Below, piece by piece: positions 1 to 64,000 of a stretch of DNA of 64,000 nt. The notes below the pieces were generated by a model. It was not told the origin of the DNA. It saw only the letters and a list, made by a program, of their open reading frames with translations, and did no database searches. The stretch covers positions 930,001-994,000 of the forward strand of contig NZ_JARVCO010000012.1 of the NCBI RefSeq assembly GCF_034531395.1. The letters are read 5' to 3'. Within the stretch, counting starts at the first letter, position 1; each line of letters starts with the position of its first letter. Origin of the DNA: Pontiella agarivorans. GTDB lineage: Bacteria; Verrucomicrobiota; Kiritimatiellia; Kiritimatiellales; Pontiellaceae. The position numbers and the translations under genes were made by a program.

Positions 1-2
1 GC

Positions 3-878
3 TCCTTCAATTTTTCGGAAGAAGATCTCACCCTCAGCGGTTATGAAGCGGTAATGCTGACACTGAACCTTTCAGGGACGCCTTCCGGGCAGAAGGAAAA
101 TGAAAAAATAACGTATTTCGGCGATGCGATGATTTTGCCGATTGTCGGGGAATCGCCCGTCCGGGTGACGATCTCCGGAATTGATCGAAACAGAAATATT
201 CTGAATGCGCGGTTGCGTATTTCCGCTGGAAATGTGGGGGCATGGATACCTTCATCGTTGCGGGTGAACGGTGAGCCGGTTTCCATGCCGTCCAATCAGA
301 TGGGGGATGCGACGGATCTGTTGCAGGCCTGGGAGGTGGATGTGCCGACGGCAATGCTGTCAGAGACCAATGTTATTTCTGTTACCTATGCCTCATCCGG
401 AGGTCATCTGGCTTCGGCGGTGATGGATGTGACGTATGGAGATCCGCTGCAGCGCGACCTTGATGGTGACGGGTTGTCGGACGATTTTGAAATCCGTTAT
501 GCCGGCGAGGCGGAAGCCATGGAGCCGGGTGCAGATGAATTCAACGACGATTTGACGGCGCTGGATGAGTTTGCGATGGGGCTGAATCCGCGAGAGGACA
601 ATGCCGCGAATCTTCCGGAATTTAAATTTTTCAGCGAGGTGGGAGATGACTATTTCGGGGTGACGTATCGTCGGGCCTCCGAAGCGCAGCCGTTTGTGGA
701 TATTCAGGTGCTGCATTCCACCAATCTGGTTGAAGGGGCCGGGTGGCAGACGAATCAGACGGCAGTCATTCAGTCGGATCCGCTGATGGATGGTGTTGAG
801 GCTGTGACGGAACGTCTGCTTTCTCCGGTTTCCGGATCGGACGCGGATTTTCTTAAAGTGGATGTGCGGACAAAATAG
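3..878 (+). CDS. Secreted protein, C-terminal part (runs off left edge)
   Basis: The frame is open to the left edge, so only the last ~291 residues are visible. An internal ATG at 54 is not a likely true start because the frame continues upstream of it. I do not recognise the enzymatic family. A segment encoded near 457-600 carries DLDGDGLSDDFE followed by a LDEFAMGLNP-type stretch. This calcium-binding, thrombospondin-3/dockerin-like pattern is typical of long secreted proteins in Kiritimatiellota and Verrucomicrobia. The preceding ~120 residues look like a beta-sandwich module. It is probably the tail of an extracellular polysaccharide-active or adhesin protein; the function cannot be assigned from this part. 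Confidence 0.75.
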   Translation, partial: SFNFSEEDLTLSGYEAVMLTLNLSGTPSGQKENEKITYFGDAMILPIVGESPVRVTISGIDRNRNILNARLRISAGNVGAWIPSSLRVNGEPVSMPSNQMGDATDLLQAWEVDVPTAMLSETNVISVTYASSGGHLASAVMDVTYGDPLQRDLDGDGLSDDFEIRYAGEAEAMEPGADEFNDDLTALDEFAMGLNPREDNAANLPEFKFFSEVGDDYFGVTYRRASEAQPFVDIQVLHSTNLVEGAGWQTNQTAVIQSDPLMDGVEAVTERLLSPVSGSDADFLKVDVRTK

Positions 879-986
879 ATCGGGGAAGTTCCGGGACGCC
901 TGCATTCTATCTTTATCGTCATGTACTTTAAATGCATGAAGTTCGTTGGGGAGTCTGCCGTGGGCTTTAACACTGGACATTTTTAA

Positions 987-1014
987 TTGCGATGGTTCGC
1001 GTAATGGCTACACT
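987..1014 (+). promoter_or_regulatory. Possible sigma-70-like promoter for trpEG
   Basis: TTGCGA (987-992) and TACACT (1009-1014) are separated by 16 bp and lie just upstream of the trpE start at 1041. The match to -35/-10 consensus is partial. No leader peptide with tandem Trp codons or attenuator was seen. Confidence 0.3.
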
Positions 1015-1040
1015 CGCTCCCTTTAACAGTGAGAGATTTC

Positions 1041-2567
1041 ATGGCGATTATACCCGATAGAGCAACATTTCTGGAAAAAGCAAAGCAGGGGAATCTGGTG
1101 CCGGTCTGGAAAGAAGTTCTGGCCGATCAGGAAACACCGGTTTCCGCCTATAAACGGGTGCGGAAATATTTGCGCGAAAAAGATAAGACGTCGCACACCT
1201 ATTTGCTGGAGTCGGTGGAGGGTGGAGAAAATATCGGCCGCTATTCGTTTATCGGCGGTAATCCGCGCACTATTCTGCGGGCTTATGGCCGTAAGGTGGA
1301 AATTCAGACCCGGGATAAAGCGTTGCAGGTGATCGAAGATATCGATCCGCTGGAAGCGCTGAAAAATCATATGGCGCAGTTTTCACCGGTGGTGGACGAT
1401 CCGACGCTTCCGCGTTTCATCGGCGGCGCGGTCGGATTTCTCGGTTACGATGTGGTATCGCAGTTTGAGCCGCGGGTTCCAATCATTGGAAATGATGAAA
1501 TCGGTAATCCGGATATGGTGTTCATGGTGACAGACGGGCTGATTATTTTTGACCGGGTGAATCATAACCTGCGGATTGTTGCGGATGCCCACATTGACGG
1601 TGATCCGAATGAAGCGTATGACAAGGCTCTGGCTCAGATTGATGAGCTGACTGATGCGCTGAAAACGGAGGTGACCCGGGTTCTGATTGATACACATACC
1701 GAAGTGGAACCGCTGGAACCGAAATCGAATACTTCAAAAGAAGAATTTGTGGGTATGGTTGAAAAGACCAAGGAATATATCCGAGCCGGCGATGTGATCC
1801 AGACGGTGATTTCCCAGCGATTTGAAGTGGAGAATGAGGCCGATTCGCTGGATGTCTACCGTGCGCTTCGGGCGGTGAATCCGTCGCCCTACATGTATTG
1901 CCTGGATATGGGAGAGAGTGCAATTGTCGGTACATCACCCGAAATTCTGGTGCGTTGCGAAGACAAAAAGGTGGAGGTTCGGCCTATTGCCGGAACGCGC
2001 CCGCGCGGAGCAACGCCGGAAGAGGATCGGGCTTATGAAAAGGATTTGCTGGCGGATCCGAAGGAAATTGCAGAGCATATTATGCTGGTCGATCTGGGGC
2101 GTAACGATGTCGGCCGCGTTTGTGAATTCAACTCCGTCGAAGTGCCGGATCTGATGGTGATTGAGCGCTACAGTCATGTGATGCATATTGTTTCCGATGT
2201 GACCGGTACACTGTCGGATGAGCATGATATTTTTGATGTTGTCCGCGCAAGTTTCCCGGCAGGGACGGTGAGCGGTGCGCCGAAAATCCGGGCCATGGAG
2301 ATTATTGCAGAACTTGAGAAGAGTAAACGAGGACCGTATGCCGGATGTGTCGGCTATTTTGATTATAACGGAAACTTTGATGCGGCGATTACGATCCGTA
2401 CGGTGATTCTGGATAAGAACAAAGCCTACGTTCAGGCTGGGGCCGGGATTGTTGCCGATTCGGTTCCGAGCAGTGAATATGAAGAGACGCGCAACAAGGC
2501 GCGCGGCATGATGAAAGCCCTGGCCCTGGCCAAGCATTACCACGCCGCCCGTACGGGAGGAGAATAA
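1041..2567 (+). CDS. trpE: Anthranilate synthase component I
   Basis: Forms anthranilate from chorismate with TrpG, the first step of tryptophan synthesis. The 508-residue protein has the family's usual length. It shows the N-terminal LLES feedback-site motif, a VGFLGYD segment, and the C-terminal chorismate-binding blocks [22 protein letters not shown] and [14 protein letters not shown] 1041 is preferred over GTG 1029 because GAGAGA lies 6-10 bases upstream of it, while the GTG lacks a ribosome site. trpG follows after 2 bp, so the subunits are co-expressed. The other trp genes are not in the window. A para-aminobenzoate synthase role is less likely given the LLES motif. The repeat motif occurs at 1477-1491. 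Confidence 0.95.
1477..1491. repeat. TTCCA-N5-TGGAA palindrome, copy 1
   Basis: Exact copy with centre ATCAT, inside trpE, read in the V-P-I-I-G-N frame rather than the common FQxLE frame. Confidence 0.8.
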
Positions 2568-2569
2568 CC

Positions 2570-3133
2570 ATGATTCTGGTCATCGATAACTACGACTCTT
2601 TTACTTATAACCTTGTGCAGTATCTCGGCGAGCTGGGCGCGGAAATGCGCGTGTTCCGTAACGATGAAATTTCTGTTGCAGACGCCGTGGCACTGAATCC
2701 TGAAAAAGTACTGGTCAGCCCGGGGCCGTGTACGCCGAAAGAAGCGGGGATTTCCTGCGATATCATTCGCGAGTTCGGACCGCGGCTTCCGACCTTCGGG
2801 GTCTGTCTGGGACACCAGTCGATCGGCGATGTTTATGGCGGCAACGTCATACGGGCGGAACGGCTGATGCATGGAAAGACGTCGCCTATGATTCACGACA
2901 ATAAGAGCGTGTTCAAAGGTTTGCCGAGTCCGTTTAATGCCACGCGCTATCATTCCCTGATTGTTGAGCGTGAAACCCTGCCGGACTGTCTGGAAATCAC
3001 GGCCTGGACGGAAGAGGGTGAAATCATGGGGGTTCAACACAAAGAACATCCCGTTCACGGTGTTCAGTTCCACCCGGAATCGATTCTGACCGCAGAGGGT
3101 AAAAAACTCCTGCAGAACTTCCTGGACCTTTGA
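2570..3133 (+). CDS. trpG: Anthranilate synthase component II (glutamine amidotransferase)
   Basis: Class I glutamine amidotransferase, 187 residues, supplying ammonia to TrpE. Motifs in order: N-terminal [12 protein letters not shown], oxyanion-hole SPGPCTP, nucleophile Cys in GVCLGHQ, MHGKTS, RYHSL, and the His-Glu pair in QFHPES. It starts 2 bp after trpE with a good GGAGG site upstream. TrpG and PabA cannot be separated by sequence, and one protein may serve both anthranilate and para-aminobenzoate synthesis; adjacency to trpE favours TrpG. Confidence 0.95.
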
Positions 3134-3237
3134 TTACGGCTTAGCCGGATTCTGTCTAAAGTTGTGTGACCCTCTGTTTTAGAGTGGTTTAACGACAGCT
3201 TCTTCCGTCTTATATCCATAAGCAAAAGGAGCTTATC

Positions 3238-4146
3238 ATGAAAACCGAATCTGCATCCCGTCGCGCATTTGTCAAAACCACCGCCGCCGGTACGGTCGTG
3301 GCGGCCGCATCCGGTGCGCATGCTGTTTCTCCGGATAAAGTAGAGGTCTGGATCCTGCATGGTAAAGACAATCGTAAGCTCATGGAAAAAGCCATGGGGA
3401 TTGTCGTTGAAAACGGCGGTTTTGGACCCCATGTAGAAACTCTGGCGCTGAAGGTGAATGCCGCCTGGGGACGGGAGCCGGAGGTCGGGGCCAACACCCA
3501 TCCGGAACTCATCGATGTTTTTCTGAAAAACGCGAAAGCAGGCGGCGTTAAAAAAATTACGATTCCGGAGCATCCCTGCAGTGCGGCTAAAATCGCCTTC
3601 GATCGGAGCGGCATTGAAAAGGTTGCGAAAAAACATAAGTGCAGGATGATCGACCTGAAGAAGAAGCAGAAGAGCTTCCGCAAAGTTGAGATACCCGGGG
3701 GGCGTAAGCTCAAGGAAGCCGAGGTGGCGGGTGAATATCTGGATGCCGATGCTGTTGTGAATATGCCCGTGGCCAAGCACCACAGCGGAGCCACGGTTTC
3801 CGCCGCTATGAAAAACTGGATGGGGATTGTGAAGGATCGCCGTCATTGGCACCGTACGGATCTGCATCAGTGCATTGCGGATTTTTCCACATTTATCAAA
3901 CCGGCCTGGACCATCGTCGATGCTACACGCGTGATGATGGATCATGGCCCGCAGGGACCAGCCGAAAATCTTAAGATGCCTCATCTGCTGATTCTTTCAA
4001 AGGATCAGGTCGCCGCCGATGCCTGCGTGATGGATATCTTTGAGCGGGATCCGATGGATATCAAATACCTGAAGTATGCCGGGGAGATGGGAATTGGGGT
4101 TGTTGATAAAAGCTTAATGAATATTCACAACATAGAAGTTGGCTGA
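3238..4146 (+). CDS. DUF362-family protein with Tat-type signal
   Basis: 302 residues. The N-terminus has a twin-arginine signal (SRRAFVK followed by an Ala-rich hydrophobic stretch), so export of a folded cofactor-bearing protein is likely. The body matches the DUF362 family, with conserved VNMPVAKHH and AAMKNWMGIVKDRRHWH stretches rich in His and Trp. DUF362 proteins often accompany iron-sulfur or ferredoxin modules; their reaction is not established. The stop codon overlaps the start of the next gene (TGATG at 4144-4148), so the two are translationally coupled and probably act together. Confidence 0.85.
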   Translation: MKTESASRRAFVKTTAAGTVVAAASGAHAVSPDKVEVWILHGKDNRKLMEKAMGIVVENGGFGPHVETLALKVNAAWGREPEVGANTHPELIDVFLKNAKAGGVKKITIPEHPCSAAKIAFDRSGIEKVAKKHKCRMIDLKKKQKSFRKVEIPGGRKLKEAEVAGEYLDADAVVNMPVAKHHSGATVSAAMKNWMGIVKDRRHWHRTDLHQCIADFSTFIKPAWTIVDATRVMMDHGPQGPAENLKMPHLLILSKDQVAADACVMDIFERDPMDIKYLKYAGEMGIGVVDKSLMNIHNIEVG

Positions 4147-5408
4147 TGATGAGTGGAGACGGGTTCTATAAAAAACATAAGCAGGCGATTCGCTGGTCGG
4201 TTCGTTTGTTTATTCTCGGGCTTAGCATCTTTTTTCTGATCGGCGGACCGTTGCCGGAGCATGCCGTACGCTGGGTTCCCGCATTAAGTCCACTCGCGGC
4301 ATTGTCGTCCACATTGGCGCATCAGGTATGGTATGTCTCGCTCGTCTGGACACTTCCGGCCCTTGGAATTCTTTTGCTCAGCCTGTTGAAAGGACGCTTC
4401 TTCTGTCGATGGATCTGTCCATTAGGCACCATTTATTCCATTCCATCGCAGTTCAGTGCAAAAAAAAGAATTCTGCCATGGAAGCTGAACGGATACCTCT
4501 TCTGGTTTACGATTTCGGCGTCGGTGGCCGGGCTGCCTTTGATTCTGTTTCTTGACCCGCTTTCGACTTTCACCCGGTTCGGAGTACTCGGACAGGGGAC
4601 TGCGCATGCCATGGCATGGATTCCCGGAGCGCTGATACCTGTTTTCTTACTGCTGAGTTTTGTTCAACCTCACATTTGGTGCATGCAGCTCTGTCCGCTG
4701 GGATACATGGTTGAGAAGCTTAAGGTGAAAACGCCGCAGACTGATAGATCGATAAAATCCAGCCGTCGTGAAATTTTAACCGGTTTGGCGCTGGGGGTTC
4801 CGACAGCCATGGTCTTAAAACAGAATGCCAGGGCTGTACAGCCTCCGGTATTGCCGCCCGGCGCCAAAACGCTGGATGATTTTGCGGCAACCTGCATGCG
4901 TTGTTACGCCTGTGTGAAAGCCTGTCCAACCGGTGTGTTGACAGTGCGGAAAGAGGGGGGGCTGGCAGAGCTCTGTCTGCCCGAAATGGACTTTGATCGA
5001 ATGGATGGGTCATATTGTGAGCAGTACTGTAATATCTGCACTACAGTTTGCCCCACTGGAGCCATACAGTTTTTAAGCGAAGAAAATAAACAGATGCGTA
5101 GAATTGCAACCGCCCGTATACGCCGGGGAGCCTGTCTGGCTTGGGAAGACCGACAGGAGTGTATGGCCTGCGATGAATTCTGCAGTTATAACGCCATTGA
5201 AATGCACGATGGTAAAGATGGAATCCCTTTGCCGGAAATCAATCCGCTGAAATGCAGGGGCTGCGGGGCCTGCAGGAATATCTGCCCGGCCGTCAAAAAA
5301 GGGAATGCCATCGAAATAACGCCATTATCAGAGCAGACGGTGGTTACGACTCAAGATGAAGAATCGGCTGTTGAGCACGGTCGCCGCAGACGTCGCTGGG
5401 CGCTCTAA
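4146..5408 (+). CDS. NapH-like membrane polyferredoxin (4Fe-4S)
   Basis: 420 residues. The N-terminal half has about four membrane segments and two CxxxCP motifs of the NapH/NosR type (FCRWICPLG and WCMQLCPLG). The C-terminal half carries ferredoxin-type clusters: CMRCYACVKACP, YCNICTTVCP and CRGCGACRNICP, plus extra Cys in ECMACDEFC. This architecture transfers electrons between a membrane quinone or redox pool and a periplasmic or cytoplasmic partner. The gene overlaps the DUF362 gene by one base, and the exported DUF362 protein is the obvious partner. The physiological acceptor is unknown. Confidence 0.88.
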   Translation: MMSGDGFYKKHKQAIRWSVRLFILGLSIFFLIGGPLPEHAVRWVPALSPLAALSSTLAHQVWYVSLVWTLPALGILLLSLLKGRFFCRWICPLGTIYSIPSQFSAKKRILPWKLNGYLFWFTISASVAGLPLILFLDPLSTFTRFGVLGQGTAHAMAWIPGALIPVFLLLSFVQPHIWCMQLCPLGYMVEKLKVKTPQTDRSIKSSRREILTGLALGVPTAMVLKQNARAVQPPVLPPGAKTLDDFAATCMRCYACVKACPTGVLTVRKEGGLAELCLPEMDFDRMDGSYCEQYCNICTTVCPTGAIQFLSEENKQMRRIATARIRRGACLAWEDRQECMACDEFCSYNAIEMHDGKDGIPLPEINPLKCRGCGACRNICPAVKKGNAIEITPLSEQTVVTTQDEESAVEHGRRRRRWAL

Positions 5409-5432
5409 TCGAGATACTTGATCTGTTCCAAA

Positions 5433-5456
5433 TTTCACACATTGCAATGTATGAAG
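5433..5456. repeat. Long palindrome, copy A (near-perfect)
   Basis: 24-bp palindrome with core ACATTGCAATGT flanked by TTTCAC and ATGAAG. Two positions break the symmetry that copy B shows in full. It lies in the 148-bp gap between two convergent genes. Confidence 0.85.
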
Positions 5457-5492
5457 TTTATATATGGCCCTTATTTAATGACTGGTTGTATT

Positions 5493-5516
5493 TTTCATAC
5501 ATTGCAATGTATGAAA
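5493..5516. repeat. Long palindrome, copy B (perfect)
   Basis: Perfect 24-bp palindrome, the 12-bp half-site TTTCATACATTG followed by its exact reverse complement. Its centre is exactly 60 bp from the centre of copy A. It looks like a paired protein-binding site; a hairpin without a T-run makes a poor terminator. Confidence 0.9.
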
Positions 5517-5556
5517 TTAAGGCGAGTTAAGGATTACAGGCTTTTAAGCGCAGTCT

Positions 5557-7161
5557 TTAGTTTCGGTAGCGGTTGACGATCGGGATGCGCCGATCGCGAT
5601 CGAATGATTTCGGAGTAATTTTTACGCCGGGCGGTGATTGGCGGCGTTTATATTCGCTGAGTTCGACGGCATGTACTACACGGCGGACAATGGTCTCGTC
5701 GTAGCCCTTTTCAATTAGGGATGAAATGCCCATATCGTTTTCCACATAATCTTCGAGGATTGGATCGAGTTCTTCGTATGGAGGCAGAGAATCGGAATCT
5801 TTCTGGTCGGGCCGCAATTCAGCTGAAGGGGGCCGTTCGATGATGCCCGGTGGGATAACGATGCCGCCGGTCTGTTCATTGCGCCATCGACAGAGCTCAA
5901 AGACGAGGGTTTTGGGTACATCTTTAATGACGGCAAATCCGCCGGCCATATCGCCGTAGATGGTACAATAGCCCATGGCCATTTCACTCTTGTTTCCAGT
6001 AGTCAGTACGAGCCAGCCATATTCGTTGGAGAGCGCCATGATGAGGTTTCCACGAATACGGGCCTGCAGGTTTTCCTCGGCCAGTCCAGGAGTTTTGTCC
6101 TTTCCCCATATTTTTGACAGTTCGCCTTTAAACTCATTATAAAGGCCTTTGATGGGGATTTCGTGAAATTCGATATCGAGGATCTTTGCCATTTCGTGGG
6201 CATCGCCCAGCGTTCCCGAAGAGGAATACTGGGAGGGCATGGTAACGGAGGCGACGCGGTCTTTACCCAGAGCATCGACGGCAATGGCGAGAACCAGTGC
6301 GGAGTCAATGCCGCCGGACAGGGCGACGACGACACGTTTGAAGCCGATTTTATTTACATAATCGCGCAGGCCAAGCTTGAGGGCTTCGTACACTTCCTCC
6401 AGGTCCGGAAGAGGTTTTTCTTTGCGGGAGGGAGATTCTTCGAAATAGAGAATATCCTCTTCGAACTGTTTTGCGCGGGCAATGCGGGATCCGTCGGGAG
6501 CAAAAACCATGCTGGCACCGTCGAAGACGAGCTCATCCTGTCCGCCGATCAGATTGCAGTAGAGCAGGGTGCTTTTAAGTTTCTTCGCGGTTTCTGCGAG
6601 TACATTGATTCGGTCATTCAGCAGTTTTCCGCGGTGATAGGGCGAGGCGGAAAGATTAATGAGCAGGTCAATGTTCCTGTTTTCCAGCGATTGGACGGCT
6701 TTTCCGGAAGGGGCCCAGGAATCCTCGCAAATATGGACGGCGGCTTTTTTCCCGTGAATGTCGAGAATCAGAGGCTGGGAGCCGGCTTCAAACAGTCGTT
6801 TTTCATCGAAAACGCCATAATTCGGGAGCAGCATTTTCCGGTATTCCCCGATGATTTCCGAACCTTGGAAAACCAGTGCGGCGTTGTATTTTTTCCCTTC
6901 TCGGGAAATGGGCGTTCCGACAACGATGACGGGCTCGGACGGAAATTCCTTTCCGAGCCGGGTCAGGAGGGCTTCACAATCGCCACAGAAGTGATCTTTC
7001 AGAATCAGATCTTCGGGCGGATATCCGGACAGGGCGAGCTCGGGAAAAACGATCAGTCCGGCTCCAGCGTTGAAGGCTTCCCATGCTTTGGAAATGATAC
7101 GGTCGGCATTATTTGCCAGTGCGCCGACCGTCGGATTCATTTGAATCAGTGCTGTTTTCAT
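5557..7161 (-). CDS. nadE: Glutamine-dependent NAD+ synthetase
   Basis: 534 residues in two domains. Residues 1-~260 are a nitrilase-fold amidase that frees ammonia from glutamine, with catalytic Glu41 (PELALSGY), Lys109 (YRKMLLPN) and Cys145 (HICEDSW). The C-terminal domain is the ATP-dependent NAD+ synthetase with the PP-loop SGGIDSA. It makes NAD+ from deamido-NAD+. An in-frame ATG 48 bases further upstream exists, but alignment to the family (MKTALIQMNPTVG) favours 7161. It lies 62 bp downstream of guaB on the same strand. A one-mismatch copy of the dispersed palindrome lies at 6856-6870. Confidence 0.95.
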   Translation of the reverse strand: MKTALIQMNPTVGALANNADRIISKAWEAFNAGAGLIVFPELALSGYPPEDLILKDHFCGDCEALLTRLGKEFPSEPVIVVGTPISREGKKYNAALVFQGSEIIGEYRKMLLPNYGVFDEKRLFEAGSQPLILDIHGKKAAVHICEDSWAPSGKAVQSLENRNIDLLINLSASPYHRGKLLNDRINVLAETAKKLKSTLLYCNLIGGQDELVFDGASMVFAPDGSRIARAKQFEEDILYFEESPSRKEKPLPDLEEVYEALKLGLRDYVNKIGFKRVVVALSGGIDSALVLAIAVDALGKDRVASVTMPSQYSSSGTLGDAHEMAKILDIEFHEIPIKGLYNEFKGELSKIWGKDKTPGLAEENLQARIRGNLIMALSNEYGWLVLTTGNKSEMAMGYCTIYGDMAGGFAVIKDVPKTLVFELCRWRNEQTGGIVIPPGIIERPPSAELRPDQKDSDSLPPYEELDPILEDYVENDMGISSLIEKGYDETIVRRVVHAVELSEYKRRQSPPGVKITPKSFDRDRRIPIVNRYRN

Positions 7162-7183
7162 ATGTGAGCCGTGACGATGGAGC

Positions 7184-7210
7184 CGTGAGGCATGGGAATC
7201 ACACCTCACG
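7184..7210 (-). other. Hairpin between guaB and nadE
   Basis: CGTGAGG (7184-7190) and CCTCACG (7204-7210) form a 7-bp stem with a 13-base loop, overlapping a direct repeat of GAGCCGTGA (7166-7174 and 7180-7188). No T-run follows, so it is a weak terminator or attenuator candidate. Confidence 0.3.
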
Positions 7211-7223
7211 ATTCTCGCATCAT

Positions 7224-8708
7224 CTACCTTCTGTAGTTCGGCGCTTCTTTAGTGATTTTGATGTCGTGCGCGTGGGCTTCGACGGCTCCGGCTCCGGAAA
7301 CGCGAACAAATTTTCCGGTGGATTTGAGTTCCGGAATGGTTCGTGCTCCACAATATCCGAGGCTGGCCTGCAGCCCGCCGCAGTACTGTTTCATCACTTT
7401 ACTGACGGTGCCGGCGAAAGGAACCATGCCTTCGATGCCCTGCGGTACGATATCGTCGTCATCACTCAGTCCGTAGCGCTGACGGGAACCTTCGCGGGAC
7501 TTCATGGCATCGAGCGATCCCATACCGCGGTAAATAACAAACTGACGGCCTTCATAAATAATTTTTTCACCGGGGGATTCTTCGGTGCCGGCCAATACGG
7601 ATCCCATCATGACGGTGTCGGCACCGGCCACGAGGGCCTTGGCAATGTCGCCCGAATTTCGGATGCCGCCGTCGGCGACAACCGGGATTTCGCCTTTGAG
7701 TGCACTTGCTGCAGCATAAATGGCGGAAATCTGCGGAATGCCGACGCCGGCAACGACACGGGTGGTGCAGATGGATCCGGGGCCGATTCCGACTTTTACG
7801 GCATCAGCTCCGGCATCACGCAAGGCCAGCGCAGCTTCGCCTGTGGCGATATTTCCACCGATCACGTCAATATGGGGGAATTTATTTTTCACCCAGGAAA
7901 CCATATCGATTACGCCTTTGGTGTGGCCGTGTGCGGTGTCTACCACCAGCACGTCCACTTCACGGTCGTTGAGAATTTCCGCGCGCTCGTAATCGCCGGG
8001 GCCGACGCCGGCAGCAACGCGCAGGCGGTATTGTTCGTCGCGATTAAACAGCGGTTCTTCATTTTCAATCAGGCGTCGGACGTCAGCATAGGAATAAAGG
8101 GCGACCAGTTTGCCTTTATCAACCAGCGGAAGTTTGCCGATTTTATGCTCCTGCATAATTTCATACGCTTGCTTTAAATTCGTGTCCGGCGAAGCGGTGA
8201 TAACATTTTTTGTCATGATATCAGTGACGGAGGCGCGCTTTGAACGCGAAAAACGGATATCCTTCGAAGTCAGTATGCCGACCAGTTTTCCATCATTATC
8301 CATGATCGGAAATCCATTGAAGCTATATCCTTTTTCGGCTCGCCGAATCGCAATCGTTTCAAGCGTATCGTTCGTGGAGAATGTGATGGGGTCGGAGATC
8401 AGTCCGTTGAGGTGGTGTTTTACCCGACTGACCTGCTGGGCCTGAACTTCCGGTTCGAGGTTCTTATGAATCACTCCGATACCGCCCATCATCGCCATGG
8501 CGTTGGCCATGCGGCCTTCGGTTACGGTATCCATGGCGGCTGAGAGGAACGGGATTTTTACGCTCACGTTGCGGGTCAGCCTGGAAGAGATGTCGGTGTC
8601 GCCCGGCAGAAAGTCTGCATATTGGGTAATCAGTGACACATCATCAAAGGTAAGGCCTTCATATTTGAAGGTGTTCATGAAGTCTTGGATATATTGGTTT
8701 CGGCTCAT
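7224..8708 (-). CDS. guaB: IMP dehydrogenase
   Basis: Oxidises IMP to XMP with NAD+, the committed step of GMP synthesis. 494 residues. Order of features: N-terminal barrel strand with GLTFDDV, AMDTVTE, two CBS domains (~residues 95-215), the catalytic Cys loop [20 protein letters not shown], and YRGMGS in the flap region. Start 8708 (MSRNQY) has AAGGA upstream at good spacing; the frame extends 18 codons further but lacks a ribosome site. It is followed by nadE, its NAD+-supplying neighbour, which may be co-transcribed. Confidence 0.96.
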
Positions 8709-9604
8709 AGATTTTGCATCCTTTTGCCGTACTATTCTGTGCAGAACATCCGAAGGAGTCAAGCGCAGTGATCAAGGAATGATGGCGTAAGAGGGGCTTT
8801 CGAAGAATTAGACGCTGAAAGGCCGTGTTATTGTGCTGTTTCCTGAGATTGGAAAACGGCGCGTTTTCTCATGGGGGACGGGCGCAGCGCAACCGGTTCT
8901 CTTTTCTATTTCGAAAAAGGGGCCTTTCCGGTTTGGGGCTGATTGAAAATAAGTCCACTGAACGGTAGGGACTTTCTTTTTAGAAATGTCATGTATGTTA
9001 CTGACGCGAGCATGAAGGCTGCAGGTCGAGAATGCCGGATTGGAACTGTGCGTGTTGCCGGAAAATTCGGTCGGCGAATTCTGAAGTGTTTGAGCGGGGG
9101 CATGAACAGCAATACGACAACGGATTTTCTTCGGGATTTCAGTGCCGACTATAGTGTCCTAGTTGAAGCGCGTGAGTTTGAGCAGGCATAACGTCTTCGG
9201 CATTACTTCCTTTCTGTGCAACGAAGGAAATGAGGGGGAAAGGATTCATGTGCAATAGAAATTCCAGAATCTGATTGATCAATTTAATTCAGCGGCGATG
9301 AAAGTGGAGGCATTCTGCATGAAACAAGGTTGTTTATCTGTTTGATAGCTGTTGCTGAAAACGAAAAACATGAATTCCTTCGGAGCCGACTGGATTGCTA
9401 TCGGACGCTGGCATGCTGATCTTCCGATCGTATGGATCTGTCAACACGGTGAACGAAAAGAAACACTTCAAAACAGCGGCGGGAACCGGGGGCTGCGGTT
9501 TCTATAGCGTGTCCGATAAAAACTTCTATTCGTTCAGGCATCGCGTGGTAGGCAGGAGTGGGCTTCAGCGGAGTGTCCGTAATGGAGAGAATCGTGTCCT
9601 GCAT
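8709..9604. other. Long stretch with no supportable gene
   Basis: 896 bp between guaB and the prepilin operon. Only short reading frames occur (for example 8943-9191 on the plus strand), without recognisable domains or good ribosome sites. A one-mismatch copy of the dispersed palindrome lies at 8840-8854. No tRNA, terminator with T-run or tandem repeat was seen. It may hold the remains of a lost gene. Confidence 0.5.
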
Positions 9605-10048
9605 TTACCAGGGCAGGTTGCCAGCTTCAATGAATTCCCATTTTTCGGCATCGGTCATGGTATTTGTGCCGCTGTCGAAGGTGGGGCTGAAGAGCATATC
9701 TTTCAGTCCTTCGCGGGCGGTAAAGAGATCGAAATCGTCCGGGAGTTTGATCGGTTCTTGATTTTCTAAGTTGTCGATGTGTTTGTGTATGGCATTCATG
9801 CGCCGGTCGTGCTCGTTTTCGGGCATGCTTTCGGCGGGTTCATCATTCACGATGTGGACGAATGTCGGTATTGACGTTCCATTCGGATTCGTTTCGTTTT
9901 GTGCGGGCGCGGAAAATGTTCCGGAGGCACTTTTTTGAGCAAGAGCGGCATCCTTTTTATCAATCCGTTTGGAGCAGCCGTGCTGAAGCAGTCCGGCAAC
10001 GAGGCTGAGGATACAGATACTTAACAGGGTTTTATCGGTTGCACTCAT
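9605..10048 (-). CDS. Small exported protein, last gene of prepilin-like operon
   Basis: 147 residues, no known domain recognised. The N-terminus has a hydrophobic stretch ending in GLLQHGC, which resembles a lipoprotein signal although the residues before Cys are atypical. The rest is hydrophilic, with an acidic segment around the middle. Its start overlaps the stop of the PilX-like gene (ATGA), so it belongs to the four-gene operon running 12467 to 9605. It may be an envelope accessory of the pilus or secretion machinery; that is inference from position only. Confidence 0.7.
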   Translation of the reverse strand: MSATDKTLLSICILSLVAGLLQHGCSKRIDKKDAALAQKSASGTFSAPAQNETNPNGTSIPTFVHIVNDEPAESMPENEHDRRMNAIHKHIDNLENQEPIKLPDDFDLFTAREGLKDMLFSPTFDSGTNTMTDAEKWEFIEAGNLPW

Positions 10049-11532
10049 GATTCCGGGGAGATTTCCTGCCAGGAGTCAAATGTCAGCTTACTGTACAGGG
10101 GGGGGTAGAATGGGGGCGGCATATAGGCGAACCGCCAATCAAATACATAATTTTTATCAAAACTGTGCGATGTTTTTCCGGTATAGGTACTGAAGGAGCC
10201 AACCGGTCCTCTTTCCTCCTGGACGATACCGCCGAGGAGGTTGATGAATCCCCGGGGATCGTAAGAGGTGTAGTTTTCGACGTAAAAACTGCCGGGATCA
10301 TTTGAGGGGCTCTTACTACCGGTAGCCATGATCGTGGCGTCGATATGGATATTGTCCGGGGCATAGCCGGTAATGATTACATCGTCACCGCTGATCAATC
10401 CCAGAGCATCGTTGACTACGTCAGTATATTCAGACGGCAGATTATTGTCCTTCGCATAGGCTATGGCATCATTGACTGCGTCATTATCAAGCGGGTCAAG
10501 TGCATACTCCGTATGATCGTTAATATAGATGTCATCTTCGGTCACGATCGTGAGCCGGCCGTCCAGATCACCGCCATCCAGAGAGAGCGATCCCGGGGAG
10601 TTCTGAGTTACTGTTCGTGTGGATAAATCATAATACCCTTTGTTATAGCCGGCATAGTAATATCCGTATCGACGACTGTAGTTGTAGTCTCCCTTTTTTT
10701 TGCCGACATACTGATAGTAGCTTTCTGTTGTATCGATGGTTCCATCCTGAATATAAATCAGCTTTTCAGAGTCAAGGGTATAGGGTTCTTCATCCCAACC
10801 GTAAGCTTCGTTGGTGATCAAAACCTGGTTTCCGTCAAATTTAAAGGAGGTGGCCCCGGTGAGTAGAAGCGCATTGTCGGGATAGGTTTGCGCGAAGTAT
10901 TTCATGTCGTCAAAATCGATTTCCGCCATCGATCCCATGGCGGTATTCATTTTGAACCCGCTTTTGAAATCCACGGAATTGGTGCTTCCTCCGTAACTGT
11001 TGGCCAGAGTGGTGAACACATCATTGAATTCCGGGTCACCGGAGAACCAGGGTTTACTGTCGGTATGAATGTGGCCCCAGAAGGTTTCACCATTTTTGAA
11101 ATAGATGGATAGATTATTTTCCGCCCAGAAGGCGAACTGAGCATAGGTTGCGCTTCGGGCATTCCTGATTTCAATGGCTTTTCTCTGTCCATTAAATTCG
11201 CCGACGGAAACAATATTTCCGGAATAGAAGTTTGTTTTTTCCAGATCCCAGTCGAAACTGCCGACACCGTTTGTCCCGGTGCCTGAGTATGAGTCAGGAA
11301 TATTCACTCCACGTTCCGATACAAACTGACAGGCTTCTTCGACGCCGGCTTCTGCATAATACAGCGCCTGTGCGGCATCCACCTTCGTTTGAGTCGAGAA
11401 AAAATACTGCGTGCTGAGTGTAAGTAAACTGCCCATGGCTATCGTCAGCACAAACATGATAATGAGGATCGTGAGCAGAACGGATCCGTTGCGGTTTGTA
11501 TTTTTCGTTGTCATCAATTGAGGCTTCATCAT
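10045..11532 (-). CDS. PilX-like pilus-assembly / pseudopilin protein
   Basis: 495 residues. The N-terminus (NGSVLLTILIIMFVLTIAMGSLLTLS) is a single hydrophobic helix like that of PilX and GspK proteins, but it lacks the canonical GFTLIE cleavage motif. The next segment, YYAEAGVEEA, is the usual continuation in this family. The large remaining part is predicted extracellular, rich in Asn, Asp, Gly and Tyr with a tyrosine-dense patch near residue 270. The start at 11532 has GAGGAA 7-8 bases upstream and lies 9 bp after the preceding prepilin gene. It probably caps or initiates a type IV pilus or type II pseudopilus together with its neighbours. Confidence 0.75.
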   Translation of the reverse strand: MMKPQLMTTKNTNRNGSVLLTILIIMFVLTIAMGSLLTLSTQYFFSTQTKVDAAQALYYAEAGVEEACQFVSERGVNIPDSYSGTGTNGVGSFDWDLEKTNFYSGNIVSVGEFNGQRKAIEIRNARSATYAQFAFWAENNLSIYFKNGETFWGHIHTDSKPWFSGDPEFNDVFTTLANSYGGSTNSVDFKSGFKMNTAMGSMAEIDFDDMKYFAQTYPDNALLLTGATSFKFDGNQVLITNEAYGWDEEPYTLDSEKLIYIQDGTIDTTESYYQYVGKKKGDYNYSRRYGYYYAGYNKGYYDLSTRTVTQNSPGSLSLDGGDLDGRLTIVTEDDIYINDHTEYALDPLDNDAVNDAIAYAKDNNLPSEYTDVVNDALGLISGDDVIITGYAPDNIHIDATIMATGSKSPSNDPGSFYVENYTSYDPRGFINLLGGIVQEERGPVGSFSTYTGKTSHSFDKNYVFDWRFAYMPPPFYPPLYSKLTFDSWQEISPES

Positions 11533-11541
11533 GGTCGTTCC

Positions 11542-12024
11542 TCAGGGATTTCTGGGTTGGATGGTTGTGCTGTATTCACGTGTCGAACTGTTTCGTCCTT
11601 GCCGGGAGGTTACAGAGAGGGTCAGTGTTATGCGGTTGTTCGCATATGACAGGGTGGAGGCTTCCACATTGCGGGCAAAAATATTCCCGTTAAAATCAGA
11701 GATGGTTCCGGCAGATGCGTTATACGTATAACCGGCGTTGGGTTTGTCGTCCGTAATGCTCCAGCCATCGTTGTCAGAAGTCCACCGGATTAATCCTTTA
11801 TAAAACTCGCGCAACCCAACCGTTTCGGGGGTTCCCCGGACGATGCGTTCCAGCGCTCTGTTGGCATTGTGATCGGCATCCCTCCACACGGTTGCGGCAT
11901 CCGATTGGGATAGATAAGCGATGAAAACTGTCATGAAACCAGCCATGGCAATCATAGCAAGAGAGAGTGAAATCATCACTTCGATTAAAGTCAACCCCTG
12001 TTTAGATGTGCGGTGCGATATCAT
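11542..12024 (-). CDS. Type IV prepilin-like protein (PilW/GspJ type)
   Basis: 160 residues with a class III prepilin signal: a short basic leader (MISHRTSKQG) and LTLIEVMISLSLAMIA, with cleavage expected after the Gly and Glu at mature position 5. The body is a small soluble domain. Start 12024 is preferred over an upstream ATG because AGGA lies 6 bases before it and the leader is then a normal length. It starts 8 bp after the preceding prepilin gene, so the genes form one transcription unit. It is likely a minor pseudopilin. Confidence 0.85.
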   Translation of the reverse strand: MISHRTSKQGLTLIEVMISLSLAMIAMAGFMTVFIAYLSQSDAATVWRDADHNANRALERIVRGTPETVGLREFYKGLIRWTSDNDGWSITDDKPNAGYTYNASAGTISDFNGNIFARNVEASTLSYANNRITLTLSVTSRQGRNSSTREYSTTIQPRNP

Positions 12025-12032
12025 GACAAGTC

Positions 12033-12467
12033 CTAGTTGGCGTGGAGCGGGGCGCAAATTACAGTTTCCAATTCGAGTTCACGGTCGGCATCAGCCACTT
12101 CACTCCGCCAGTTGGTTCGGACGTTGATCAACTTGAGATTATCATCTCCTTCATACTTGGAGACCGTGTATGAAAACTGCTGCCCGTTTCGGGTGGTGGT
12201 ATGATTTCCGATATTCAGTTCATCTTCGGTAAAAGCAAGGGATCGGAGATATTCAACAGCTCCGCGAGTCTGTTGGAGCGCATCAAGTCGGTTTGAGGAA
12301 GATCGCAGAATATCCATGGACTGGGTCAGCAGCATGAAAGCCGAGGAGACGGCCATTACGGAAATGAAGGAGGCAACCAGAACTTCTATCAATGTGAAGC
12401 CACCTTTTTTTGCCTTTCCATTCCGTGCAGCTTTACGCCCATGATCGATTTTCGATGCGATTGCCAT
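12033..12467 (-). CDS. Type IV prepilin-like protein (PilV/GspI type)
   Basis: 144 residues, with a Lys/Arg-rich leader followed by GGFTLIEVLVASFISVMAV, a textbook prepilin peptidase site with Glu5. First gene of the operon. ATG 12467 has AAAGG 8 bases upstream and is preferred to an ATG 21 bases further out. The C-terminal domain is short and Arg/Glu-rich. With its three followers it makes a minor pseudopilin set. No pilin ATPase, platform protein or prepilin peptidase gene is in the window, so those parts must be encoded elsewhere. Confidence 0.85.
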   Translation of the reverse strand: MAIASKIDHGRKAARNGKAKKGGFTLIEVLVASFISVMAVSSAFMLLTQSMDILRSSSNRLDALQQTRGAVEYLRSLAFTEDELNIGNHTTTRNGQQFSYTVSKYEGDDNLKLINVRTNWRSEVADADRELELETVICAPLHAN

Positions 12468-12851
12468 ATTATGAGGACCTTTCTTCATTATTTTCGATTA
12501 CATATCCTGTCGGTTGAGGCCATTATCAATTAAGCAAACTCTATGCCATTGGTGTGTTTTGTTTATGCTCCGCTCAAAACAAATTAATTTGCTGCAAGGG
12601 CGGGTGCGCGGTGGGTCATATCCGGTTTAAACGGAATTTTATGTTTTAAGAGTCTGTAAGCGGGGGGCACAGAGAGGGGCGGGTGGTGGGTCTGATTTTT
12701 TCACATTTGCGAAGAAGAAAGTTTAAGATCTGCGAAATCCTCGATCGCTCGAAATCATTTTGTGAAGAAAATGCGCCTCAATTCGGTATCTCAATAAGAA
12801 AAGAATGTATGAGAGCTTTTAATTAGACCGAAGGGAAATGAAGCGGGAAAA
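12468..12851. other. Intergenic region upstream of prepilin operon
   Basis: 384 bp between the prepilin operon start and the 3' end of the methyltransferase gene; both are on the minus strand. It must hold the prepilin promoter. It is AT-rich in parts, and I could not fix -35/-10 boxes with confidence. No gene was seen. Confidence 0.5.
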
Positions 12852-13997
12852 TCAATACAGCTGGTATCTGCAGAGGACGCCGTCGAGGCCGCCGGCGCGG
12901 AGTTCGTGTCGCCATTCAGGTTTGAGGCCGAGTTTTTTGACGAGTGTTTTGTCGCCGTAATAAATGAAAGCGGTGGATCCGGTGCATTTCTGTTTCAGAA
13001 AATCGCCGAAATCTTTCAGCAGTCCGGTCACCTGTTCGGTGTTTCCCAGCCGGATGCCGTAGGGTGGATTGGTGACGATGACGGTGTTTTCAAACCCTTC
13101 CAGGGATTGGAAGTCAGAGCGGCGCACTTTAAGGGTTCCAATCTCCGGAAGTTCGGCGCGGTTGGCGCGCACAGCTTTGACGGCTTCCGGATTGAGGTCG
13201 GAGCCTCTGATCAGGTCGTCCGGAATGTCTTTGGTCTCGTTATTCGCTTTGGTTTTGATTTGGTTCCACACGGCAGCATCAAAATCGGGGAGCCGGAGGA
13301 ATCCGAATTTTTTCCGGAGGTAGGATGCAGGGACATTTCCGGCGCGCATGAAGGCCTCGCAAAGGATGGTGCCGGAACCGCAGAACGGGTCGTAGAGCGG
13401 TCGTTCGCCATTCCAGTCGGCCAGTTGCAGGAGGGTGGCGGCGAGTGTTTCCTGCATGGGGGCTTCGACGGATTCGGTGCGATAGCCTCGTTTGTGGAGC
13501 GATCCTCCGCCGAGATCGACGCTGATGCGGGCTTTGTTTTCGTAGACATACAGATTCAGCAGCAGGTCAGGGAAACGGGTGTCGACATCCGGGCGTTTTG
13601 TGGTTTTTTCGCGGAACTGGTCCACAATGGCGTCTTTCAGGATTCGTCCGGCATACTGGGAGTTGCGAATGTTGCTTTTTGCCACATTGGCTGTAACAGC
13701 CAGGGTTTTGGTCAGCGTGAGGAAATCGGACCAGTCAATATTCTGCGCGGTTTTATAAAGATATTTCTCGGAGTGACAGTCGAAGGCAATAAGTGGCGCA
13801 AGAATACGGGAAAAAATGCGGGTTTTGTATACGATGTTGTAAAGGGTGCGTTGGTCCGCGCAGAAATAACAGCCCAGATAACTTCTCCGGATTTTAGAGG
13901 CACCGAGGGCTTTAAGTTCCTGTTCACCGCAGGATTCGGATCCGCCGGCCAGCTGACCGAAATACTGCTGGGTGGTCTGATAGAGGTAGTCGCTCAT
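12852..13997 (-). CDS. THUMP-domain class I SAM-dependent RNA methyltransferase
   Basis: 381 residues, the size and layout of the YpsC / RlmL-N family that makes m2G in 23S rRNA. Residues ~45-150 are a THUMP-type RNA-binding region. The methyltransferase has DPFCGSGT for SAM binding and TNPPYG as the catalytic NPPY. The start overlaps the stop of panD by ATGA, so the two are co-translated. The exact rRNA target is inferred from the family. The dispersed palindrome occurs at 13098-13112 (FQSLEGF), with a one-mismatch copy 38 bp further on at 13136. Confidence 0.88.
13098..13112. repeat. TTCCA-N5-TGGAA palindrome, copy 2
   Basis: Exact copy, centre GGGAT on the plus strand, inside the methyltransferase gene in the FQxLE frame. 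Confidence 0.8.
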
Positions 13998-14347
13998 TTC
14001 TGAACGATTCGGTTCTGGTCATCAACAAAAACAACAATGGGTTCGAGCGCGCGGGCTTCTTCTTCGTCGTAATTGCCGTATGTAATGATGATCACTTTGT
14101 CGCCTTGGGCTGCCAGACGGGCGGCGGGGCCGTTGAGCTCGATGGCCCCGGAGCCGCGCTCGCCGCTGATGGTGTAGGTGACAAAACGCTCGCCATTGTT
14201 GAGGTTGACGACCTGAACCTGTTCACCGGGCAGCATGTCTGCGGCATCCATAAGATCGCGGTCGATGGTGATGCTGCCTTCGTAATACAGTTCCCGCCCG
14301 GTAATGGTGGCGGTATGTATCTTGGATTTTTTCATGATGCGCTGCAT
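13994..14347 (-). CDS. panD: Aspartate 1-decarboxylase proenzyme
   Basis: 117 residues. Makes beta-alanine from aspartate for pantothenate and CoA. The protein self-cleaves between Gly24 and Ser25 (YYEGSIT) to create the pyruvoyl cofactor. Starting at 14347 puts the site at exactly 24/25, as in E. coli PanD, which argues against the upstream ATG; AGGA also lies 6 bases before 14347. Further family residues are seen in NNGERFVTY and NGPAARL. It overlaps the following methyltransferase gene by 4 bp. Confidence 0.95.
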
Positions 14348-14565
14348 AGCGATTCCTCGTTTCAAAGGCGCGCATAATGTTATCGGGCATCCTTTGCGTC
14401 AACATCTGTTTTGAGCCGATTTTGGTGAGAATGTTGATTTTCAAAGGGTGGAATTTACAGGGATAGGTCCGGATGAGGATAAAAAGCAGAGTTTTTTATC
14501 GATTTATTTGCCCAGCTGGAGAAAATGGCCCCTATTTCCTGTAGGGAGAAGAGAGAGCGCACCGA

Positions 14566-17500
14566 ATGAGTGATGAAATTCCATATACCGAGAAGAAATT
14601 AAAAGACTGGGCCGGTTGGCGGGCATTTCGCGACGGAAAGGCGCTTTTTGAGCGGGGCGTAGTCGAAAAGGTCACCTTTGAATCTCCCTTCATTACCGGT
14701 CAGCTTAATCTGGGGCCCCGCGGGATGCGGAGTAAATTTGAGATTCTGAAAAACGGTTTGGTGGAAAATCATTGCCCGTGCCGTGATAATCAGGAACGGG
14801 GACTGATCTGTTCGCATCTGGTCGCGATGGGTCTGGAAGTGCTTAAACAGCACTCCGAGTCCAGCCGTAATGAGCGGGCGGTGGCAGAGAAAAAACGGAT
14901 TGACCGGATCGTGAAGGCGGCAGAAGGCACGCGCATCACCCGAGTCCGGCAGGATGCTCCGGGAGCGGTGGATGCCAACCTCTATATCGAACTTGATAAA
15001 GACTGGGAAAAGCAGCTTGAGTCGGAAAAGGTTAAAATCCATATCGCTGTGGAGTATGAGAAAAAACGGTATAAAGCCATGGATGTTCCCGTGGATGTGC
15101 CGTTTGCCTTTCCGCGGCGCGATGAAAATCTGCTCTATGTGCTGGAAGATGTTTGCCGCGGTGCCCTGAAGAACGAAATCGAAATTTCCGTTTACGATTT
15201 TATTAATATCCTTCGGCTGCATCAGGGAAAGACCATTCATTATAAAGGCCGGAAAAAGGGCTATACGGTCCACAGCGGTGCGTTGGATACCGTTCTTGAA
15301 ATGGATATGGACCGTGACGACGGAGAACTGATTCTCAACGTGGTTACTGAACTTCCTGACGGCGAGCGGGATCTGTTTCCGCAGTATATCATCGGTCAGA
15401 ACAGCGGTTGGATTTTTGCGGCCGGCGAGTTTTACCCGCTGAGCAGTATTCTGCCGAAATCACTGCACGAAGTTTACACGACTGAATTGGTTATTCCGCG
15501 CACGAGTGTGCCGGCGTTTCTCATGACCGAACTGCCGCAGGCTGAAAAATTCAGTACCGTGCGCACGGAAATTACGCCCGATCTCTTTTTTATGAAACCG
15601 GCCAAGCCGACGTTCCGTTTGGTGGTGAAGGGCAGCCCGGCGTCATTGGCGGCAACGCTTTATGCCCGCTATGATGAGGCCGTGGAGCTGGTGGCCGGCC
15701 GTGCCGATATGAAAGGCAATTTTGCCATTCCCGATCCGCGCGATCTGTTGAAATACCGGATCCGCAATATGGCGGCAGAAAAGGCGGCTGTGGAAAAACT
15801 GCACAGCGTCGGTTTTGACGGCCGTGCCGGGGATACGCTCAAAAATATTGTCGGTCCGCGCGAGGTGCTGAATTTTCTGGGCACCGGTGTGCCGCAAATC
15901 CGCCGCTTCGGCTGGCAGGTTGAGCTGGAAGGGCGGGTTAAACCCTTCGCCGAAAAAGCGGATTATGTCACGCCGGTTGTGCATGTGGATGAAACCGAAG
16001 ACGGCAGCTATTTTGACGTCAGCTATGAATACGAGGTGGGCACCGGAAGCGTTTCCGAGCGCGATATTCAGCGGGCGCTGATGAAAGGCGATTCATTTAT
16101 TGAACGCAACGGCCGGACGATTCTGCTCGATGGCGATGCCATCATGCAGGCCCGTGAAGTTTTTGAGGATTGTGCCGTCGGGGCAGGCGAAAAGATCGGT
16201 TCCTTCCGGATGAGCGGAATTTACGGCAGCTACGTCGAAGCGTCGCTCAATGCGCTCGATGGAATCAATATTGAAGCCACGCCTTCGTGGATGGAAAGTG
16301 CGAAAGTTCAGAATGAACAGGTTGCCGTGGAAGAGGTTGAGCTGCATCCGGAGCTGAGGGCCACGCTGCGCTCCTATCAGCAGGAAGGGGTCAACTGGCT
16401 TCGTTTTCTGGAGCGCCGCGGTTTCTGCGGTATTCTGGCCGATGAGATGGGGCTGGGCAAAACACTGCAGACCCTGGCCTGGGTTCAGATGGGCCGGGCG
16501 GATGGTGAGCAGAACGGCAAACCGGCGCTGATTATCTGTCCGACCAGCCTCGTGGAAAACTGGAAAGAGGAAGCCGCGAAATTCACCCCCAATCTCAAGG
16601 CATTGATTCTGCATGGCACAGACCGGCACCGGAAATGGAAAAATATTCCGAAATCTGATCTGGTTATCACCTCCTATGCGCTGATGCGGCGTGATATTGA
16701 AAAGCATTTGGAATACACATATTCGATTGCGATTCTGGATGAAGCGCAGCACATCAAAAACCGCACCACGCAGAATGCGCTGGCGGCCAAAAAGCTCAAG
16801 GCCGACCACAAGCTGGTTCTGACCGGAACGCCGATTGAAAACGGCGTGACGGATCTCTGGTCGATTATGGATTATCTGATGCCGGGCTATCTCGGGGATC
16901 ATAAGGATTTCCGTGAGCACTATGAACTGCCGATTCTGAACGGCGGTACGGAAGGGGATCTGGCTCAGATCAAACTGCGCCGCAAGCTGCATCCGTTCCT
17001 GCTGCGACGTCTCAAAAAACATGTGGCCAAAGATCTGCCGGAAAAAATTATCCGCGTTGCCCCCTGCAAGCTTACGCAGGATCAGCATAAAGTATACAAG
17101 CAGCTGCTTGAGGATTCTAAAGCCAGAATTAATGAAATGGTGGAAAAGGAAGGCTTCAATAAGAGCCGTATGGAAATCCTCAAAACCCTGTTGCGATTAC
17201 GCCAGACCTGCAACCACATCGATCTGCTGAAACTGGACGGGGTGAAAAGCAAGCATCCGTCGGCCAAAATGGAGCTGTTTTTTGAACTGCTCAACGAGGC
17301 GATCGACAGTAAGCACCGGGTACTGGTCTTCAGTCAGTTCACCAGTATGCTGGCGATTCTGAAAGAGGAGATGACTGAGCGCGGCATTAAGTTCTGCTAT
17401 CTCGACGGCAGCACCAAAGATCGTCAGGATGTGGTGCGGAAGTTCAATAAAGACCATACCGTTCCCGTGTTCCTGATGAGTCTTAAGGCCGGAGGAACCG

Positions 17501-17769
17501 GGCTGAATCTGACCGGGGCCGACATGGTTATTCATTTCGATCCATGGTGGAATCCCGCCGTCGAAGATCAGGCGACCGACCGGGCACACCGCATCGGCCA
17601 GAAACGGACCGTCTATTCCGTTAAACTCATCACCAAGGGCACGGTCGAAGAAAAGGTCCTCGCGATGCAGGAGCACAAAAAAGGCATTATCGATTCGACG
17701 CTGACCACCGATGAACAGGTGATGCAGAAACTCACCTGGGAAGACGTGCAGGAACTGCTCAATCTGTAA
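14566..17769 (+). CDS. SNF2-family helicase with N-terminal SWIM zinc finger
   Basis: 1067 residues. Residues ~60-95 hold a SWIM zinc finger (CPCRDNQERGLICSH). The C-terminal half is a Swi2/Snf2 ATPase with motif I DEMGLGKT (near 626), motif II DEAQH (near 725), LTGTPIEN, FSQFTSM, GGTGLNLTGAD and motif VI DRAHRIGQ. Such RapA/HepA-like proteins translocate on double-stranded DNA and remodel protein-DNA or RNA polymerase complexes. The long central region is probably the bacterial SNF2-associated domain. It stands alone on the plus strand; its last 11 bases overlap the convergent yigZ-like gene. Confidence 0.93.
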   Translation: MSDEIPYTEKKLKDWAGWRAFRDGKALFERGVVEKVTFESPFITGQLNLGPRGMRSKFEILKNGLVENHCPCRDNQERGLICSHLVAMGLEVLKQHSESSRNERAVAEKKRIDRIVKAAEGTRITRVRQDAPGAVDANLYIELDKDWEKQLESEKVKIHIAVEYEKKRYKAMDVPVDVPFAFPRRDENLLYVLEDVCRGALKNEIEISVYDFINILRLHQGKTIHYKGRKKGYTVHSGALDTVLEMDMDRDDGELILNVVTELPDGERDLFPQYIIGQNSGWIFAAGEFYPLSSILPKSLHEVYTTELVIPRTSVPAFLMTELPQAEKFSTVRTEITPDLFFMKPAKPTFRLVVKGSPASLAATLYARYDEAVELVAGRADMKGNFAIPDPRDLLKYRIRNMAAEKAAVEKLHSVGFDGRAGDTLKNIVGPREVLNFLGTGVPQIRRFGWQVELEGRVKPFAEKADYVTPVVHVDETEDGSYFDVSYEYEVGTGSVSERDIQRALMKGDSFIERNGRTILLDGDAIMQAREVFEDCAVGAGEKIGSFRMSGIYGSYVEASLNALDGINIEATPSWMESAKVQNEQVAVEEVELHPELRATLRSYQQEGVNWLRFLERRGFCGILADEMGLGKTLQTLAWVQMGRADGEQNGKPALIICPTSLVENWKEEAAKFTPNLKALILHGTDRHRKWKNIPKSDLVITSYALMRRDIEKHLEYTYSIAILDEAQHIKNRTTQNALAAKKLKADHKLVLTGTPIENGVTDLWSIMDYLMPGYLGDHKDFREHYELPILNGGTEGDLAQIKLRRKLHPFLLRRLKKHVAKDLPEKIIRVAPCKLTQDQHKVYKQLLEDSKARINEMVEKEGFNKSRMEILKTLLRLRQTCNHIDLLKLDGVKSKHPSAKMELFFELLNEAIDSKHRVLVFSQFTSMLAILKEEMTERGIKFCYLDGSTKDRQDVVRKFNKDHTVPVFLMSLKAGGTGLNLTGADMVIHFDPWWNPAVEDQATDRAHRIGQKRTVYSVKLITKGTVEEKVLAMQEHKKGIIDSTLTTDEQVMQKLTWEDVQELLNL

Positions 17770-18403
17770 GCCAGCGGAAGGCGTTGTGGGGCAGTTTGGC
17801 GTTTAAATGGTTTTCTGTTATTTCCATTTGATCCGCCGGAACGTCGATATGCAACGTAACTTCTGCGGTGTAAACCGTATCTTTAATGTCGAGTTTCAGC
17901 AGCGAAAGTTGATGCCGGATGGACGGTTCGAATTCAAATGCGGTGCGTATCATAACGGGTTCTGTATCGACGGCTTCTTCGGTCGGGAGAGATTCGAGTA
18001 CGGCCTGCACGGCACCGGAGTAAGCGCGTGCCAGACCGCCCGTTCCCAGTTTGGTCCCGCCGAAATAGCGTGTCACGATAACCATGATTTCACCGATGCC
18101 GCAGTTGAGTAAAACCTGCAGCATGGGGCGTCCGGCCGTTCCGTGCGGTTCGCCGTCGTCGCTCATGCCGCAGGGATGCGAGCTGCCGGGGGCTCCGGCC
18201 ACATAGGCCCAGCAATGGTGCCGGGCATCGGGATATTCGCTGCGGATTTCGTTTACAAACTGTTTGGCTTCATCCGGAGAGCAGACCCGCCGAAGCGTGG
18301 CGATAAAACGGCTTTTCTTTTCAACCGTTTCAGCCCGGTGCCGGCCGGCGGGAACGGGGTAGCGGGAAGACACGGCGGGTCTATTTGATCCGGTCGATCG
18401 CAT
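17759..18403 (-). CDS. YigZ / IMPACT-family protein (UPF0029)
   Basis: 214 residues. The N-terminal domain shows the UPF0029 signature blocks RHHCWAY, SDDGEPHGTAG and VTRYFGGTKLGTGGL. The C-terminal ~70 residues are the usual ferredoxin-like domain. The family is linked to translation control and stress, but its biochemical function in bacteria is not settled. The ATG start lies 23 bases inside the end of kdsA; a GTG at 18373 just after the kdsA stop is an alternative. It is co-oriented with kdsA and overlaps the helicase gene tail to tail. Confidence 0.88.
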   Translation of the reverse strand: MRSTGSNRPAVSSRYPVPAGRHRAETVEKKSRFIATLRRVCSPDEAKQFVNEIRSEYPDARHHCWAYVAGAPGSSHPCGMSDDGEPHGTAGRPMLQVLLNCGIGEIMVIVTRYFGGTKLGTGGLARAYSGAVQAVLESLPTEEAVDTEPVMIRTAFEFEPSIRHQLSLLKLDIKDTVYTAEVTLHIDVPADQMEITENHLNAKLPHNAFRWLTD

Positions 18404-19196
18404 CCAGTTTTTTCCAAAGGCTGGAAAGATCCCGGGTGGGAATCATGTTGGGTCCGTCGGAAAGGGCTTCGGCGGGGTTGGGGTGTGTTTCAATGAACAT
18501 GCCATCCACGCCGACGGCGGCCGCCGCTTTGGCGAGATAGGGGGCAAAACGTCCGTCACCGCCCGAGGTGTCGCCCTGTCCGCCGGGGGACTGTACGGAA
18601 TGGGTGGCGTCGAAAATTACGGGATAGCCGAATTCACGCATAATGATCAGGCTTCGCATGTCGGCGACCAGGGTATTGTATCCAAACGACGCGCCGCGTT
18701 CGGTCAGCAGAATGTTTCTGTTGCCGGTGGATTCAATTTTTTTAACCACATTTTTCATGTCCCACGGCGCGGCGAACTGGGCCTTTTTCACATTCACCAC
18801 CGCACCGCTTTCTCCGGCGGCCACCACAAAATCGGTCTGACGGATCATAAAGGCCGGAAGCTGGATGATGTCGACGGTTTGGGCGGCGATTTTAATTTCT
18901 TCGACGCTGTGGACATCAGTGAGAACCGGGATGTCATATTTGGCTTTGATTTCGGCGAGGATCTCAAGGCCTTTTTCAATGCCGGGGCCGCGATAGGAGT
19001 TGATCGAGGTTCGGTTGGCTTTGTCGTACGACGCTTTGAAAACTAAAGGGATATTCTGTTCCTTCGCCAGCTTCACGAGACGGTCGGCAATGGCCATACA
19101 GCCCTCGCGGCTTTCAATGACGCACGGTCCGGCAATTAAAGCCAGCGGGTCTTTTTCTCCGAATTTCACACCCTTTACATTTACGCTCGTTCCCAT
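18381..19196 (-). CDS. kdsA: 3-deoxy-8-phosphooctulonate (KDO-8-P) synthase
   Basis: 271 residues. Condenses phosphoenolpyruvate and arabinose 5-phosphate for the KDO of lipopolysaccharide, so the host has an outer membrane. Motifs: AGPCVIES, FKASYDKANRTS, LTDVHS and FDATHSVQ. The Cys in AGPCVIES marks the metal-dependent class (Asn in the metal-independent enzymes). Start 19196 has GAGGA 7 bases upstream; the frame extends 28 codons further without a ribosome site. The dispersed palindrome at 18412-18426 is read here in the S-L-W-K frame. Confidence 0.95.
   Translation of the reverse strand: MGTSVNVKGVKFGEKDPLALIAGPCVIESREGCMAIADRLVKLAKEQNIPLVFKASYDKANRTSINSYRGPGIEKGLEILAEIKAKYDIPVLTDVHSVEEIKIAAQTVDIIQLPAFMIRQTDFVVAAGESGAVVNVKKAQFAAPWDMKNVVKKIESTGNRNILLTERGASFGYNTLVADMRSLIIMREFGYPVIFDATHSVQSPGGQGDTSGGDGRFAPYLAKAAAAVGVDGMFIETHPNPAEALSDGPNMIPTRDLSSLWKKLDAIDRIK
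18412..18426. repeat. TTCCA-N5-TGGAA palindrome, copy 3
   Basis: Exact copy, centre AAGGC, near the 3' end of kdsA. Confidence 0.8.
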
Positions 19197-19333
19197 AGAA
19201 AAATCCTCGTTGGTTAAACTGGCGGAAACTATGACGCATCCGCCAAACATTACCCAATGCAAAAACCGCGATTTCTGCAAAGCAATCGACTCGTTTCATT
19301 TTGAGCCTTCAGTATAGTTCCGAACATTGGAAA

Positions 19334-19348
19334 TTCCAGCGTCTGGAA
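19334..19348. repeat. TTCCA-N5-TGGAA palindrome, copy 4 (tandem with a near-copy)
   Basis: Exact copy, centre GCGTC. A one-mismatch copy (TTCCG-AACAT-TGGAA) occupies 19318-19332, leaving only one base between them. The right end of the exact copy runs directly into the AAGGAG ribosome site of the gene starting at 19361. Confidence 0.85.
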
Positions 19349-19360
19349 GGAGCAGAGAAG

Positions 19361-20779
19361 ATGAAGTTTAAGATGTTGATGGCTGTGCTGTTGGTGACGG
19401 GTTTTTTATATGCGGAGCCGTATCGTGAAAATGAGCGGGTCGTTTTTGTGGGCGACAGTATTACGCATGGCGGCAGCTACCATACGCTGATCCAGTATTT
19501 CTATGCCACGCATTTTCCGGATCGGAAGGTGGCCTGCTTCAACGTCGGGATCAGCGGTGATACGGCTCATGGCGGTGCGCAGCGGTCTTCTGTGAACGGG
19601 GACGGAATCTGGGAGCGTGATGTGCGGATGTATGCGCCGACGGCGGCCGCAGTGATGCTCGGAATGAATGATGTCGGCGGTTCGCATTTTGAATCGTCCA
19701 CCAGCCGGGAGCAGCTGATGAGCTTTCATGAAAAACAACTCGGATGGTACCGCGCAAATTATGCTTCGTTGCTGAATCATCTGGAAGCGCAGCGCATTGA
19801 CCGAATCGCATTGATTAAATCATCGCCGTACGATCAGACGATGGTGAATCCCCAGGCGCAGCACAATCTGCTTAAATTTGGTTTTGGGAAAAATGATGCC
19901 ATTATTGATTTCGGCGAAAAAGTGATTGATGAGGAAGCGGAAAAGCGCGGCTATCCGGTCTGCGATTTTAATTCGGCGCTGCTGGAAATTAATGAACGGC
20001 GGCAGCAGAACGATCCGGCATTTACCCTGGTTGGACTTGATCGGGTTCATCCTGGCGAGGCGGGACACACCGTGATGGGGTATACCTTTCTGAAATTCCA
20101 GGGCTTGGAAGGGCCCGTGGCTGAAGTGGAGCTTCGGCTGAATGATCCGGAGAAAAAATGGACGGTTAAAAACGCGGTCGTTTCTTCTCTGAAAACGGGT
20201 GCGGGACAGGTTCAGTTTGATTATACGGCGAACGCGCTGCCGATGGTGCGGCAGAGCTATGAAAAAGCGGAAGGACTGATTCCGTTTGAGGAGGCGTTTA
20301 ACCGGGAAATCCTGCGTGTAGCCGGGCTGACGGACGGCATGTACCGAGTGCAGATCGGGGATAAAACGGCGGGGCGCTTCAGCCATACCGAACTCGACGC
20401 GGGCATTAATCTGGCCCGGCTGGATACTCCGCAGTTACAGCAGAGCCAAAAGGTTTATCTGTTGGGGCTGAAACAGAAAAAAATCATGGCGGACATTCGG
20501 AGTGTGGTCTGGGCGGTAGGGTATCTTTCGAAAATAAAAGATCACGATGCCGCAGACAAAAACGCAAATCTGGAAATGATCAGGCGGATTGATGCCGGTT
20601 TCGAGCCCGAGGGCCTGTGGGCTCCGCCGAGTGATTATGTGAAACATGTGCTGGCTCAGTATGTCCGGTGTATCGACGACTACGACCTTCTTTTCCAACG
20701 TCTGGAAAATACCATCGATAAAATCTATGAGATGGCACAGCCGATGACCCATCGGGTGAAGATCGTGAAGATTAAATAA
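19361..20779 (+). CDS. Secreted SGNH/GDSL-family hydrolase
   Basis: 472 residues with a signal peptide (MKFKMLMAVLLVTGFLYA). SGNH blocks: block I VFVGDSITHGG with nucleophile Ser33, block II Gly in GISGDTA, block III GMNDVG, block V DRVHPGEAGH with the catalytic Asp and His. It is probably a carbohydrate esterase or acetylxylan/rhamnogalacturonan-type deacetylase acting outside the cytoplasm; the substrate cannot be read. The C-terminal ~200 residues are helical and unassigned. AAGGAG 8 bases upstream fixes the start at 19361. Two exact palindrome copies are inside the gene and one each just before and after. Confidence 0.88.
   Translation: MKFKMLMAVLLVTGFLYAEPYRENERVVFVGDSITHGGSYHTLIQYFYATHFPDRKVACFNVGISGDTAHGGAQRSSVNGDGIWERDVRMYAPTAAAVMLGMNDVGGSHFESSTSREQLMSFHEKQLGWYRANYASLLNHLEAQRIDRIALIKSSPYDQTMVNPQAQHNLLKFGFGKNDAIIDFGEKVIDEEAEKRGYPVCDFNSALLEINERRQQNDPAFTLVGLDRVHPGEAGHTVMGYTFLKFQGLEGPVAEVELRLNDPEKKWTVKNAVVSSLKTGAGQVQFDYTANALPMVRQSYEKAEGLIPFEEAFNREILRVAGLTDGMYRVQIGDKTAGRFSHTELDAGINLARLDTPQLQQSQKVYLLGLKQKKIMADIRSVVWAVGYLSKIKDHDAADKNANLEMIRRIDAGFEPEGLWAPPSDYVKHVLAQYVRCIDDYDLLFQRLENTIDKIYEMAQPMTHRVKIVKIK
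20096..20110. repeat. TTCCA-N5-TGGAA palindrome, copy 5
   Basis: Exact copy, centre GGGCT, in the SGNH hydrolase gene in the FQxLE frame (FQGLE). Confidence 0.8.
20693..20707. repeat. TTCCA-N5-TGGAA palindrome, copy 6
   Basis: Exact copy, centre ACGTC, in the SGNH hydrolase gene in the FQxLE frame (FQRLEN). Confidence 0.8.
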
Positions 20780-20780
20780 A

Positions 20781-20806
20781 ACGCGCTTCTCTGTGGAAAA
20801 GCGCGT
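20781..20806. terminator. Hairpin terminator between convergent genes
   Basis: ACGCGCTT (20781-20788) pairs with AAGCGCGT (20799-20806) over a 10-base loop, just after the SGNH hydrolase stop. The T-run is weak on both sides. It probably serves both this gene and the convergent UroD-like gene. Confidence 0.55.
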
Positions 20807-20814
20807 TCCCTGTT

Positions 20815-20829
20815 TTCCAATGGTTGGAA
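20815..20829. repeat. TTCCA-N5-TGGAA palindrome, copy 7 (intergenic)
   Basis: Exact copy, centre ATGGT, with the extended symmetry TTTTCCAA/TTGGAAA, ending 1 bp before the convergent gene's stop at 20831. It follows the hairpin at 20781-20806. Confidence 0.85.
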
Positions 20830-20830
20830 A

Positions 20831-21883
20831 TTATGCCGTTGCAGGCAGCTTTAAACCATCGCCCGGATGCAACGCCTGATAGGTTTCCTGAGCAAAGGCT
20901 TCCTCGATAAAGGCCACGATATTTTCAATGGAGGTGTCGCTTTCAACCGAATGCGAGGGCGAGAAAATATAGCCTCCGTCGGCTCCGAGTTTCAGGAGAT
21001 CACGCGATTCATTCCGCACATCTTCCACAGTGCCGAACGGCAGTGTTTTCTGCATGCTGAGTCCGCCGTGGAAGGCCAGACGGCCGTGATAGGCCGGCAG
21101 AATTTCATGAATGTCCATGACTTCCGGCTGGAACGGGTTGAAGCAGTTGAGGCCGGCATCAACCAGATCGTCGAACAGTTCGTCGACGTCGCCGCAGGAG
21201 TGAATCATCACAAATTTTCCGGCGCTGCGCACTTTGCCATACATGCGTTTAAGCTGCGGCAGAATATATTCCCGCCAGAACGTCGGACCCATAATCAGGC
21301 CGCTCTGCTGGCCCCAGTCATCGCCGAAATAAACCGCATCGATGTCATATTTAAGGGCTTCTTCCACCTGCGCCAGGTTGTAGTCGGCAATGGCCGTCAT
21401 CAGTTCATGAACAAATTCCGGCTCTTCGATCATATCGATCATCAGGTTTTCCATACCGCGCAAAGTCCAGGCTCGTTCATAAAGTGAGAAACCCAGCTCA
21501 AAAACGCGGAAACAGTCCGCATATTTGTTGAGTTTCGGCTCAATATTTTCGAAGAACCGTTTGTCGAGCGGATCGGGGAATTCAAAGCCTTCCATCGTCG
21601 GTTCCGGAATCAGCACATTTTCGCACACGCCGATATCCTTATCGACACTGCGGTCCCAGATCACACCGAATACATCCTTCAGGCGGTCGTTGCCCAGATC
21701 GTCAAAAAAACCGATATCACTGCCGACGCGCACAATGTGATTGCCCACGGCCCGTTCCAGGTCGTCGGTACCGAGATATTCCGCCAGAGCCTGCTCCGGT
21801 TCTTCCGTAAATTTATAGGACCACGGCACATACGGCGGCTTTTCCCCGTTCAGGACCATCCGAACCACTTCTCGTTTTGTCAT
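20831..21883 (-). CDS. Uroporphyrinogen decarboxylase (UroD)-family protein, MtaA-like
   Basis: 350 residues of the UroD/MtaA/CmuA superfamily, with YFGDDWGQQSGL and the zinc-site-like MIHSCGDVDELFDDLVDAGL. Stand-alone members outside haem operons are mostly corrinoid-linked methyltransferases or sugar-associated proteins of unknown reaction; no haem genes are nearby. The start at 21883 has GGAG 8 bases upstream; an ATG 78 bases upstream lacks one. A PocR-domain AraC regulator is transcribed divergently from the same 193-bp region and is the likely regulator. A cobalamin- or methyl-transfer role is plausible but unproven. Confidence 0.82.
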   Translation of the reverse strand: MTKREVVRMVLNGEKPPYVPWSYKFTEEPEQALAEYLGTDDLERAVGNHIVRVGSDIGFFDDLGNDRLKDVFGVIWDRSVDKDIGVCENVLIPEPTMEGFEFPDPLDKRFFENIEPKLNKYADCFRVFELGFSLYERAWTLRGMENLMIDMIEEPEFVHELMTAIADYNLAQVEEALKYDIDAVYFGDDWGQQSGLIMGPTFWREYILPQLKRMYGKVRSAGKFVMIHSCGDVDELFDDLVDAGLNCFNPFQPEVMDIHEILPAYHGRLAFHGGLSMQKTLPFGTVEDVRNESRDLLKLGADGGYIFSPSHSVESDTSIENIVAFIEEAFAQETYQALHPGDGLKLPATA

Positions 21884-22076
21884 TGTTATATCTCCTTCGT
21901 TAACACCCGGTTGAACTGTGACGATTGACCTGTGATTCCCTGGCCGTAACGATCCCGTCACGCATCACATCAACGTTGCCACGTTTTTAATACGTAATAG
22001 GATGTAGGTGATTTTAGCCATAGACGCAGATGCTATAGTTATGGACAAATTTGCCGGCAATGGATAAAAACAGTCC

Positions 22077-22880
22077 ATGAATCGGGATATGGAATATATT
22101 TTCAGCGACCGGATGCTGAAGCTGCTGGATCATTTTACCTCGCTGACAGAAGTGCGGATTGCCTTTTTTTCGTTGAAAGGGGAGGAACTCTGCATCGGTC
22201 AGGACCGCAGTATTTGCGACTACTGTGCGATGCGCCGGCGCGAAAAGGGCTTTGATAAGGCCTGTCTCGCCAACGATGCGGCCGGCCGCCGGGCGGCACT
22301 GGAAATGGAAAGCGTTTGTTTTTATCAATGCCACGCCGGACTCTATGAGGCCGTGGTGCCGGTATATGTGGGCGAGACCCCGATCGGCTACGCCATGGTC
22401 GGGCAATTCCGTATTGTTGGATCCGAAGAAAAAGTCCGCAATGCGCACGAAGCGGAGGCGCTGGAAAAAATGCCGGTTTTTACACCGCAGAAAGCCGAAG
22501 ACCTGCTCAGTATGTTTGATGTGCTGATTCAGCACATCACCAGTCATGCACTGGTCGGGCGGCGGGACTACGACCTGCTCGATCCGCTGGTGCAGCGGAT
22601 GCGCCGGCAACCCGAAGAACGGCTCAGTCTTAAAGACGCCGCCGGAATCGTCGGTTTAAGCGCATCCCGGCTCTCGCACCTGTTCACCACCATGATCGGC
22701 GTCAGTTTCAAGCAATATCAAATGGCGCTGCGGCTCGACCGTGCGGATCGGCTCATGAAAGCCAATCCTGATTGGCGAATGGCCCGGATTGCCGAAAAAT
22801 GCGGTTTTGAAGATCCGCTCTATTTTTCCCGTGCCTATAAAAAACACCGCGGAATTCCACCCTCCAAAGCCTTCCAATGA
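22077..22880 (+). CDS. AraC-family regulator with PocR sensory domain
   Basis: 267 residues. Residues ~10-165 match the PocR ligand-binding domain, including Cys-rich ICDYCAMRR and a conserved CFYQCHAGLYEAVVPV block, thought to bind small hydrocarbon derivatives. Residues ~180-267 are a two-helix AraC DNA-binding domain (KDAAGIVGLSASRLSHLF and RIAEKCGFEDPLYFSRAYKKHRGI). The gene diverges from the UroD-family gene. PocR controls propanediol and cobalamin genes in Salmonella, so a similar local role is a reasonable inference. The ribosome site is weak. Confidence 0.88.
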   Translation: MNRDMEYIFSDRMLKLLDHFTSLTEVRIAFFSLKGEELCIGQDRSICDYCAMRRREKGFDKACLANDAAGRRAALEMESVCFYQCHAGLYEAVVPVYVGETPIGYAMVGQFRIVGSEEKVRNAHEAEALEKMPVFTPQKAEDLLSMFDVLIQHITSHALVGRRDYDLLDPLVQRMRRQPEERLSLKDAAGIVGLSASRLSHLFTTMIGVSFKQYQMALRLDRADRLMKANPDWRMARIAEKCGFEDPLYFSRAYKKHRGIPPSKAFQ

Positions 22881-22924
22881 CGGGCATATTACGGGTCGGC
22901 ATCGTGGGGCTTGCACGGAAGCTG

Positions 22925-23028
22925 TTAGTTGCCTGATGGAAATATGTTGAGTTCGGTGAAGTCCCTGAGCGCTTCAAGAGCAACCCGGCCTTAAACTCAG
23001 CGGTATGTTTCCGTCTATGCTTTTTCAT
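22925..23028 (-). pseudogene. IS3-type transposase OrfA, N-terminal remnant
   Basis: Minus-strand MKKHRRKHTAEFKA is the start of an IS3-family OrfA. After FKA a one-base shift restores VALEALRDFTELN, the usual continuation, followed by a stop. GGAG lies just upstream of the ATG. Everything after ~35 codons is missing, so this is a broken fragment at the edge of the accessory island. Confidence 0.65.
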
Positions 23029-23111
23029 AACTCCTTTACCTGCTCATTTGAGGAGTCATGCACCAAAACCTAACTTAACCCGTGGTCCAAAATCTTAAGT
23101 CCGTCTCTGCG

Positions 23112-23312
23112 CAGACCCGGGATCGAGGGGTGGGCCATCACCAGGCCGTCCGGGCACTGGCCTTCAAATGGACCCGCATCCTGTATCGATGCTGGAACGA
23201 GAAGAAACCTTATGACGAACTGCACTACTTGAGCAGGTTTAAAAAGCGGGGGTTAAGTCTGTGGAAAGTAATCGCAGAACATTCGGAAGATTTTAAATTG
23301 ATCAACCCTTAG
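23112..23312 (+). pseudogene. IS110-family transposase, C-terminal remnant
   Basis: About 66 codons (GHHQAVRALAFKWTRILYRCW) align closely to the last part of the IS110 transposase at 25001-25951. No N-terminal or catalytic part is present. The remnant ends next to half of an attC-like site at 23326-23358, as the larger copy does at 25944-25979, so both entered the same kind of target. Confidence 0.75.
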
Positions 23313-23321
23313 CAGGCTTCT

Positions 23322-24140
23322 TTATGGTTGACGGACATCCTTAGATAGCCGGTTCGGATCAGTTTTTGATGATCGTTTTCTTGCCCGTTCTAACTTTTCG
23401 CTGATGTCGTTCCCTTGAAGTTTTGCATCAACAAGATAGAAGGCTGGTATGTATGGAATTTCTGCATTTTTCGGATCAGCGTAAAAATCTGTAACAGCTC
23501 CGCTTAATTTTTGGAAGTGTGAGTTTAACTCAACGCGTTTAGTTATCTTGTTTAATACTTCTTTTTTCGGTTTTAGTTCACGGGAAAACTCTGCAATCGC
23601 ACCTTCGCATCCGGTTTTATATCCAGAAATGTAAAATCGTTTTTCTCCCTCACTCCAGCTATTCCATTTGTCTGCATATGATTCTAATTCTTCTGCTGGA
23701 GTCGGGGGTAGTTTTTGGATGTCATCACTAATTAGTGGCTGGATTTCTTCAACCCACTTCCTTTGGGCAAAGGTATACCTCACTTGAATATCGACCTGCT
23801 TTTCTGACAGTTTCATGATTTCAGGTGGGATAGAGGTTCGATACTGAATCAGGCTCTCTAATTCTTTCTTTGTGTATGTTTCATCCAAGAGGGATGTGTA
23901 ATATGGTTTCCAACTCTTCCAGTTGCAGTGCTTACGCACGATCTCTTTTATTGAATCATATGATTTCCCTTTTCCCTCATATGATTGCATGAGCTGATTG
24001 AGTATTTTCTCTGCGCCTTCATTGAATTGCAGTTCCACTCCATTGAGAATGATAAGTTTTTCAATAAGCTCATCTTTTGATTCAGAAAAGCCCGTGATGG
24101 TTACTGATATGGCTATAATGAATGTGATGATGGTTTTCAT
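23322..24140 (-). CDS. Exported DUF2059-like protein, probable integron cassette gene
   Basis: 272 residues with a signal peptide (MKTIITFIIAISVTITGFS). The middle region (ELIEKLIILNGVEL, then SLLDETYTKKELESLIQYR) resembles DUF2059 proteins of unknown function. ATG 24140 has AGGA 6 bases upstream. The gene lies between attC-like half sites at 24152-24195 (5' side) and 23326-23358 (3' side), with the last codons running into the attC arm, so the original 3' end may have been altered by the IS110 insertion. Base composition is more AT-rich than the flanking chromosome, which suggests recent acquisition. Confidence 0.7.
   Translation of the reverse strand: MKTIITFIIAISVTITGFSESKDELIEKLIILNGVELQFNEGAEKILNQLMQSYEGKGKSYDSIKEIVRKHCNWKSWKPYYTSLLDETYTKKELESLIQYRTSIPPEIMKLSEKQVDIQVRYTFAQRKWVEEIQPLISDDIQKLPPTPAEELESYADKWNSWSEGEKRFYISGYKTGCEGAIAEFSRELKPKKEVLNKITKRVELNSHFQKLSGAVTDFYADPKNAEIPYIPAFYLVDAKLQGNDISEKLERARKRSSKTDPNRLSKDVRQP
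23326..23358 (-). other. attC-like site 3, 5' half only
   Basis: On the minus strand CCGAACCGGCTATCTAAGG followed by GTCAAC aligns to the 5' half of attC-like site 2 (CCAACCAGCCATCTGAGG and GTCAACGC). The rest of the site is replaced by the IS110 remnant. Confidence 0.5.
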
Positions 24141-24151
24141 ATTTTTTCCTA

Positions 24152-24195
24152 GTCTAACGTTAAAGCCTTGTTCGTTGCCTGACTTGACGGGCGTT
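24152..24195 (-). other. attC-like site 2, 3' half
   Basis: Read on the minus strand it begins at AACGCCCG and ends in GTTAGAC, a perfect match to the attC consensus GTTRRRY, 10-20 bases before the cassette gene start. The AACGCCCG block also occurs in the intact site at 26243-26330. The 5' half of this site is at 25944-25979, on the far side of the IS110 hybrid. Confidence 0.65.
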
Positions 24196-24270
24196 TTCAC
24201 GGTAGATGCTATGTGGGGGTTGTCATTCAAAATATGATCCTTAGATCACCATAGAATAAGGAGATACATA

Positions 24271-24730
24271 ATGAACAACACACCCACACATAACGTTGAG
24301 AAATTACTCGTTGCCATGGAGCTGAGCAACAGCAAATGGCTGTTGGCTTTTTATAACGGCGAAAAGATCCGGCGCAAAAATATTGATGCCCGTGACCGCA
24401 AACGGTTTCTTGCTGAACTGGTCCTGGCCAAGCAGAAGCTGGGCTATCCTGAAGATGCTGAAGTGCTTTGCTGCTATGAGGCCGGGCCGACGGGGTTTGT
24501 GCTGGCGCGCCGGCTGATTAAACTCGGCTTCGAATGCGTGGTTATTGCTCCTTCATTGATTCCCTCGAAGTCCGGAGACAAAAAGAAAACCGACCGGCGC
24601 GATGCGCGTAAGCTGGCGGAGTTTCTGCGGTCCGGACACCTGACCCCGGTGCACATTCCCGATCTCGACGACGAGGTGATCCGCGATGTTTGCCAAGGCC
24701 GTACCGATGCCGCGCAGGGACTTGCGCGGA
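24271..24730 (+). pseudogene. IS110/IS1111-type transposase, N-terminal half
   Basis: About 153 codons of the DEDD (RuvC-like) domain: VAMELSNSKW at the first acidic site, CYEAGPTGF for the Glu, and KTDRRDARKLAEFL for the Asp pair. AAGGAG lies 7 bases upstream. The match stops at ...GLAR near 24730, after which the frame runs through a CCACGGAATACAC repeat into unrelated sequence. The serine-bearing C-terminal domain of this subtype is absent. The N-terminus looks IS1111-like, unlike the C-terminal half downstream. Confidence 0.75.
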
Positions 24731-25000
24731 CAGAAAATTATGAACCACGGAATACACGAAATACACGGAAAGGAAAGACAGGCGGTTCATGGGTAGGGCT
24801 GGTTCGCCGAACCCGCCGCCCGGTCGCCGAGGCCTTCGACCCTCCAGTCATTGGAACTTTTCAACCTCTGGAAAATGTAGACCACGACCCCAACCTCGCC
24901 GCCGCCGAAACTATTCAGCCCAACCCCATTTCGGAGGCCATTCAGTACCGCACCCTCGATCGCCAGCTTTGGGTCTGATAACGAAATAATAGGACGGACA
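24731..25000. other. Spacer between the two transposase halves
   Basis: About 270 bp homologous to neither transposase half. It holds one unit of the CCACG/AATACAC repeat (24745-24770) and two one-mismatch copies of the dispersed palindrome (24842 and 24861). No gene is supported. Confidence 0.5.
24745..24770 (+). repeat. Solo copy of the 26-bp GxxExxY-element terminal repeat
   Basis: Starts CCACGGAATACAC and ends ATACACGGAA; 23 of 26 bases match the left terminal repeat of the GxxExxY element at 55348-55373. No GxxExxY gene is next to it. Confidence 0.75.
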
Positions 25001-25951
25001 CTTACCCTTAAACTTAAGGCCTGGCGTCCGGACAGTCCGGACACCCGTAGACTGATGCTGCTGACCGAGCATCGCCGCAAACTGGTTGATCTGAGGGTCA
25101 AACTGACCAACGAACTGCGTTCCTGTCTCAAAAGCTACTATCCACTCGCCTGCGAGGTGGCCGGCGACAAGCTGAACGAAAAACTGGCTCTTGATTTTCT
25201 GGCTCGCTGGCCCACGTTTGAAAAACTCAAGCGTTCCCGTTTAACGACGGTTCGCAGCTTCTACACCCGGGGCAACAGCCGCTACTCGAAAGCCATTGAA
25301 AAACGTCTGAACGCCATCGAGCGGGCAGAGCCGGTCACCGGCGATCCGGTGATCGTTGAAAGCTTCAGCATGCAGATGCTGGCTTTGGTGGCCCAGCTTC
25401 AGAAGCTGAGGGAAACCATCCGGGAATACGACCGGCAGATCGTTCGCACCTATGCCTCGCATGCCGATGTCGCCATCATTTCAAGCTTTCCGGCCACCGG
25501 CAAAGTATTCGGCCCTCGGTTGATTGCCGCACTGGGCACCGATCGCAACCGCTTTAACTCAGCACAGGAACTGGAGAACTATTCCGGCATTGCCCCCGTC
25601 ACTGAACGCAGCGGAAAAATGCACTGGGTGCACCGACGCTGGAAGTGCTCGAACTTTATACGGCAGAGCTTTCATGAATGGGCCGGTGAGACCCGTAAGC
25701 ACTCCCTGTGGGCTCGGGCGTTCTACATCCAAGCCAGAGAGAAGGGAATGGGTCATCACCAGGCCGTCCGGGCACTGGGTTACAAATGGAACCGTATTCT
25801 GTACCGCTGCTGGAAAGAGCGGGTTCCTTACGACGAGCTGCACTATATCAGCGTACTCAAAAGACGAGGCTCTGGATTAATCAAAATCATTGCCGAACAC
25901 CCTGATGCCATTAGGCTGAACGGGCCTGTCGAAAGTCAATTTTTGCGTTGA
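25001..25951 (+). pseudogene. IS110-family transposase, C-terminal half (different subtype)
   Basis: In-frame from 25001 (LTLKLKAWRPDSPDTRRLM). It carries the coiled-coil middle region and the transposase_20-type C-terminal domain, with SSFPATGKVFGPRL, YSGIAPVTERSGK and FHEWAGETRKHS (conserved catalytic-type Ser). It belongs to the subtype ending in GYKWNRILYRCW. The N-terminal DEDD domain that should precede it is missing, so neither half can make an active enzyme alone. A shorter paralogue lies at 23112-23312. Confidence 0.8.
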
Positions 25952-25979
25952 CGGAGAACCTCAGATGGCTGGTTGGAAG
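25944..25979 (-). other. attC-like site 2, 5' half
   Basis: Minus strand CTTCCAACCAGCCATCTGAGG, 5 bases after the stop of the 82-codon gene, then GTCAACGC next to the IS110 end. The first 8 bases are the exact reverse complement of that cassette's own start border (GTTGGAAG), as required for a cassette that closes into a circle. Confidence 0.65.
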
Positions 25980-25983
25980 TCTT

Positions 25984-26232
25984 TTAGTCTACTTTGACTT
26001 TGTGCACATGAGCGAGAATACGTTTAACTTCGTACATCTCAGTTTGTAGCTCTTGGATTTTTTTCTTTTGTTCAAGATGATGTGCATCAGCTTGAGATAT
26101 GCGTGAGAAGATTGCAGCTACTGCGGATGCAGCAATAATTCCGATACCCATGGTTGCTTCAGATAACGATGCAATTCCGAGCAACGTTCCAAGTATTGCG
26201 ATGAGTCCAAAAATCACGCCAATTATTTTCAT
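25984..26232 (-). CDS. Small membrane protein with coiled coil, probable cassette gene
   Basis: 82 residues. Two short hydrophobic helices (VIFGLIAILGTLLGIASL and MGIGIIAASAVAAIF) are followed by a charged coiled-coil tail (LEQKKKIQELQTEMYEVKRIL). No known family was recognised. GAGG lies 6 bases upstream of the ATG. It is flanked by attC-like sites on both sides, in the same orientation as the other two cassette genes, which is typical of integron cassettes encoding small unknown proteins. Confidence 0.7.
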   Translation of the reverse strand: MKIIGVIFGLIAILGTLLGIASLSEATMGIGIIAASAVAAIFSRISQADAHHLEQKKKIQELQTEMYEVKRILAHVHKVKVD

Positions 26233-26242
26233 ATTTTTCCTC

Positions 26243-26330
26243 TTCCAACGTTAATCCTGACCCGCTTGGGAAACAAACTTTGCCTTCAAAAACGGGCGTT
26301 GTTCAAGTAGGGTCCGGGATCTGGTTGGTC
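26243..26330 (-). other. attC-like site 1 (intact)
   Basis: 88 bp. On the minus strand it starts GACCAAC and ends GTTGGAA. The arms CCAACCAGATCC/GGACCC and GGGTCAGGAT/GTTGG are imperfect inverted repeats with unpaired bases and a long central loop. That is the folded layout of integron recombination sites. It lies directly between the stop of the DUF2628 gene and the start of the 82-codon gene. Confidence 0.7.
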
Positions 26331-26334
26331 TTTT

Positions 26335-26715
26335 TTATTCAGGTATCTGCTGTTTTCTAAACGAACTCATTGCTTCATCAAAACAGCCAGCTTCTGATTC
26401 ATATATCAACTTGTATCCTTTTTTTACCAAGTGAGCTTCTTTCCTACGGCTTGCTATGTTTCCAATCCAAATCCATAACACTATTAAAGCCGCTAGGTTG
26501 AATATTGAGCCCATGGTTGTGTTGTGGGTTAATCGGCTAATCACTTGTGCGACAACGCTAATGGTTAACGATATTAGAAACCATTTAAGAGCGCATTTGA
26601 ATAATCCTTGCGTTAGCGCCCACAGCCACCCAAAAAAGAAAGCGAACCAGAGGAAACCAACTTTCACTGTTTCTTGTCGCTTTTCTTCATGTTCGTAAAT
26701 TCGATAGATATTCAT
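26335..26715 (-). CDS. DUF2628-like membrane protein, probable cassette gene
   Basis: 126 residues with three or four hydrophobic segments and the DUF2628-type start (YRIYEHEEKRQETVKVGFLWFAFFFG). Function is unknown. Such proteins are frequent in integron cassettes. Its 5' border on the minus strand (GTTGGTC at 26736-26730) is the exact reverse complement of its 3' border (GACCAAC at 26330-26324), as expected of one cassette. It is the cassette nearest the array edge; no integrase or promoter was identified beyond it. Confidence 0.75.
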   Translation of the reverse strand: MNIYRIYEHEEKRQETVKVGFLWFAFFFGWLWALTQGLFKCALKWFLISLTISVVAQVISRLTHNTTMGSIFNLAALIVLWIWIGNIASRRKEAHLVKKGYKLIYESEAGCFDEAMSSFRKQQIPE

Positions 26716-27038
26716 TTTATATTTTCCGAGACCAACAGTGTGGTTGATATGTATTGCATATTCCGGTGCAGGTATATCCTTTCGGCCATTCGTACCGTAT
26801 TTGGAATCAAGCTACCTTATATTGATGAGCGTGAAAAATAATCTTTTGCAAAGATTTGGTGCGGCAGGGGACGGTCTGTTCTTTCCAAGGGCTGGAAAAG
26901 GCGGTGCGTTTCCGCGGCATCGCAGGTTTCATAATTTGAGACAAACATGTTAATTCTCAGGATCAGGATACGGTGAAAGCAGGGAAAGGCTTTTAAATAT
27001 TGCCTGAAGTTAAATGTTTGTGGTAACAACTGGCCACT
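26716..27038. other. Divergent intergenic region at the array edge
   Basis: 323 bp between the DUF2628 cassette and the LacI-type gene. It contains the cassette border at 26730-26736 and one exact palindrome copy (26883). The lacI promoter should lie near its right end, where TTGT/ACAA half-sites flank GGTA close to 27022; this is too weak to call an operator. No integron integrase gene or clear attI was seen. Confidence 0.5.
26883..26897. repeat. TTCCA-N5-TGGAA palindrome, copy 8 (intergenic)
   Basis: Exact copy, centre AGGGC, about 140 bp upstream of the LacI-type gene. Confidence 0.8.
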
Positions 27039-28061
27039 ATGAGCAAACAAATCACGATTCGCGATATTGCCGAGAAGACGGGGTTCTCGTTTCAGACCGT
27101 CAGCCGCGTGCTGAACGGGAAAGCCCATCTTCATAAAGCCGCCACGGTGCGGAAAATCGAAAAAGTGGCCAATGAAATGGGCTACGTACCGAACCTTTTT
27201 GCCAAAGGGATGCAGAGCGGCAAGACCTATTCGGTCGGGCTGATCATTGATCCGTTTGTGGATAACTTTACCGAAGAGATCTTCCGCGGGGCCCATGATG
27301 AGCTGATGAAGCGGAATTATCTGCCGATTCTGCTGATGCATAATCAGGATGGCGAAGACGAGCAGCTGGTGCAGCGTCTGGCGGAACGGCGGGTGGAGGG
27401 GCTGATTATCCGGCCTTATCCGGAGCGGATGGATGAGGTTTCCGAGTCTATTGAGCAGCATCATATGCCCGTGGTTTCGGTGGATTATGCGCTGACGAGT
27501 GAAAAAAAGTTTGATTTTGTGGGTACGGCTGATGAACACGGCGGGCAGCTGGCCGCGGAGCATCTGCTGGAACTCGGACACCGCCGGGTCGCGATGCTTT
27601 ATACGGATACTGAATCGCTTAAGCTTCGTAAGCGCGGGTTTGAATATGCGGTTTCCCGTATGGCGGATGCGGCAGAGCCGGTGATGCTGGAGGGCTGGAA
27701 TTTTGAGGATGATGAAAAAAATCAGGCCAGAATCCGGGATATTCTTACTGGAGAAAATGCGGTTACCGGAATTTTTGCGGGCGGCGATTTTATGCTGCCC
27801 AGTGTTTACCGTGCCGCGCATTCATTGAATATGCCCATTCCGGAAGAGCTGTCCGTGATCGGTTTCGGCGATGAAGAGTTTTCCGAATATATGATTCCGC
27901 CGGCTACGACACTGCATCAGGACGCTTATGAAATCGGCGTGCAGGCGGCTCAGTTGGTGATTGACCGCATTGAAAACAAGGACCGTCAGATGCCGGTACG
28001 GCAGATGCGTTTTGAGCCGCATCTGCTTACGCGCGAATCGACTGCTGCGCCAAAAGCCTAG
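27039..28061 (+). CDS. LacI-family transcriptional regulator
   Basis: 340 residues. N-terminal HTH (ITIRDIAEKTGFSFQTVSRVLNG) with hinge, then a periplasmic-binding-protein-like effector domain (SVGLIIDPFVDNFTEEIFRGA, GIFAGGDFMLPS, SVIGFGDEEFSEYMIPPATTL). It is first in a co-directional run of carbohydrate-active genes, so it is the likely local regulator, sensing a galactan oligosaccharide. The effector and operator are not visible. The ribosome site is weak. Confidence 0.92.
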   Translation: MSKQITIRDIAEKTGFSFQTVSRVLNGKAHLHKAATVRKIEKVANEMGYVPNLFAKGMQSGKTYSVGLIIDPFVDNFTEEIFRGAHDELMKRNYLPILLMHNQDGEDEQLVQRLAERRVEGLIIRPYPERMDEVSESIEQHHMPVVSVDYALTSEKKFDFVGTADEHGGQLAAEHLLELGHRRVAMLYTDTESLKLRKRGFEYAVSRMADAAEPVMLEGWNFEDDEKNQARIRDILTGENAVTGIFAGGDFMLPSVYRAAHSLNMPIPEELSVIGFGDEEFSEYMIPPATTLHQDAYEIGVQAAQLVIDRIENKDRQMPVRQMRFEPHLLTRESTAAPKA

Positions 28062-28085
28062 TTTTGTTTGTCCAACGGTTGGGGG

Positions 28086-28107
28086 TTCCAATCGTTGGAT
28101 CTTTTTT
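28086..28107 (+). terminator. Probable terminator built from a palindrome near-copy
   Basis: TCCAA-TCG-TTGGA followed by TCTTTTTT just after the LacI-type gene. It is a one-mismatch copy of the dispersed palindrome; a second degenerate copy (TCCAACGGTTGG) lies directly before it at 28071-28082. Confidence 0.5.
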
Positions 28108-28121
28108 GAAAGGATAATGTT

Positions 28122-30467
28122 ATGGTTCTCATGCGAAGTTTTCTGACAGTGCTCGTGCTTGCGGCGGTTTCGGCCGGGGCGGCGGAAATTAATCTGGAAC
28201 AGTTGGGTCCGGCCGGAAAAGCGGCCTATGAAAAGCATCAGCGTCTGTTTAACGAGGTGGTGCCGCATTATGAGGTTTCGACGAAAACGCAGGTCAATTC
28301 CGGGGTGAAGGCGCTGACCCATCTGCCGTTTTACAAGGGACCGACGGAGATTGACGGTATGCTGCAGGTTCCGATTCCCCAGGAGCTGAACGAACATATT
28401 TTTGATTTTAAGCAGGTGGAGATTCTGGGTGAAAACCTGGACGGCGTCACCAAGGTGAAAGTGATCAGTATCGGTTCGGGCAACCCGGTGCTCGGGATTA
28501 CGGCGCAGCGCGAAAAATCAATTCAGATCAAAGTGACGTCATTTATGTGCGCGCTGAATGTTCCGCTGACGCTGGAAATCGAGGGTCAGGGCACGGTGGA
28601 GAAAGTCGAATTTGTGCATCGCGAAGGCATTGCCATGGAATTTGATGCTTCGATCTACCGTGAGCCGGGGCTGGATAAACCGGTGAAACGTGTGCAGGTG
28701 ACGGTGGATGCCACGCACTATCGTTCGATTGAGGGGATTTCCAAGCTGAAACCGGAACGCTATTTCCGCTATTACGCCATGCCGAATGCCGACCGTTCCG
28801 GTAAAGAACCCTATTTTAAAGGGATGGGTTTTCTGCCCGGCCGGCAACTGGCTGAGCTGGGGCCGGCTTATGAGGATCGCTACGGGGCGGCCAACGCGAT
28901 GACCACCTTGAAAGAGGATCCGGCGCGTCCGGGCTCGGGCTATGCGGATCCGGCGTTTTTTGAGCAGGAAGACTGCTGGCAGTTTGAAGGGGTGGACCCT
29001 GAGCTGGATTTTATTATGGGCTTCGATTCCTGGCCGCGTTTTATGCATCCGACTAATTTCCCGGGGGTTCCGAATCAGCGCGGCACGCCGGCGGTCGATA
29101 AATTCCATGCGGCGGCGGACCTTTCTCTTCAGTTTTTGAAAGCGCAGATTCGCGACAGCGGCCGTACGGCAAATTACTGGGAAGTGAAAAATGAGTCGGA
29201 CGTGAAGTCGGAGTGGGTTTATCACCACGAAAAAGGATACGACAGCTGGAAACTGCTGGCCGATTTTCACAACACGATGGCCGACACCATTCATGAAGAG
29301 TTGCCGGAGATCAAAATCGGCGGTCCGGTTTCGGCCTGGTTTGTTCCGTATGCCGGCGATTTCCGCGTGTGGCGCGATCAGGCCCGTTTTATGGATCTGA
29401 CGCGCGATAAACTCGATTTTTATTCGCACCACTTTTATGAAGTCGGAGCCATGGATTCGCTCGAGCGGGTGCAGCGCGAGGGAAGCAGCTATGTGCAGGG
29501 CGGGCTGGAAAATACGGTGGATATGCTGCGCGCCCATATGGCGGCGACCGGAAATAATAAACCGATGGTTTGTTCGGAATACGGCTCGCTCAGTTTTGTG
29601 CGCGATGAACGCGGTTTCTGGATGCATATCAAGAACATCAATTCGCTGATGGTTAAGTTTCTCGACCGTCCGCACGATTTTGAGATTACGGTTCCGTTCA
29701 TGCTGACCTTCATGCACTGGGCGCCGGACTCGCTGGAAACGTTTATTCATCAGACGCCCGACGGCGAGTTTGTGAAAACCAAAAACACCTATCTTCTCGA
29801 TATGTGGAAGGGGTTTAAGGGCACGCGTATTCCGGTATCCGATTCCGAGCACAAGGTCCGTACACAGGCACTGATTGACGGCAATCTGATTCGTCTTGTG
29901 ATGAATAACCATAGCGGGCAGCGCGTGGAGCTGGATATTGATGCCGTGGTGCCGAAGGGCGCTGCGGTGAAATCTGTGAAACGGCGGATGGCCTTTTTTG
30001 AGAAGGGCGAAACCCGGTACAGTTATGAGCCGCTCGAAAGTCTGAAGACCATTCCGATGGGGGTGGATGTTACCGCCATTTTTGAACTTGAGCTGGAAAA
30101 GGCGCCGAAGATCAAAACCACGCTGGAAGAGCGCATTCACTATGCCCGCGGCACGGCGGTTAAGATCGACGGTGCCATCGAAGTGCCGGTTCCGGTCGAT
30201 GTGAAAAAGGTGGAATCCGCCGTGTTGCGCGTGGGATTCTATCGTAAAGGCGGCATGCAGAAACCCGTTGCGTTTGAGCTGAACGGTCAGGCTGTTGGGA
30301 CTGCGGACCTTTCTTATTCAAAAGGAACGCCTAATTTCTTCGATTATGTTGAACTCTCTGTAAATCCGGACTGGATCAAGAAGGACAACGTCCTGAAGAT
30401 CTCCACCGAGGAGAAGGGCATCACGATGTCTGCGGCCCGGATCACGACGGTGACGAAAACTAAATAA
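28122..30467 (+). CDS. GH86-type beta-agarase / porphyranase
   Basis: 781 residues with signal peptide. An N-terminal ~190-residue beta-rich part precedes the GH86-like barrel, beginning at VDATHYRSIEGISKLKPER. Candidate catalytic residues are Glu358 (WEVKNESD, acid/base) and Glu486 (VCSEYGS, nucleophile). A C-terminal beta-sandwich (~residues 670-781) resembles the end of the second GH86 protein at 36151. GH86 enzymes cut agarose or porphyran endolytically. AAGGA lies 7 bases upstream of the start. Nearby sulfatases favour a sulfated galactan substrate. Confidence 0.85.
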   Translation: MVLMRSFLTVLVLAAVSAGAAEINLEQLGPAGKAAYEKHQRLFNEVVPHYEVSTKTQVNSGVKALTHLPFYKGPTEIDGMLQVPIPQELNEHIFDFKQVEILGENLDGVTKVKVISIGSGNPVLGITAQREKSIQIKVTSFMCALNVPLTLEIEGQGTVEKVEFVHREGIAMEFDASIYREPGLDKPVKRVQVTVDATHYRSIEGISKLKPERYFRYYAMPNADRSGKEPYFKGMGFLPGRQLAELGPAYEDRYGAANAMTTLKEDPARPGSGYADPAFFEQEDCWQFEGVDPELDFIMGFDSWPRFMHPTNFPGVPNQRGTPAVDKFHAAADLSLQFLKAQIRDSGRTANYWEVKNESDVKSEWVYHHEKGYDSWKLLADFHNTMADTIHEELPEIKIGGPVSAWFVPYAGDFRVWRDQARFMDLTRDKLDFYSHHFYEVGAMDSLERVQREGSSYVQGGLENTVDMLRAHMAATGNNKPMVCSEYGSLSFVRDERGFWMHIKNINSLMVKFLDRPHDFEITVPFMLTFMHWAPDSLETFIHQTPDGEFVKTKNTYLLDMWKGFKGTRIPVSDSEHKVRTQALIDGNLIRLVMNNHSGQRVELDIDAVVPKGAAVKSVKRRMAFFEKGETRYSYEPLESLKTIPMGVDVTAIFELELEKAPKIKTTLEERIHYARGTAVKIDGAIEVPVPVDVKKVESAVLRVGFYRKGGMQKPVAFELNGQAVGTADLSYSKGTPNFFDYVELSVNPDWIKKDNVLKISTEEKGITMSAARITTVTKTK

Positions 30468-30472
30468 TTGAG

Positions 30473-30537
30473 TGGAGGGCGACGCTCCGTCGGAGCCTGT
30501 CCGGTGAACGGCGGCTCGGACAAAGCCTTTTCCTCCA
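30473..30537. repeat. Structured intergenic unit (nested hairpins)
   Basis: 65 bp with outer inverted ends TGGAGG (30473-30478) and CCTCCA (30532-30537), an inner perfect hairpin GCTCC-GTC-GGAGC (30484-30496), and a second GTCCG/CGGAC stem (30499-30503 / 30517-30521). It resembles REP/BIME-type repeats or a processed intergenic structure; no T-run is present. Confidence 0.55.
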
Positions 30538-30559
30538 TTATGAAACAAGGGAGTTGAGC

Positions 30560-32374
30560 ATGAAGCGAGCATGGACGGCACTGCTGTGCCTTATGAGTGT
30601 ATGGGCGTTCGGCAAAGCCGAAATTTCGGGTGAACTCAAAACGTGGCACAAGGTCACCCTGACGTTCCAGGGTCCGGAAACTTCGGAGCAGGCCCAATTA
30701 AATCCGTTTATGAACTATCGTCTCAATGTGACCTTCCGGCATCCGGCCACCGGAAAAATCTATGTGGTTCCGGGTTATTTTGCGGCGGATGGGAATGCCG
30801 CAGAAACCTCGGCGGTTAAAGGCGATAAATGGCGGGTGCACTTTTCGCCGGACCGGACCGGCACCTGGGAATATGAGGTCGATTTCCGTAAAGGGAATTA
30901 CGCGGCGATCAGTTCCAAAAAGGACACCGGTAAACCCGGCGAATTTATGGATGGGGAAACCGGTTCTTTCGATATTGCGGAAACGGATAAAACCGGGCGC
31001 GATTTCCGCTCCAAAGGCCGCCTTGATTATGTGGGCGGGCACTATCTGCAGTTTGCGGGCAGCGGGGAATATTTCCTGAAAATGGGCCCCGATGCGCCGG
31101 AAAACTTTTTGTCGTATGCCGAGTTTGACGGCACTCAGAATGCCGACGGGCATAAAGATAATCTCGTGAAAACCTGGGAAGCGCATTCCGGAGACTGGAA
31201 AAACGGCGATCCCGTCTGGCAGGGCGGAAAGGGCAAGGGGATTATCGGTGCACTGAATTATCTGGAATCCGAGGGCCTCAATTCGGTTTCTTTTCTGACG
31301 ATGAATATCGGCGGGGATGATCAGAACGCTTTTCCGTATGTGGATTATGACACGCTGGACCGGTTCGACTGCTCCAAACTGGATCAGTGGGAAATTGTAT
31401 TTGAACATGCGCAGCGGCACGGCCTTTTTCTGCATTTCAAGCTGATGGAACACGAAAACCAAGGCCTGCTCGACGGTGGAGCCGTGGGGGCTCGGACCAA
31501 ATTGTACTATCGCGAAATCATCGCCCGTTTCGGGCATCATTTGGCGCTCAACTGGAATGTCTGTGAGGAGAGTGGCGAATGGGGACACCTGAGAACACCG
31601 CCGGCCGAAACGCCGGAACGGCTGGCCTGTGCGGAGCGTTTGTATCTGCAGGATCCTTATCAGCACCACCGGGTGATTCATAACGGAAAATGGTTCGATG
31701 ATATTCTCGGGCCGGAGAGCAAATACACCGGACCTTCGCTGCAAACGAACCAAAAGGATTTCCGCAATGTGCACGGTAATGTGCTTAAACTGCGCAACCA
31801 GTCTGCCGAGCATGGAAAACCGTGGGCCGTGGCGTGTGATGAACCGGGCGATGCCTCCTTTTCGCTGCTTCCGGATGCGAATGATTCCGACGGCGTGAAT
31901 CACTACAACGCCCGTAAAAATGCACTCTGGGGAACGCTGCTCGCCGGCGGATGGGGCGTGGAATGGTATTTCGGCTATAAGGTTCCGCACTCCGATCTGA
32001 CCTGTACCGACTGGCGCTCGCGTGACGGTTTCTGGGACTATTGCCGCTATGCGCTCGCATTCTTCAACGAAAATAAGATCCCGTTCTGGGAGATGGAAAA
32101 CAGCAATGCGCTGATCGGAAATCCGAAAAATGATGTGAATGCCGGATTCTGTTTTTCCCGGCCGGAAGTTTATGTGATCTATGTTCCAAAGGCTGGAAAA
32201 GCTGAGCTGGATCTTTCGGGCGTTTCGGGCGATTTCAATGTCCGTTGGTTCAACCCGCGCCGGGGCGGGGCGTTGCAGCACGGCTCTGTGGCTGCGGTGA
32301 AAGGCGGGGGAAAAGCCGATCTGGGGAACCCGCCGTCGGAAGCCGAAGAGGACTGGGTGATTCTGGTTCGTTAA
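30560..32374 (+). CDS. DUF5060-domain secreted glycosidase-like protein
   Basis: 604 residues, signal peptide MKRAWTALLCLMSVWAFGKA. Residues ~20-105 form the DUF5060 Ig-like domain (FMNYRLNVTFRHP, FSPDRTGTWEYEV). The middle is a TIM-barrel-like region with LNWNVCEESGEWG, a possible catalytic Glu, and HYNARKNALWGTLLAGGWGVEWYFGY. The last ~75 residues match the putative collagen-binding type C-terminal domain. The enzymatic activity is unproven; an exo-acting glycosidase fits the locus. GGGAG 6 bases upstream favours ATG 30560 over a TTG at 30554. Confidence 0.8.
   Translation: MKRAWTALLCLMSVWAFGKAEISGELKTWHKVTLTFQGPETSEQAQLNPFMNYRLNVTFRHPATGKIYVVPGYFAADGNAAETSAVKGDKWRVHFSPDRTGTWEYEVDFRKGNYAAISSKKDTGKPGEFMDGETGSFDIAETDKTGRDFRSKGRLDYVGGHYLQFAGSGEYFLKMGPDAPENFLSYAEFDGTQNADGHKDNLVKTWEAHSGDWKNGDPVWQGGKGKGIIGALNYLESEGLNSVSFLTMNIGGDDQNAFPYVDYDTLDRFDCSKLDQWEIVFEHAQRHGLFLHFKLMEHENQGLLDGGAVGARTKLYYREIIARFGHHLALNWNVCEESGEWGHLRTPPAETPERLACAERLYLQDPYQHHRVIHNGKWFDDILGPESKYTGPSLQTNQKDFRNVHGNVLKLRNQSAEHGKPWAVACDEPGDASFSLLPDANDSDGVNHYNARKNALWGTLLAGGWGVEWYFGYKVPHSDLTCTDWRSRDGFWDYCRYALAFFNENKIPFWEMENSNALIGNPKNDVNAGFCFSRPEVYVIYVPKAGKAELDLSGVSGDFNVRWFNPRRGGALQHGSVAAVKGGGKADLGNPPSEAEEDWVILVR
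32184..32198. repeat. TTCCA-N5-TGGAA palindrome, copy 9
   Basis: Exact copy, centre AAGGC, inside the DUF5060 gene in the V-P-K-A-G-K frame. Confidence 0.8.
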
Positions 32375-32399
32375 AATCGACGCATGGCGTGAATAATTC

Positions 32400-32414
32400 T
32401 TCCAATGATTGGAA
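32400..32414. repeat. TTCCA-N5-TGGAA palindrome, copy 10 (intergenic)
   Basis: Exact copy, centre ATGAT, 35 bp before the GTG start of the lipoprotein gene. Confidence 0.8.
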
Positions 32415-32449
32415 GTCCGTGTCACGCTTTCTTCAGAAATGAGGAAAGC

Positions 32450-32986
32450 GTGAAATTTTATCTGTCGATATGCTGTTTGCTGGTTTTGTTGAGCGGTTGT
32501 GCGTCGAAGGTCGATTCCCCGGTTGCGGAAACGGTTCCGGCCTCGGTGGAACCGCCGGTAGCGGTGCCGGCAGAGCCGCCTGTTCCGGTTTTTGGAAAAC
32601 TGACGCTGATCCGGATTGAGCCGGAGCCGGCACCGTCGGAGGTGCTGATTCATATGGATGGTGAGCTGGCGGCGGTGATCGGAAATGAATCGTTTGTGAC
32701 GATGACGCTGCCGGCGGGGACGAATACGCTGGAGCTCGATTGGGAGGATTCTCCGCTGAAATTTGAAGAGGTCATTGTGCTGGAACCGGAGCTTCAGCCC
32801 GAAAAATATCTGTCCCTCATTCGTAAATTCGATGTGCCGGAAATCACCAAAACCACCAATTCAACCGATGTCACGATGGTGGAGACCATCGGTTTTCTTG
32901 AAATCCCGCCGGCTTTTGGAAAAAGCGTGATTGAGAATCTCGATCCGGACTTTTCCTACACCGCGTCGGAATATGTGACAGAATAG
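32450..32986 (+). CDS. Lipoprotein of unknown function
   Basis: 178 residues starting at GTG 32450 (GAGG 5 bases upstream). The lipobox LLSGC gives a lipidated Cys near residue 17. A Pro/Val/Glu-rich linker follows, then a PEGA-like beta domain (VLIHMDGELAAVIGNESFVTMTLPAGTNTLELDW). It is probably anchored in a membrane and part of the polysaccharide locus by position. A longer upstream frame without a ribosome site exists but would hide the signal peptide. Confidence 0.75.
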   Translation: MKFYLSICCLLVLLSGCASKVDSPVAETVPASVEPPVAVPAEPPVPVFGKLTLIRIEPEPAPSEVLIHMDGELAAVIGNESFVTMTLPAGTNTLELDWEDSPLKFEEVIVLEPELQPEKYLSLIRKFDVPEITKTTNSTDVTMVETIGFLEIPPAFGKSVIENLDPDFSYTASEYVTE

Positions 32987-33105
32987 TCCGCAAATCGGGG
33001 TGTCGGGTATTTGTGAAATACAAAAGGATGCGGATTCCGTACAAGATTCTATGCGACCGGCGTCTTATGTTTTACAACTCATAAATCCGAGAAAGGAGCA
33101 GGAGT

Positions 33106-34062
33106 ATGAAAAAGTTTATATGGAGTCTGCTGTGTGCTGTGCTGGCTGTGGGCGGTGCGGAAGCAAAGTTGAAAGCACTGATTGTTGATGGTCAGAACAA
33201 CCATGCGGTTTGGCCGAAGTCCACGATCATGATGAAACAGTATCTGGAGGAAACCGGCCTGTTTGAAGTGGATGTGGACCGGGTGCGCTACATCTGGAAA
33301 TCGGAGCGTGAAGCCAAATATCTTCCGATGGCCGGTGACTTTGAGAGCGAGGCGGTGAAGCAGCCGAAAAGCGATCCCGATTTTAAACCGAATTTTTCCG
33401 ATTATGATGTGATCATTTCGAACTTCGGCTGGAAGGCGGCGAACCTGAGCAAAGAAACCGAGAAGGCGCTGGAGGAATATATGCTGAACGGCGGCGGATT
33501 TGTGTCGGTGCATGCGGCCGACAACGCCTGGCCGCAGTGGATTGAATTCAATAAAATGATCGGTGTCGGCGGCTGGGGCGGTCGTAATGAAAAGAGCGGT
33601 CCGATGGTCTATTTCAATGATCAGGGCAAGGAAGTGCGTGATACTTCGCCGGGCAATGCCGGTTCCCATGGTCCGCAGCATGAGTTTCCGATTGTGGTGC
33701 GTGCGCCGGAACATCCGGTGATGAAGGGATTGCCGAAGTCCTGGTTGACGTCGAAAGATGAATGCTATGCCAATATGCGCGGTCCGGCGCTGAATATGAC
33801 GGTGCTGGCCACGGGCGAGGATCAGGGTGTGGAAAAACGTAAAGGAAAACACCAGCCGATGCTGATGGCCATTGATTACGGTCAGGGCCGCTGTTTTCAT
33901 ACGACGCTGGGACACGATACGCCGGCTTTCGAGGGCGTTGGATTCATTACGACATTTGTGCGGGGCTGTGAATGGGCGGCTTCCGGAAAAGTGACGATTC
34001 CGGTTCCGGATGATTTTCCGACGGCGGATGCCGTTTCGCGCCGGCCGTTTAAACTGAAGTAG
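33106..34062 (+). CDS. ThuA-like secreted protein
   Basis: 318 residues with signal peptide (MKKFIWSLLCAVLAVGGAEA). The ThuA / class I amidotransferase-like fold is shown by ALIVDGQNNHAVW, GGGFVSVHAADNAWPQW, HPVMKGLPKSWL and GRCFHTTLGHD. ThuA proteins are common in sugar-use loci of PVC and Bacteroidetes; a ketoglycoside-hydrolase role has been proposed for some members. No catalytic Cys is evident. A strong ribosome site (AAGGAG) precedes the ATG and a strong terminator follows the gene. Confidence 0.88.
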   Translation: MKKFIWSLLCAVLAVGGAEAKLKALIVDGQNNHAVWPKSTIMMKQYLEETGLFEVDVDRVRYIWKSEREAKYLPMAGDFESEAVKQPKSDPDFKPNFSDYDVIISNFGWKAANLSKETEKALEEYMLNGGGFVSVHAADNAWPQWIEFNKMIGVGGWGGRNEKSGPMVYFNDQGKEVRDTSPGNAGSHGPQHEFPIVVRAPEHPVMKGLPKSWLTSKDECYANMRGPALNMTVLATGEDQGVEKRKGKHQPMLMAIDYGQGRCFHTTLGHDTPAFEGVGFITTFVRGCEWAASGKVTIPVPDDFPTADAVSRRPFKLK

Positions 34063-34070
34063 TTCTTATG

Positions 34071-34101
34071 ACCCAGTCGGATTCCGTTGACTGGGTTTTT
34101 T
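34071..34101 (+). terminator. Rho-independent terminator after the ThuA-like gene
   Basis: ACCCAGTC (34071-34078) pairs with GACTGGGT (34089-34096), followed by TTTTTT. It separates the first part of the galactan locus from the sulfatase operon. Confidence 0.9.
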
Positions 34102-34145
34102 AATTCCTTAAGGTGTTTCAGTTCTCATTTTAAGGCGGGAGAAAG

Positions 34146-36137
34146 ATGATGAAAGCAATGTGGTTTCCGGTCCTGGGAATCCTGCTGGCTGCCGGTACGT
34201 TGCGTGCGGCAGGCGGGAAAAAAATGAACGTGATTCTGGTGATGGCGGACGATATCAGTGCGCGGGAATTCCCGTATTATGAATCGACGACGTGGACGGG
34301 GGAGCGCCGGGCAAAAACGCCGATGATGGATCGGATGATTGACGGCGGCGGCTGTTTTGTGGAGACGTTCTGGGGCTCGACCATTTGCAAGCCGAGCCGG
34401 GTGCAGCTGATGACCGGTACGTATGCGTATCAGAATAAATACTGGGATAATAAACATATCGGTTCCGATTGCTGGAACGTCTATTCCGGTTATGAAAGCG
34501 CCCCCATTACATTGGGACGAATGAGCCGCGATGCAGGGTATGCGAATATCTGGGTGTCGAAAAATCATATCGGGGCCGGCGGCGATGTGTTGAGTTTCGG
34601 ATTTAACGAGTGTGTTTTTGATCCGGCGGAACCGGCGCGTCATATGGGGTGGAACCCGTTCGGAACGCCGAACACCAATCCGTATCCGATTTTCAGAACC
34701 GCGAATCCGGAGGACTGGGACCATGAATCCTTTTTCTGGTGGCCGGAAATTCAGCTGATCAATCATCCTGATTTCCCGGATGAACCGTTTAAATTTGTGA
34801 AAACGGAGATCAATGATTATGCGCCGGATCTGGAGATGGAATATATCTTTGATTTCATGGAGCGTTCCAAGGCCTCTGGAAATCCGTTTTTTGTGATGCA
34901 TCATCCGCATCTGGGACATCTGGCCAGGGATTGTGCCATTCCCGGAACGCCGACGGTCTGGCCGGGAACGCCGGAGATTGAGTGGAAAAACGGGAAATAT
35001 GTGCGTAAGGAGCCAAAGCACATTAAAAACAATGACGGTACGTATGAGCGGATTAATATTACCCCGGCGGGGCTGAGCTATCATGTGGAGTATCTCGATT
35101 ATCACATGTGGCAGTATGTCGAGAAGCTAAAGGAAATGGGGGAGCTGGAAAATACGGTTATTCTGTTTTTTGCGGATAATGGTACGCAGGATAATGCGGG
35201 GCATTTCGGGAAAGCCCGGATTACGCAGCAGCAGGGGCAGCAGGTTCCGCTGATGATCTATGCTCCGGGCGTGAAGAGTCTGCGGCAGGGCCGTCTGCCG
35301 GTCTTCGCTGATTTCACGGATATGCTGCCGACGCTGGCCGAACTGATGGGGTTTGAGTTTCCGGAGAATTATGATCGGCTCGATGGAAAAAGTCTGTGGC
35401 CCTATCTGACGGGAAAATCGAAAAAACACCGCGACTATATTTATGCCATGCGCATTGATGCGCAGATGATCCGGAACGACAAGGTGATGAAAGACGGGGA
35501 GGGCACGTGGTATGACGTCAATAAGCGTCCCGGCGATTATCATTCGTTCACCCGGCTGGAGGATCTGCCGAACGGTGAATATAAAAACATGCTGCTGGCG
35601 GAGAAAGCAAAGCTGGAGCCGGAGCTGAAAAAGTATGCTCTGTATGACACCGACTCGGAAGCGCCGTTGCCGTCGCCGGATGCGGATAAAGACGGGATTG
35701 CCGACTGGTTCGAACAGAAATTCGGGCCGTTGAATCCAGACGAGGATCCGGACGGGGATGGAATTGATAATTTTCATGAATATATTCATGGCGGGGATCC
35801 GCGGGATCCGAAGCTTCCAACCGCCGCACAGCTCCCGCATCAGGTGGAACTGACCGATGCTCAGGGCGAATATACGGGAATCGAGTTCCAACGGTTGGAA
35901 GAACTGGGCCCGGATTATTGGTTTGTGATTGAGGGGTCGGCAGATGGTAGAAGCTGGAGCACAGATGGCGTGATGCAGCAGCATACGCGCCGTTCGCTGG
36001 GGAACGGTATGGAACGTATTGTGGCCCGGGTGGCGGCCGATCGGAACAAAACCTCGATTGCTGAACTGCGGGTTACTGTGAAAAAACCGCGTAAGCGCCA
36101 GCCGCGTAAGTTTGTGAATTTATTGAAGAAGAAGTAA
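34146..36137 (+). CDS. S1-family sulfatase with calcium-binding tail
   Basis: 663 residues with signal peptide. The formylglycine signature is CKPSR with Cys81 ([14 protein letters not shown]). Metal-site parts are MADDIS near the N-terminus and [10 protein letters not shown]. The C-terminal ~150 residues have a DxDGDG-type repeat ([25 protein letters not shown]) and a beta domain, like the protein at the left edge. It probably removes sulfate from galactan oligomers outside the cytoplasm; an anaerobic sulfatase-maturing enzyme must be encoded elsewhere. It is followed by the second GH86 gene after 13 bp. ATG 34149 is an alternative start. It carries one palindrome copy. Confidence 0.9.
35886..35900. 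repeat. TTCCA-N5-TGGAA palindrome, copy 11
   Basis: Exact copy, centre ACGGT, in the sulfatase C-terminal domain in the FQxLE frame (FQRLEE). Confidence 0.8.
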
Positions 36138-36150
36138 CGGAGAAATGAAT

Positions 36151-38094
36151 ATGAAGTTTTATTATGGAAGTTTGGCCGCGGCCTCGGTATTGGCTGCGGG
36201 ATGTGTTTCCAATGACGGGAAACCGGATGCCGCGCGGACGGTGAACTGGGATGAGCCGCATATTGTGGTGGATGCGCATACCACGCGTGAAATCGGGGGC
36301 GTTTCTGAAGTCGATCGCAAAGCTTATTTTGCGGTAAGCGATAACGGAACCGGTTTTGATAAGCGTATGCCGGAAGATATTTATGATTATCTGGTGCATG
36401 ATCTGGGGATCAGTTTCGGGCGCAGTCTGGGCCCGGTGCAATATACCGCATCAACCTTGCCGGAGGATCCGAATCGACCGGGATATGCCGACACCACAAA
36501 ACTTAAAAAACAGAACCTCCCGAAGCCCGGAAAGCAGTTTCTGGAAGATTTCGGGCCGAATCTGGATGTAGCGGCGCACGGTAATCATAATGCGTATCCG
36601 GCCTATATGGGTAAGCACATGCAGGAGGGTGCCGATTATCATGGAACGCCGGAATGGATTCCGGAAAATATCGATGCGGCCGCCCAGCTGGCGGCGGATA
36701 TTTTCCTGCATAACTACACTGATTTTGACCGGCCGAAATATTTCGAACCGCTCAATGAGCCGCACTGGAAATATTTTGTGGATCCGCATCTGGCGGACTG
36801 GCATCTGGCGGTGCAGGAAAAACTGCACGAAGTGACCCCCGAGGTGAAGGTCGGCGGGATGTGCCAGTCGGTTTCCTATTTCTTCCGGGACAACTATCAG
36901 AATTTTAACGGATTCAAGGGGTTTATTAAAAATACCGATGCAAATATGGATTTCTATTCGTTCCATTCCTATGACTACTTTAAATGGGAGGATGATGATT
37001 TCCGGGGCCGTGTACAGTCGGGGATTGCCCTGGAAGGTTCGCTGGATCTGATGCAGAACTTTACGGTGAATACCTTCGGCAAAGAGGTCGACGTGGTGGT
37101 CAGTGAACAGGGTGGATATATCAATGTTCAGCCCAAAGGGGCTTACGATGGTGAGCTGCTGGCCGAAGAGCTGGCGGCAAACTATTTCAACGATGCGGAA
37201 CCCTGGGAGCGAGAGCTGAAAAAACGGTCCATCGTAGCGTTTGTTCATGTGAGCAGTATTCTGGCAAACACCATGGCTTTTATTGATCATCCCGACACCG
37301 TGCAGAAGTCGGTTCCGTTTTTGCTGCCCAATACATGGGCGTGGGATACCAAATATTATGCGAGTCTGTATGTGCCGAAAAACTACACCGACAAAGAGAC
37401 GTGGGTGGAAACGCACATGCTCGATTTCTATAAGTTTTTCCGGGGCGTCAACGGCCGGCGAGTGAAAGCACTGGTCAATGATCCGGACCTGCAGACGCGG
37501 GCCTTTGTGGACGGTTCCACCTTGTATCTGGCTGTGAACAACCAAAGCTGGCGTCCGGAATCCGTCAACCTATACGGCATCGAAGCCGATCAGGTTGAAA
37601 TCCGTAAATTCGGCCGCAACGATGATTATACCGCCTATTTCACCGAGGAAACCGTGAAAACGCCGGAGACGCTGACGCTGCGCGGTCGGGAAGCCGTTAT
37701 GATTGTTGCGAATCTGGGGGACGTGATTGAAGAACGTGCTGTGGTGAATGAGATAGCATGCTATGGCGACAAAACCATGGTGCCGCTGAAAAAAGCGACG
37801 TTCACCATCAAGGTTCCGGTTGATCAGGAGATTGAATATGCGCAGTTGCGCGTGGGGCTGACCCGTAAAACGGATGCCGATAAAAATGCAATCATCACGC
37901 TCAATGGCGAAACGCTGGATGTCCCGCTGGAAGATGCGGCGGACCGCTTCAGCAAGGGGGAATACGGTGTGACCAAACTGGTCAATATCGATCCGGCTAA
38001 ATTGAAAGCGGAAAACGTCGTTACCGTATCGTTTGCGGACAGTGACGAAGGCTATGTGGGCACTGCGGTAATCCGCGCTGCGGTCAGAAAGTAG
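36151..38094 (+). CDS. GH86-type beta-agarase / porphyranase, lipoprotein
   Basis: 647 residues. The lipobox VLAAGC near the N-terminus makes it a lipoprotein, unlike the secreted GH86 at 28122. The catalytic region begins at [19 protein letters not shown]; candidate Glu203 (PLNEPHW) is the acid/base and Glu319 (VVSEQGGY) the nucleophile. A C-terminal beta-sandwich (~residues 530-647) follows. GGAG lies 8 bases before ATG 36151; an ATG 6 bases upstream is too close to it. It is co-transcribed with the preceding sulfatase and ends at a strong terminator. A surface enzyme for agar or porphyran is likely. Confidence 0.85.
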
Positions 38095-38120
38095 CCTCTT
38101 CCGAAAAAAAATCTTGTGTG

Positions 38121-38157
38121 AAAACGCACGAAGGGCAAAGCCCTTTCGTGCGTTTTT
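38121..38157 (+). terminator. Strong Rho-independent terminator after GH86 gene
   Basis: A 16-bp stem (AACGCACGAA.GGGC with its complement GCCC.TTCGTGCGTT) has a 3-base loop and a T-run. Confidence 0.92.
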
Positions 38158-38246
38158 GCTTCCGGGATCAAAGGTTTTTCAAGAAGTTGGCAAGCCTCCT
38201 GCTATATTCATTTCGTTTAAATAAAGACGTCATGGGGTAGATTTTG

Positions 38247-39014
38247 ATGGATATAAAATGGCTGACATTCGCGGCAGCGGCCTGTATCGGTGCCGGCGCA
38301 CAGGGGGAGACCCTGAAGTATAGTTTTAATGATTTCGAGGCGGGGCCGATCAGCGGTCAGCACGAGTGGAATACCTACGATAAAGTGCCGGATACATCTG
38401 CGCTGTCAATTATGGACCAGGTCGGAACGAGTGAAGCCGACGGGGATAAAGCGCTGGTAATCAAAGCGTCTAAAACACCGATCCGCTGTGTGACCGGTGA
38501 GCCGGTCCGCTGGTTGCCGGGCTATACTCTGGAGGCTGAATTTGATTTTAAAATTGCGGCTGATCCTCGGGAACTGATCATCCCCAAACCCGTGATGAGC
38601 GTAATGGTAGGGAATGCACTGCTGAGCCCGAAAGCGCGCTGGGAAGTAAAGCTGGAGGCTTCTCCCTCTGGCGATTGGGTGTTGACGGGTGCCATGCCGG
38701 ATGAATCGTCGAAACGGATTTATGGTGAAAATTTCCTCATTCGTGAAAACAATGCCGTGTCGATTTCACAATGGTATAAAATGCGGTTGGTTTCAAAGAA
38801 GCTGACCGAGCCTGATTCATTTGAAACGCGGGTGGAAATTCTCGGAGCCGAAAGCGGCGAACTGATTGCCGAGATAGAATTTTCAGATAATAAAAAAGAT
38901 AAGGTAGCGAAGGAAATGTGGAATACCTCGCGTGCCCATATCGGTTTTTTTGCACCGGACACTCAGCTGGGCCTGGTGTGTATTGATAATCTGACGATTA
39001 CGTCGTCCAAATAA
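38247..39014 (+). CDS. Secreted protein, probable jelly-roll (concanavalin-like) fold
   Basis: 255 residues with a signal peptide. No family is recognised with certainty. The pattern of short beta strands, with YSFNDFEAGPISGQHEW near the start and IGFFAPDTQLGLVCIDNLTI at the end, is typical of concanavalin-A-like lectin or glycan-binding domains in sulfatase loci. It may bind or cleave the same sulfated polysaccharide as its neighbours. It stands between a strong terminator and the next sulfatase gene (90-bp gap). Confidence 0.6.
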   Translation: MDIKWLTFAAAACIGAGAQGETLKYSFNDFEAGPISGQHEWNTYDKVPDTSALSIMDQVGTSEADGDKALVIKASKTPIRCVTGEPVRWLPGYTLEAEFDFKIAADPRELIIPKPVMSVMVGNALLSPKARWEVKLEASPSGDWVLTGAMPDESSKRIYGENFLIRENNAVSISQWYKMRLVSKKLTEPDSFETRVEILGAESGELIAEIEFSDNKKDKVAKEMWNTSRAHIGFFAPDTQLGLVCIDNLTITSSK

Positions 39015-39104
39015 AAGTTTTCGAGTCTTTAGGAAGTCAACCCATAGGATAGGTTGAGCCCTGTCGGTTTGCGGTTATTCTGTTTATTTATAAATGGAGT
39101 AATT

Positions 39105-40850
39105 ATGAAACGTGTAACCTGCTTTTTTGCCGCAGCCCTGCTTGCCGGAGTATCCGTCACAGCGTCTGAAAAACCCAATGTTGTATTTATTCTGATTGAT
39201 GATTTAAGTCATTACGGGATTACCGCCTATGGGGCTAACCGGATCAGTTCGACGCAAGGGTTTTTTAAAAACGTGGAGTTTGAGACGCCGCGTATTGACA
39301 GTCTGGCAAAAGATGGAATGAAGTGCGATTATGCCTATGCCTATCCGCTTTGTGAACCCACTCGGATTGCACTGATGAGCGGCATGAATAATATCCGGAA
39401 CTACCATCAGTGCAAATCGCAGCATGCATCGGATATCACCTTCGGCGATCTGTTTCAGCGCGAAGATTATGAAACCTGCATTGTCGGAAAATGGAAACAG
39501 ACGCGCGGCACGAAAAGTATTCCCGGGAAAGATTATATTTCCGAGTTCGGCTGGGATGAGTTCTGCTGTTTTGATGTGGTGACCGAGGGGTATCGCATGA
39601 TTGATCCCGACATTGTGGAAAACGGGGAAATCATGAATTACAAAGGCATTGATCCGGTGACCGGGCGGCGCTGTTACGGACCGGATATTTTTAATCGGTA
39701 CGCCCTCGATTTCATCGAACGTAATCAGGAGAAGCCGTTCTTTCTCTACTATTCCATGGTGCTGATGCACGACGAACATACGCCGACGCCGGACACAAAA
39801 CCCGCCAGTATCTTTGATGAGCACGATATTTCAAAACCCACTGAATATGGATTTATGAAAGGGGACGACCGCCGCTATTTTCCGGATATGCTGGCGTATG
39901 CGGATAAAATGGTGGGACAGGTGCTGGATCAGCTGGAAAAGCTCGGACTGGATGATAATACGCTGGTTGTCGTAATGGGAGATAACGGCACGAAGGAATG
40001 TTTCGAACATGTGCTGCCCGACGGCACGGTATTCCGCGGCGACAAAGGAAGTAATAAAGAAGGCGGTCTTCATGTTCCGCTGCTGCTTCGGGCCCCCGGA
40101 AAAATTCCGGCGGGAAAATCGTATTCGGGCATGGTTAATCTGACCGATATTCTGCCGACGCTGTGCGACGCGGTCGGCATTGAACCGCCGAATAAAGAGG
40201 CCCTTGACGGCATCAGTTTCTGGCCGCAGGTGACCGGTAAAGCCTCTGCCGATCATCGTAAATGGATTTACACCTGGTATAACGGAAATAATAAATCCAG
40301 CGATCTGGATAACGTGGTTGAGTATGCTTTTACCAAGGAATTTAAACGGTATGCTCCGAGCAAGCTCTATCCTGAAGGCCGCTTTTTTGATCTGCGGACT
40401 GACCTTTTTGAGGAGGCGGGAGCCGAAAAGAAAAAGGTGCCCAAGGTCTGGAATAAATGGCACTACAGCGGACTCGATATCAATACACTGACTCCGGAAC
40501 AGAAGCGCGCTTATGACGGTCTCGGTAAGATTCTGAAGCAGAATGCCTACGTTCCGGTTCAACGCCTGCAGATTGTCAAAGGCGAGGTGCCGCTTCGTGT
40601 TGGCGGCAGCAAGGAGCTGACGTGCCGCATCTATCCGCAAAACGCCACCCGGCGCGGCATCATCTGGAAATCCAGCGATTCCTCCATCGCATCGGTCGAC
40701 AAGTTCGGTGTTGTGACCGGCCACAAAAAAGGGAAGGTTGAAATTACGGCCTATTCCTGGGACGACGCCGTTCCGCTGGCTGACCACAAAAGCGAGGAAT
40801 ACGCAACCGACGGAATTCAGCACAGCGTGAAACTTACAGTCTCAAAATAA
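39105..40850 (+). CDS. S1-family sulfatase with C-terminal BIG2-like domain
   Basis: 581 residues, signal peptide [20 protein letters not shown]. The formylglycine site is CEPTR with Cys83 ([14 protein letters not shown]). Further motifs are [10 protein letters not shown] (metal ligands), GKWKQTRG and VVMGDNGT. The last ~90 residues form a BIG2-type Ig-like domain ([33 protein letters not shown]). GGAG 5 bases upstream supports ATG 39105 over the longer frame from 39054. Last gene of the galactan locus, ending before a bidirectional terminator. Confidence 0.9.
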
Positions 40851-40888
40851 GTTCAGTGCAATTTCCGGATTTCGGAAGCGAGGTATAA

Positions 40889-40917
40889 AAAAGGCGATCC
40901 CGACGGGATCGCCTTTT
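40889..40917. terminator. Bidirectional terminator
   Basis: AAAAGGCGATCCC (40889-40901) and GGGATCGCCTTTT (40905-40917) pair over a 3-base loop, with A/T runs on both sides. It serves the sulfatase gene and the convergent histone-like gene. Confidence 0.92.
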
Positions 40918-40937
40918 CAACGTTCAGATCTTTGGAA

Positions 40938-41336
40938 TCAGCCTTTGATCATGGCGTTGATTGAAGCTTCTGCATGCGCCCAGTATTCGGCCGGCTCTTT
41001 CGAGAAACCGTCGTTTTCAGCGGCAAAGTAAGCGGCCTGCTCAATCATGGAATAAACCTGTTCGGCAGTGTAGTTCACTTTGGCGGTTTTTTTAACCGCG
41101 GCTTTTTTAGCAGCCTTCTTGGCCGTCTTTTTAGCCGGAGCCTTTTTAGCCGGAGCCTTTTTAGCCGGAGCTTTTTTAGCCGGGGCTTTTTTGACCGCTT
41201 TCTTGGCGGTTTTTTTAGCCGGAGCTTTTTTGACCGCTTTCTTGGCCGTCTTTTTCGCCGGGGCTTTTTTTGCAACGGCTTTTTTAGCCGGAGCCTTCTT
41301 TGTTGCTTTCTTTTTTGCAGCTTTCTTTGCAGCCAT
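40938..41336 (-). CDS. Histone H1-like Lys/Ala repeat protein with DUF2934-like tail
   Basis: 132 residues. Residues 1-~88 are almost only Lys, Ala, Pro, Val and Thr, in KKAPAK / KKTAKKAV repeats like histone H1 or chlamydial Hc1/Hc2, and should bind DNA without sequence preference. Residues ~90-132 (YTAEQVYSMIEQAAYFAAEND...) form a small helical domain resembling DUF2934. GGAG lies 7 bases upstream. The repeated codons make the DNA itself repetitive. It is likely an abundant nucleoid protein; other PVC bacteria carry similar proteins. Confidence 0.85.
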   Translation of the reverse strand: MAAKKAAKKKATKKAPAKKAVAKKAPAKKTAKKAVKKAPAKKTAKKAVKKAPAKKAPAKKAPAKKAPAKKTAKKAAKKAAVKKTAKVNYTAEQVYSMIEQAAYFAAENDGFSKEPAEYWAHAEASINAMIKG

Positions 41337-41390
41337 TATTTTTCTCCTGATTTTCTTCTTCCCACGTTTTTCCTACGTGCTGCGGGTAGA

Positions 41391-41417
41391 ACTATATACT
41401 TAGTTAATGCTTGTAAA
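41391..41417 (-). promoter_or_regulatory. Possible promoter of the histone-like gene
   Basis: On the minus strand TTTACA and TATAGT are separated by 15 bp, 55 bases upstream of the start codon. The spacing is short, so the call is tentative. Confidence 0.25.
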
Positions 41418-41592
41418 TCATACAGTTGATAAAAATGTGTTTATTTTCAGGCGCATAGGAGCTGTTTTGTGTTTGGACGGAGAAGTTCAAGGGAAACGAA
41501 TCCGGAACAGGCCAGGGTGGGGGATAGACCTTTTCGCGGTTATCGGCATATGATAAAAATCCCGTTCTGAGTTGAAAAAACAGGGGAAGACA

Positions 41593-42279
41593 ATGGCGTT
41601 TCATGGCGATAAAAAAGAGGGAACCTGGCTGCTGGCCGATGCAGAAAACCGGCTGAAGGACTGGCTGGTGCCCAAGGTGCCGAAAGGGATTGAGACTTAT
41701 CATCTGACGCTGACGACGCTGCTGTGGTGCGCCATGATTATTCTCTTCAGTTTTATGGCGCGGTACTCCATTCATTTTCTCTGGGTGGTTTCGCTGGCTA
41801 TTTTCGGGCAATACATTACCGACCTGCTGGATGGCGAGGTGGGACGGCGGCGGAACACCGGCCTGATCAAATGGGGGTACTACATGGATCACTTCCTCGA
41901 CTACCTGTTTCTCTGCTCCATTCTCATCGGATACGGTCTGATGGTGGAGGATCATAACAAGTATCTGCTTTTCTACATCCTCGCTCTGTTCGGCGCATTC
42001 ATGGTGAATTCATTCCTCTCGTTCGCGGCAACGGGGGCATTCAAAATCAGCTACCTGGGCATCGGCCCGACCGAGGTGCGGCTGATCTTTATCGCGGCCA
42101 ATACGCTGATCATTATTTTTGCGGAGAAGTTCGAAATTGCGCGGGTGTTGCCGGTTGTACTGGCCGGCGCAACCTTTGCTTTGTTTGTTACGGTTTATCA
42201 GACACAGAAGATGCTGTGGAAAATCGATATGGACAACCGGGAGAAGGAGGAACCGGACACCGCTGAAGGCGAACGTTGA
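41593..42279 (+). CDS. CDP-alcohol phosphatidyltransferase-family membrane protein
   Basis: 228 residues with about six membrane segments. The catalytic CDP-alcohol motif is present as DLLDGEVGRR...GYYMDHFLD, keeping the four Asp and two Gly residues, though Gly replaces the usual Ala and spacing is one residue longer. It should join a CDP-activated lipid or alcohol to a second alcohol in phospholipid synthesis; the acceptor is unknown. ATG 41593 follows AGGGG by 6 bases. The YiiX-like gene follows after 79 bp and may be co-expressed. Confidence 0.83.
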   Translation: MAFHGDKKEGTWLLADAENRLKDWLVPKVPKGIETYHLTLTTLLWCAMIILFSFMARYSIHFLWVVSLAIFGQYITDLLDGEVGRRRNTGLIKWGYYMDHFLDYLFLCSILIGYGLMVEDHNKYLLFYILALFGAFMVNSFLSFAATGAFKISYLGIGPTEVRLIFIAANTLIIIFAEKFEIARVLPVVLAGATFALFVTVYQTQKMLWKIDMDNREKEEPDTAEGER

Positions 42280-42358
42280 GCGGGACGCATGGGATTTTGA
42301 ACCCGGTCGTACCGAAGCGGTTATTATCTGATGGGATCATTCAATACAGTAGGTTGTT

Positions 42359-44056
42359 ATGTTTAAGAATAAGCGTCTTCTCTGGTTAACGTTGTTGTTT
42401 GTATTGAGTGCAATTGTCGTGCTCGGCATGAAAATCGGTTTTCCGTCGCACCGGCTCATTGCTTACGGGCTGCTCGGTCTCGGCTGGATTCCGCTGCTGA
42501 TTTCCTATCAGATCAACCGCCGGATTCTGCGTGTGCAGAAAAAGCTGATCCGTAAAAAGGCGCGACCTTTTCTTCCGCATGCGATCGTTGCTGTTTTGCT
42601 GCTGCTGGCGTTTTATGTCACCTCGGCGCTGTTTCCGGTGGAGCGCAGTCCGCTGGCCGAATGGAGCCCGGAAAAGATCCGGACGGAAATGGATCGCGAT
42701 CTCGGCAGCTACCATATGCTGCGTAAAACCGCCGATGATTTTATTGCCGCGTTCGAGTCCAACGGACTGCTTCAGAAAAAGGTGGATGAACTGAGCCCGG
42801 CCGAGCGCAAAACCATACGGCGCCTGTGGCGCGACGGTGTTATGGCCTTTCTGGAATTTGATTTGCTGAAAGCTAAATATCGCGGGTTTTACCAGATCGA
42901 TTATGTGGCTGAGCCGGCGCTGCACGCCGACGCCTTTATGCTGGCTTACATGGCCTACATTACCCAGTACAACGCCTGCATACAGGTGATTGAAATGGTG
43001 GGCAGCAATGCTTTCATGGAAACGCTGCTCAACGAAGAGGGCGAGGGCATTCCGGTCGACAGTTATTATTTTATGAAGCAGCGTCTGACGCATCCGAATG
43101 TGATCCTGCGGATGAATGCCGGCGCGGCTTATTTTGAACTGGTTAAAAAAGAGATCACGTTTGAGCCGGAGCTTGTGGCCGACTTCCGGGAACGCCGCAC
43201 GTCGTTTGTGAAAACCATGGGTATGCATCCCGACCTCTTCATCGACAACCCGCTCGATATTCTTGAGCGCGCGGCATTTGAAACAATTCTGCCGGTTCAG
43301 AAAAATGTGGCGGTGCAGATGAGTTATATCCGCACAGCGAAACGCGACTATCTGATCACCCCCGAAATTCTTGCGGAGCATCAGGCCGAACTGCAGCCCG
43401 GCGATATTCTGATTCAGCGGCGGAACTGGCACATGACCAATATCGGCATTCCCGGGTTCTGGCCCCACGTTGCGCTCTATGTCGGAACGCCGGCGGAAAT
43501 CGAAGCCTGTTTCAGTGAGCTGGATTTCCAGCCCCTGGAAACCATTAAGGCGCTCTATCCCGATGCATTCCAGGCATTGGAAGCATCCGATGAAAACGGA
43601 TTCCCCATGCGCGTCATCGAGGCCATCCGTCCCGGCGTTGTTTTCCAATCTCTGGAAACGAGTGCGCGGTGCGATTATCTCGGGGTGGTTCGTCCAACCC
43701 TTGGAAAAGCGGAAAAGTTTAAAGCGCTGCTCGGTGCGCTGGCGTACTACGGCAAGCCCTATGATCTCAACTTTGATTTCACCACTGAAAATGCGCTGGT
43801 CTGTTCCGAGCTGGTGTATAAAGCCTATCGCGCCGGCGGGGAGCTTCCGCTTGAGCCGGAGGTGATCAACGGGCGCCGCCTGCTGCCGCCGAACCGGCTG
43901 GCCGAGCAGGCGGTCCGCGAAATGGGCGACGGCGGGGCTTTTGAATTTGTCCTCTTTCTCGACGCGGTGGAAAAGTCGGATGAAATTGTGCTCGGCGATG
44001 CGGAATCGTTTAAAGCCAGCTGGCAGCGGCCGAAGTGGGATGTGCTGCAGAACTGA
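42359..44056 (+). CDS. YiiX/YaeF-like permuted papain-fold enzyme (C92 type)
   Basis: 565 residues. Two N-terminal membrane segments (~8-25 and 75-95), a helical region, then a permuted NlpC/P60-like domain with His370 in WPHVALYVG and Cys482 in ALVCSELVYKAY, following the family's His-before-Cys order. LQPGDILIQRR precedes the His as in YiiX proteins. It probably hydrolyses an amide or lipid ester at the membrane, fitting its neighbour in lipid synthesis. Four copies of the dispersed palindrome (three exact, one near) sit between the His and Cys motifs, a local cluster seen nowhere else in the window. Confidence 0.82.
   Translation: MFKNKRLLWLTLLFVLSAIVVLGMKIGFPSHRLIAYGLLGLGWIPLLISYQINRRILRVQKKLIRKKARPFLPHAIVAVLLLLAFYVTSALFPVERSPLAEWSPEKIRTEMDRDLGSYHMLRKTADDFIAAFESNGLLQKKVDELSPAERKTIRRLWRDGVMAFLEFDLLKAKYRGFYQIDYVAEPALHADAFMLAYMAYITQYNACIQVIEMVGSNAFMETLLNEEGEGIPVDSYYFMKQRLTHPNVILRMNAGAAYFELVKKEITFEPELVADFRERRTSFVKTMGMHPDLFIDNPLDILERAAFETILPVQKNVAVQMSYIRTAKRDYLITPEILAEHQAELQPGDILIQRRNWHMTNIGIPGFWPHVALYVGTPAEIEACFSELDFQPLETIKALYPDAFQALEASDENGFPMRVIEAIRPGVVFQSLETSARCDYLGVVRPTLGKAEKFKALLGALAYYGKPYDLNFDFTTENALVCSELVYKAYRAGGELPLEPEVINGRRLLPPNRLAEQAVREMGDGGAFEFVLFLDAVEKSDEIVLGDAESFKASWQRPKWDVLQN
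43526..43540. repeat. TTCCA-N5-TGGAA palindrome, copy 12
   Basis: Exact copy, centre GCCCC, in the YiiX-like gene, FQxLE frame (FQPLET). Confidence 0.8.
43568..43582. repeat. TTCCA-N5-TGGAA palindrome, copy 13
   Basis: Exact copy, centre GGCAT, in the YiiX-like gene, FQxLE frame (FQALEA). Confidence 0.8.
43643..43657. repeat. TTCCA-N5-TGGAA palindrome, copy 14
   Basis: Exact copy, centre ATCTC, in the YiiX-like gene, FQxLE frame (FQSLET). A one-mismatch copy follows at 43692-43706. Confidence 0.8.
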
Positions 44057-44059
44057 GGT

Positions 44060-44623
44060 TTACGGTTCTTCGGTGGTAATGACGGCGAGCACTTCGCGGT
44101 CGGCTTTGTTGAGCATGCCGCTGGCCAGATAGGCTTTAATCACTTCGAAGGCGGCCTGGGCTTCTTCCAGCCTTTGGAAAACGCGATCATAATTAATTTT
44201 TTCGAGATCGTCCGGATCCATGATCTCGACCAGATGACGGTTGCCGAGGGCCTGCTGTCCGATATGGAGGATCAGTTTGCCCAGCACACCGGCGGAATAA
44301 CGGTGGGTGTCGTCAGGCAGGCGGGCGAGCAGTTCATCGCAGTAATAGGCATAGCAGACCGGCGGGCGGCCGTAATCCAGCGAACAGCCGCTGAGATCCA
44401 GCCAGCCGAAGCGGTCGTCCATATCCTTTTCCCCGAGGCCCTGCTTTTTGAGCAGGCGGGCGAGAAACGCGCTTTCCACCGCTTCTTCACAGATGTCGGC
44501 CCGGCAGCAGCACGCCGTGCACAGGCCGCACGTTCCGCTGAACAGGTGGGTCATTATCTTGCGTATTTCCGTTTCGAGCGCGGCATATTCATTGATCAGG
44601 TTTTCAAGCGTTAACATCATCAA
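44060..44623 (-). CDS. Cysteine-cluster protein (YkgJ-like)
   Basis: 187 residues. An N-terminal cluster CGLCTACCC with later Cys at DICEEA, SGCSLDYGRPPVC and YYCDELL makes a likely zinc- or iron-sulfur-binding site of the YkgJ/UPF0153 kind. The function of that family is unknown. It converges with the YiiX-like gene, only 3 bp apart, and its C-terminal helical part carries one exact palindrome copy (FQRLEE). ATG 44617 is an alternative start. Confidence 0.75.
   Translation of the reverse strand: MMMLTLENLINEYAALETEIRKIMTHLFSGTCGLCTACCCRADICEEAVESAFLARLLKKQGLGEKDMDDRFGWLDLSGCSLDYGRPPVCYAYYCDELLARLPDDTHRYSAGVLGKLILHIGQQALGNRHLVEIMDPDDLEKINYDRVFQRLEEAQAAFEVIKAYLASGMLNKADREVLAVITTEEP
44165..44179. 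repeat. TTCCA-N5-TGGAA palindrome, copy 15
   Basis: Exact copy, centre GCCTT on the plus strand, in the Cys-cluster gene, FQxLE frame on the minus strand. Confidence 0.8.
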
Positions 44624-44880
44624 AACGTAACAGAATGAATCGGCGAGCAGAATAAAGATTCACCGAAAAGACGAAAAACCGAGGGGATCGGAGAACCGGT
44701 CAGTCTGGCTGGATATTGTATATTTTTGGCGGAACACCGGCTTTTTATCCGGTTTTCAATCGAGGTACCGTCTCTAACTGCTGAGGGGAAGTCTCTTACT
44801 TGGAGACAACAGCAGGATACGCATGGAAACGACTTCTTTTTGAAGGGAAAACGTGCGCGAAAAAATGAGGGATTTAAGGA

Positions 44881-45981
44881 ATGAAGAAAAAAGAGGCTAA
44901 GGTCGTTAAAGGTGCGCCCAGCGGTTTTATTATCAGTATAGCCATTCATGCAGCCGCTTTTGCCCTGGCCGGGATGCTGGTTGTTTTTAATGTGGTTAAG
45001 AAAGAGGAAAAAAAGTTTGTTCCTCCGAAACCGGTCGACCGACCGAAAATGAAGCTGAAGAAGCCGAAAGTGAAGGTGAAGAAGTCTTCGAAGCCGAGAT
45101 CAACCACGCGGATTGTCACGAAAGTTCAGAAGGCCAGTATGCCCGATATTCAGCTTCCTGAAATGTCCGGGATCGGCGGGGATATTGTGGGGGGCATCGG
45201 TGGTTTTGACATTATGCCGAATCTGGAAGAGGTCAGTGTTTTCGGGGGAGGTCAGTCGATCGGTAATGATTTTGAAGGTACATTTTACGATTTGAAACGC
45301 GACCGGCGCGGAGGCACTGCGCCGATGGAGAAAGAGCCTTATATGATGACCGTCAGGGAGCTGGCGCGCAACAATATGAAGGAATCCATTCTCAATAAAT
45401 ATTATCGGGCACCGAATAAGCTGTATACCACACATTTCATGATTCCGCCGATTACCTCACCGTTGGCGCCGGATGTGTACGGTTCACCGGAGACCGCCAG
45501 TTTTTTCTTTCTTGTGAAGTATGAAGGAAAACTGGTGTATAAGGACGATATTCGTTTCCGTTTCTGGGGTACGGGTGATGCATACTGCGTGGTGAATGTG
45601 GACGGAGAGAATGTGCTGATCAACGGCTGGGAAAACCGGCTGAAGGATTATCTGCGTCATTGGACGACACCGGATACGGCTCACTCAGATAAATATTATG
45701 TGGCCAATCAGCAGCTGAAAGTTGGCGAGTGGATTGATCTCAAGGCGGGGGAACCCCGGGATATGAAAGTGATTTTCGGGGAATATACCGGCGGTGAAAT
45801 GGGGATTTGTTTGCTGGTGGAAGTGGAGGGGGTTGAATATCCGCGTACGAGTCAGGGCGGACCGTTGCTGCCCGCCTTCAAAACTGAGGAGTTTTCCCGG
45901 AATCAGCTGGATGAGATCTATAAGTTGCTGCCGGAAGGTGAGTGTACGCTGACGAACGGTCCGGTTTTCCGGGATTTCTAG
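44881..45981 (+). CDS. TonB-like envelope protein of unknown function
   Basis: 366 residues. One N-terminal membrane helix (SGFIISIAIHAAAFALAGMLVVF) is followed by a Pro/Lys-rich periplasmic linker (PPKPVDRPKMKLKKPK...), the layout of TonB proteins. The Gly-rich segment and the C-terminal ~230 residues do not look like a TonB C-terminal domain; they may be a PA14-like or other beta domain (FFFLVKYEGKLVYKDDIRFRFWG). No exbB/exbD gene is adjacent. The next gene starts 10 bp later, so both form one unit. It may be a periplasm-spanning structural or sensor protein. Confidence 0.7.
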   Translation: MKKKEAKVVKGAPSGFIISIAIHAAAFALAGMLVVFNVVKKEEKKFVPPKPVDRPKMKLKKPKVKVKKSSKPRSTTRIVTKVQKASMPDIQLPEMSGIGGDIVGGIGGFDIMPNLEEVSVFGGGQSIGNDFEGTFYDLKRDRRGGTAPMEKEPYMMTVRELARNNMKESILNKYYRAPNKLYTTHFMIPPITSPLAPDVYGSPETASFFFLVKYEGKLVYKDDIRFRFWGTGDAYCVVNVDGENVLINGWENRLKDYLRHWTTPDTAHSDKYYVANQQLKVGEWIDLKAGEPRDMKVIFGEYTGGEMGICLLVEVEGVEYPRTSQGGPLLPAFKTEEFSRNQLDEIYKLLPEGECTLTNGPVFRDF

Positions 45982-45991
45982 GAGAATGGTT

Positions 45992-46711
45992 ATGAACAGA
46001 CTGATTTTAAGTTTTCTTGGAATGGCTCTGACTTCCCTGATGGCCCGGGCCGAAGTACACGTGTGGACGTTGAAACACGGAAAAACCGTGGAGGCGGAAT
46101 ATGTTGCCCTTGCTGCCGGGGAGGTAACGTTGAAGACCGTCCGGGGCAGGATCCGGAAGGTGCCTTTGGCCGGGCTGTGCAAAGAGGATCGCCGTTACAT
46201 AGAGCTTCTCAATCCGCCGCGCCTTGATCTGGAGCTGGGAAAAACCTCCGATCAACGGGTTTATCCGCCCACGTACAATGAGTCGGAACTGCCGCGTCAA
46301 ACGATATACACGTTTACTGCCAGGGTAAAACAGCTTTCCGGTCGACCCTATCATCGGCCGCTTACGCTGGAGTTTTTCAATATCGGCGAAGAAAATAACG
46401 GGGATAAGAATATTCTCTACAGTTATCAGAAGGAGTCGTTTACGCTGAATGGTAATGGGTCGGAGTTCACGGTATCTACTCAGGAAATCCCGGTGACAGC
46501 CTACGTGTCGTATGGTCAGCGCCGCGGCGAAAGCTATTCCGGTTATATGATGGTCGTCAAGGATGAGCGCGGCGAAATCATTGCTTCGAAAGCAACGCGG
46601 AACGAATGGCTGGAGATTGCTGACAAACTTTGCGATCTCCCTGTCGGTCGCACGTTCGATCCGGAAACCGGAGAACGGTGCTGGCCGACCCGTCCGTCAA
46701 AATTTTATTAA
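45992..46711 (+). CDS. Exported SHD1-like domain protein
   Basis: 239 residues with signal peptide. Residues ~22-70 (WTLKHGKTVEAEYVALAAGEVTLKTVRGRIRKVPLAGLCKEDRRYI) match the SLA1-homology-like (SHD1) domain common in planctomycete and verrucomicrobial envelope proteins. The rest is a beta-rich domain without a known family. AGGAG 7 bases upstream supports ATG 45992. Co-transcribed with the TonB-like gene and followed by a strong terminator. Confidence 0.75.
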   Translation: MNRLILSFLGMALTSLMARAEVHVWTLKHGKTVEAEYVALAAGEVTLKTVRGRIRKVPLAGLCKEDRRYIELLNPPRLDLELGKTSDQRVYPPTYNESELPRQTIYTFTARVKQLSGRPYHRPLTLEFFNIGEENNGDKNILYSYQKESFTLNGNGSEFTVSTQEIPVTAYVSYGQRRGESYSGYMMVVKDERGEIIASKATRNEWLEIADKLCDLPVGRTFDPETGERCWPTRPSKFY

Positions 46712-46729
46712 ACGGTTTTTGCAATCTGT

Positions 46730-46759
46730 AAAAGCGGCTCCATTCGGGCCGCTTTTTTT
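46730..46759 (+). terminator. Rho-independent terminator
   Basis: AAAAGCGGC (46730-46738) pairs with GCCGCTTTT (46748-46756), followed by more Ts. It ends the TonB-like/SHD1-like operon. Confidence 0.9.
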
Positions 46760-46917
46760 GTTTATACGCAATCTATATTGACCGGTAGGCCCACTTCACT
46801 CTTGCCGGAAGAAAGGAAATAAATAGGGTGCATTTATCTGAGCAGTCGGCTGCGGCAGGCCGTGAGGATTCTTTAAAACGCAATCTGACGGTTTCGATTA
46901 ACGGAACGGAGGAGATC

Positions 46918-47175
46918 ATGGAAAAGCGTCTCGGCTTTGTGGGGCTGATTATTGAAAACCGCGAAAAAAACGCGGCAGCGGTAAATACCCTTTTATCGGA
47001 ATACGGGGACATCATTCTCGCGCGTACCGGCGTGCCGTGTCCGGACCGCAACTGCTCCGCCATCACGCTGGTGATTGATGCCGATACGGATCAGCTCGGT
47101 TCACTTACGGGCAAACTCGGCCGGCTCTCCGGCGTCTCCGTTAAATCGATGCTCAGTAAAGCGCAGCAGGCTTGA
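46918..47175 (+). CDS. TM1266-type iron-only hydrogenase system regulator
   Basis: 85 residues with the ferredoxin-like ACT/NikR-type fold of the TM1266 family (RLGFVGLIIENREKNAAAVNTLL, ILARTGVPCPDRNCSAITLVID). Members are encoded with [FeFe]-hydrogenase maturation genes, as here, and are thought to be regulators. The start at 46918 follows GGAGG by 5 bases. It is the first gene of the aspA-hydF-hydG-hydE run. Confidence 0.85.
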   Translation: MEKRLGFVGLIIENREKNAAAVNTLLSEYGDIILARTGVPCPDRNCSAITLVIDADTDQLGSLTGKLGRLSGVSVKSMLSKAQQA

Positions 47176-47186
47176 TTGCGATCAAG
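47171..47186 (+). other. Small hairpin overlapping the regulator stop
   Basis: CTTGAT-TGCG-ATCAAG: a 6-bp stem with a 4-base loop spanning the stop codon of the TM1266-type gene, 38 bp before aspA. It could be a processing or attenuation element or an operator. Confidence 0.35.
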
Positions 47187-47223
47187 GAAACGGGAAGACA
47201 GAATCGATAGGTTCCGGTCAGCG

Positions 47224-48549
47224 ATGAGTACAAGAAAAGGGCATGATTTATTAGGAACGAAAGAAATCCCGGCGGATGCGCCGTGGGGGATCCATACCGC
47301 ACGCGCACTGGAAAATTTTCCAATGGCTGGGCCTGCCGTTCCGGTATCTCTGATCGCCGCGCTGGCGCTGGTCAAAAAAGCCTGTGCGCTGGCGAACAAA
47401 GATCTCGGCTGTTTATCTCCTGAAAAAGCGGATGCGGTCATTTATGCCTGTGAACAGATTATGGATCGTCCGGAATGTCCATTGCCTGCTTTACAGGGCG
47501 GGGCGGGAACGAGCACCAATATGTTCATCAATGAGGTGATTGCACACCAGGCAAACGTTCATCCTATTGAAGAGGTGAATCTGCATCAGTCGACAAATGA
47601 TGTGTATCCGACCGCCGTAAAAGTTGCGGCGATTTACGGACTGCGCGATCTCGCCGAAAAGATTGAAAAACTGCAGGGCGTTTTCCAACGGTTGGAAAAT
47701 AAATTTGCCCATATTCCAACCCTTGGAAAAACCGAGCTGATGGATGCGGTTCCGCTGACGCTCGGTGCGGAGTTCGGCGCTTTTGCCGAAGCGTTTGCAC
47801 GCGACCGCTGGCGTACGTTTAAGTGTGAGGAACGGCTGCGGGTAGTGAATCTCGGCGGGACTGCAGTCGGCACCGGTCTGACGGCACCGCGTGATTATAT
47901 TTTTCTGGTTACCGATAAACTGCGCGAAATTTCCGGACTCGGAATCAGCCGGGGTGAAAACCTGGTGGATCAGACGGCGAATGCGGATGCATTTGTTGAA
48001 GTTTCGGGGATTATGAAGGCCTGTGCAGCGAATCTGCTGAAAATCTGCGGCGATCTTCGGCTGTTGCATATGACCGGAAAAATCATACTTCCGGCGGTGC
48101 AGGCGGGATCGTCGATCATGCCGGGCAAAGTGAATCCGGTGATTCTCGAAAGCGTGATGCAGGTCGGCATCAAAGTGCAGGCGAATGATTTGATCATTAC
48201 GGAATGTGCATCGCGCGGGTCGCTGCAGATTAATGAATTTATGCCGTTGCTCGCGTCGGCCCTGCTGGAATCGATGGAGCTGCTGGGCGATGCCTGCACT
48301 ATGCTCTCGCAGCATGCGGAAGGGATCGAGGCCGACGAAGCGGCATGTGAGCGGCACTTTAATGCATCGGTCGAAATTGTGACCGCTTTTCTTCCAACCA
48401 TTGGATACGAAAAAGCGACGGAGCTGGTTGAGAAATTCAAGAAGACCGATCGGAGCGATTTTAAAAATTATCTAACGGAAGAACTGGGTGAAGAGGTCGT
48501 GGAAAAAACACTCTCGCCGCAGAATCTGATGGCACTGGGGCACCGATAA
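47224..48549 (+). CDS. aspA: Aspartate ammonia-lyase
   Basis: 441 residues of the fumarase/aspartase superfamily. Signature SSIMPGKVNPVILESV, plus GGAGTSTNMFINEV, HQSTNDVYPTA and TELMDAVPLTLG. It splits aspartate to fumarate and ammonia. An aspA gene inside hyd maturation clusters recurs in anaerobes, as I recall; why is not settled. Its stop overlaps the hydF start by one base. It carries two exact palindrome copies 31 bp apart plus near-copies at 47318 and 48392. The exact copies replace superfamily sequence without changing its length. Confidence 0.92.
   Translation: MSTRKGHDLLGTKEIPADAPWGIHTARALENFPMAGPAVPVSLIAALALVKKACALANKDLGCLSPEKADAVIYACEQIMDRPECPLPALQGGAGTSTNMFINEVIAHQANVHPIEEVNLHQSTNDVYPTAVKVAAIYGLRDLAEKIEKLQGVFQRLENKFAHIPTLGKTELMDAVPLTLGAEFGAFAEAFARDRWRTFKCEERLRVVNLGGTAVGTGLTAPRDYIFLVTDKLREISGLGISRGENLVDQTANADAFVEVSGIMKACAANLLKICGDLRLLHMTGKIILPAVQAGSSIMPGKVNPVILESVMQVGIKVQANDLIITECASRGSLQINEFMPLLASALLESMELLGDACTMLSQHAEGIEADEAACERHFNASVEIVTAFLPTIGYEKATELVEKFKKTDRSDFKNYLTEELGEEVVEKTLSPQNLMALGHR
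47683..47697. repeat. TTCCA-N5-TGGAA palindrome, copy 16
   Basis: Exact copy, centre ACGGT, in aspA, FQxLE frame (FQRLEN). Confidence 0.8.
47714..47728. repeat. TTCCA-N5-TGGAA palindrome, copy 17
   Basis: Exact copy, centre ACCCT, in aspA, in the I-P-T-L-G-K frame, 31 bp from copy 16. Confidence 0.8.
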
Positions 48550-49766
48550 TGCAGAAAACACCTAAAAGTTTAAGGTTGCACATCGCGTTGTTCGGACGAA
48601 CGAACGTGGGCAAATCATCGTTCCTGAATCTGATTGCGGGGCAGGATGTTTCGATTGTTTCGGAGCAGGCGGGTACGACGACGGATGTGGTGGAAAAGCC
48701 GATGGAGCTGCTGCCGATCGGTCCGGTGGTTTTTCTGGATACGGCGGGGATTGATGATGCGACGGCGCTTGGGGAAAAACGGATTGACCGAACCGGGCGG
48801 GTGTTTGACCGGGCGGATGTGATTCTGCTGCTGCACGAAGGGTCCGAAATTACCGCATTTGAAACGTCCGTCATTAAGAAGGCGGAGGAAAAAGAAATCC
48901 CGGTTGTCCATATCGCAAATAAGGTGGACCTGTTTCCTGTTGGGGCGACTTGCATGTCGCCCGTACAGTGTAATTCATGCGATTTCAGTTCCCGCGATTC
49001 TGTTTTGGCGGCGTTGAAAGCGGAACTGATCAATGTCTGCCCCGATGAATTTCTGACGCCGCCGCCGCTGATCGGTGATCTGGTGAAACCGGGCGGGCTG
49101 GCGATGCTGATTGTTCCGATTGATCTGCAGGCACCGAAGGGGCGGCTGATCCTGCCGCAGGTTTCGACGATCCGCGATGCGCTGGATCATGATGCGGCGA
49201 CGCTGGTCTGCAAAGAGCGGGAATATGCGCATATGCTTTCGATGCTGAACCGGAAACCGGATGTGGCGATCTGCGATTCGCAGATGGTGCTGAAAATGGT
49301 GGCGGATACGCCGCCGGAAATTCCGTGCACGACGTTTTCAATTCTGTTTGCGCGGCTGAAGGGCGATCTTCGAAAATTTGCGATGGGCGCGGCGGCGATT
49401 GACCGGTTGGAACCGGGCGATAAGGTGCTGATTGCGGAGTCGTGTTCGCATCATGCGCTGGAGGATGATATCGGGCGGGTGAAGATTCCGCGGTGGCTGC
49501 GTCAGTATGTGGGCATCGACCTGGAGGTTGATGTGTATGCCGGGCACGATTTTCCCGATAACCTGTCGGAATATAAACTGGCGGTGCAGTGCGGCGGATG
49601 CATGCAGAATCGCCGAGAGGTTTTGAGTCGCATTGAAAAGTGCGAGGCGGCCGGAGTGCCGATTACAAATTACGGCCTGTGTATTGCGCAGACGCAGGGC
49701 GTTTTGAGACGCGTGCTGTCCCCGTTTCCGGCGGCGTTGGCGGCTTATGATGAGGTGACGAAATGA
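48549..49766 (+). CDS. hydF: [FeFe]-hydrogenase maturation GTPase HydF
   Basis: 405 residues. N-terminal GTPase with GRTNVGKSSF (P-loop), DTAGIDD and NKVD; C-terminal cluster-binding part with C299-S-H301 and C348-GG-C351, a CxHx46CxxC spacing within the family range. HydF is the scaffold on which the diiron subcluster made by HydE and HydG is assembled before transfer to the hydrogenase. It overlaps aspA by 1 base and hydG by 4 bases (ATGA), so translation is coupled. Confidence 0.95.
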   Translation: MQKTPKSLRLHIALFGRTNVGKSSFLNLIAGQDVSIVSEQAGTTTDVVEKPMELLPIGPVVFLDTAGIDDATALGEKRIDRTGRVFDRADVILLLHEGSEITAFETSVIKKAEEKEIPVVHIANKVDLFPVGATCMSPVQCNSCDFSSRDSVLAALKAELINVCPDEFLTPPPLIGDLVKPGGLAMLIVPIDLQAPKGRLILPQVSTIRDALDHDAATLVCKEREYAHMLSMLNRKPDVAICDSQMVLKMVADTPPEIPCTTFSILFARLKGDLRKFAMGAAAIDRLEPGDKVLIAESCSHHALEDDIGRVKIPRWLRQYVGIDLEVDVYAGHDFPDNLSEYKLAVQCGGCMQNRREVLSRIEKCEAAGVPITNYGLCIAQTQGVLRRVLSPFPAALAAYDEVTK

Positions 49767-51187
49767 GTGGATTACCGAAGATTGATACCGAAGGGCTGAA
49801 GAGCTTTATCCCCGATGACGAGATTTTCCAATGGTTGGAAAAAACAAAGCATCCGGATGCGGAACGGGTTCGGGAAATTATCCGGAAATCGTTGGATAAA
49901 AACCGGCTGGATCCGGAGGAGATGGCAACGCTGATCAATGCGGATTCTCCGGAGCTGGTGGAGGAGATTTTCGAGGGGGCGCGTGAGCTGAAGCGCCGGA
50001 TTTACGGCAATCGTATTGTACTTTTCGCTCCTCTGTATGTGGGGAACGAATGTGTGAACCGTTGTGCCTATTGCGGTTTCCGGGCGGACAATACCGAGGT
50101 GCACCGGAAAACGCTTCTGAGCGAGGAGCTGGTGGCGGAGGTCGAGGCGCTGGAGGATCTCGGTCATAAACGTCTGATTATGGTTTACGGTGAACACCCG
50201 AAATATGATGCGCAGTATATTCACGATACGGTGAAGGAAGTCTATGCGGTAAAAAAAGGCCCCGGCGAAATCCGGCGGGTGAATATTAATGCGGCGCCGC
50301 TGGATGTGGACGGATTTAAAACGGTGAAATCCGCCGGCATCGGGACCTATCAGATTTTTCAGGAAACGTATCATCGTGAAACCTATAAGCAGGTTCATAA
50401 GGGTGGACCGAAATCGGATTTTCTCTGGCGGCTGCACGGTCTGGACCGGGCAATGGAGGCGGGCATTGATGATCTGGGGATCGGTGCGCTGCTGGGACTG
50501 TATGACTGGCGGTTTGAAACGATGGCCTTGCTGTATCATACCATTCATCTCGAAAAAAAATTTAATGTCGGTCCGCATACGATTTCATTTCCGCGGCTGG
50601 AGCCGGCGATCGGGACGGATATTGAGGCGCTGACAAAAAAACATGCGGTGTCGGATTTTGATTTTAAACGGCTGGTGGCGATTCTGCGACTGGCAGTGCC
50701 GTACACGGGGCTGATTCTGACGTGCCGCGAATCGACGGAACTGCGCAATGAAATGCTGGGATTTGGCGTGAGCCAGATCGACGGCGGCTCAAGCATCGGC
50801 GTGGGGTCGTATTCCCAGAAGGATCCGGAGGCGTTTAAGAAGAGCCAGTTCCTGCTGGGCGACAATCGCAGCCTGGATGAAATCATCCGCGAACTGTGCG
50901 AAGCCGGATTTGTTCCTTCGTTCTGCACGGGGTGCTACCGCAAGGGGCGCACCGGAGAGCATTTTATGGAATTTGCTATTCCCGGATTTGTGAAGCGTTT
51001 CTGCACGCCGAACGCGGTGCTTACGTTTCTGGAGTATCTGAACGACTATGCGTCGGGTGAAACCCTCGCCGCGGGGCTGAAGCAGATTGACCGGGAACTG
51101 GAAGCCATGCCGGAGAGCAAGGCGAAGGACGAGTTGCTAAACCGTATGCAGCAGGTGCGTGAAGGTGCGCGGGACCTCTATTTTTAA
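49763..51187 (+). CDS. hydG: [FeFe]-hydrogenase maturase HydG (radical SAM tyrosine lyase)
   Basis: 474 residues. The radical-SAM cluster is C97-x3-C101-x2-C104 (CVNRCAYCGF). A second cluster site is C388-x2-C391-x22-C414, the exact spacing that distinguishes HydG from ThiH. HydG cleaves tyrosine to give the CO and CN ligands of the H-cluster. It starts within the end of hydF. The N-terminal region contains one exact palindrome copy (FQWLEK). Confidence 0.95.
   Translation: MSGLPKIDTEGLKSFIPDDEIFQWLEKTKHPDAERVREIIRKSLDKNRLDPEEMATLINADSPELVEEIFEGARELKRRIYGNRIVLFAPLYVGNECVNRCAYCGFRADNTEVHRKTLLSEELVAEVEALEDLGHKRLIMVYGEHPKYDAQYIHDTVKEVYAVKKGPGEIRRVNINAAPLDVDGFKTVKSAGIGTYQIFQETYHRETYKQVHKGGPKSDFLWRLHGLDRAMEAGIDDLGIGALLGLYDWRFETMALLYHTIHLEKKFNVGPHTISFPRLEPAIGTDIEALTKKHAVSDFDFKRLVAILRLAVPYTGLILTCRESTELRNEMLGFGVSQIDGGSSIGVGSYSQKDPEAFKKSQFLLGDNRSLDEIIRELCEAGFVPSFCTGCYRKGRTGEHFMEFAIPGFVKRFCTPNAVLTFLEYLNDYASGETLAAGLKQIDRELEAMPESKAKDELLNRMQQVREGARDLYF
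49826..49840. repeat. TTCCA-N5-TGGAA palindrome, copy 18
   Basis: Exact copy, centre ATGGT, in hydG, FQxLE frame (FQWLEK). Confidence 0.8.
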
Positions 51188-51197
51188 CGGAATGATG

Positions 51198-52289
51198 ATG
51201 GAAGAGATTTTGGAAAAAGCCCGGAAGACCGGCGATCTGTCCCGTGCGGAGATCACGGCGTTGTTATCGGTGTCGGATCAGAAGCATATGCAGATGCTGT
51301 TTGATACGGCTTATGCGGTAAAGGCGGAAGAGGTGGGCCGGGTCGCTTATTTCCGGGGATTGATCGAGTGCAGTAATATCTGCATCAAGGATTGCTTCTA
51401 TTGCGGGATTCGCCGCAGTAATCAGAATGTCGAACGGTTTCTGATGGATGAAGAGGAGATCTTTAAAGAGGCGATGTGGGCGTATGAGGCGGAATACGGC
51501 TCCTGCGTGATTCAGTCGGGCGAGCGGCAGGACGAGGAATACATTGCCATGATTGAGCGGGTGGTGAAACGGATTGCGGAGGCGACCGGCGGTTCCTTGG
51601 GCATTACGCTTTCGCTGGGTGAGCAGACGGAGGAGGTGTACAAACGCTGGAAAGAGGCGGGTGCTCATCGTTATCTGCTGCGGATTGAAACTACGAATCC
51701 GGAGCTTTATGCAAAAATACATCCGGAGGATCATTCGATGGACGTGCGTAAGGAGTGTCTGAAAGCACTGCGCCGTACCGGATATCAGGTAGGCACCGGG
51801 GTGATGATGGGTATGCCGGGTCAGACCATGGAGGATCTGGCTGATGACATCCTTTTTCTGAAAGAAATCGATATTGATATGATCGGCATGGGGCCGTATA
51901 TCCCGCATTCCGATACGCCGATGGGAAAAGAAATTCCGGCTTATACCGACGAAGAAAAAAAGGTGGCGCTGCAGCTGGGGCTGAAAATGATTGCTGTGAC
52001 GCGGCTGGTTCTGCGCGATGTGAATATTGCGGCTGCCACAGCGCTTCAGGCATTGGAGTACACCGGTCGCGAACAGGGGCTGAAATGCGGGGCGAATGTG
52101 ATTATGCCGAATCTGACGGAAACGGAATTCCGGCCGAAATATCAGCTTTACGATAACAAGCCTTGTACCGATGAAAATTCATCGATGTGCCGGGGATGCC
52201 TCAGTGGGCGAATTAAAGGCATCGGGGAGACCATCGGGTTTAACGAGCGAGGGGATTCTCTCCACTATCGCAAGCGCACGGTACAGTAA
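51198..52289 (+). CDS. hydE: [FeFe]-hydrogenase maturase HydE (radical SAM)
   Basis: 363 residues. The radical-SAM motif is C62-x3-C66-x2-C69 (CIKDCFYC), with RGLIECSN before it, GERQDEEY after it, and GTGVMMGMPGQTMEDLADD. HydE acts with HydG on the bridging dithiolate ligand. Three in-frame ATGs stand in a row at 51192, 51195 and 51198; the last has CGGA at proper spacing and is chosen. The gene starts 10 bp after hydG. No hydrogenase structural gene follows; rmuC does. Confidence 0.93.
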   Translation: MEEILEKARKTGDLSRAEITALLSVSDQKHMQMLFDTAYAVKAEEVGRVAYFRGLIECSNICIKDCFYCGIRRSNQNVERFLMDEEEIFKEAMWAYEAEYGSCVIQSGERQDEEYIAMIERVVKRIAEATGGSLGITLSLGEQTEEVYKRWKEAGAHRYLLRIETTNPELYAKIHPEDHSMDVRKECLKALRRTGYQVGTGVMMGMPGQTMEDLADDILFLKEIDIDMIGMGPYIPHSDTPMGKEIPAYTDEEKKVALQLGLKMIAVTRLVLRDVNIAAATALQALEYTGREQGLKCGANVIMPNLTETEFRPKYQLYDNKPCTDENSSMCRGCLSGRIKGIGETIGFNERGDSLHYRKRTVQ

Positions 52290-52352
52290 CCTTTCGTTCA
52301 TCCGAATGAACCGGCATATGCCGCATTCCGGTGGGCGGATGTTTTCAACGCT

Positions 52353-52367
52353 TTCCACGCATTGGAA
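52353..52367. repeat. TTCCA-N5-TGGAA palindrome, copy 19 (intergenic)
   Basis: Exact copy, centre CGCAT, between hydE and rmuC, 37 bp before the rmuC start. Confidence 0.8.
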
Positions 52368-52403
52368 GTTTTTGCATAGTGCTCCGGTCTTTGGAGGGTT
52401 TTG

Positions 52404-53573
52404 ATGATTACAACGGTTTTATTGATTCTGGTTCTGGTCGTTCTCGGAACAGTGCTGATGCTGCAGCTCACCGGAATGACAAAGGTGAATACACGTCTTG
52501 ATGAGTTTGCCCGGCAGATCGGTGTTCAGAATGATCAGGGGGCGGAGCGGATTGAGAAGCTGGAGTATATTTTCCGGGGTCTGGAAAAGGAACTCCGTGA
52601 AGATGTTGAATCGGTTCGTGTGCGGGTGGATGAATCGCTGGAAAAAAACAGCCGCCAGTTTGGTGAGCGGGTCAGGCAGCTGATCGAAACCAATGAAAAG
52701 CGACTGGGCGAAATTTCGGGTAAAGTGGAGGAGCGGCTCGATAAGGGCTTCGAGAAAACGAGCAAAGTTTTTGAGGATGTGCTGAAACGTCTGGTGGAGA
52801 TTGATAAGGCGCAGGAGAAAATTGCGGAGCTTTCGGGGAATGTGGTTTCGCTGCAGGAAGTGCTTTCCGATAAACGGTCACGCGGTGCATTCGGCGAGGT
52901 GCAGCTGAATGCACTGATTGCCAATATTATGCCGGAAAACAGTTTTTCGCTGCAGCATACGTTCAGTAACGGGGTGCGTGCCGACTGTGTGCTGTTTCTG
53001 CCGGAACCGACCGGGACGATCTGCATCGATTCCAAGTTCCCGCTGGAGAGTTATCAGAAAATGGTGGATTTCAATCTGGGTGATGCGGATCGGAAGGCGG
53101 CGGAGCAGCAGTTCCGTCAGGATATCAGAAAACACATCAAAGACATTTCCTCGAAATATATCATTCCCGGGGAGACGTCAGACGGTGCGATGATGTTTAT
53201 TCCGGCCGAGGCGATTTTTGCCGAAATTCATGCCCGTTATCCGGACCTCGTGGAAGAGGCGCAGCGGGCACGGGTCTGGCTGACATCGCCGACGACCATG
53301 ATGGCGGTGCTGACGACTTCGCGTGCCGTGCTGAAAGACGCCGCCACCCGCAAACAGGTGCATATTATCCAGGAACACCTTGTGGCGCTTTCGAAGGATT
53401 TTGAGCGGTTCCAAAATCGTATGGATAAGCTGGCGACACATATCGATCAGGCCAACAAGGATGTGGGGCTGGTGCAGACGTCGGCGAAAAAAATCAGCAG
53501 CCGGTTTACCAAGATTGAAAAGGTGGAACTGGAAGGCGAAGATTTCCAGACATTGGAAAACCCGGAGATCTAG
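52404..53573 (+). CDS. rmuC: DNA recombination protein RmuC homologue
   Basis: 389 residues. An N-terminal membrane helix (ITTVLLILVLVVLGTVLML) and a long coiled coil precede the RmuC nuclease-like domain (SRGAFGEVQLNALI, RADCVLFLP, CIDSKFPLESY, IPAEAIFAEI). RmuC limits recombination at inverted repeats and is related to PD-(D/E)XK-type nucleases. GGAGG 6 bases upstream fixes the start. The C-terminus ends with a palindrome copy (FQTLEN), and a one-mismatch copy lies near the N-terminus (FRGLEK at 52572). Its stop overlaps the convergent zinc-ribbon gene. Confidence 0.92.
   Translation: MITTVLLILVLVVLGTVLMLQLTGMTKVNTRLDEFARQIGVQNDQGAERIEKLEYIFRGLEKELREDVESVRVRVDESLEKNSRQFGERVRQLIETNEKRLGEISGKVEERLDKGFEKTSKVFEDVLKRLVEIDKAQEKIAELSGNVVSLQEVLSDKRSRGAFGEVQLNALIANIMPENSFSLQHTFSNGVRADCVLFLPEPTGTICIDSKFPLESYQKMVDFNLGDADRKAAEQQFRQDIRKHIKDISSKYIIPGETSDGAMMFIPAEAIFAEIHARYPDLVEEAQRARVWLTSPTTMMAVLTTSRAVLKDAATRKQVHIIQEHLVALSKDFERFQNRMDKLATHIDQANKDVGLVQTSAKKISSRFTKIEKVELEGEDFQTLENPEI
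53544..53558. repeat. TTCCA-N5-TGGAA palindrome, copy 20
   Basis: Exact copy, centre GACAT, at the 3' end of rmuC, FQxLE frame. Confidence 0.8.
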
Positions 53574-53947
53574 AACAGGTCATCCGAGGCTTTTTTGGCC
53601 TGTGCTTTTTCAAACTGCGGGCAGGTGTCGGTGGACTCCACTTCCTTTTTGTGAACGGAGCAGAACTGCGTGAAAGGATTTACGATATAGTTTGCACAGT
53701 AGCGGCAGAGCGCGGCGTTTTCATCTTCTTCGAAAATTTTAACGGTTTCCGGGCGGTCGGCATCGGTGAAAATGGCAGGTTCAGTTTTTTTATGTTTGAA
53801 CGGTACGTCGGCTTCAGAGGGAAACTCAAAACCGCATGCCGAGCAGATGAGTTTTTCCCCGATTTTGCTAAACCCTTCATAGATGGGTTCACGTGTGAGC
53901 AGGGCGTCGGCCCCGCAATTCCCGCAAATGATTTCTACTGTCTTCAT
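53570..53947 (-). CDS. Small zinc-ribbon protein
   Basis: 125 residues with paired cysteines: CGNCGAD, CSACGFEF, CRYCANY, then FCSVHKKE and TCPQF. The first two pairs make a zinc ribbon; the C-terminal CxxC...C..H...C set resembles small metal-binding regulators. No known family or function. Start 53947 (MKTVEIICGNCG) is the natural start; the frame extends far upstream as the antisense of the next gene and is not coding. No clear ribosome site. Confidence 0.7.
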   Translation of the reverse strand: MKTVEIICGNCGADALLTREPIYEGFSKIGEKLICSACGFEFPSEADVPFKHKKTEPAIFTDADRPETVKIFEEDENAALCRYCANYIVNPFTQFCSVHKKEVESTDTCPQFEKAQAKKASDDLF

Positions 53948-54001
53948 GCTTAAATATGTATATGGTGTCGGGTCATTGAACAAGTCGTGAATGAGGTGTC
54001 C

Positions 54002-55339
54002 ATGCGAAAGATTTCTGATTGGGGGAATTATCCGGTTATCGAGGCCGAGGTGAACGGTTTTGATAGCACGGAACAGCTGAAACAGCAGCTGGAACTTCCG
54101 GGTGACGTGATTGCTTTCGGCAACGGGCGTTCCTATGGGGATGCTTCGCTGCAAAAGCGGATTGTGCTGACGCGCCGGTTCAATAAATTTCTTTCCTTCA
54201 ATGAAACGACGGGGGAACTGCGTTGCCAGGCGGGAGTGCTGCTTTCGGAAATTCTGGATGTCTTTGTGCCGCGCGGCTGGTTTCTGCCGGTGACACCGGG
54301 AACGAAGCTGATTACGGTGGGCGGTGCGATTGCTTCCGATGTGCATGGAAAAAACCATCATGTGGACGGATCGTTCGGACAGCATGTTCTCCGTATGGAT
54401 ATTATGCGTAACGACGGATCGCTGATCACCTGTTCACCGACGGAGAATGCGGATTTTTTCAATGTTACCGTCGGGGGCATGGGGCTGAGCGGAATTATTC
54501 TGAATGCCACGTTTTGTCTGCGGAAAATCGAGACGGCGTATATCAAAGAGGAAACAGTCCGTGCCGCGAATCTGGAAGAGATTATGGACGGGTTCGAAAT
54601 GTCGGATGACTGGACCTATTCCGTGGCCTGGATCGATTGTCTGGCCAAGGGCGATGCGATGGGGCGGAGTGTTCTGATGCGGGGCGAACATGCCACAACC
54701 ACCGATCTGGTGAATCAGGCCCATCGGGATTATCCGTTGTCGGTTAAGCAGGGGAGCAAGCTGGGGGTGCCGGTGAGTTTTCCGAACTTTGTGCTGAATC
54801 CGTTGAGTATGAAGGCTTTTAATTTTGCGTATTACAACAAGACGCGGCCCGGGAAACATGAGCATGTTGTAGATTACAACAGCTTCTTTTATCCGCTCGA
54901 CGCGATTGCCGACTGGAACCGGATTTACGGCAAACGCGGATTTACACAATACCAGTTTGTGATTCCCAAAGCCGCCGGTCGCGAAGGTATGCGAACCATC
55001 CTGAAGCGGATTACCGACAGTGGACTCGGGTCGTTCCTTGCCGTGCTCAAACTCTTTGGCGAGCAGGAGAGTTTTATGTCATTTCCCATGGCCGGATACA
55101 CGCTGGCGCTTGATTTCCCCATTTCGGTAAAAGCGATGAGTCTGTTTAAAGAGCTTGATGCAATGGTGGCCGATTACGGCGGCCGGCTTTATCTGGCTAA
55201 AGATTCACGCATGAATGCGGAAATGTTTGAAAAAACCTATCCCAATGCGGATGAGTTCCGCCAGGTGATTGCGCTGCTGAACGAAGGCGGAACGAGATTT
55301 GCATCGCTGCAGTCCAAACGGATCGGAATCACAGAATAA
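54002..55339 (+). CDS. DprE1-like FAD-dependent oxidoreductase
   Basis: 445 residues. FAD-binding PCMH domain with FGNGRSYGDASL and GGAIASDVHGKNHH, then a C-terminal ALO-like region (YTLALDFPI, KDSRMNAEMFEKTYP). This matches decaprenylphosphoryl-beta-D-ribose 2-oxidase DprE1. The pair partner, an SDR like DprE2, follows at 55814. Together such pairs epimerise a lipid-linked ribose to arabinose; the bacterial substrate here is unknown. GAGG 5 bases upstream favours ATG 54002 over GTG 53987. A GxxExxY element now separates the two genes. Confidence 0.85.
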   Translation: MRKISDWGNYPVIEAEVNGFDSTEQLKQQLELPGDVIAFGNGRSYGDASLQKRIVLTRRFNKFLSFNETTGELRCQAGVLLSEILDVFVPRGWFLPVTPGTKLITVGGAIASDVHGKNHHVDGSFGQHVLRMDIMRNDGSLITCSPTENADFFNVTVGGMGLSGIILNATFCLRKIETAYIKEETVRAANLEEIMDGFEMSDDWTYSVAWIDCLAKGDAMGRSVLMRGEHATTTDLVNQAHRDYPLSVKQGSKLGVPVSFPNFVLNPLSMKAFNFAYYNKTRPGKHEHVVDYNSFFYPLDAIADWNRIYGKRGFTQYQFVIPKAAGREGMRTILKRITDSGLGSFLAVLKLFGEQESFMSFPMAGYTLALDFPISVKAMSLFKELDAMVADYGGRLYLAKDSRMNAEMFEKTYPNADEFRQVIALLNEGGTRFASLQSKRIGITE

Positions 55340-55347
55340 ATGTATCA

Positions 55348-55373
55348 CCACGCAATACACTGAATACACGGAA
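55348..55373 (+). repeat. Left inverted terminal repeat of the GxxExxY element
   Basis: 26 bp beginning CCACGCAATACACT and ending ATACACGGAA. It matches the reverse complement of 55764-55789 at 23 of 26 positions and the solo copy at 24745 at 23 of 26. Confidence 0.85.
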
Positions 55374-55382
55374 GAAGCAAAA

Positions 55383-55761
55383 ATGAGTGAACTGATATAT
55401 GAAGATCTGACCTATCAGATACGAGGTGTGCTTTTCGAGGTGTATAAAGAAAAAGGGATGCGGTTTTCCTGAAGTTGTTTATCAGGAAGGTCTGGAAATT
55501 GAATTGGAGATGCAGGGGATAGAGTTTGTTGCTCAGTATCCTTTAAAGTTGAAATACAAGGGCCGGCTGTTGAGAAAATTATATATTCATGACTTTATTT
55601 GCATGGATAAAATCATTGTTGAAATCAAAGCGGTAAAGGATCTTTCAGATGAGCATCGAGCGCAGGTTAAAAATTATTTAAAGGCAACTGGATACAGGTT
55701 AGGACTTCTGGTGAATTTCGGCCATTATCCCAAAGTGCAGATCGAACAAATCGCAAACTGA
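55383..55761 (+). pseudogene. GxxExxY protein (PDDEXK_3-like), frameshifted
   Basis: Begins MSELIYEDLTYQIRGVLFEVYKEKG, then shifts by one base near 55449-55458 and continues in another frame with CGFPEVVYQEG, which holds the G-x-x-E-x-x-Y signature, and later IVEIKAVKDLSDEHRAQVKNYL and LLVNFG. Family members are ~125 residues with a PD-(D/E)XK nuclease-like core. The break is one extra base near an A-run; it may be real decay or a sequencing error. The gene is bracketed by 26-bp inverted repeats. Confidence 0.85.
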
Positions 55762-55763
55762 CG

Positions 55764-55789
55764 TTTCGTGTATTTAGTGTATTTCGTGG
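55764..55789 (-). repeat. Right inverted terminal repeat of the GxxExxY element
   Basis: 26 bp; on the minus strand it begins CCACGAAATACACT and ends ATACACGAAA, the mirror of the left repeat. It ends 24 bp before the next gene's start. Confidence 0.85.
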
Positions 55790-55813
55790 TTTGAATTTAT
55801 AGGTGAACGGGCA

Positions 55814-56545
55814 ATGAAGAATGTTTTAATTTTAGGTGCGACGTCAGATATGGCGCAGGCGATTGCGAAGAAATATGCGGCGGAGGGCTGGAGCTTGACG
55901 CTGGGGGCGCTGGAGGTCGATCTTCTGGAACCGATTGCGAGTGATCTGAAAGTGCGGTCGGGATCGGAAGTACTGACGTTTAAATTTGATGCGGCGGACT
56001 TTTCCAGCCATCGGAAAATCTATGATTCGCTGTCGGTGAAACCCGATGCGGTGATTGCCTGCTTCGGCTATATGAGCGATCAGGAAAACGTCCGAAATGA
56101 TATTGAAGATATTCGGCGGACGATTGATATCAATTTTACGGGTATGGCGACGATGCTCAGTGTGATTGCCGAGGATTTCGGGCAGCGCGGCAATGGAGCC
56201 ATCGCGGCCATCAGTTCGGTGGCGGGGGATCGCGGACGGCAGAGTAATTATATTTACGGCAGTGCCAAAGCGGGGCTTACGGCTTTTCTGGCCGGTCTGA
56301 GAAACCGGCTATCTGAAAAAGGGGTGCATGTGATGACGGTGAAGCCGGGATTTGCACGCACGAAAATGACAGAGAATCTGGAGCTTCCGGCGGCACTGAC
56401 AGCCAGTCCGGAACAGATTGCGGAAGCGGTTTTCCATGGATTGGAAAAAAAGAAGAATGTGATCTACATTCTCTGGATGTGGCGCTGGATTATGCTGATC
56501 ATCCGTTGCATTCCGGAATTCGTTTTCAAGAAAATGAAGATGTAG
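55814..56545 (+). CDS. DprE2-like short-chain dehydrogenase
   Basis: 243 residues. NAD(P)-binding LILGATSDMAQAIA, active-site SSVAGDRGRQSNYIYGSAKAG with the catalytic Tyr-x-x-x-Lys, and a hydrophobic C-terminus (YILWMWRWIMLIIRCIPEFVF) of the DprE2 kind. It should reduce the keto sugar made by the DprE1-like enzyme. Position and domain match support a two-gene unit broken by the GxxExxY insertion. A palindrome copy is at 56432 (FHGLEK) and a one-mismatch copy at 56002. Confidence 0.85.
   Translation: MKNVLILGATSDMAQAIAKKYAAEGWSLTLGALEVDLLEPIASDLKVRSGSEVLTFKFDAADFSSHRKIYDSLSVKPDAVIACFGYMSDQENVRNDIEDIRRTIDINFTGMATMLSVIAEDFGQRGNGAIAAISSVAGDRGRQSNYIYGSAKAGLTAFLAGLRNRLSEKGVHVMTVKPGFARTKMTENLELPAALTASPEQIAEAVFHGLEKKKNVIYILWMWRWIMLIIRCIPEFVFKKMKM
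56432..56446. repeat. TTCCA-N5-TGGAA palindrome, copy 21
   Basis: Exact copy, centre TGGAT, in the DprE2-like gene, frame F-H-G-L-E. Confidence 0.8.
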
Positions 56546-56563
56546 TTCCGGACCGTTCCGGAT

Positions 56564-57985
56564 TTACCACCAGGCTTCCATCTGAACGCCGGCGGAAATG
56601 CCGTGCGTTTCGTCGCTGTAGCCGGTCGGAGCCACCATCCCTTCAAACCCGTCCGACCAGGTGGCGTAGGTGAGGAAGGCACGGATGGACGGACGGGCAA
56701 AAAAATCGGCCGACGGCTGGATTTGCGGGGCCAACGTGAATTTTCCCAGCACTCCTTCTGATCCGTTGTCCTGATTGGTGTAGTCCGCGCCAGCTTCAAA
56801 AGCGAGCGACCAGTATTCATTAAAGTGATAGACCGGCCGTGCTCCGAGCGAAATCCAGTCCATCGGTCCGGTCACCCCGTTGTCATAATTTTCGTAGAGT
56901 GCCATGCACTGCAGGGAAACCGGATTGCCGTGATCAATGACTACGTCATCCGTCATCCGAAACCGGCGGGTATCTTCGGTTTTAAAGGTGTCGCCCGGTG
57001 CGAGGGTGAGGCCCTGAGGGGCGGTGATTACGGCGCGGAAATTATCGGCCACGCCTTCACCGTACTGCATGGTGAACCGGTTGGCGATTTTATCGGAAAG
57101 CGGGGTTTGAAGAATCGCACCCAGTGCCCAGCCGAATCCACTTTCGATAATGATGTCTGCACCCGCTGTTTCCAACCGGTCGCCGGAGAAGTCGGCGATG
57201 TCTCCGATGAGTTCCAGTTTACCGATGCCGACGGGGATATCGTAGAGCCGCAGGTTGAGGGTGTTTTTATTGAAGTGATAATCGTTTGTGTATGCGGTCC
57301 CGCTGGAGTCGAGCTGGTCGATGGAACCGCCGAGCCAGGCAGCGGCCCATTTCATCTCGTCGCCCAGGGCCACATCTTCAATCCCGCCGCCGAAGCCGGC
57401 CATATCGCGAAAAAAGAAATCGGTAATGTGGATATCGAGGTGTTGATAGAACCGATTACCCGCCCAGAAAAGCGCCTCCTTTTTGGTATCCCAGACGCCG
57501 CGCGCACCGGCGAAGGCTTCGCGCAGGGAGGTGGTGGTGTCGAAGTTGTTGTTGTCGACCGTCGGCGTAAAGTAGGCAAAGGTCAGTTTGGTATAGATAT
57601 CGATGTTATTTTCAATCAGTTCCTGTGTACGGAAGTTCTGCTGATAGGTGGCTTCAATATAAGTTTCGGCTTCGTTGCCGAGGCGGTATTTTGAACCGGC
57701 ATTCGGGGCCTGAAAGGCCTCCATGGCATCGCCGTTTCCGTTCACGCCGAGTCCGGCGCGAAAATAGCCGTGGAATTCAAAATCTTTGGTTGTGCGGTCC
57801 GGCTGGTCACCCTGATGAATCTGATCCTGGTCCCGACTGACAGTCATGTTTTCCAGGGTCCGGATACGGGCTTCGGACTGCATCCTGTAGGCCTCGAATT
57901 CTTTTCTTAATTCATCCGCGGCCTGGTCGGCGGAACTGCAGATAACCATCCCCGCAGTGCATGTGAATGCCAGTACTGCCTTCAT
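56564..57985 (-). CDS. LamB-type outer-membrane carbohydrate porin
   Basis: 473 residues. Signal peptide, a short coiled coil (ADELRKEFEAYRMQSEARIRTLENM), then a beta-barrel with FEFHGYFRAGLGVNGNG, REAFAGARG and FWAGNRFYQHLDIHITDFF, as in maltoporins, ending in an aromatic Trp pair. It allows sugar diffusion across the outer membrane; it may serve galactan oligosaccharide uptake, but the locus is 16 kb away. AGGAGG lies 5 bases upstream. A good promoter with an inverted repeat precedes it (58010-58037). Confidence 0.88.
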   Translation of the reverse strand: MKAVLAFTCTAGMVICSSADQAADELRKEFEAYRMQSEARIRTLENMTVSRDQDQIHQGDQPDRTTKDFEFHGYFRAGLGVNGNGDAMEAFQAPNAGSKYRLGNEAETYIEATYQQNFRTQELIENNIDIYTKLTFAYFTPTVDNNNFDTTTSLREAFAGARGVWDTKKEALFWAGNRFYQHLDIHITDFFFRDMAGFGGGIEDVALGDEMKWAAAWLGGSIDQLDSSGTAYTNDYHFNKNTLNLRLYDIPVGIGKLELIGDIADFSGDRLETAGADIIIESGFGWALGAILQTPLSDKIANRFTMQYGEGVADNFRAVITAPQGLTLAPGDTFKTEDTRRFRMTDDVVIDHGNPVSLQCMALYENYDNGVTGPMDWISLGARPVYHFNEYWSLAFEAGADYTNQDNGSEGVLGKFTLAPQIQPSADFFARPSIRAFLTYATWSDGFEGMVAPTGYSDETHGISAGVQMEAWW

Positions 57986-57999
57986 GTCATCCTCCTGTA

Positions 58000-58037
58000 T
58001 TGAAAAAATATTTTATGATGGTTGAGTATTTTTTCAA
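58000..58037. promoter_or_regulatory. Promoter with overlapping 11-bp inverted repeat (porin gene)
   Basis: On the minus strand TTGAAA (58037-58032) and TAAAAT (58015-58010) are 16 bp apart, a good sigma-70-like promoter 25 bases from the porin start. TTGAAAAAATA (58000-58010) and TATTTTTTCAA (58027-58037) form a perfect 11-bp inverted repeat over the same boxes, so an operator is likely. Confidence 0.6.
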
Positions 58038-58056
58038 GACTGAAGTTATTTTTGAA

Positions 58057-59811
58057 TCAGGCGGGGGCATGCTCCAGCAGCTCATAAAGCTGGCGGTAAT
58101 AGCCGTCGTTCGCCATAAGTTCATCGTGTGTGCCCTGGTCGATCAGTTCGCCGTGGCGCATCACGAGAATACGGTCGGCATTGCGGATGGTGGAAAGGCG
58201 GTGGGCGATTACGATGGAGGTACGGTTGGCCATGAGTTTGTTCAGGGCATCCTGAATCAGCATTTCGGTGGCGGTGTCGACGCTGGCGGTGGCTTCGTCC
58301 AGGACGAAGAGCAGTTCCGGATCCTGGGCCAGGGCACGGGCCATGGCCAACAGCTGTTTCTGACCGAGTGAAAGACCGGCACCGCGTTCATTCAGAACGG
58401 TATCGTATCCTTTCGGCATGGCGCTGATGAAACCGTGGGCGTTGACCGTTTTTGCGGCGTGCTCGATATCGGTGCGGGAGATGCCCGGCTGACCCAGGCT
58501 GATATTATCTGCGACGGAACCGGTGAAGATGAAGGGATCCTGAAATACATAGCCGAGCCGTTTTCGTAGATCATTTTTGGAAAAGTTGCGAATGTCGGAA
58601 CCGTTGATGGTGACGACGCCCTGCTGCACATCGTAGAAACGGCCGATCAGGTTGATGATGGTGCTTTTTCCTGCGCCGGTGGCACCGACGACGGCGAGGA
58701 CCTGTCCGGGCTGTACTTCGAATGACAGGTTTTTGATGACCCAGTTGTTTTCCACATAGGCAAAGGACACGTTTTTAAATGCAATGGCGCCGGCCAGCTT
58801 TTCCGGATTTTCCGGGTTTTCCGGATCGGTAATTTGTTCTTTTTCATCGAGCAGGTCAAAGACCCGTTCGATTGAGGCCATGGCGACCTGGAACGAGCCG
58901 GCTTTATCGGACAGCGAACCGAGTGGCTGGAAGAAGCCTTTGAGATAGGCCAGAAAGGCAATCAGCGTGCCGAGCGTGACGGCGTCGGAACTGCCCATAA
59001 TAGCCAGGCCGCCGATGGTCAGCGTGATGAGCTGCGCCACAATCTGCCCGGTTTCCATTGTTGGAAAATAGAGGCTGAACCAACGGACTTCATCAAAGTG
59101 CGCCGCCCGCAGGTGGGTGTTTCGTTCGTCGAAATCTTCAATGGTGCTGGCTTCGCGATTGAAGAGCTGAATGGTGGTCATGCCGGTGAGATCCTCCTGG
59201 ATCAGTGCATTCAGCCGGGCCTGTCGGTCGCGGATATCCCGATTGGCATTACGCAGTTTGGCATTCACGAAATACATGATGCCGAAGAGGAAGGGCAACG
59301 TGGAAAAAATGGAAATGGACAGTCGCGGGCTGAACCAGATCATGTAGCCCATAATGCCGAAAATCATGAAAAGGTCCGCGATAGATCCGACGACGCCTTC
59401 GGTTACAAAATGCTGGAGGCGTTCGATGTCGGAGGTGACGCGCGTGAGCAGGGTTCCGACGGGCGTTTTGTCGAAATAGCCCTGATGCATCCGCAGCACT
59501 TTGCGGTAAACGGCCAATCGCAGATCGTAGACAATTTGTTGACCGATCCAGGCGGTGAGCAGGGTTTGTATATAGCGGACACCGTAGCCGCAGGCGGTGA
59601 GCAGGGCATAAATTTTTGCATATTTCATGAGCAGGGCAAAACGCCCGCCGGTATCGGCTCCGTCGGCTCGAAGCACTTCATCCATGATTTTCTGCACCAG
59701 CACCGGGAGATAGTTGATGGTGATGGTGGTGGCCATGATCAGGGTAAAGGCCAGGATCAACCATCCGGAATAGGGTTTGGCGTAGGCGAGGAAGCGGCGG
59801 GTTTTATTCAT
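58057..59811 (-). CDS. ABC exporter subunit with canonical Walker B
   Basis: 584 residues. Six membrane helices in the N-terminal half, then an ATPase domain with Walker A GATGAGKST, signature LSLGQKQL (LSGGQ altered at the third residue), Walker B FVLDEATASVD with the catalytic Glu, and the H-loop His. Its partner starts by an ATGA overlap at 59808. Its altered signature faces the partner's altered Walker B in the dimer, the usual layout of heterodimeric exporters. Substrate unknown. Confidence 0.92.
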   Translation of the reverse strand: MNKTRRFLAYAKPYSGWLILAFTLIMATTITINYLPVLVQKIMDEVLRADGADTGGRFALLMKYAKIYALLTACGYGVRYIQTLLTAWIGQQIVYDLRLAVYRKVLRMHQGYFDKTPVGTLLTRVTSDIERLQHFVTEGVVGSIADLFMIFGIMGYMIWFSPRLSISIFSTLPFLFGIMYFVNAKLRNANRDIRDRQARLNALIQEDLTGMTTIQLFNREASTIEDFDERNTHLRAAHFDEVRWFSLYFPTMETGQIVAQLITLTIGGLAIMGSSDAVTLGTLIAFLAYLKGFFQPLGSLSDKAGSFQVAMASIERVFDLLDEKEQITDPENPENPEKLAGAIAFKNVSFAYVENNWVIKNLSFEVQPGQVLAVVGATGAGKSTIINLIGRFYDVQQGVVTINGSDIRNFSKNDLRKRLGYVFQDPFIFTGSVADNISLGQPGISRTDIEHAAKTVNAHGFISAMPKGYDTVLNERGAGLSLGQKQLLAMARALAQDPELLFVLDEATASVDTATEMLIQDALNKLMANRTSIVIAHRLSTIRNADRILVMRHGELIDQGTHDELMANDGYYRQLYELLEHAPA

Positions 59812-61565
59812 CGCTCTTCCTCCAGTTTTTCCTGCAGCTGCTGCATGGTGTTGAGTTCGGCATAATAGCCGGGTTGTGCAATGAGTTCTTCGTGGGTGCC
59901 GCGCTGTGTGATTTCACCGTCTTCAATAACAATGATGGTGTCGGCATAGCGCAGGGTGGAAATACGGTGACTGACAAAGAGCGTGGTGCGCTCGTTCATG
60001 ACCGGCTGAAGTTTGGACATAATCGCGGCTTCGGTCTGGGTGTCGACAGCGGAGAGCACATCGTCGAGAATCAGGATTTCGGGTTTGCGGGCAATGGCGC
60101 GGCTGATGGAGGTGCGTTGCCGCTGGCCGCCGGAAAGGGTTACTCCGCGTTCGCCGAGCATGGTCCGGTACTGTTCGGGGAAGCCTTCAACATCGTCGTG
60201 CAGGTGAGCGATGTCGGCCGCCCATCCAATGGTTGGAAAATCGGGGTCGTCGAGTCCGAAGCCGATGTTGTGTTCCAGGGTTCGGGAAAAGAGTACGGGT
60301 TCCTGCGCGGCGTAGCCGATCATGCCGCGCAGGCGGGGCAGCGGCATTTCACGGATATCGGTTCCGCCGACGGTGATGGCACCGCGCGTCGGGTCGGAAA
60401 GGCGGGCAACGAGGGAGGTGAGCAGGGTTTTTCCGCTTCCCGTCGGGCCGGTGATGCCCAGCGTTTGACCGCGCGGAATTTCGAGGTTGATGTTTTTAAG
60501 GAATTTCCGGCCGTCAATTTCGAGATCCAGATTTTGGAAAACAATGGTCGGTTCCGGAATTTTTTCAAGATCCGGAACGTCGGATGGATTTCGGATTCCG
60601 GGTTCGCGGTCGAGAATCTGCTTTACGCGTTTCCAGCTGACCCGGCCGCGTTCAAACATGGAAAGTACCCAGCTGACGGCGAGGAGCGGCCACTGGAGTA
60701 TGGCGATATAGGAAATAAACTGCTGGATGACTCCGATGGTCAGTTCTCCGCTGATAACCTTTTTTCCGCCGAAAATAAGAATGAGAATGGTGCCGATGGT
60801 GAATCCGAAGGCCATGAACGAAAAGAGGAAGTGGCGGGTGGTGGCCACTTTCATGTTTTTGGTGATGAGGCCTGAATTCAGTTCTTCAAATTCTGTGTTT
60901 CTCCTTTTTTCAAGGGCGAATCCTTTGACGCAGCGGATGCCGGAAAAGGTTTCCTGGGAATAGTTCGAAACCTCGGAGACGTGTTCCTGCAGTTCCTGCT
61001 GGTATACGCGCATTTTGCGCAGCACCACAAAAAAAGCGAAAACGAGCGGAGTGAAAAGGCCGATGACGATGAGAGCGAGCTGCCGGTCGGTTGTCAGCAT
61101 GATTCCGGAGGCCATGACGGCCATCAGGATGGTGCGCGAGCCCTGGAGAAATCCCTGTCCGATGGAATCGCGGATGATGTTGATGTCGGACGATAGCCGT
61201 GTCATCAGGTCGCCGGTGCGTTCGGAGCGGAAGAATTCCTGATCCAAAGCAGTGAGGTGGGTGAAGAGATCGTGGCGCAGTGCGCACTCCACTTTATGTG
61301 ACATGCGCATGGGGATTTTTCGCAGATAGCGGGAAAAAACGACGGAGACGGAACCAATCGCAAAAAAATAGAGGAAATAGCGGATCAGCAATGGCTTCGT
61401 GAGGGTGTCCGCCTCCAGTCCGTCGATGATCCAGCGGACAATGATGGGCATGCTCAGGCTGCATCCGACGGTGAGCAGGCCGAAGAGGATGGTGCCCGCA
61501 ATATCGAGACGAAGCGGCCGGAAATAGGCGGTTAAACTGGCGGGTTTTCTGCTGATGTTACACAT
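59808..61565 (-). CDS. ABC exporter subunit with degenerate Walker B
   Basis: 585 residues. Six membrane helices, Walker A GPTGSGKTLL, signature LSGGQRQR (canonical), Walker B ILILDDVLSAVD in which Asp replaces the catalytic Glu. With the other subunit it makes one active and one degenerate ATP site. The start is uncertain: ATG 61565 (MCNISRKPASL) is chosen, but a GTG at 61616 abutting the palindrome at 61618 is possible. The gene diverges from the flavin reductase; two palindrome copies lie between them. Confidence 0.9.
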   Translation of the reverse strand: MCNISRKPASLTAYFRPLRLDIAGTILFGLLTVGCSLSMPIIVRWIIDGLEADTLTKPLLIRYFLYFFAIGSVSVVFSRYLRKIPMRMSHKVECALRHDLFTHLTALDQEFFRSERTGDLMTRLSSDINIIRDSIGQGFLQGSRTILMAVMASGIMLTTDRQLALIVIGLFTPLVFAFFVVLRKMRVYQQELQEHVSEVSNYSQETFSGIRCVKGFALEKRRNTEFEELNSGLITKNMKVATTRHFLFSFMAFGFTIGTILILIFGGKKVISGELTIGVIQQFISYIAILQWPLLAVSWVLSMFERGRVSWKRVKQILDREPGIRNPSDVPDLEKIPEPTIVFQNLDLEIDGRKFLKNINLEIPRGQTLGITGPTGSGKTLLTSLVARLSDPTRGAITVGGTDIREMPLPRLRGMIGYAAQEPVLFSRTLEHNIGFGLDDPDFPTIGWAADIAHLHDDVEGFPEQYRTMLGERGVTLSGGQRQRTSISRAIARKPEILILDDVLSAVDTQTEAAIMSKLQPVMNERTTLFVSHRISTLRYADTIIVIEDGEITQRGTHEELIAQPGYYAELNTMQQLQEKLEEER

Positions 61566-61617
61566 CCTTTCGAAGGCGACCCAAGGTATCGGCTTATACG
61601 GTTTTTGCAAGCTCACT

Positions 61618-61632
61618 TTCCAATGTTTGGAA
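61618..61632. repeat. TTCCA-N5-TGGAA palindrome, copy 22 (divergent promoter region)
   Basis: Exact copy, centre ATGTT, 37 bp (start to start) from copy 23, in the gap between divergent genes. Confidence 0.85.
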
Positions 61633-61654
61633 ATCCGGGCGGTTCAGTTTGACT

Positions 61655-61669
61655 TTCCAATGACTGGAA
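61655..61669. repeat. TTCCA-N5-TGGAA palindrome, copy 23 (divergent promoter region)
   Basis: Exact copy, centre ATGAC, 66 bp before the flavin reductase start. Confidence 0.85.
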
Positions 61670-61734
61670 ACTATAAAGACCCGCTTTTAGCGATACAGCA
61701 CTAAAAACGGTCTGTTTGTGGAACGAGGTTAAAC

Positions 61735-62397
61735 ATGCTTTCAACAACGAAGAAAAGAAGTACGTGCAAGGTCCTTGAGATCCGTCGTTTAACGCCGGAA
61801 ACCGCCGTGGTGCGTTTTGAGCGGGAAGGACTTGATTTTGAGCCGGGGCAGTATATCCGGGTCGGTCTGGAGGGGGATCCGGAGATTCGCGATTATTCGG
61901 TGTATTCCGGGAGCAACCACGCGGACTATCTTGAAGTTCTTGTGCGCCGGGTGGAAGACGGTCTGGTTTCCAAGCAGCTGTGTGATCTCGACGTCGGAGA
62001 GGCAGTGAGTGTCGGCGGTCCGTACGGCCATTTCAAGCTGCTGGATGAGGTGCGTGAAAAGCCGCTGTTGCTGATTTCCACGGGAACTGGAATTTCGCCG
62101 TTTCACAGTTTTGCTGAGTCATATACCGGACTGAATTATCGGCTCATCCACGGCACGGCCCGCGCGGATGAAGCCTATGAATCTGATTTTTACGGGGATC
62201 ACTATTTTCATTGTGTATCGCGCGAAGAGGGCGGCGATTTTAAAGGGCGTGTGACGGATTATCTGCGGGATCTTGAAATCGACCCCGAAACGAATGCTTA
62301 TCTGTGTGGTAACTGCGATATGATCTATGAGGCCTTCGATATGCTGCAGGATAAAGGTCTTCCCACTGCTCAGATTCACACCGAGGTCTATTTTTAA
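61735..62397 (+). CDS. Ferredoxin-NADP reductase-like flavoprotein
   Basis: 220 residues. FAD-binding RDYSVYSG, nucleotide-binding LLISTGTGISPFHSF, and C-terminal YLCGNCDMIYEAF, as in ferredoxin-NADP+ or flavodoxin reductases. There is no separate ferredoxin domain. It probably moves electrons between NAD(P)H and a ferredoxin or flavodoxin. GAGG 6 bases upstream supports the start. Confidence 0.88.
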   Translation: MLSTTKKRSTCKVLEIRRLTPETAVVRFEREGLDFEPGQYIRVGLEGDPEIRDYSVYSGSNHADYLEVLVRRVEDGLVSKQLCDLDVGEAVSVGGPYGHFKLLDEVREKPLLLISTGTGISPFHSFAESYTGLNYRLIHGTARADEAYESDFYGDHYFHCVSREEGGDFKGRVTDYLRDLEIDPETNAYLCGNCDMIYEAFDMLQDKGLPTAQIHTEVYF

Positions 62398-62460
62398 TAT
62401 AAAGACGGGGTATTCGGGGTGATCATTTCTATCCCGTAAAAGCGCTGTCAGAGAACTGTC

Positions 62461-63795
62461 ATGAAATGTTGCGTTGTCACTTTAGGTTGTCAGATGAATC
62501 AGTCGGATTCCGAACGGATCCGCAGTGTCATTGAGAAATACGGTTATGAAATGACCGATTCCGAGGAGGCGGCGGATCTGATTGGTATTGTGGCGTGTTC
62601 GGTGCGGCAGAAAGCAATTGATAAGGTTTACAGTAAAATTGCAAAGTGGAACAGATGGAAGAATGAGCGTCCGCTGGTGACGTTTGTTTCCGGCTGTATT
62701 CTGCCGGCCGATGAAGTGAAATTCCTGAAATTGTTTGACCTGGTTTTCCGGATGAACGAACTCCCGGATCTGCCTAAAATGCTGCAGCAGTGCGGGGTGG
62801 CGACTGAGTTTTCAGTCCGGAATCCGGTTGCCGATATTGAGCGGCATGATGAGCGTACCGATTTCTGGCAGGTGGATCCGACCTACAGTTCGGACTTTGA
62901 AGCTTTTGTGCCGATCCAGAACGGGTGTGATAAGTTCTGTTCGTTCTGTGCGGTGCCCTATACCCGTGGCCGCGAGGTTTCCCGCCTGAGTGGTGATATT
63001 CTGCAGGAAGTGCAGAAGCTGATTGACCGAGATGTGAAGTCGATCACGCTGCTGGGGCAGAATGTGAACTCCTATGGATTGGATAAAAAAGGCGAAGAAA
63101 TTTCATTTGCCGAACTGTTGCGCAAAATCGGTGAGCTGGGTAAGGCCAGCGGCAAGGGTTTATGGGTGTATTTTACCTCGCCGCATCCGCGGGATATGAC
63201 GAGGGATGTGATTGAAGCGATTGCCGATTACGAGTGTCTCGCCAAGCAGATTCATCTGCCGGTGCAAAGCGGCGATGAAAAACTGCTGCGTAAAATGAAC
63301 CGGAATCACAGTATCGAGGATTATCTTAAAATTGTGGACGACATCCGCGAGCTGCTGCCGACGGCTACGATCTTTACCGATATCATTGTCGGCTTTACCG
63401 GCGAGACCGATGAACAGCTGGAAAATACGGCGAAGCTGATGCTGGGTGTGAAGTTCAATATGGCCTATATCGCCAAGTATTCGCCGCGTGTCGGTGCGCG
63501 CTCTGCCCGTTGGGAGGATGACATTACACCGCAGCAGAAGAGCGAACGACTGGCGCGCCTGACGGAAGTGCTCAAGCGTACGTCGCTGGAACACAATGAA
63601 TCGATGATCGGTAAAAAATATAAAGTGTTGGTTGAGCGGGTTGATCCGCGTAAGGAAGGGGCTGTGCAGGCCCGGACCGAAGGCAAGCTTCCTGTTCGTA
63701 TTACCGATGCGCCGGAAGATCTGGTGGGCACGTTCCAAACGGTGGAAATCACCCGGGCTTCCGAGTTATCGCTGACCGGTCGGCTGGTTGCCTAA
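62461..63795 (+). CDS. miaB: tRNA methylthiotransferase MiaB
   Basis: 444 residues. N-terminal cluster ligands Cys10, Cys46 and Cys79 (LGCQMNQSDSE, ACSVRQKA, VSGC), the radical-SAM motif C156-x3-C160-x2-C163 (GCDKFCSFCAVPYTRG), LLGQNVNSYG, and a C-terminal TRAM domain. It makes ms2i6A at tRNA position 37. RSVIEKYG and the TRAM end (EITRASELSLTGRLV) match MiaB better than RimO or MtaB. It overlaps the convergent tadA-like gene by 4 bp. A palindrome copy lies in the TRAM domain. Confidence 0.93.
   Translation: MKCCVVTLGCQMNQSDSERIRSVIEKYGYEMTDSEEAADLIGIVACSVRQKAIDKVYSKIAKWNRWKNERPLVTFVSGCILPADEVKFLKLFDLVFRMNELPDLPKMLQQCGVATEFSVRNPVADIERHDERTDFWQVDPTYSSDFEAFVPIQNGCDKFCSFCAVPYTRGREVSRLSGDILQEVQKLIDRDVKSITLLGQNVNSYGLDKKGEEISFAELLRKIGELGKASGKGLWVYFTSPHPRDMTRDVIEAIADYECLAKQIHLPVQSGDEKLLRKMNRNHSIEDYLKIVDDIRELLPTATIFTDIIVGFTGETDEQLENTAKLMLGVKFNMAYIAKYSPRVGARSARWEDDITPQQKSERLARLTEVLKRTSLEHNESMIGKKYKVLVERVDPRKEGAVQARTEGKLPVRITDAPEDLVGTFQTVEITRASELSLTGRLVA
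63733..63747. repeat. TTCCA-N5-TGGAA palindrome, copy 24
   Basis: Exact copy, centre AACGG, in miaB, frame F-Q-T-V-E. Confidence 0.75.
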
Positions 63796-64000
63796 TTCGC
63801 AGCGGAATCTTCGTCGATTCGACGCTGTTTTTTGCGATCTTTGGAGGCCTGTCGAAGTTTCTGGAAAAATTCCTGCATAACAAACCGGCATTCACCTTCA
63901 AGCAGGCCGGCTTCAACTTCAACCGCATGGTTTAGATCTGCTTCGTTGAGAATATTGAATTTCGATGTTGCGCCGCCGCGGACCGGATCGGTCATACCCC
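63792..64000 (-). CDS. tRNA adenosine(34) deaminase-like protein, C-terminal part
   Basis: The minus-strand frame runs off the right edge, so only the last ~69 residues are visible. GMTDPVRGGA, LNHAVEVEAGLLEGEC and EFFQKLR match the end of TadA-type nucleoside deaminases (DPKAGA, LNH.VEV..GVL..EC, FF). The zinc-binding HAE and PCxxC motifs lie outside. TadA makes inosine at the tRNA wobble position, consistent with the tRNA-modifying neighbour miaB. The Met at 63995 is internal, not the start. Confidence 0.75.
   Translation of the reverse strand, partial: GMTDPVRGGATSKFNILNEADLNHAVEVEAGLLEGECRFVMQEFFQKLRQASKDRKKQRRIDEDSAAN

Follow-up and report, generated by a model that had tools for sequence, protein, structure and literature searches.

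The Ter macrodomain of E. coli contains 23 matS sites of 13 bp within 800 kb (PMC3330122), and REPINs, which also occur as palindromic doublets, have poorly conserved spacers (PMC3116915). The DNA uptake sequence of the Neisseriaceae exists in species-specific dialects that co-vary with the cognate DNA-binding protein (PMC3630211). The palindromes described here look like part of an undescribed site-protein network, unlike ordinary gene switches, and literature searches, which covered open-licence papers, returned no description of such a site-protein system.

The window, i.e. the whole 64,000-nucleotide stretch that was analysed, spans positions 930001–994000 of contig C12 in a 4.44 Mb draft genome (G000, hereafter the own genome). 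Two 24-bp palindromes, neither of which has a strand, lie in it between the stop codons of two convergent genes, both conserved with the sister species G011: one encoding a membrane 4Fe-4S protein (4146..5408, + strand; Pfam Fer4 families) and the other, nadE, encoding glutamine-dependent NAD synthetase (5557..7209, − strand; Pfam NAD_synthase and CN_hydrolase). Copy A (5433..5456; TTTCACACATTGCAATGTATGAAG) belongs to what we call dialect A, with the core ATTGCAAT, and has two mismatches to the perfect form, whereas copy B (5493..5516; TTTCATACATTGCAATGTATGAAA) is a perfect palindrome. They are separated by a strandless, AT-rich spacer of 36 bp (5457..5492; GC 0.28), whose length is conserved and whose sequence is not. 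The end of the 4Fe-4S protein gene is 24 bp from copy A, and copy B is 40 bp from the end of nadE. The convergent setting, the exact 60-bp distance between the two copies (start to start) and the perfection of only copy B, all reported in the first-pass annotation with the distance taken between centres, were confirmed from the window sequence, and no match to the palindrome, with up to three mismatches allowed, was found in 100 shuffled versions of the window. In two relatives, G020 and G009, these convergent neighbours almost abut and the palindrome is missing, so that the pair was either gained in the line leading to the own genome and G011 or lost elsewhere.

The position between convergent gene ends and the good folding of the region as RNA (z-scores of −4.6 and −5.4) could suggest a bidirectional terminator or an RNA-hairpin element, a reading to which we give very little credence. 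The terminator scan was blank at this site, there is no GC-rich hairpin followed by a T-run, the stem is AT-rich, and the same element is also found in divergent and coding positions. An unseen small RNA, one of the options listed in the first-pass annotation, is not borne out either: a scan of the window against Rfam gave no match above the gathering score, and there is no conserved sequence between the palindromes. The suggestion that the pair is a relic of a lost gene is likewise not supported, as the palindromes are constrained and the spacer is not, and the same two genes lie nearly gapless in G020 and G009.

A whole-genome search identified 25 dialect-A sites at 15 loci in the own genome. 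Many unspaced copies had been named beforehand as the mark of a simple repeat; the sites are indeed not unique, but 20 of the 25 form ten spaced pairs, with start-to-start distances of 58 bp (two pairs), 59 bp (five) or 60 bp (three). The core ATTGCAAT is identical in all 25, and an 18-bp core recurs at the 25 places with a single variable position (T or C, plus its mirror). When the spacers of the own genome were compared with one another, no common sequence was found, and copying of whole elements was rejected on that comparison. The spacers are nonetheless distinct in composition, with a GC content of 0.27 versus 0.40 in the remainder of the same intergenic regions (eight paired loci; p about 5e-5 against resampled windows). 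A second palindrome family of the own genome, with the core CTTCGAAG, also forms 60-bp pairs.

All 15 dialect-A loci are found at orthologous places in G011, a relative assembled as one contig, and none is private to the own genome. At the ten paired loci, identity between the two genomes is 83% in the palindromes and 38% in the spacers (shuffled expectation, 32%), while spacer length is held at 33–36 bp. The same-face phasing at six helical turns proposed in the first-pass annotation does not hold, because 60 bp corresponds to 5.7 turns at 10.5 bp per turn and sister pairs range from 57 to 60 bp. Pairing can differ between the two genomes, since L026 and L027 are single in the own genome and paired in G011. 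The central dinucleotide, GC in the own genome, has changed in parallel in G011 to AT (11 sites), TA (nine) or CG (three), so that it is self-complementary in 23 of the 27 sites and not in the other four (p 8e-11 versus a one-in-four expectation, in a test that treats sites as independent). Since the centre has changed and yet stayed self-complementary, whereas a hairpin would leave both of these bases unpaired in its loop, the pattern points to selection on the dyad symmetry of duplex DNA and argues further against a terminator. The G011 sites range from 0.8 to 4.1 Mb, with ori at about 3.3 Mb and ter at about 1.15 Mb (from skew and dnaA), and, as they are spread without clustering at the terminus, a MatP-like terminus role is not supported. 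In the same genome, 12 of the 15 dialect-A loci are on one replichore (about 1.2–3.3 Mb) and three on the other.

In the genus as a whole, the arms TCAYAC and GTRTGA are common and the 8-bp core varies by species and subfamily, giving at least six versions of the site, each of which is dispersed within its own genome. In several genes, a site is present at orthologous codons of two to four species, each with its local version (L121/L102/L135/L245, L226/L231/L027, L118/L225/L043, L227/L232, L119/L230, L233/L240 and L239/L243). The distribution is patchy: the exact-arm site is absent from 11 of the 28 genomes, several relatives being fragmented drafts. Matches outside the genus (Opitutales, Proteobacteria, Caulobacter) are single copies with unrelated surroundings and are probably due to chance. 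In G002, the spacers of the pairs at L122–L134, L252 and L255 contain at their midpoint a further, weak dyad (CC-N-TATATA-N-GG), and the AT content of G002 spacers is phased at about 10–11 bp, which suggests bent DNA. The centre-phased AT pattern is strong in G002, moderate in the own genome and reversed in four others; with a flank control that was not clean, it is only suggestive.

Clustering of the loci revealed a gene that recurs behind the sites and encodes a protein of 177–188 aa with two ArsR-like winged helices (wHTH). At eight loci in five genomes, the start codon of a wHTH gene follows a palindrome of the local dialect at a distance of 8–22 bp. The own genome has two such tandem-wHTH paralogues, preceded by sites with the cores ATTGCAAT (dialect A, L025) and CTTCGAAG (dialect B, L120); G011 has one (L108); G003 has three, with ATTGCAAT (L035), ATCGCGAT (L235) and CTTCACAG (L220); and G028 has one, with CTGCGCAG (L221). 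The G002 gene (L223), preceded by a site of the CTTGTGAG/CTCACAAG dialect, encodes the only single-domain version (91 aa). For TTGCATAA, the most numerous dialect of G002, the loci examined had no cognate gene next to them. In G028 (L221) and G003 (L220), the wHTH gene is bracketed by two palindromes with about 570 bp between them and occupies the same chromosomal position, between PgpA-like and RsmE-like genes.

The dialect-A protein of the own genome (184 aa), encoded elsewhere in that genome behind the same kind of pair, matches the ArsR wHTH models NF033788 (77.1 bits in two stretches; cut-off 55) and PF01022 (52.2 bits; cut-off 22). Its AlphaFold model has two ArsR-like wHTH units joined by helices (mean pLDDT 94.2), and the best single-domain fold matches are ArsR repressors, e.g. 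SqrR and HlyU. The second recognition helix, ISPQALYRHLRKLEARN, is identical in the own and G011 proteins, whereas the first differs in three residues, VASS (own) versus CTSV (G011); the sites of the two genomes differ mainly in the centre. G003 has VASS in helix 1 and GC in the site centre, as in the own genome. In this correlation over three orthologues, helix-1 residues appear to track the site centre. A phage origin of the protein was rejected, with plasmid and phage relatives showing only general partial ArsR matches, as was a defence-type identity, for which PADLOC gave only generic HTH similarity to Csa3/CasR.

Dispersed palindromic doublets with several subfamilies per genome, together with an insertion-like gain at the window locus, where G020 and G009 keep the neighbours and lack the palindrome, are also what would be expected of REPIN- or MITE-like repeats spread by a transposase and then persisting. 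This explanation is quite improbable, as none of the 15 dialect-A loci is private to the own genome, the linked gene encodes a DNA-binding regulator and not a transposase, and there is no palindrome within 1.5 kb of the 35 RAYT-type (Y1_Tnp) genes examined (all five of the own genome and 30 in relatives). The RAYT genes of the own genome have a different repeat. Two RAYT-type Y1 transposase genes (L073 and L074, on contig C10 near 327585 and 1122982) are flanked by the inverted repeat GGTGTCAGTCCTATT..., which represents another, REP-like family. The intragenic sites do not look like clean 24-bp insertions: in the dus gene (L017), the palindrome is found at the same codons in seven species, each with its own, sometimes imperfect, version, and the protein linker at this point measures 12–15 aa with the palindrome versus 11 aa without, a gain of only 1–4 residues that is not expected of such an insertion. 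In G013 dus (L054), a GTAG-type repeat-like insertion is present at the linker codons where relatives have the TCACAC palindrome, so the linker tolerates foreign sequence. The orientation of the doublets is undefined for perfect palindromes; G002 shows both inverted and direct ones. Like the terminator and ter-macrodomain readings, the REP/REPIN reading is not supported.

The main rival to the interpretation given below is an ordinary regulon, in which the palindromes would be operators of a tandem-wHTH repressor or activator controlling the neighbouring genes or unannotated RNAs, with the spacer at the window locus serving as a small-RNA promoter. We consider it rather unlikely. It fits the autoregulatory position beside the protein's own gene, the site that is conserved ahead of a sensor-kinase operon in the own genome, G011, G003 and G002, and the length of the spacer, which is compatible with a core promoter; operators flanking a promoter on both sides are a common arrangement. 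A start codon lies downstream of the site in eight of the 15 loci (L016 being counted as divergent), so some of these may be real operators. However, upstream positions are not enriched among the 15 loci, of which four are clearly convergent, two more probably so (L028 and L029, both with weak gene calls) and one is intragenic; promoter control therefore cannot explain all of them. The other dialects are mostly within coding sequences, at conserved codons. Further, the spacers have no conserved −35/−10 or transcript-like sequence, a promoter scan of the window found nothing at the palindrome site, and the genes beside the dialect-A loci have no obvious common theme.

Since the genes of different paralogues are preceded, at the same position, by palindromes with different cores, and since every dialect also recurs at scattered sites of the genome to which it belongs, the tandem ArsR-like wHTH protein most likely binds the palindromes. 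The site family, its spacing, constraint and orthology, the gene link and the dialect matching are shown by the sequences themselves. Each 24-bp palindrome would be a dyad-symmetric site bound by the protein as a symmetric dimer, and two sites ∼ 59 bp apart over AT-rich, bendable DNA would allow two dimers to cooperate, or to bend or bridge the DNA. Through the pair at its start codon, the protein is likely to repress its own gene, and it would also occupy about 14 other conserved loci, the window locus included. With many loci having no promoter to control, the dispersed sites may have a chromosome-scale role (bridging, nucleoid organization or transcription insulation) rather than switching their neighbours. 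We thus favour, with moderate confidence, a chromosome-wide network of sites of an autoregulated binder over a regulon, and a nucleoid site as the preferred class for the palindromes; the patchy distribution in the genus, odd for a core chromosome organizer, counts against this, as do the loci upstream of start codons, the TTGCATAA loci of G002 with no cognate gene beside them and the lack of terminus clustering in G011. The first-pass annotation, as a whole, is partly supported: the cooperative protein binding that it envisaged at the paired sites is plausible given the conserved spacing, the dyad symmetry and the gene for a cognate DNA-binding protein, and on the same basis its remark that an operator would be odd between gene ends holds.

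More tentatively, and with somewhat less than an even chance, this would be a new chromosome-organizing or genome-marking system of Kiritimatiellota, in which paralogous tandem-wHTH proteins have their own dialects at fixed, conserved loci regardless of gene boundaries, and a protein and all of its sites change in concert from species to species. Such a natural series of matched proteins and sites makes the co-evolution of a protein with its whole site set directly testable and, should the sites work outside promoters, would represent a new mode of chromosome organization or insulation outside the model phyla.

Compared with the known systems, the protein resembles ArsR/SmtB regulators (NF033788, PF01022) in wHTH sequence and fold and in the palindrome just upstream of its own gene. 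It differs in having two wHTH domains per chain (177–188 aa), versus a single-domain homodimer of ∼ 100 aa, and in its sites, which are long, near-invariant palindromes (20–24 bp), paired about 59 bp apart and dispersed over convergent and coding positions, with a separate dialect for each paralogue. As in REPINs and REP-RAYT systems, there are palindromic doublets with subfamilies and a variable spacer; here, however, there is no RAYT link, the loci are constant between sisters, a DNA-binding gene is linked and some copies are intragenic. The system shares with MatP/matS a short motif repeated some two dozen times over the chromosome and a dedicated protein, which here would be the putative binder, whereas its sites are longer, paired and, in G011, not clustered at the terminus, and its wHTH protein is of an unrelated type. 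Finally, species-specific dialects of a repeated word co-vary with a cognate protein as in the DNA uptake sequence, although the copies number in the tens and not in the thousands, the palindromes are longer and a wHTH protein takes the place of the pilin ComP.

What the first reader, a model, noticed from the sequence alone, without database searches (positions are those of the whole stretch)
23326..26736. Three small genes separated by attC-like sites: an integron cassette cluster without an integrase
Seen: three minus-strand small genes (DUF2059-like, an 82-residue membrane protein, DUF2628-like) with attC-like sites after them. The intact site (26243-26330) starts GACCAAC, ends GTTGGAA and has imperfectly paired arms with unpaired bases. 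Cassette borders are self-complementary as needed for a circle: GTTGGTC with GACCAAC for DUF2628, GTTGGAAG with CTTCCAAC for the 82-residue gene. The third cassette's 5' border, GTTAGAC, fits GTTRRRY. Known: clusters of attC sites lacking an integrase (CALIN) exist. No integrase gene is visible here.
Basis: partly seen in the sequence, partly recalled or inferred. Interest (0 to 1): 0.75.

Follow-up and report, generated by a model that had tools for sequence, protein, structure and literature searches.

The report
Relic integron cassettes broken by IS110
These are real leftover integron gene cassettes in a marine bacterium whose genome holds at least 46 more such cassette sites, and two of the three sites here were broken by a jumping element whose full-length relatives appear to use a guide RNA to find exactly these sites.

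Summary
Confirmed with corrections. The genome is Pontiella agarivorans NLcol2T (Kiritimatiellota). The spacer at 26243-26330(-) is a genuine attC site. A covariance model built from the array beside a true intI in a same-genus genome scores it 86 bits (E=5e-21), and it is one of 47 attC sites in this genome. Cassettes 1 and 2 obey the border rule (R' complementary to the next R''), which holds for 85 of 98 consecutive attC pairs; cassette 3 does not. All 11 close copies of this IS110 with a readable right end, in six genomes, sit at one point in attC, core CT, beside R''. Full-length copies carry an upstream RNA with the two-loop fold of an IS110 bridge RNA; its donor guides match the element's ends, its right target guide AACCAG matches the conserved attC spacer, and in two of three copies the left guide matches the variable attC arm of that copy's own site. 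"No integrase" is true only of a draft broken at attC arrays, with contigs under 2.5 kb discarded. The cluster is a known kind; an attC-reading IS110-type element looks like a new variant.

The parts
26730..26736 (-). 5' border of cassette 1, GTTGGTC (outer end of cluster; no attC or attI before it)
   Evidence: sequence; complementary to R'' of attC1; no second CM hit in window
26335..26715 (-). cassette 1 gene, DUF2628 membrane protein, 126 aa
   Evidence: PF10947 E=2.4e-8; no homologue in 94 relatives at E<=1e-8
26243..26330 (-). attC1, intact, 88 bp
   Evidence: CM R1 86.1 bits, E=5.1e-21; close match to attC L050:6499-6586 of the intI-bearing integron in G025
25984..26232 (-). cassette 2 gene, 82 aa, one membrane segment plus coiled coil by eye, orphan
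   Evidence: no Pfam/PADLOC hit over threshold
25971..25978 (-). attC2, 5' remnant: R''+C (TTCCAAC+C)
   Evidence: abuts IS110 right end; complementary to cassette 2 border GTTGGAA
25010..25970 (+). IS-B fragment: C-terminal part of IS110 transposase (25055-25951) and right end ...CCTCAGATGGCT, core CT at 25969-25970
   Evidence: PF02371, NF033542; 80% identical to G025 copy L107; junctions
24736..25009 (.). foreign segment inside the composite, related to repeats elsewhere in the genome
   Evidence: DNA matches at C7:337-351k, C10:404-406k, C4:139k
24207..24735 (+). IS-A fragment: N-terminal part of a different IS110 transposase (24271-24735) with a short leader
   Evidence: no match to IS-B N-termini; 94% to own C10:404k copy
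24152..24206 (-). attC2, 3' remnant ending in R' GTTAGAC (24152-24158)
   Evidence: attC profile positions 20-85, weak on its own, E=0.33; sequence
23322..24140 (-). cassette 3 gene, about 272 aa, secreted-looking orphan; C-terminus altered by the IS110 end
23351..23358 (-). attC3, 5' remnant: R''+C (TCCGAAC+C)
   Evidence: follows IS-B right end
23082..23350 (+). second IS-B remnant (C-terminal 66 codons plus right end)
   Evidence: 62% identity to window IS-B; right-end motif 23327-23350

Best explanation
A relic of a chromosomal integron. Three gene cassettes were placed here by an integron integrase, either by off-target insertion from the main array or by rearrangement of that array. They were then immobilised when IS110-type elements inserted into two of the three attC sites. 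SHOWN by sequence: attC1 is a true attC; the genome carries a large array broken over contig ends; the genus carries intact intI-attC integrons; the IS110 (IS-B) sits at one fixed point of attC wherever its right end is readable. INFERRED: intact IS-B makes a bridge RNA from its ~300-nt upstream region. Its donor loop holds the element's own ends. In its target loop an invariant right guide (AACCAG) pairs with the conserved attC spacer CTGGTT, and a variable left guide pairs with the variable L'' arm of attC. Insertion at the CT core separates R'' from the rest of attC, so the cassette can no longer fold and recombine.
For: attC: 21-pair structure on 19 sites, covariation 0.579 against 0.163+-0.021 shuffled and at most 0.156 slid; window hit 86 bits; 47 hits in own genome; zero hits at E<=1e-4 in several class-mates such as G043, G046, G049, G051. 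Border rule 85/98. True IntI in 47 of 97 relatives, 11 or more in the genus; G025 array of ~70 attC beside intI. IS-B: 11/11 right ends in six genomes read CT|GGTTNG-type attC R'' (CGTT in one); four left ends read N4-CT|TATAGG after an attC arm. Joined flanks of the G025 copy regain an attC match (37 bits, against 26 for the left flank alone). Three leaders fold into two internal-loop hairpins. Donor guides CTCRGAT + CTATAAG present in 3/3, in 0 of 15000 shuffles; left guide equals the copy's own site for 6 nt in two of three (summed match P=0.004).
Against: Cassette 3's borders do not pair, so its history is more complex. No relative shows the empty site. The left guide of the G025 copy mismatches its site at 2 of 6 positions. 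AACCAG alone occurs by chance in 6-9% of shuffled leaders. Only three leaders exist and they are homologous, so they are not independent. The IS copies in the window have lost their leaders, so their own guides cannot be read. No transcription or activity data.
Confidence: 0.85

Rival explanations
1. The spacer is an ordinary palindromic intergenic repeat or terminator, not attC.
For: Both attC and REP-like repeats are imperfect palindromes, and IS110 elements often target REPs (PMC11208160).
Against: Same sites stand in a ~70-site array beside a TIGR02249 intI in G025; R'/R'' borders complementary across cassettes, not only within sites, 85/98; extrahelical base and covariation.
Confidence: 0.03
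2. The cluster arose by off-target (attG-like) insertion of cassettes excised from the main array, with IntI in trans, rather than by breakage of the array.
For: Small dispersed clusters also at C12:731k, C10:20k, C10:404k, C7:196k, C7:347k; the outer border of cassette 1 is a bare G|TTGGTC with no attC or attI before it; attG insertion is a described route (Loot et al. 2024, cited in PMC11023631; also route (i) in PMC8618304).
Against: No empty-site comparison available; the downstream end of the cluster is destroyed by IS remnants.
Confidence: 0.5
3. The IS110 elements hitchhiked inside cassettes and do not target attC.
For: Integron regions accumulate IS elements; IS-A fragments also lie near arrays.
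Against: 11/11 IS-B right ends at the same base of attC, in one orientation, in six genomes and next to different cassette sequences; left ends in the matching half of the site; more distant relatives (43-53% identity: L099, L100, L103) do not lie in attC.
Confidence: 0.05
4. P. agarivorans has truly lost intI and all its attC are relics.
For: No IntI in the assembly.
Against: Assembly breaks at six array ends and dropped contigs under 2.5 kb (PMC10880615); array borders are mostly intact.
Confidence: 0.3

Closest known systems
CALIN, cluster of attC sites lacking an integron integrase (PMC9024848, PMC8618304)
   Same: attC-bearing cassettes with no nearby intI; small orphan genes; genome-level array elsewhere
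   Different: only one attC is intact in the window; the other two are cut by IS110 elements
Sedentary chromosomal integron (Vibrio, Xanthomonas, Treponema type)
   Same: long array of similar attC beside intI in the same-genus genome G025; many cassettes without long ORFs
   Different: Kiritimatiellota host; intI not in this draft; numerous ~240-bp cassettes of one non-coding type
IS1111-attC group (ISKpn4, ISPst6, ISPa21, ISPa25; PMC11187229, PMC11616780)
   Same: DEDD transposase, insertion at one point of attC in fixed orientation, RNA guide matching attC
   Different: IS-B has its long non-coding region upstream of tnp (IS110 type) and only about 19 nt after the stop codon; I could not read Tetu and Holmes 2008 to compare exact insertion points
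IS621 / ISCro4 bridge-RNA recombinases (PMC11208160; PDB 8wt6, 9t56)
   Same: upstream RNA with two internal-loop hairpins, target then donor; CT core; transposase related by sequence (E=6e-6 and 9e-7)
   Different: target is attC; only distant sequence similarity; no Rfam match

Membership tests
attC site | R''(...AAC) and R'(GTT...) pairing, L''/L' pairing with an extrahelical base, variable centre | tested here: met
   the R' GTTGGAA and R'' GACCAAC depart slightly from GTTRRRY/RYYYAAC
attC site | recombined by IntI as folded bottom strand | not testable with these tools
   needs an excision assay
Integron (complete) | intI gene | tested here: not met
   only XerC/XerD in the assembly; the assembly is gapped at arrays
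CALIN | at least two attC sites clustered, no intI | tested here: inconclusive
   one intact site by CM plus two IS-split remnants; five other dispersed clusters of 2-3 sites in the genome
IS110-type IS | DEDD transposase with Transposase_20 domain | tested here: met
   L096: PF01548 and PF02371, NF033542 154 bits over the 140 cut-off
IS110-type IS | longer non-coding region upstream of tnp, coding a bridge RNA | tested here: met
   about 300 nt upstream; two-loop consensus fold and donor guides. Transcription not tested
IS1111-attC group | non-coding region downstream of tnp, subterminal inverted repeats | tested here: not met
   about 19 nt between stop codon and right end; inverted repeats not specifically searched
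IS1111-attC group | specific insertion into attC | tested here: met

The most novel reading that the evidence does not exclude
An IS110-type (upstream bridge RNA) family in Kiritimatiellota is an RNA-guided parasite of integrons. A fixed right guide reads the conserved attC spacer while the left guide is re-tuned copy by copy to the variable attC arm, and the insertions turn mobile cassettes into fixed chromosomal genes.
Probability: 0.6. Interest if true: 0.7.

Novelty: new variant of a known kind. Interest (0 to 1): 0.5.

Why it matters
It documents cassette arrays across the genus Pontiella (no held paper names both Pontiella and integrons). It also points to a second, IS110-type, RNA-guided solution for hitting attC besides the IS1111-attC group. 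attC sites vary in sequence by nature, so copies whose left guide matches the arm of their own site would be a natural record of guide reprogramming, and a natural way for cassettes to become permanent.

Tried and rejected
Rfam scans of window and leaders: no match. A simple R''/R' detector with canonical RYYYAAC/GTTRRRY missed attC1 because its ends are non-canonical; replaced by a relaxed search and a CM from the G025 array. Empty-site comparison through the LacI neighbour failed: upstream context differs in G005, G014 and G017. Cassette proteins: no homologues in relatives, no defence-system hit of weight. IS-A as a second attC-targeting element: junctions unclear, not claimed. First guess that the left guide was CTCCANNNNCT next to the right guide was dropped for the position shown by the consensus fold.

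Full report
WHERE IT IS. The window is G000:C12:930001-994000 of a 4,436,865-bp, 12-contig genome. These numbers, and the length of C12 (1,265,434), equal those published for Pontiella agarivorans NLcol2T, a Kiritimatiellota bacterium assembled from Illumina reads with contigs under 2.5 kb removed (PMC10880615; C12 length).

IS THE SITE REAL. The same-genus genome G025 (one contig, 4.1 Mb) has an intI gene at TIGR02249 448 bits (cut-off 265). It is followed by about 70 sites of ~88 bp in ~39 kb. One of them, L050:6499-6586, is a close match to the window site. Nineteen sites were aligned. The attC structure (R''/R', L''/L' with one extrahelical base, and an inner helix) shows 96 both-side changes against 37 expected, and a covariation score of 0.579 against 0.163+-0.021 shuffled; slid controls reach at most 0.156. 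A covariance model from these sites (the window site was one of the 19) gives one window hit, 26243-26330(-), 86.1 bits, E=5e-21. It finds 47 sites in the genome. Two whole small contigs (C1, C11) and the ends of C4, C7, C10 and C12 are attC arrays. The same model finds nothing at E<=1e-4 in G043, G046, G049, G051 and others. In the arrays each R' is the exact complement of the next R'' in 85 of 98 cases (12.8 expected by shuffling, maximum 24). That is what a cassette circle with a foldable attC requires. Window cassettes 1 and 2 obey it; cassette 3 does not.

INTEGRASE. The own genome has only XerD and XerC. Because the assembly breaks at arrays and short contigs were dropped, absence of intI is not established. 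At least 11 same-genus genomes have a full IntI.

Between genes 2 and 3 lies a composite of two different IS110 elements. IS-A (N-terminal part, 24271-24735) is followed by a foreign segment, then IS-B (C-terminal part and right end, to 25970). A second IS-B remnant covers 23082-23350. In both, the right end ...CCTCAGATGGCT (mutated in the remnant) is followed at once by the R'' of attC. Across six genomes all 11 IS-B copies with a readable right end do the same. Four left ends, TATAGGTATTCCA, are preceded by attC arm sequence ending in CT. Joining the two flanks of the G025 copy gives CATCCAACCAGAACGTGGAGCCTACTTGGACAACGCCCG, an attC (profile 37 bits; left flank alone 26). So IS-B inserts at CT in the spacer between R'' and the L'' arm. 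More distant IS110 relatives (43-53% identity) do not sit in attC.

HOW IS-B PROBABLY FINDS attC. Intact IS-B (1.58-1.63 kb) has about 19 nt after its stop codon and about 300 nt before its start. That is the IS110 layout, not the IS1111 one (PMC11187229, PMC11208160). Three leaders (own C12:1264629, G025, G032) share a consensus fold of two hairpins with internal loops. The second loop holds CTC(A/G)GAT and CTATAAG, matching the element's right end and the CT-TATAG start, in all three and in none of 15000 shuffles. The first loop holds an invariant AACCAG, the complement of the conserved attC spacer CTGGTT. On its other strand it holds a hypervariable stretch: ATGTTC in the own copy (its site reads ATGTTCT|), ACTTGA in the G032 copy (its site reads ACTTGACT|), and GACCCTC in the G025 copy (its site reads ACGTTCT|, two mismatches). 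The summed guide-site match has P=0.004 by shuffling. By analogy with IS621 these are the donor and target loops of a bridge RNA. Expression and function are inferred, not shown.

HOW IT AROSE. The window cluster lies about 309 kb from its contig end, as one of several small dispersed clusters, many with decayed attC. The outer border of cassette 1 has no attC or attI before it. This fits off-target insertion of cassettes (attG route) at least as well as array breakage. No relative offers an empty site.

WHAT IS KNOWN. Integrons are recorded in Verrucomicrobiota (PMC8618304), CALINs are common and inflated by draft assemblies (PMC9024848), and IS1111-attC elements with seekRNA guides are established (PMC11187229). 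No held paper combines Pontiella with integrons, and none found describes an IS110-type attC-targeting element. The library lacks most subscription papers, including Tetu and Holmes 2008. Verdict: a genuine but ordinary integron relic, made more interesting by a likely RNA-guided, attC-specific IS110-type element.

Noticed in passing
L050:18214-19895, L151:96-335, L062:713-952, L063 and L150 (own C11, C10, C1): A ~240-bp cassette without a long ORF, with an internal repeated unit (CGGACAACCTGC...), recurs in at least 16 copies in the G025 array and at least 3 in the own arrays; it looks like a proliferating non-coding cassette.
   Followed up: partly
G025:C1:2701755-2702536 (L112, L116): A second partial IS-B leader lies just upstream of the intact copy, suggesting tandem insertion at the same attC.
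   Followed up: no
G031:C2:9785-10162, G025:C1:2344775, G032:C1:1042170 and 1047105: IS-A-type IS110 genes lie beside intI or at array ends in several genomes; they may also target integron sites.
   Followed up: partly
window 24736-25009; G000 C7:337-351k, C10:404-406k, C4:139k: A segment with GAACCACGGAATACACGAAATACACGG-type sequence recurs in the genome near IS110 pieces.
   Followed up: no
window 22753-23028 (-): Start of what looks like a broken IS3-type orfA (MKKHRRKHTAEFKAG), part of an IS graveyard at the left edge of the cluster; no Pfam hit.
   Followed up: no
window 25055-25951: The IS110 C-terminal part also matches the TIGR-Tas endonuclease model weakly (NF052498, E=4.7e-5), in line with the published link between TIGR-Tas and IS110.
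   Followed up: no
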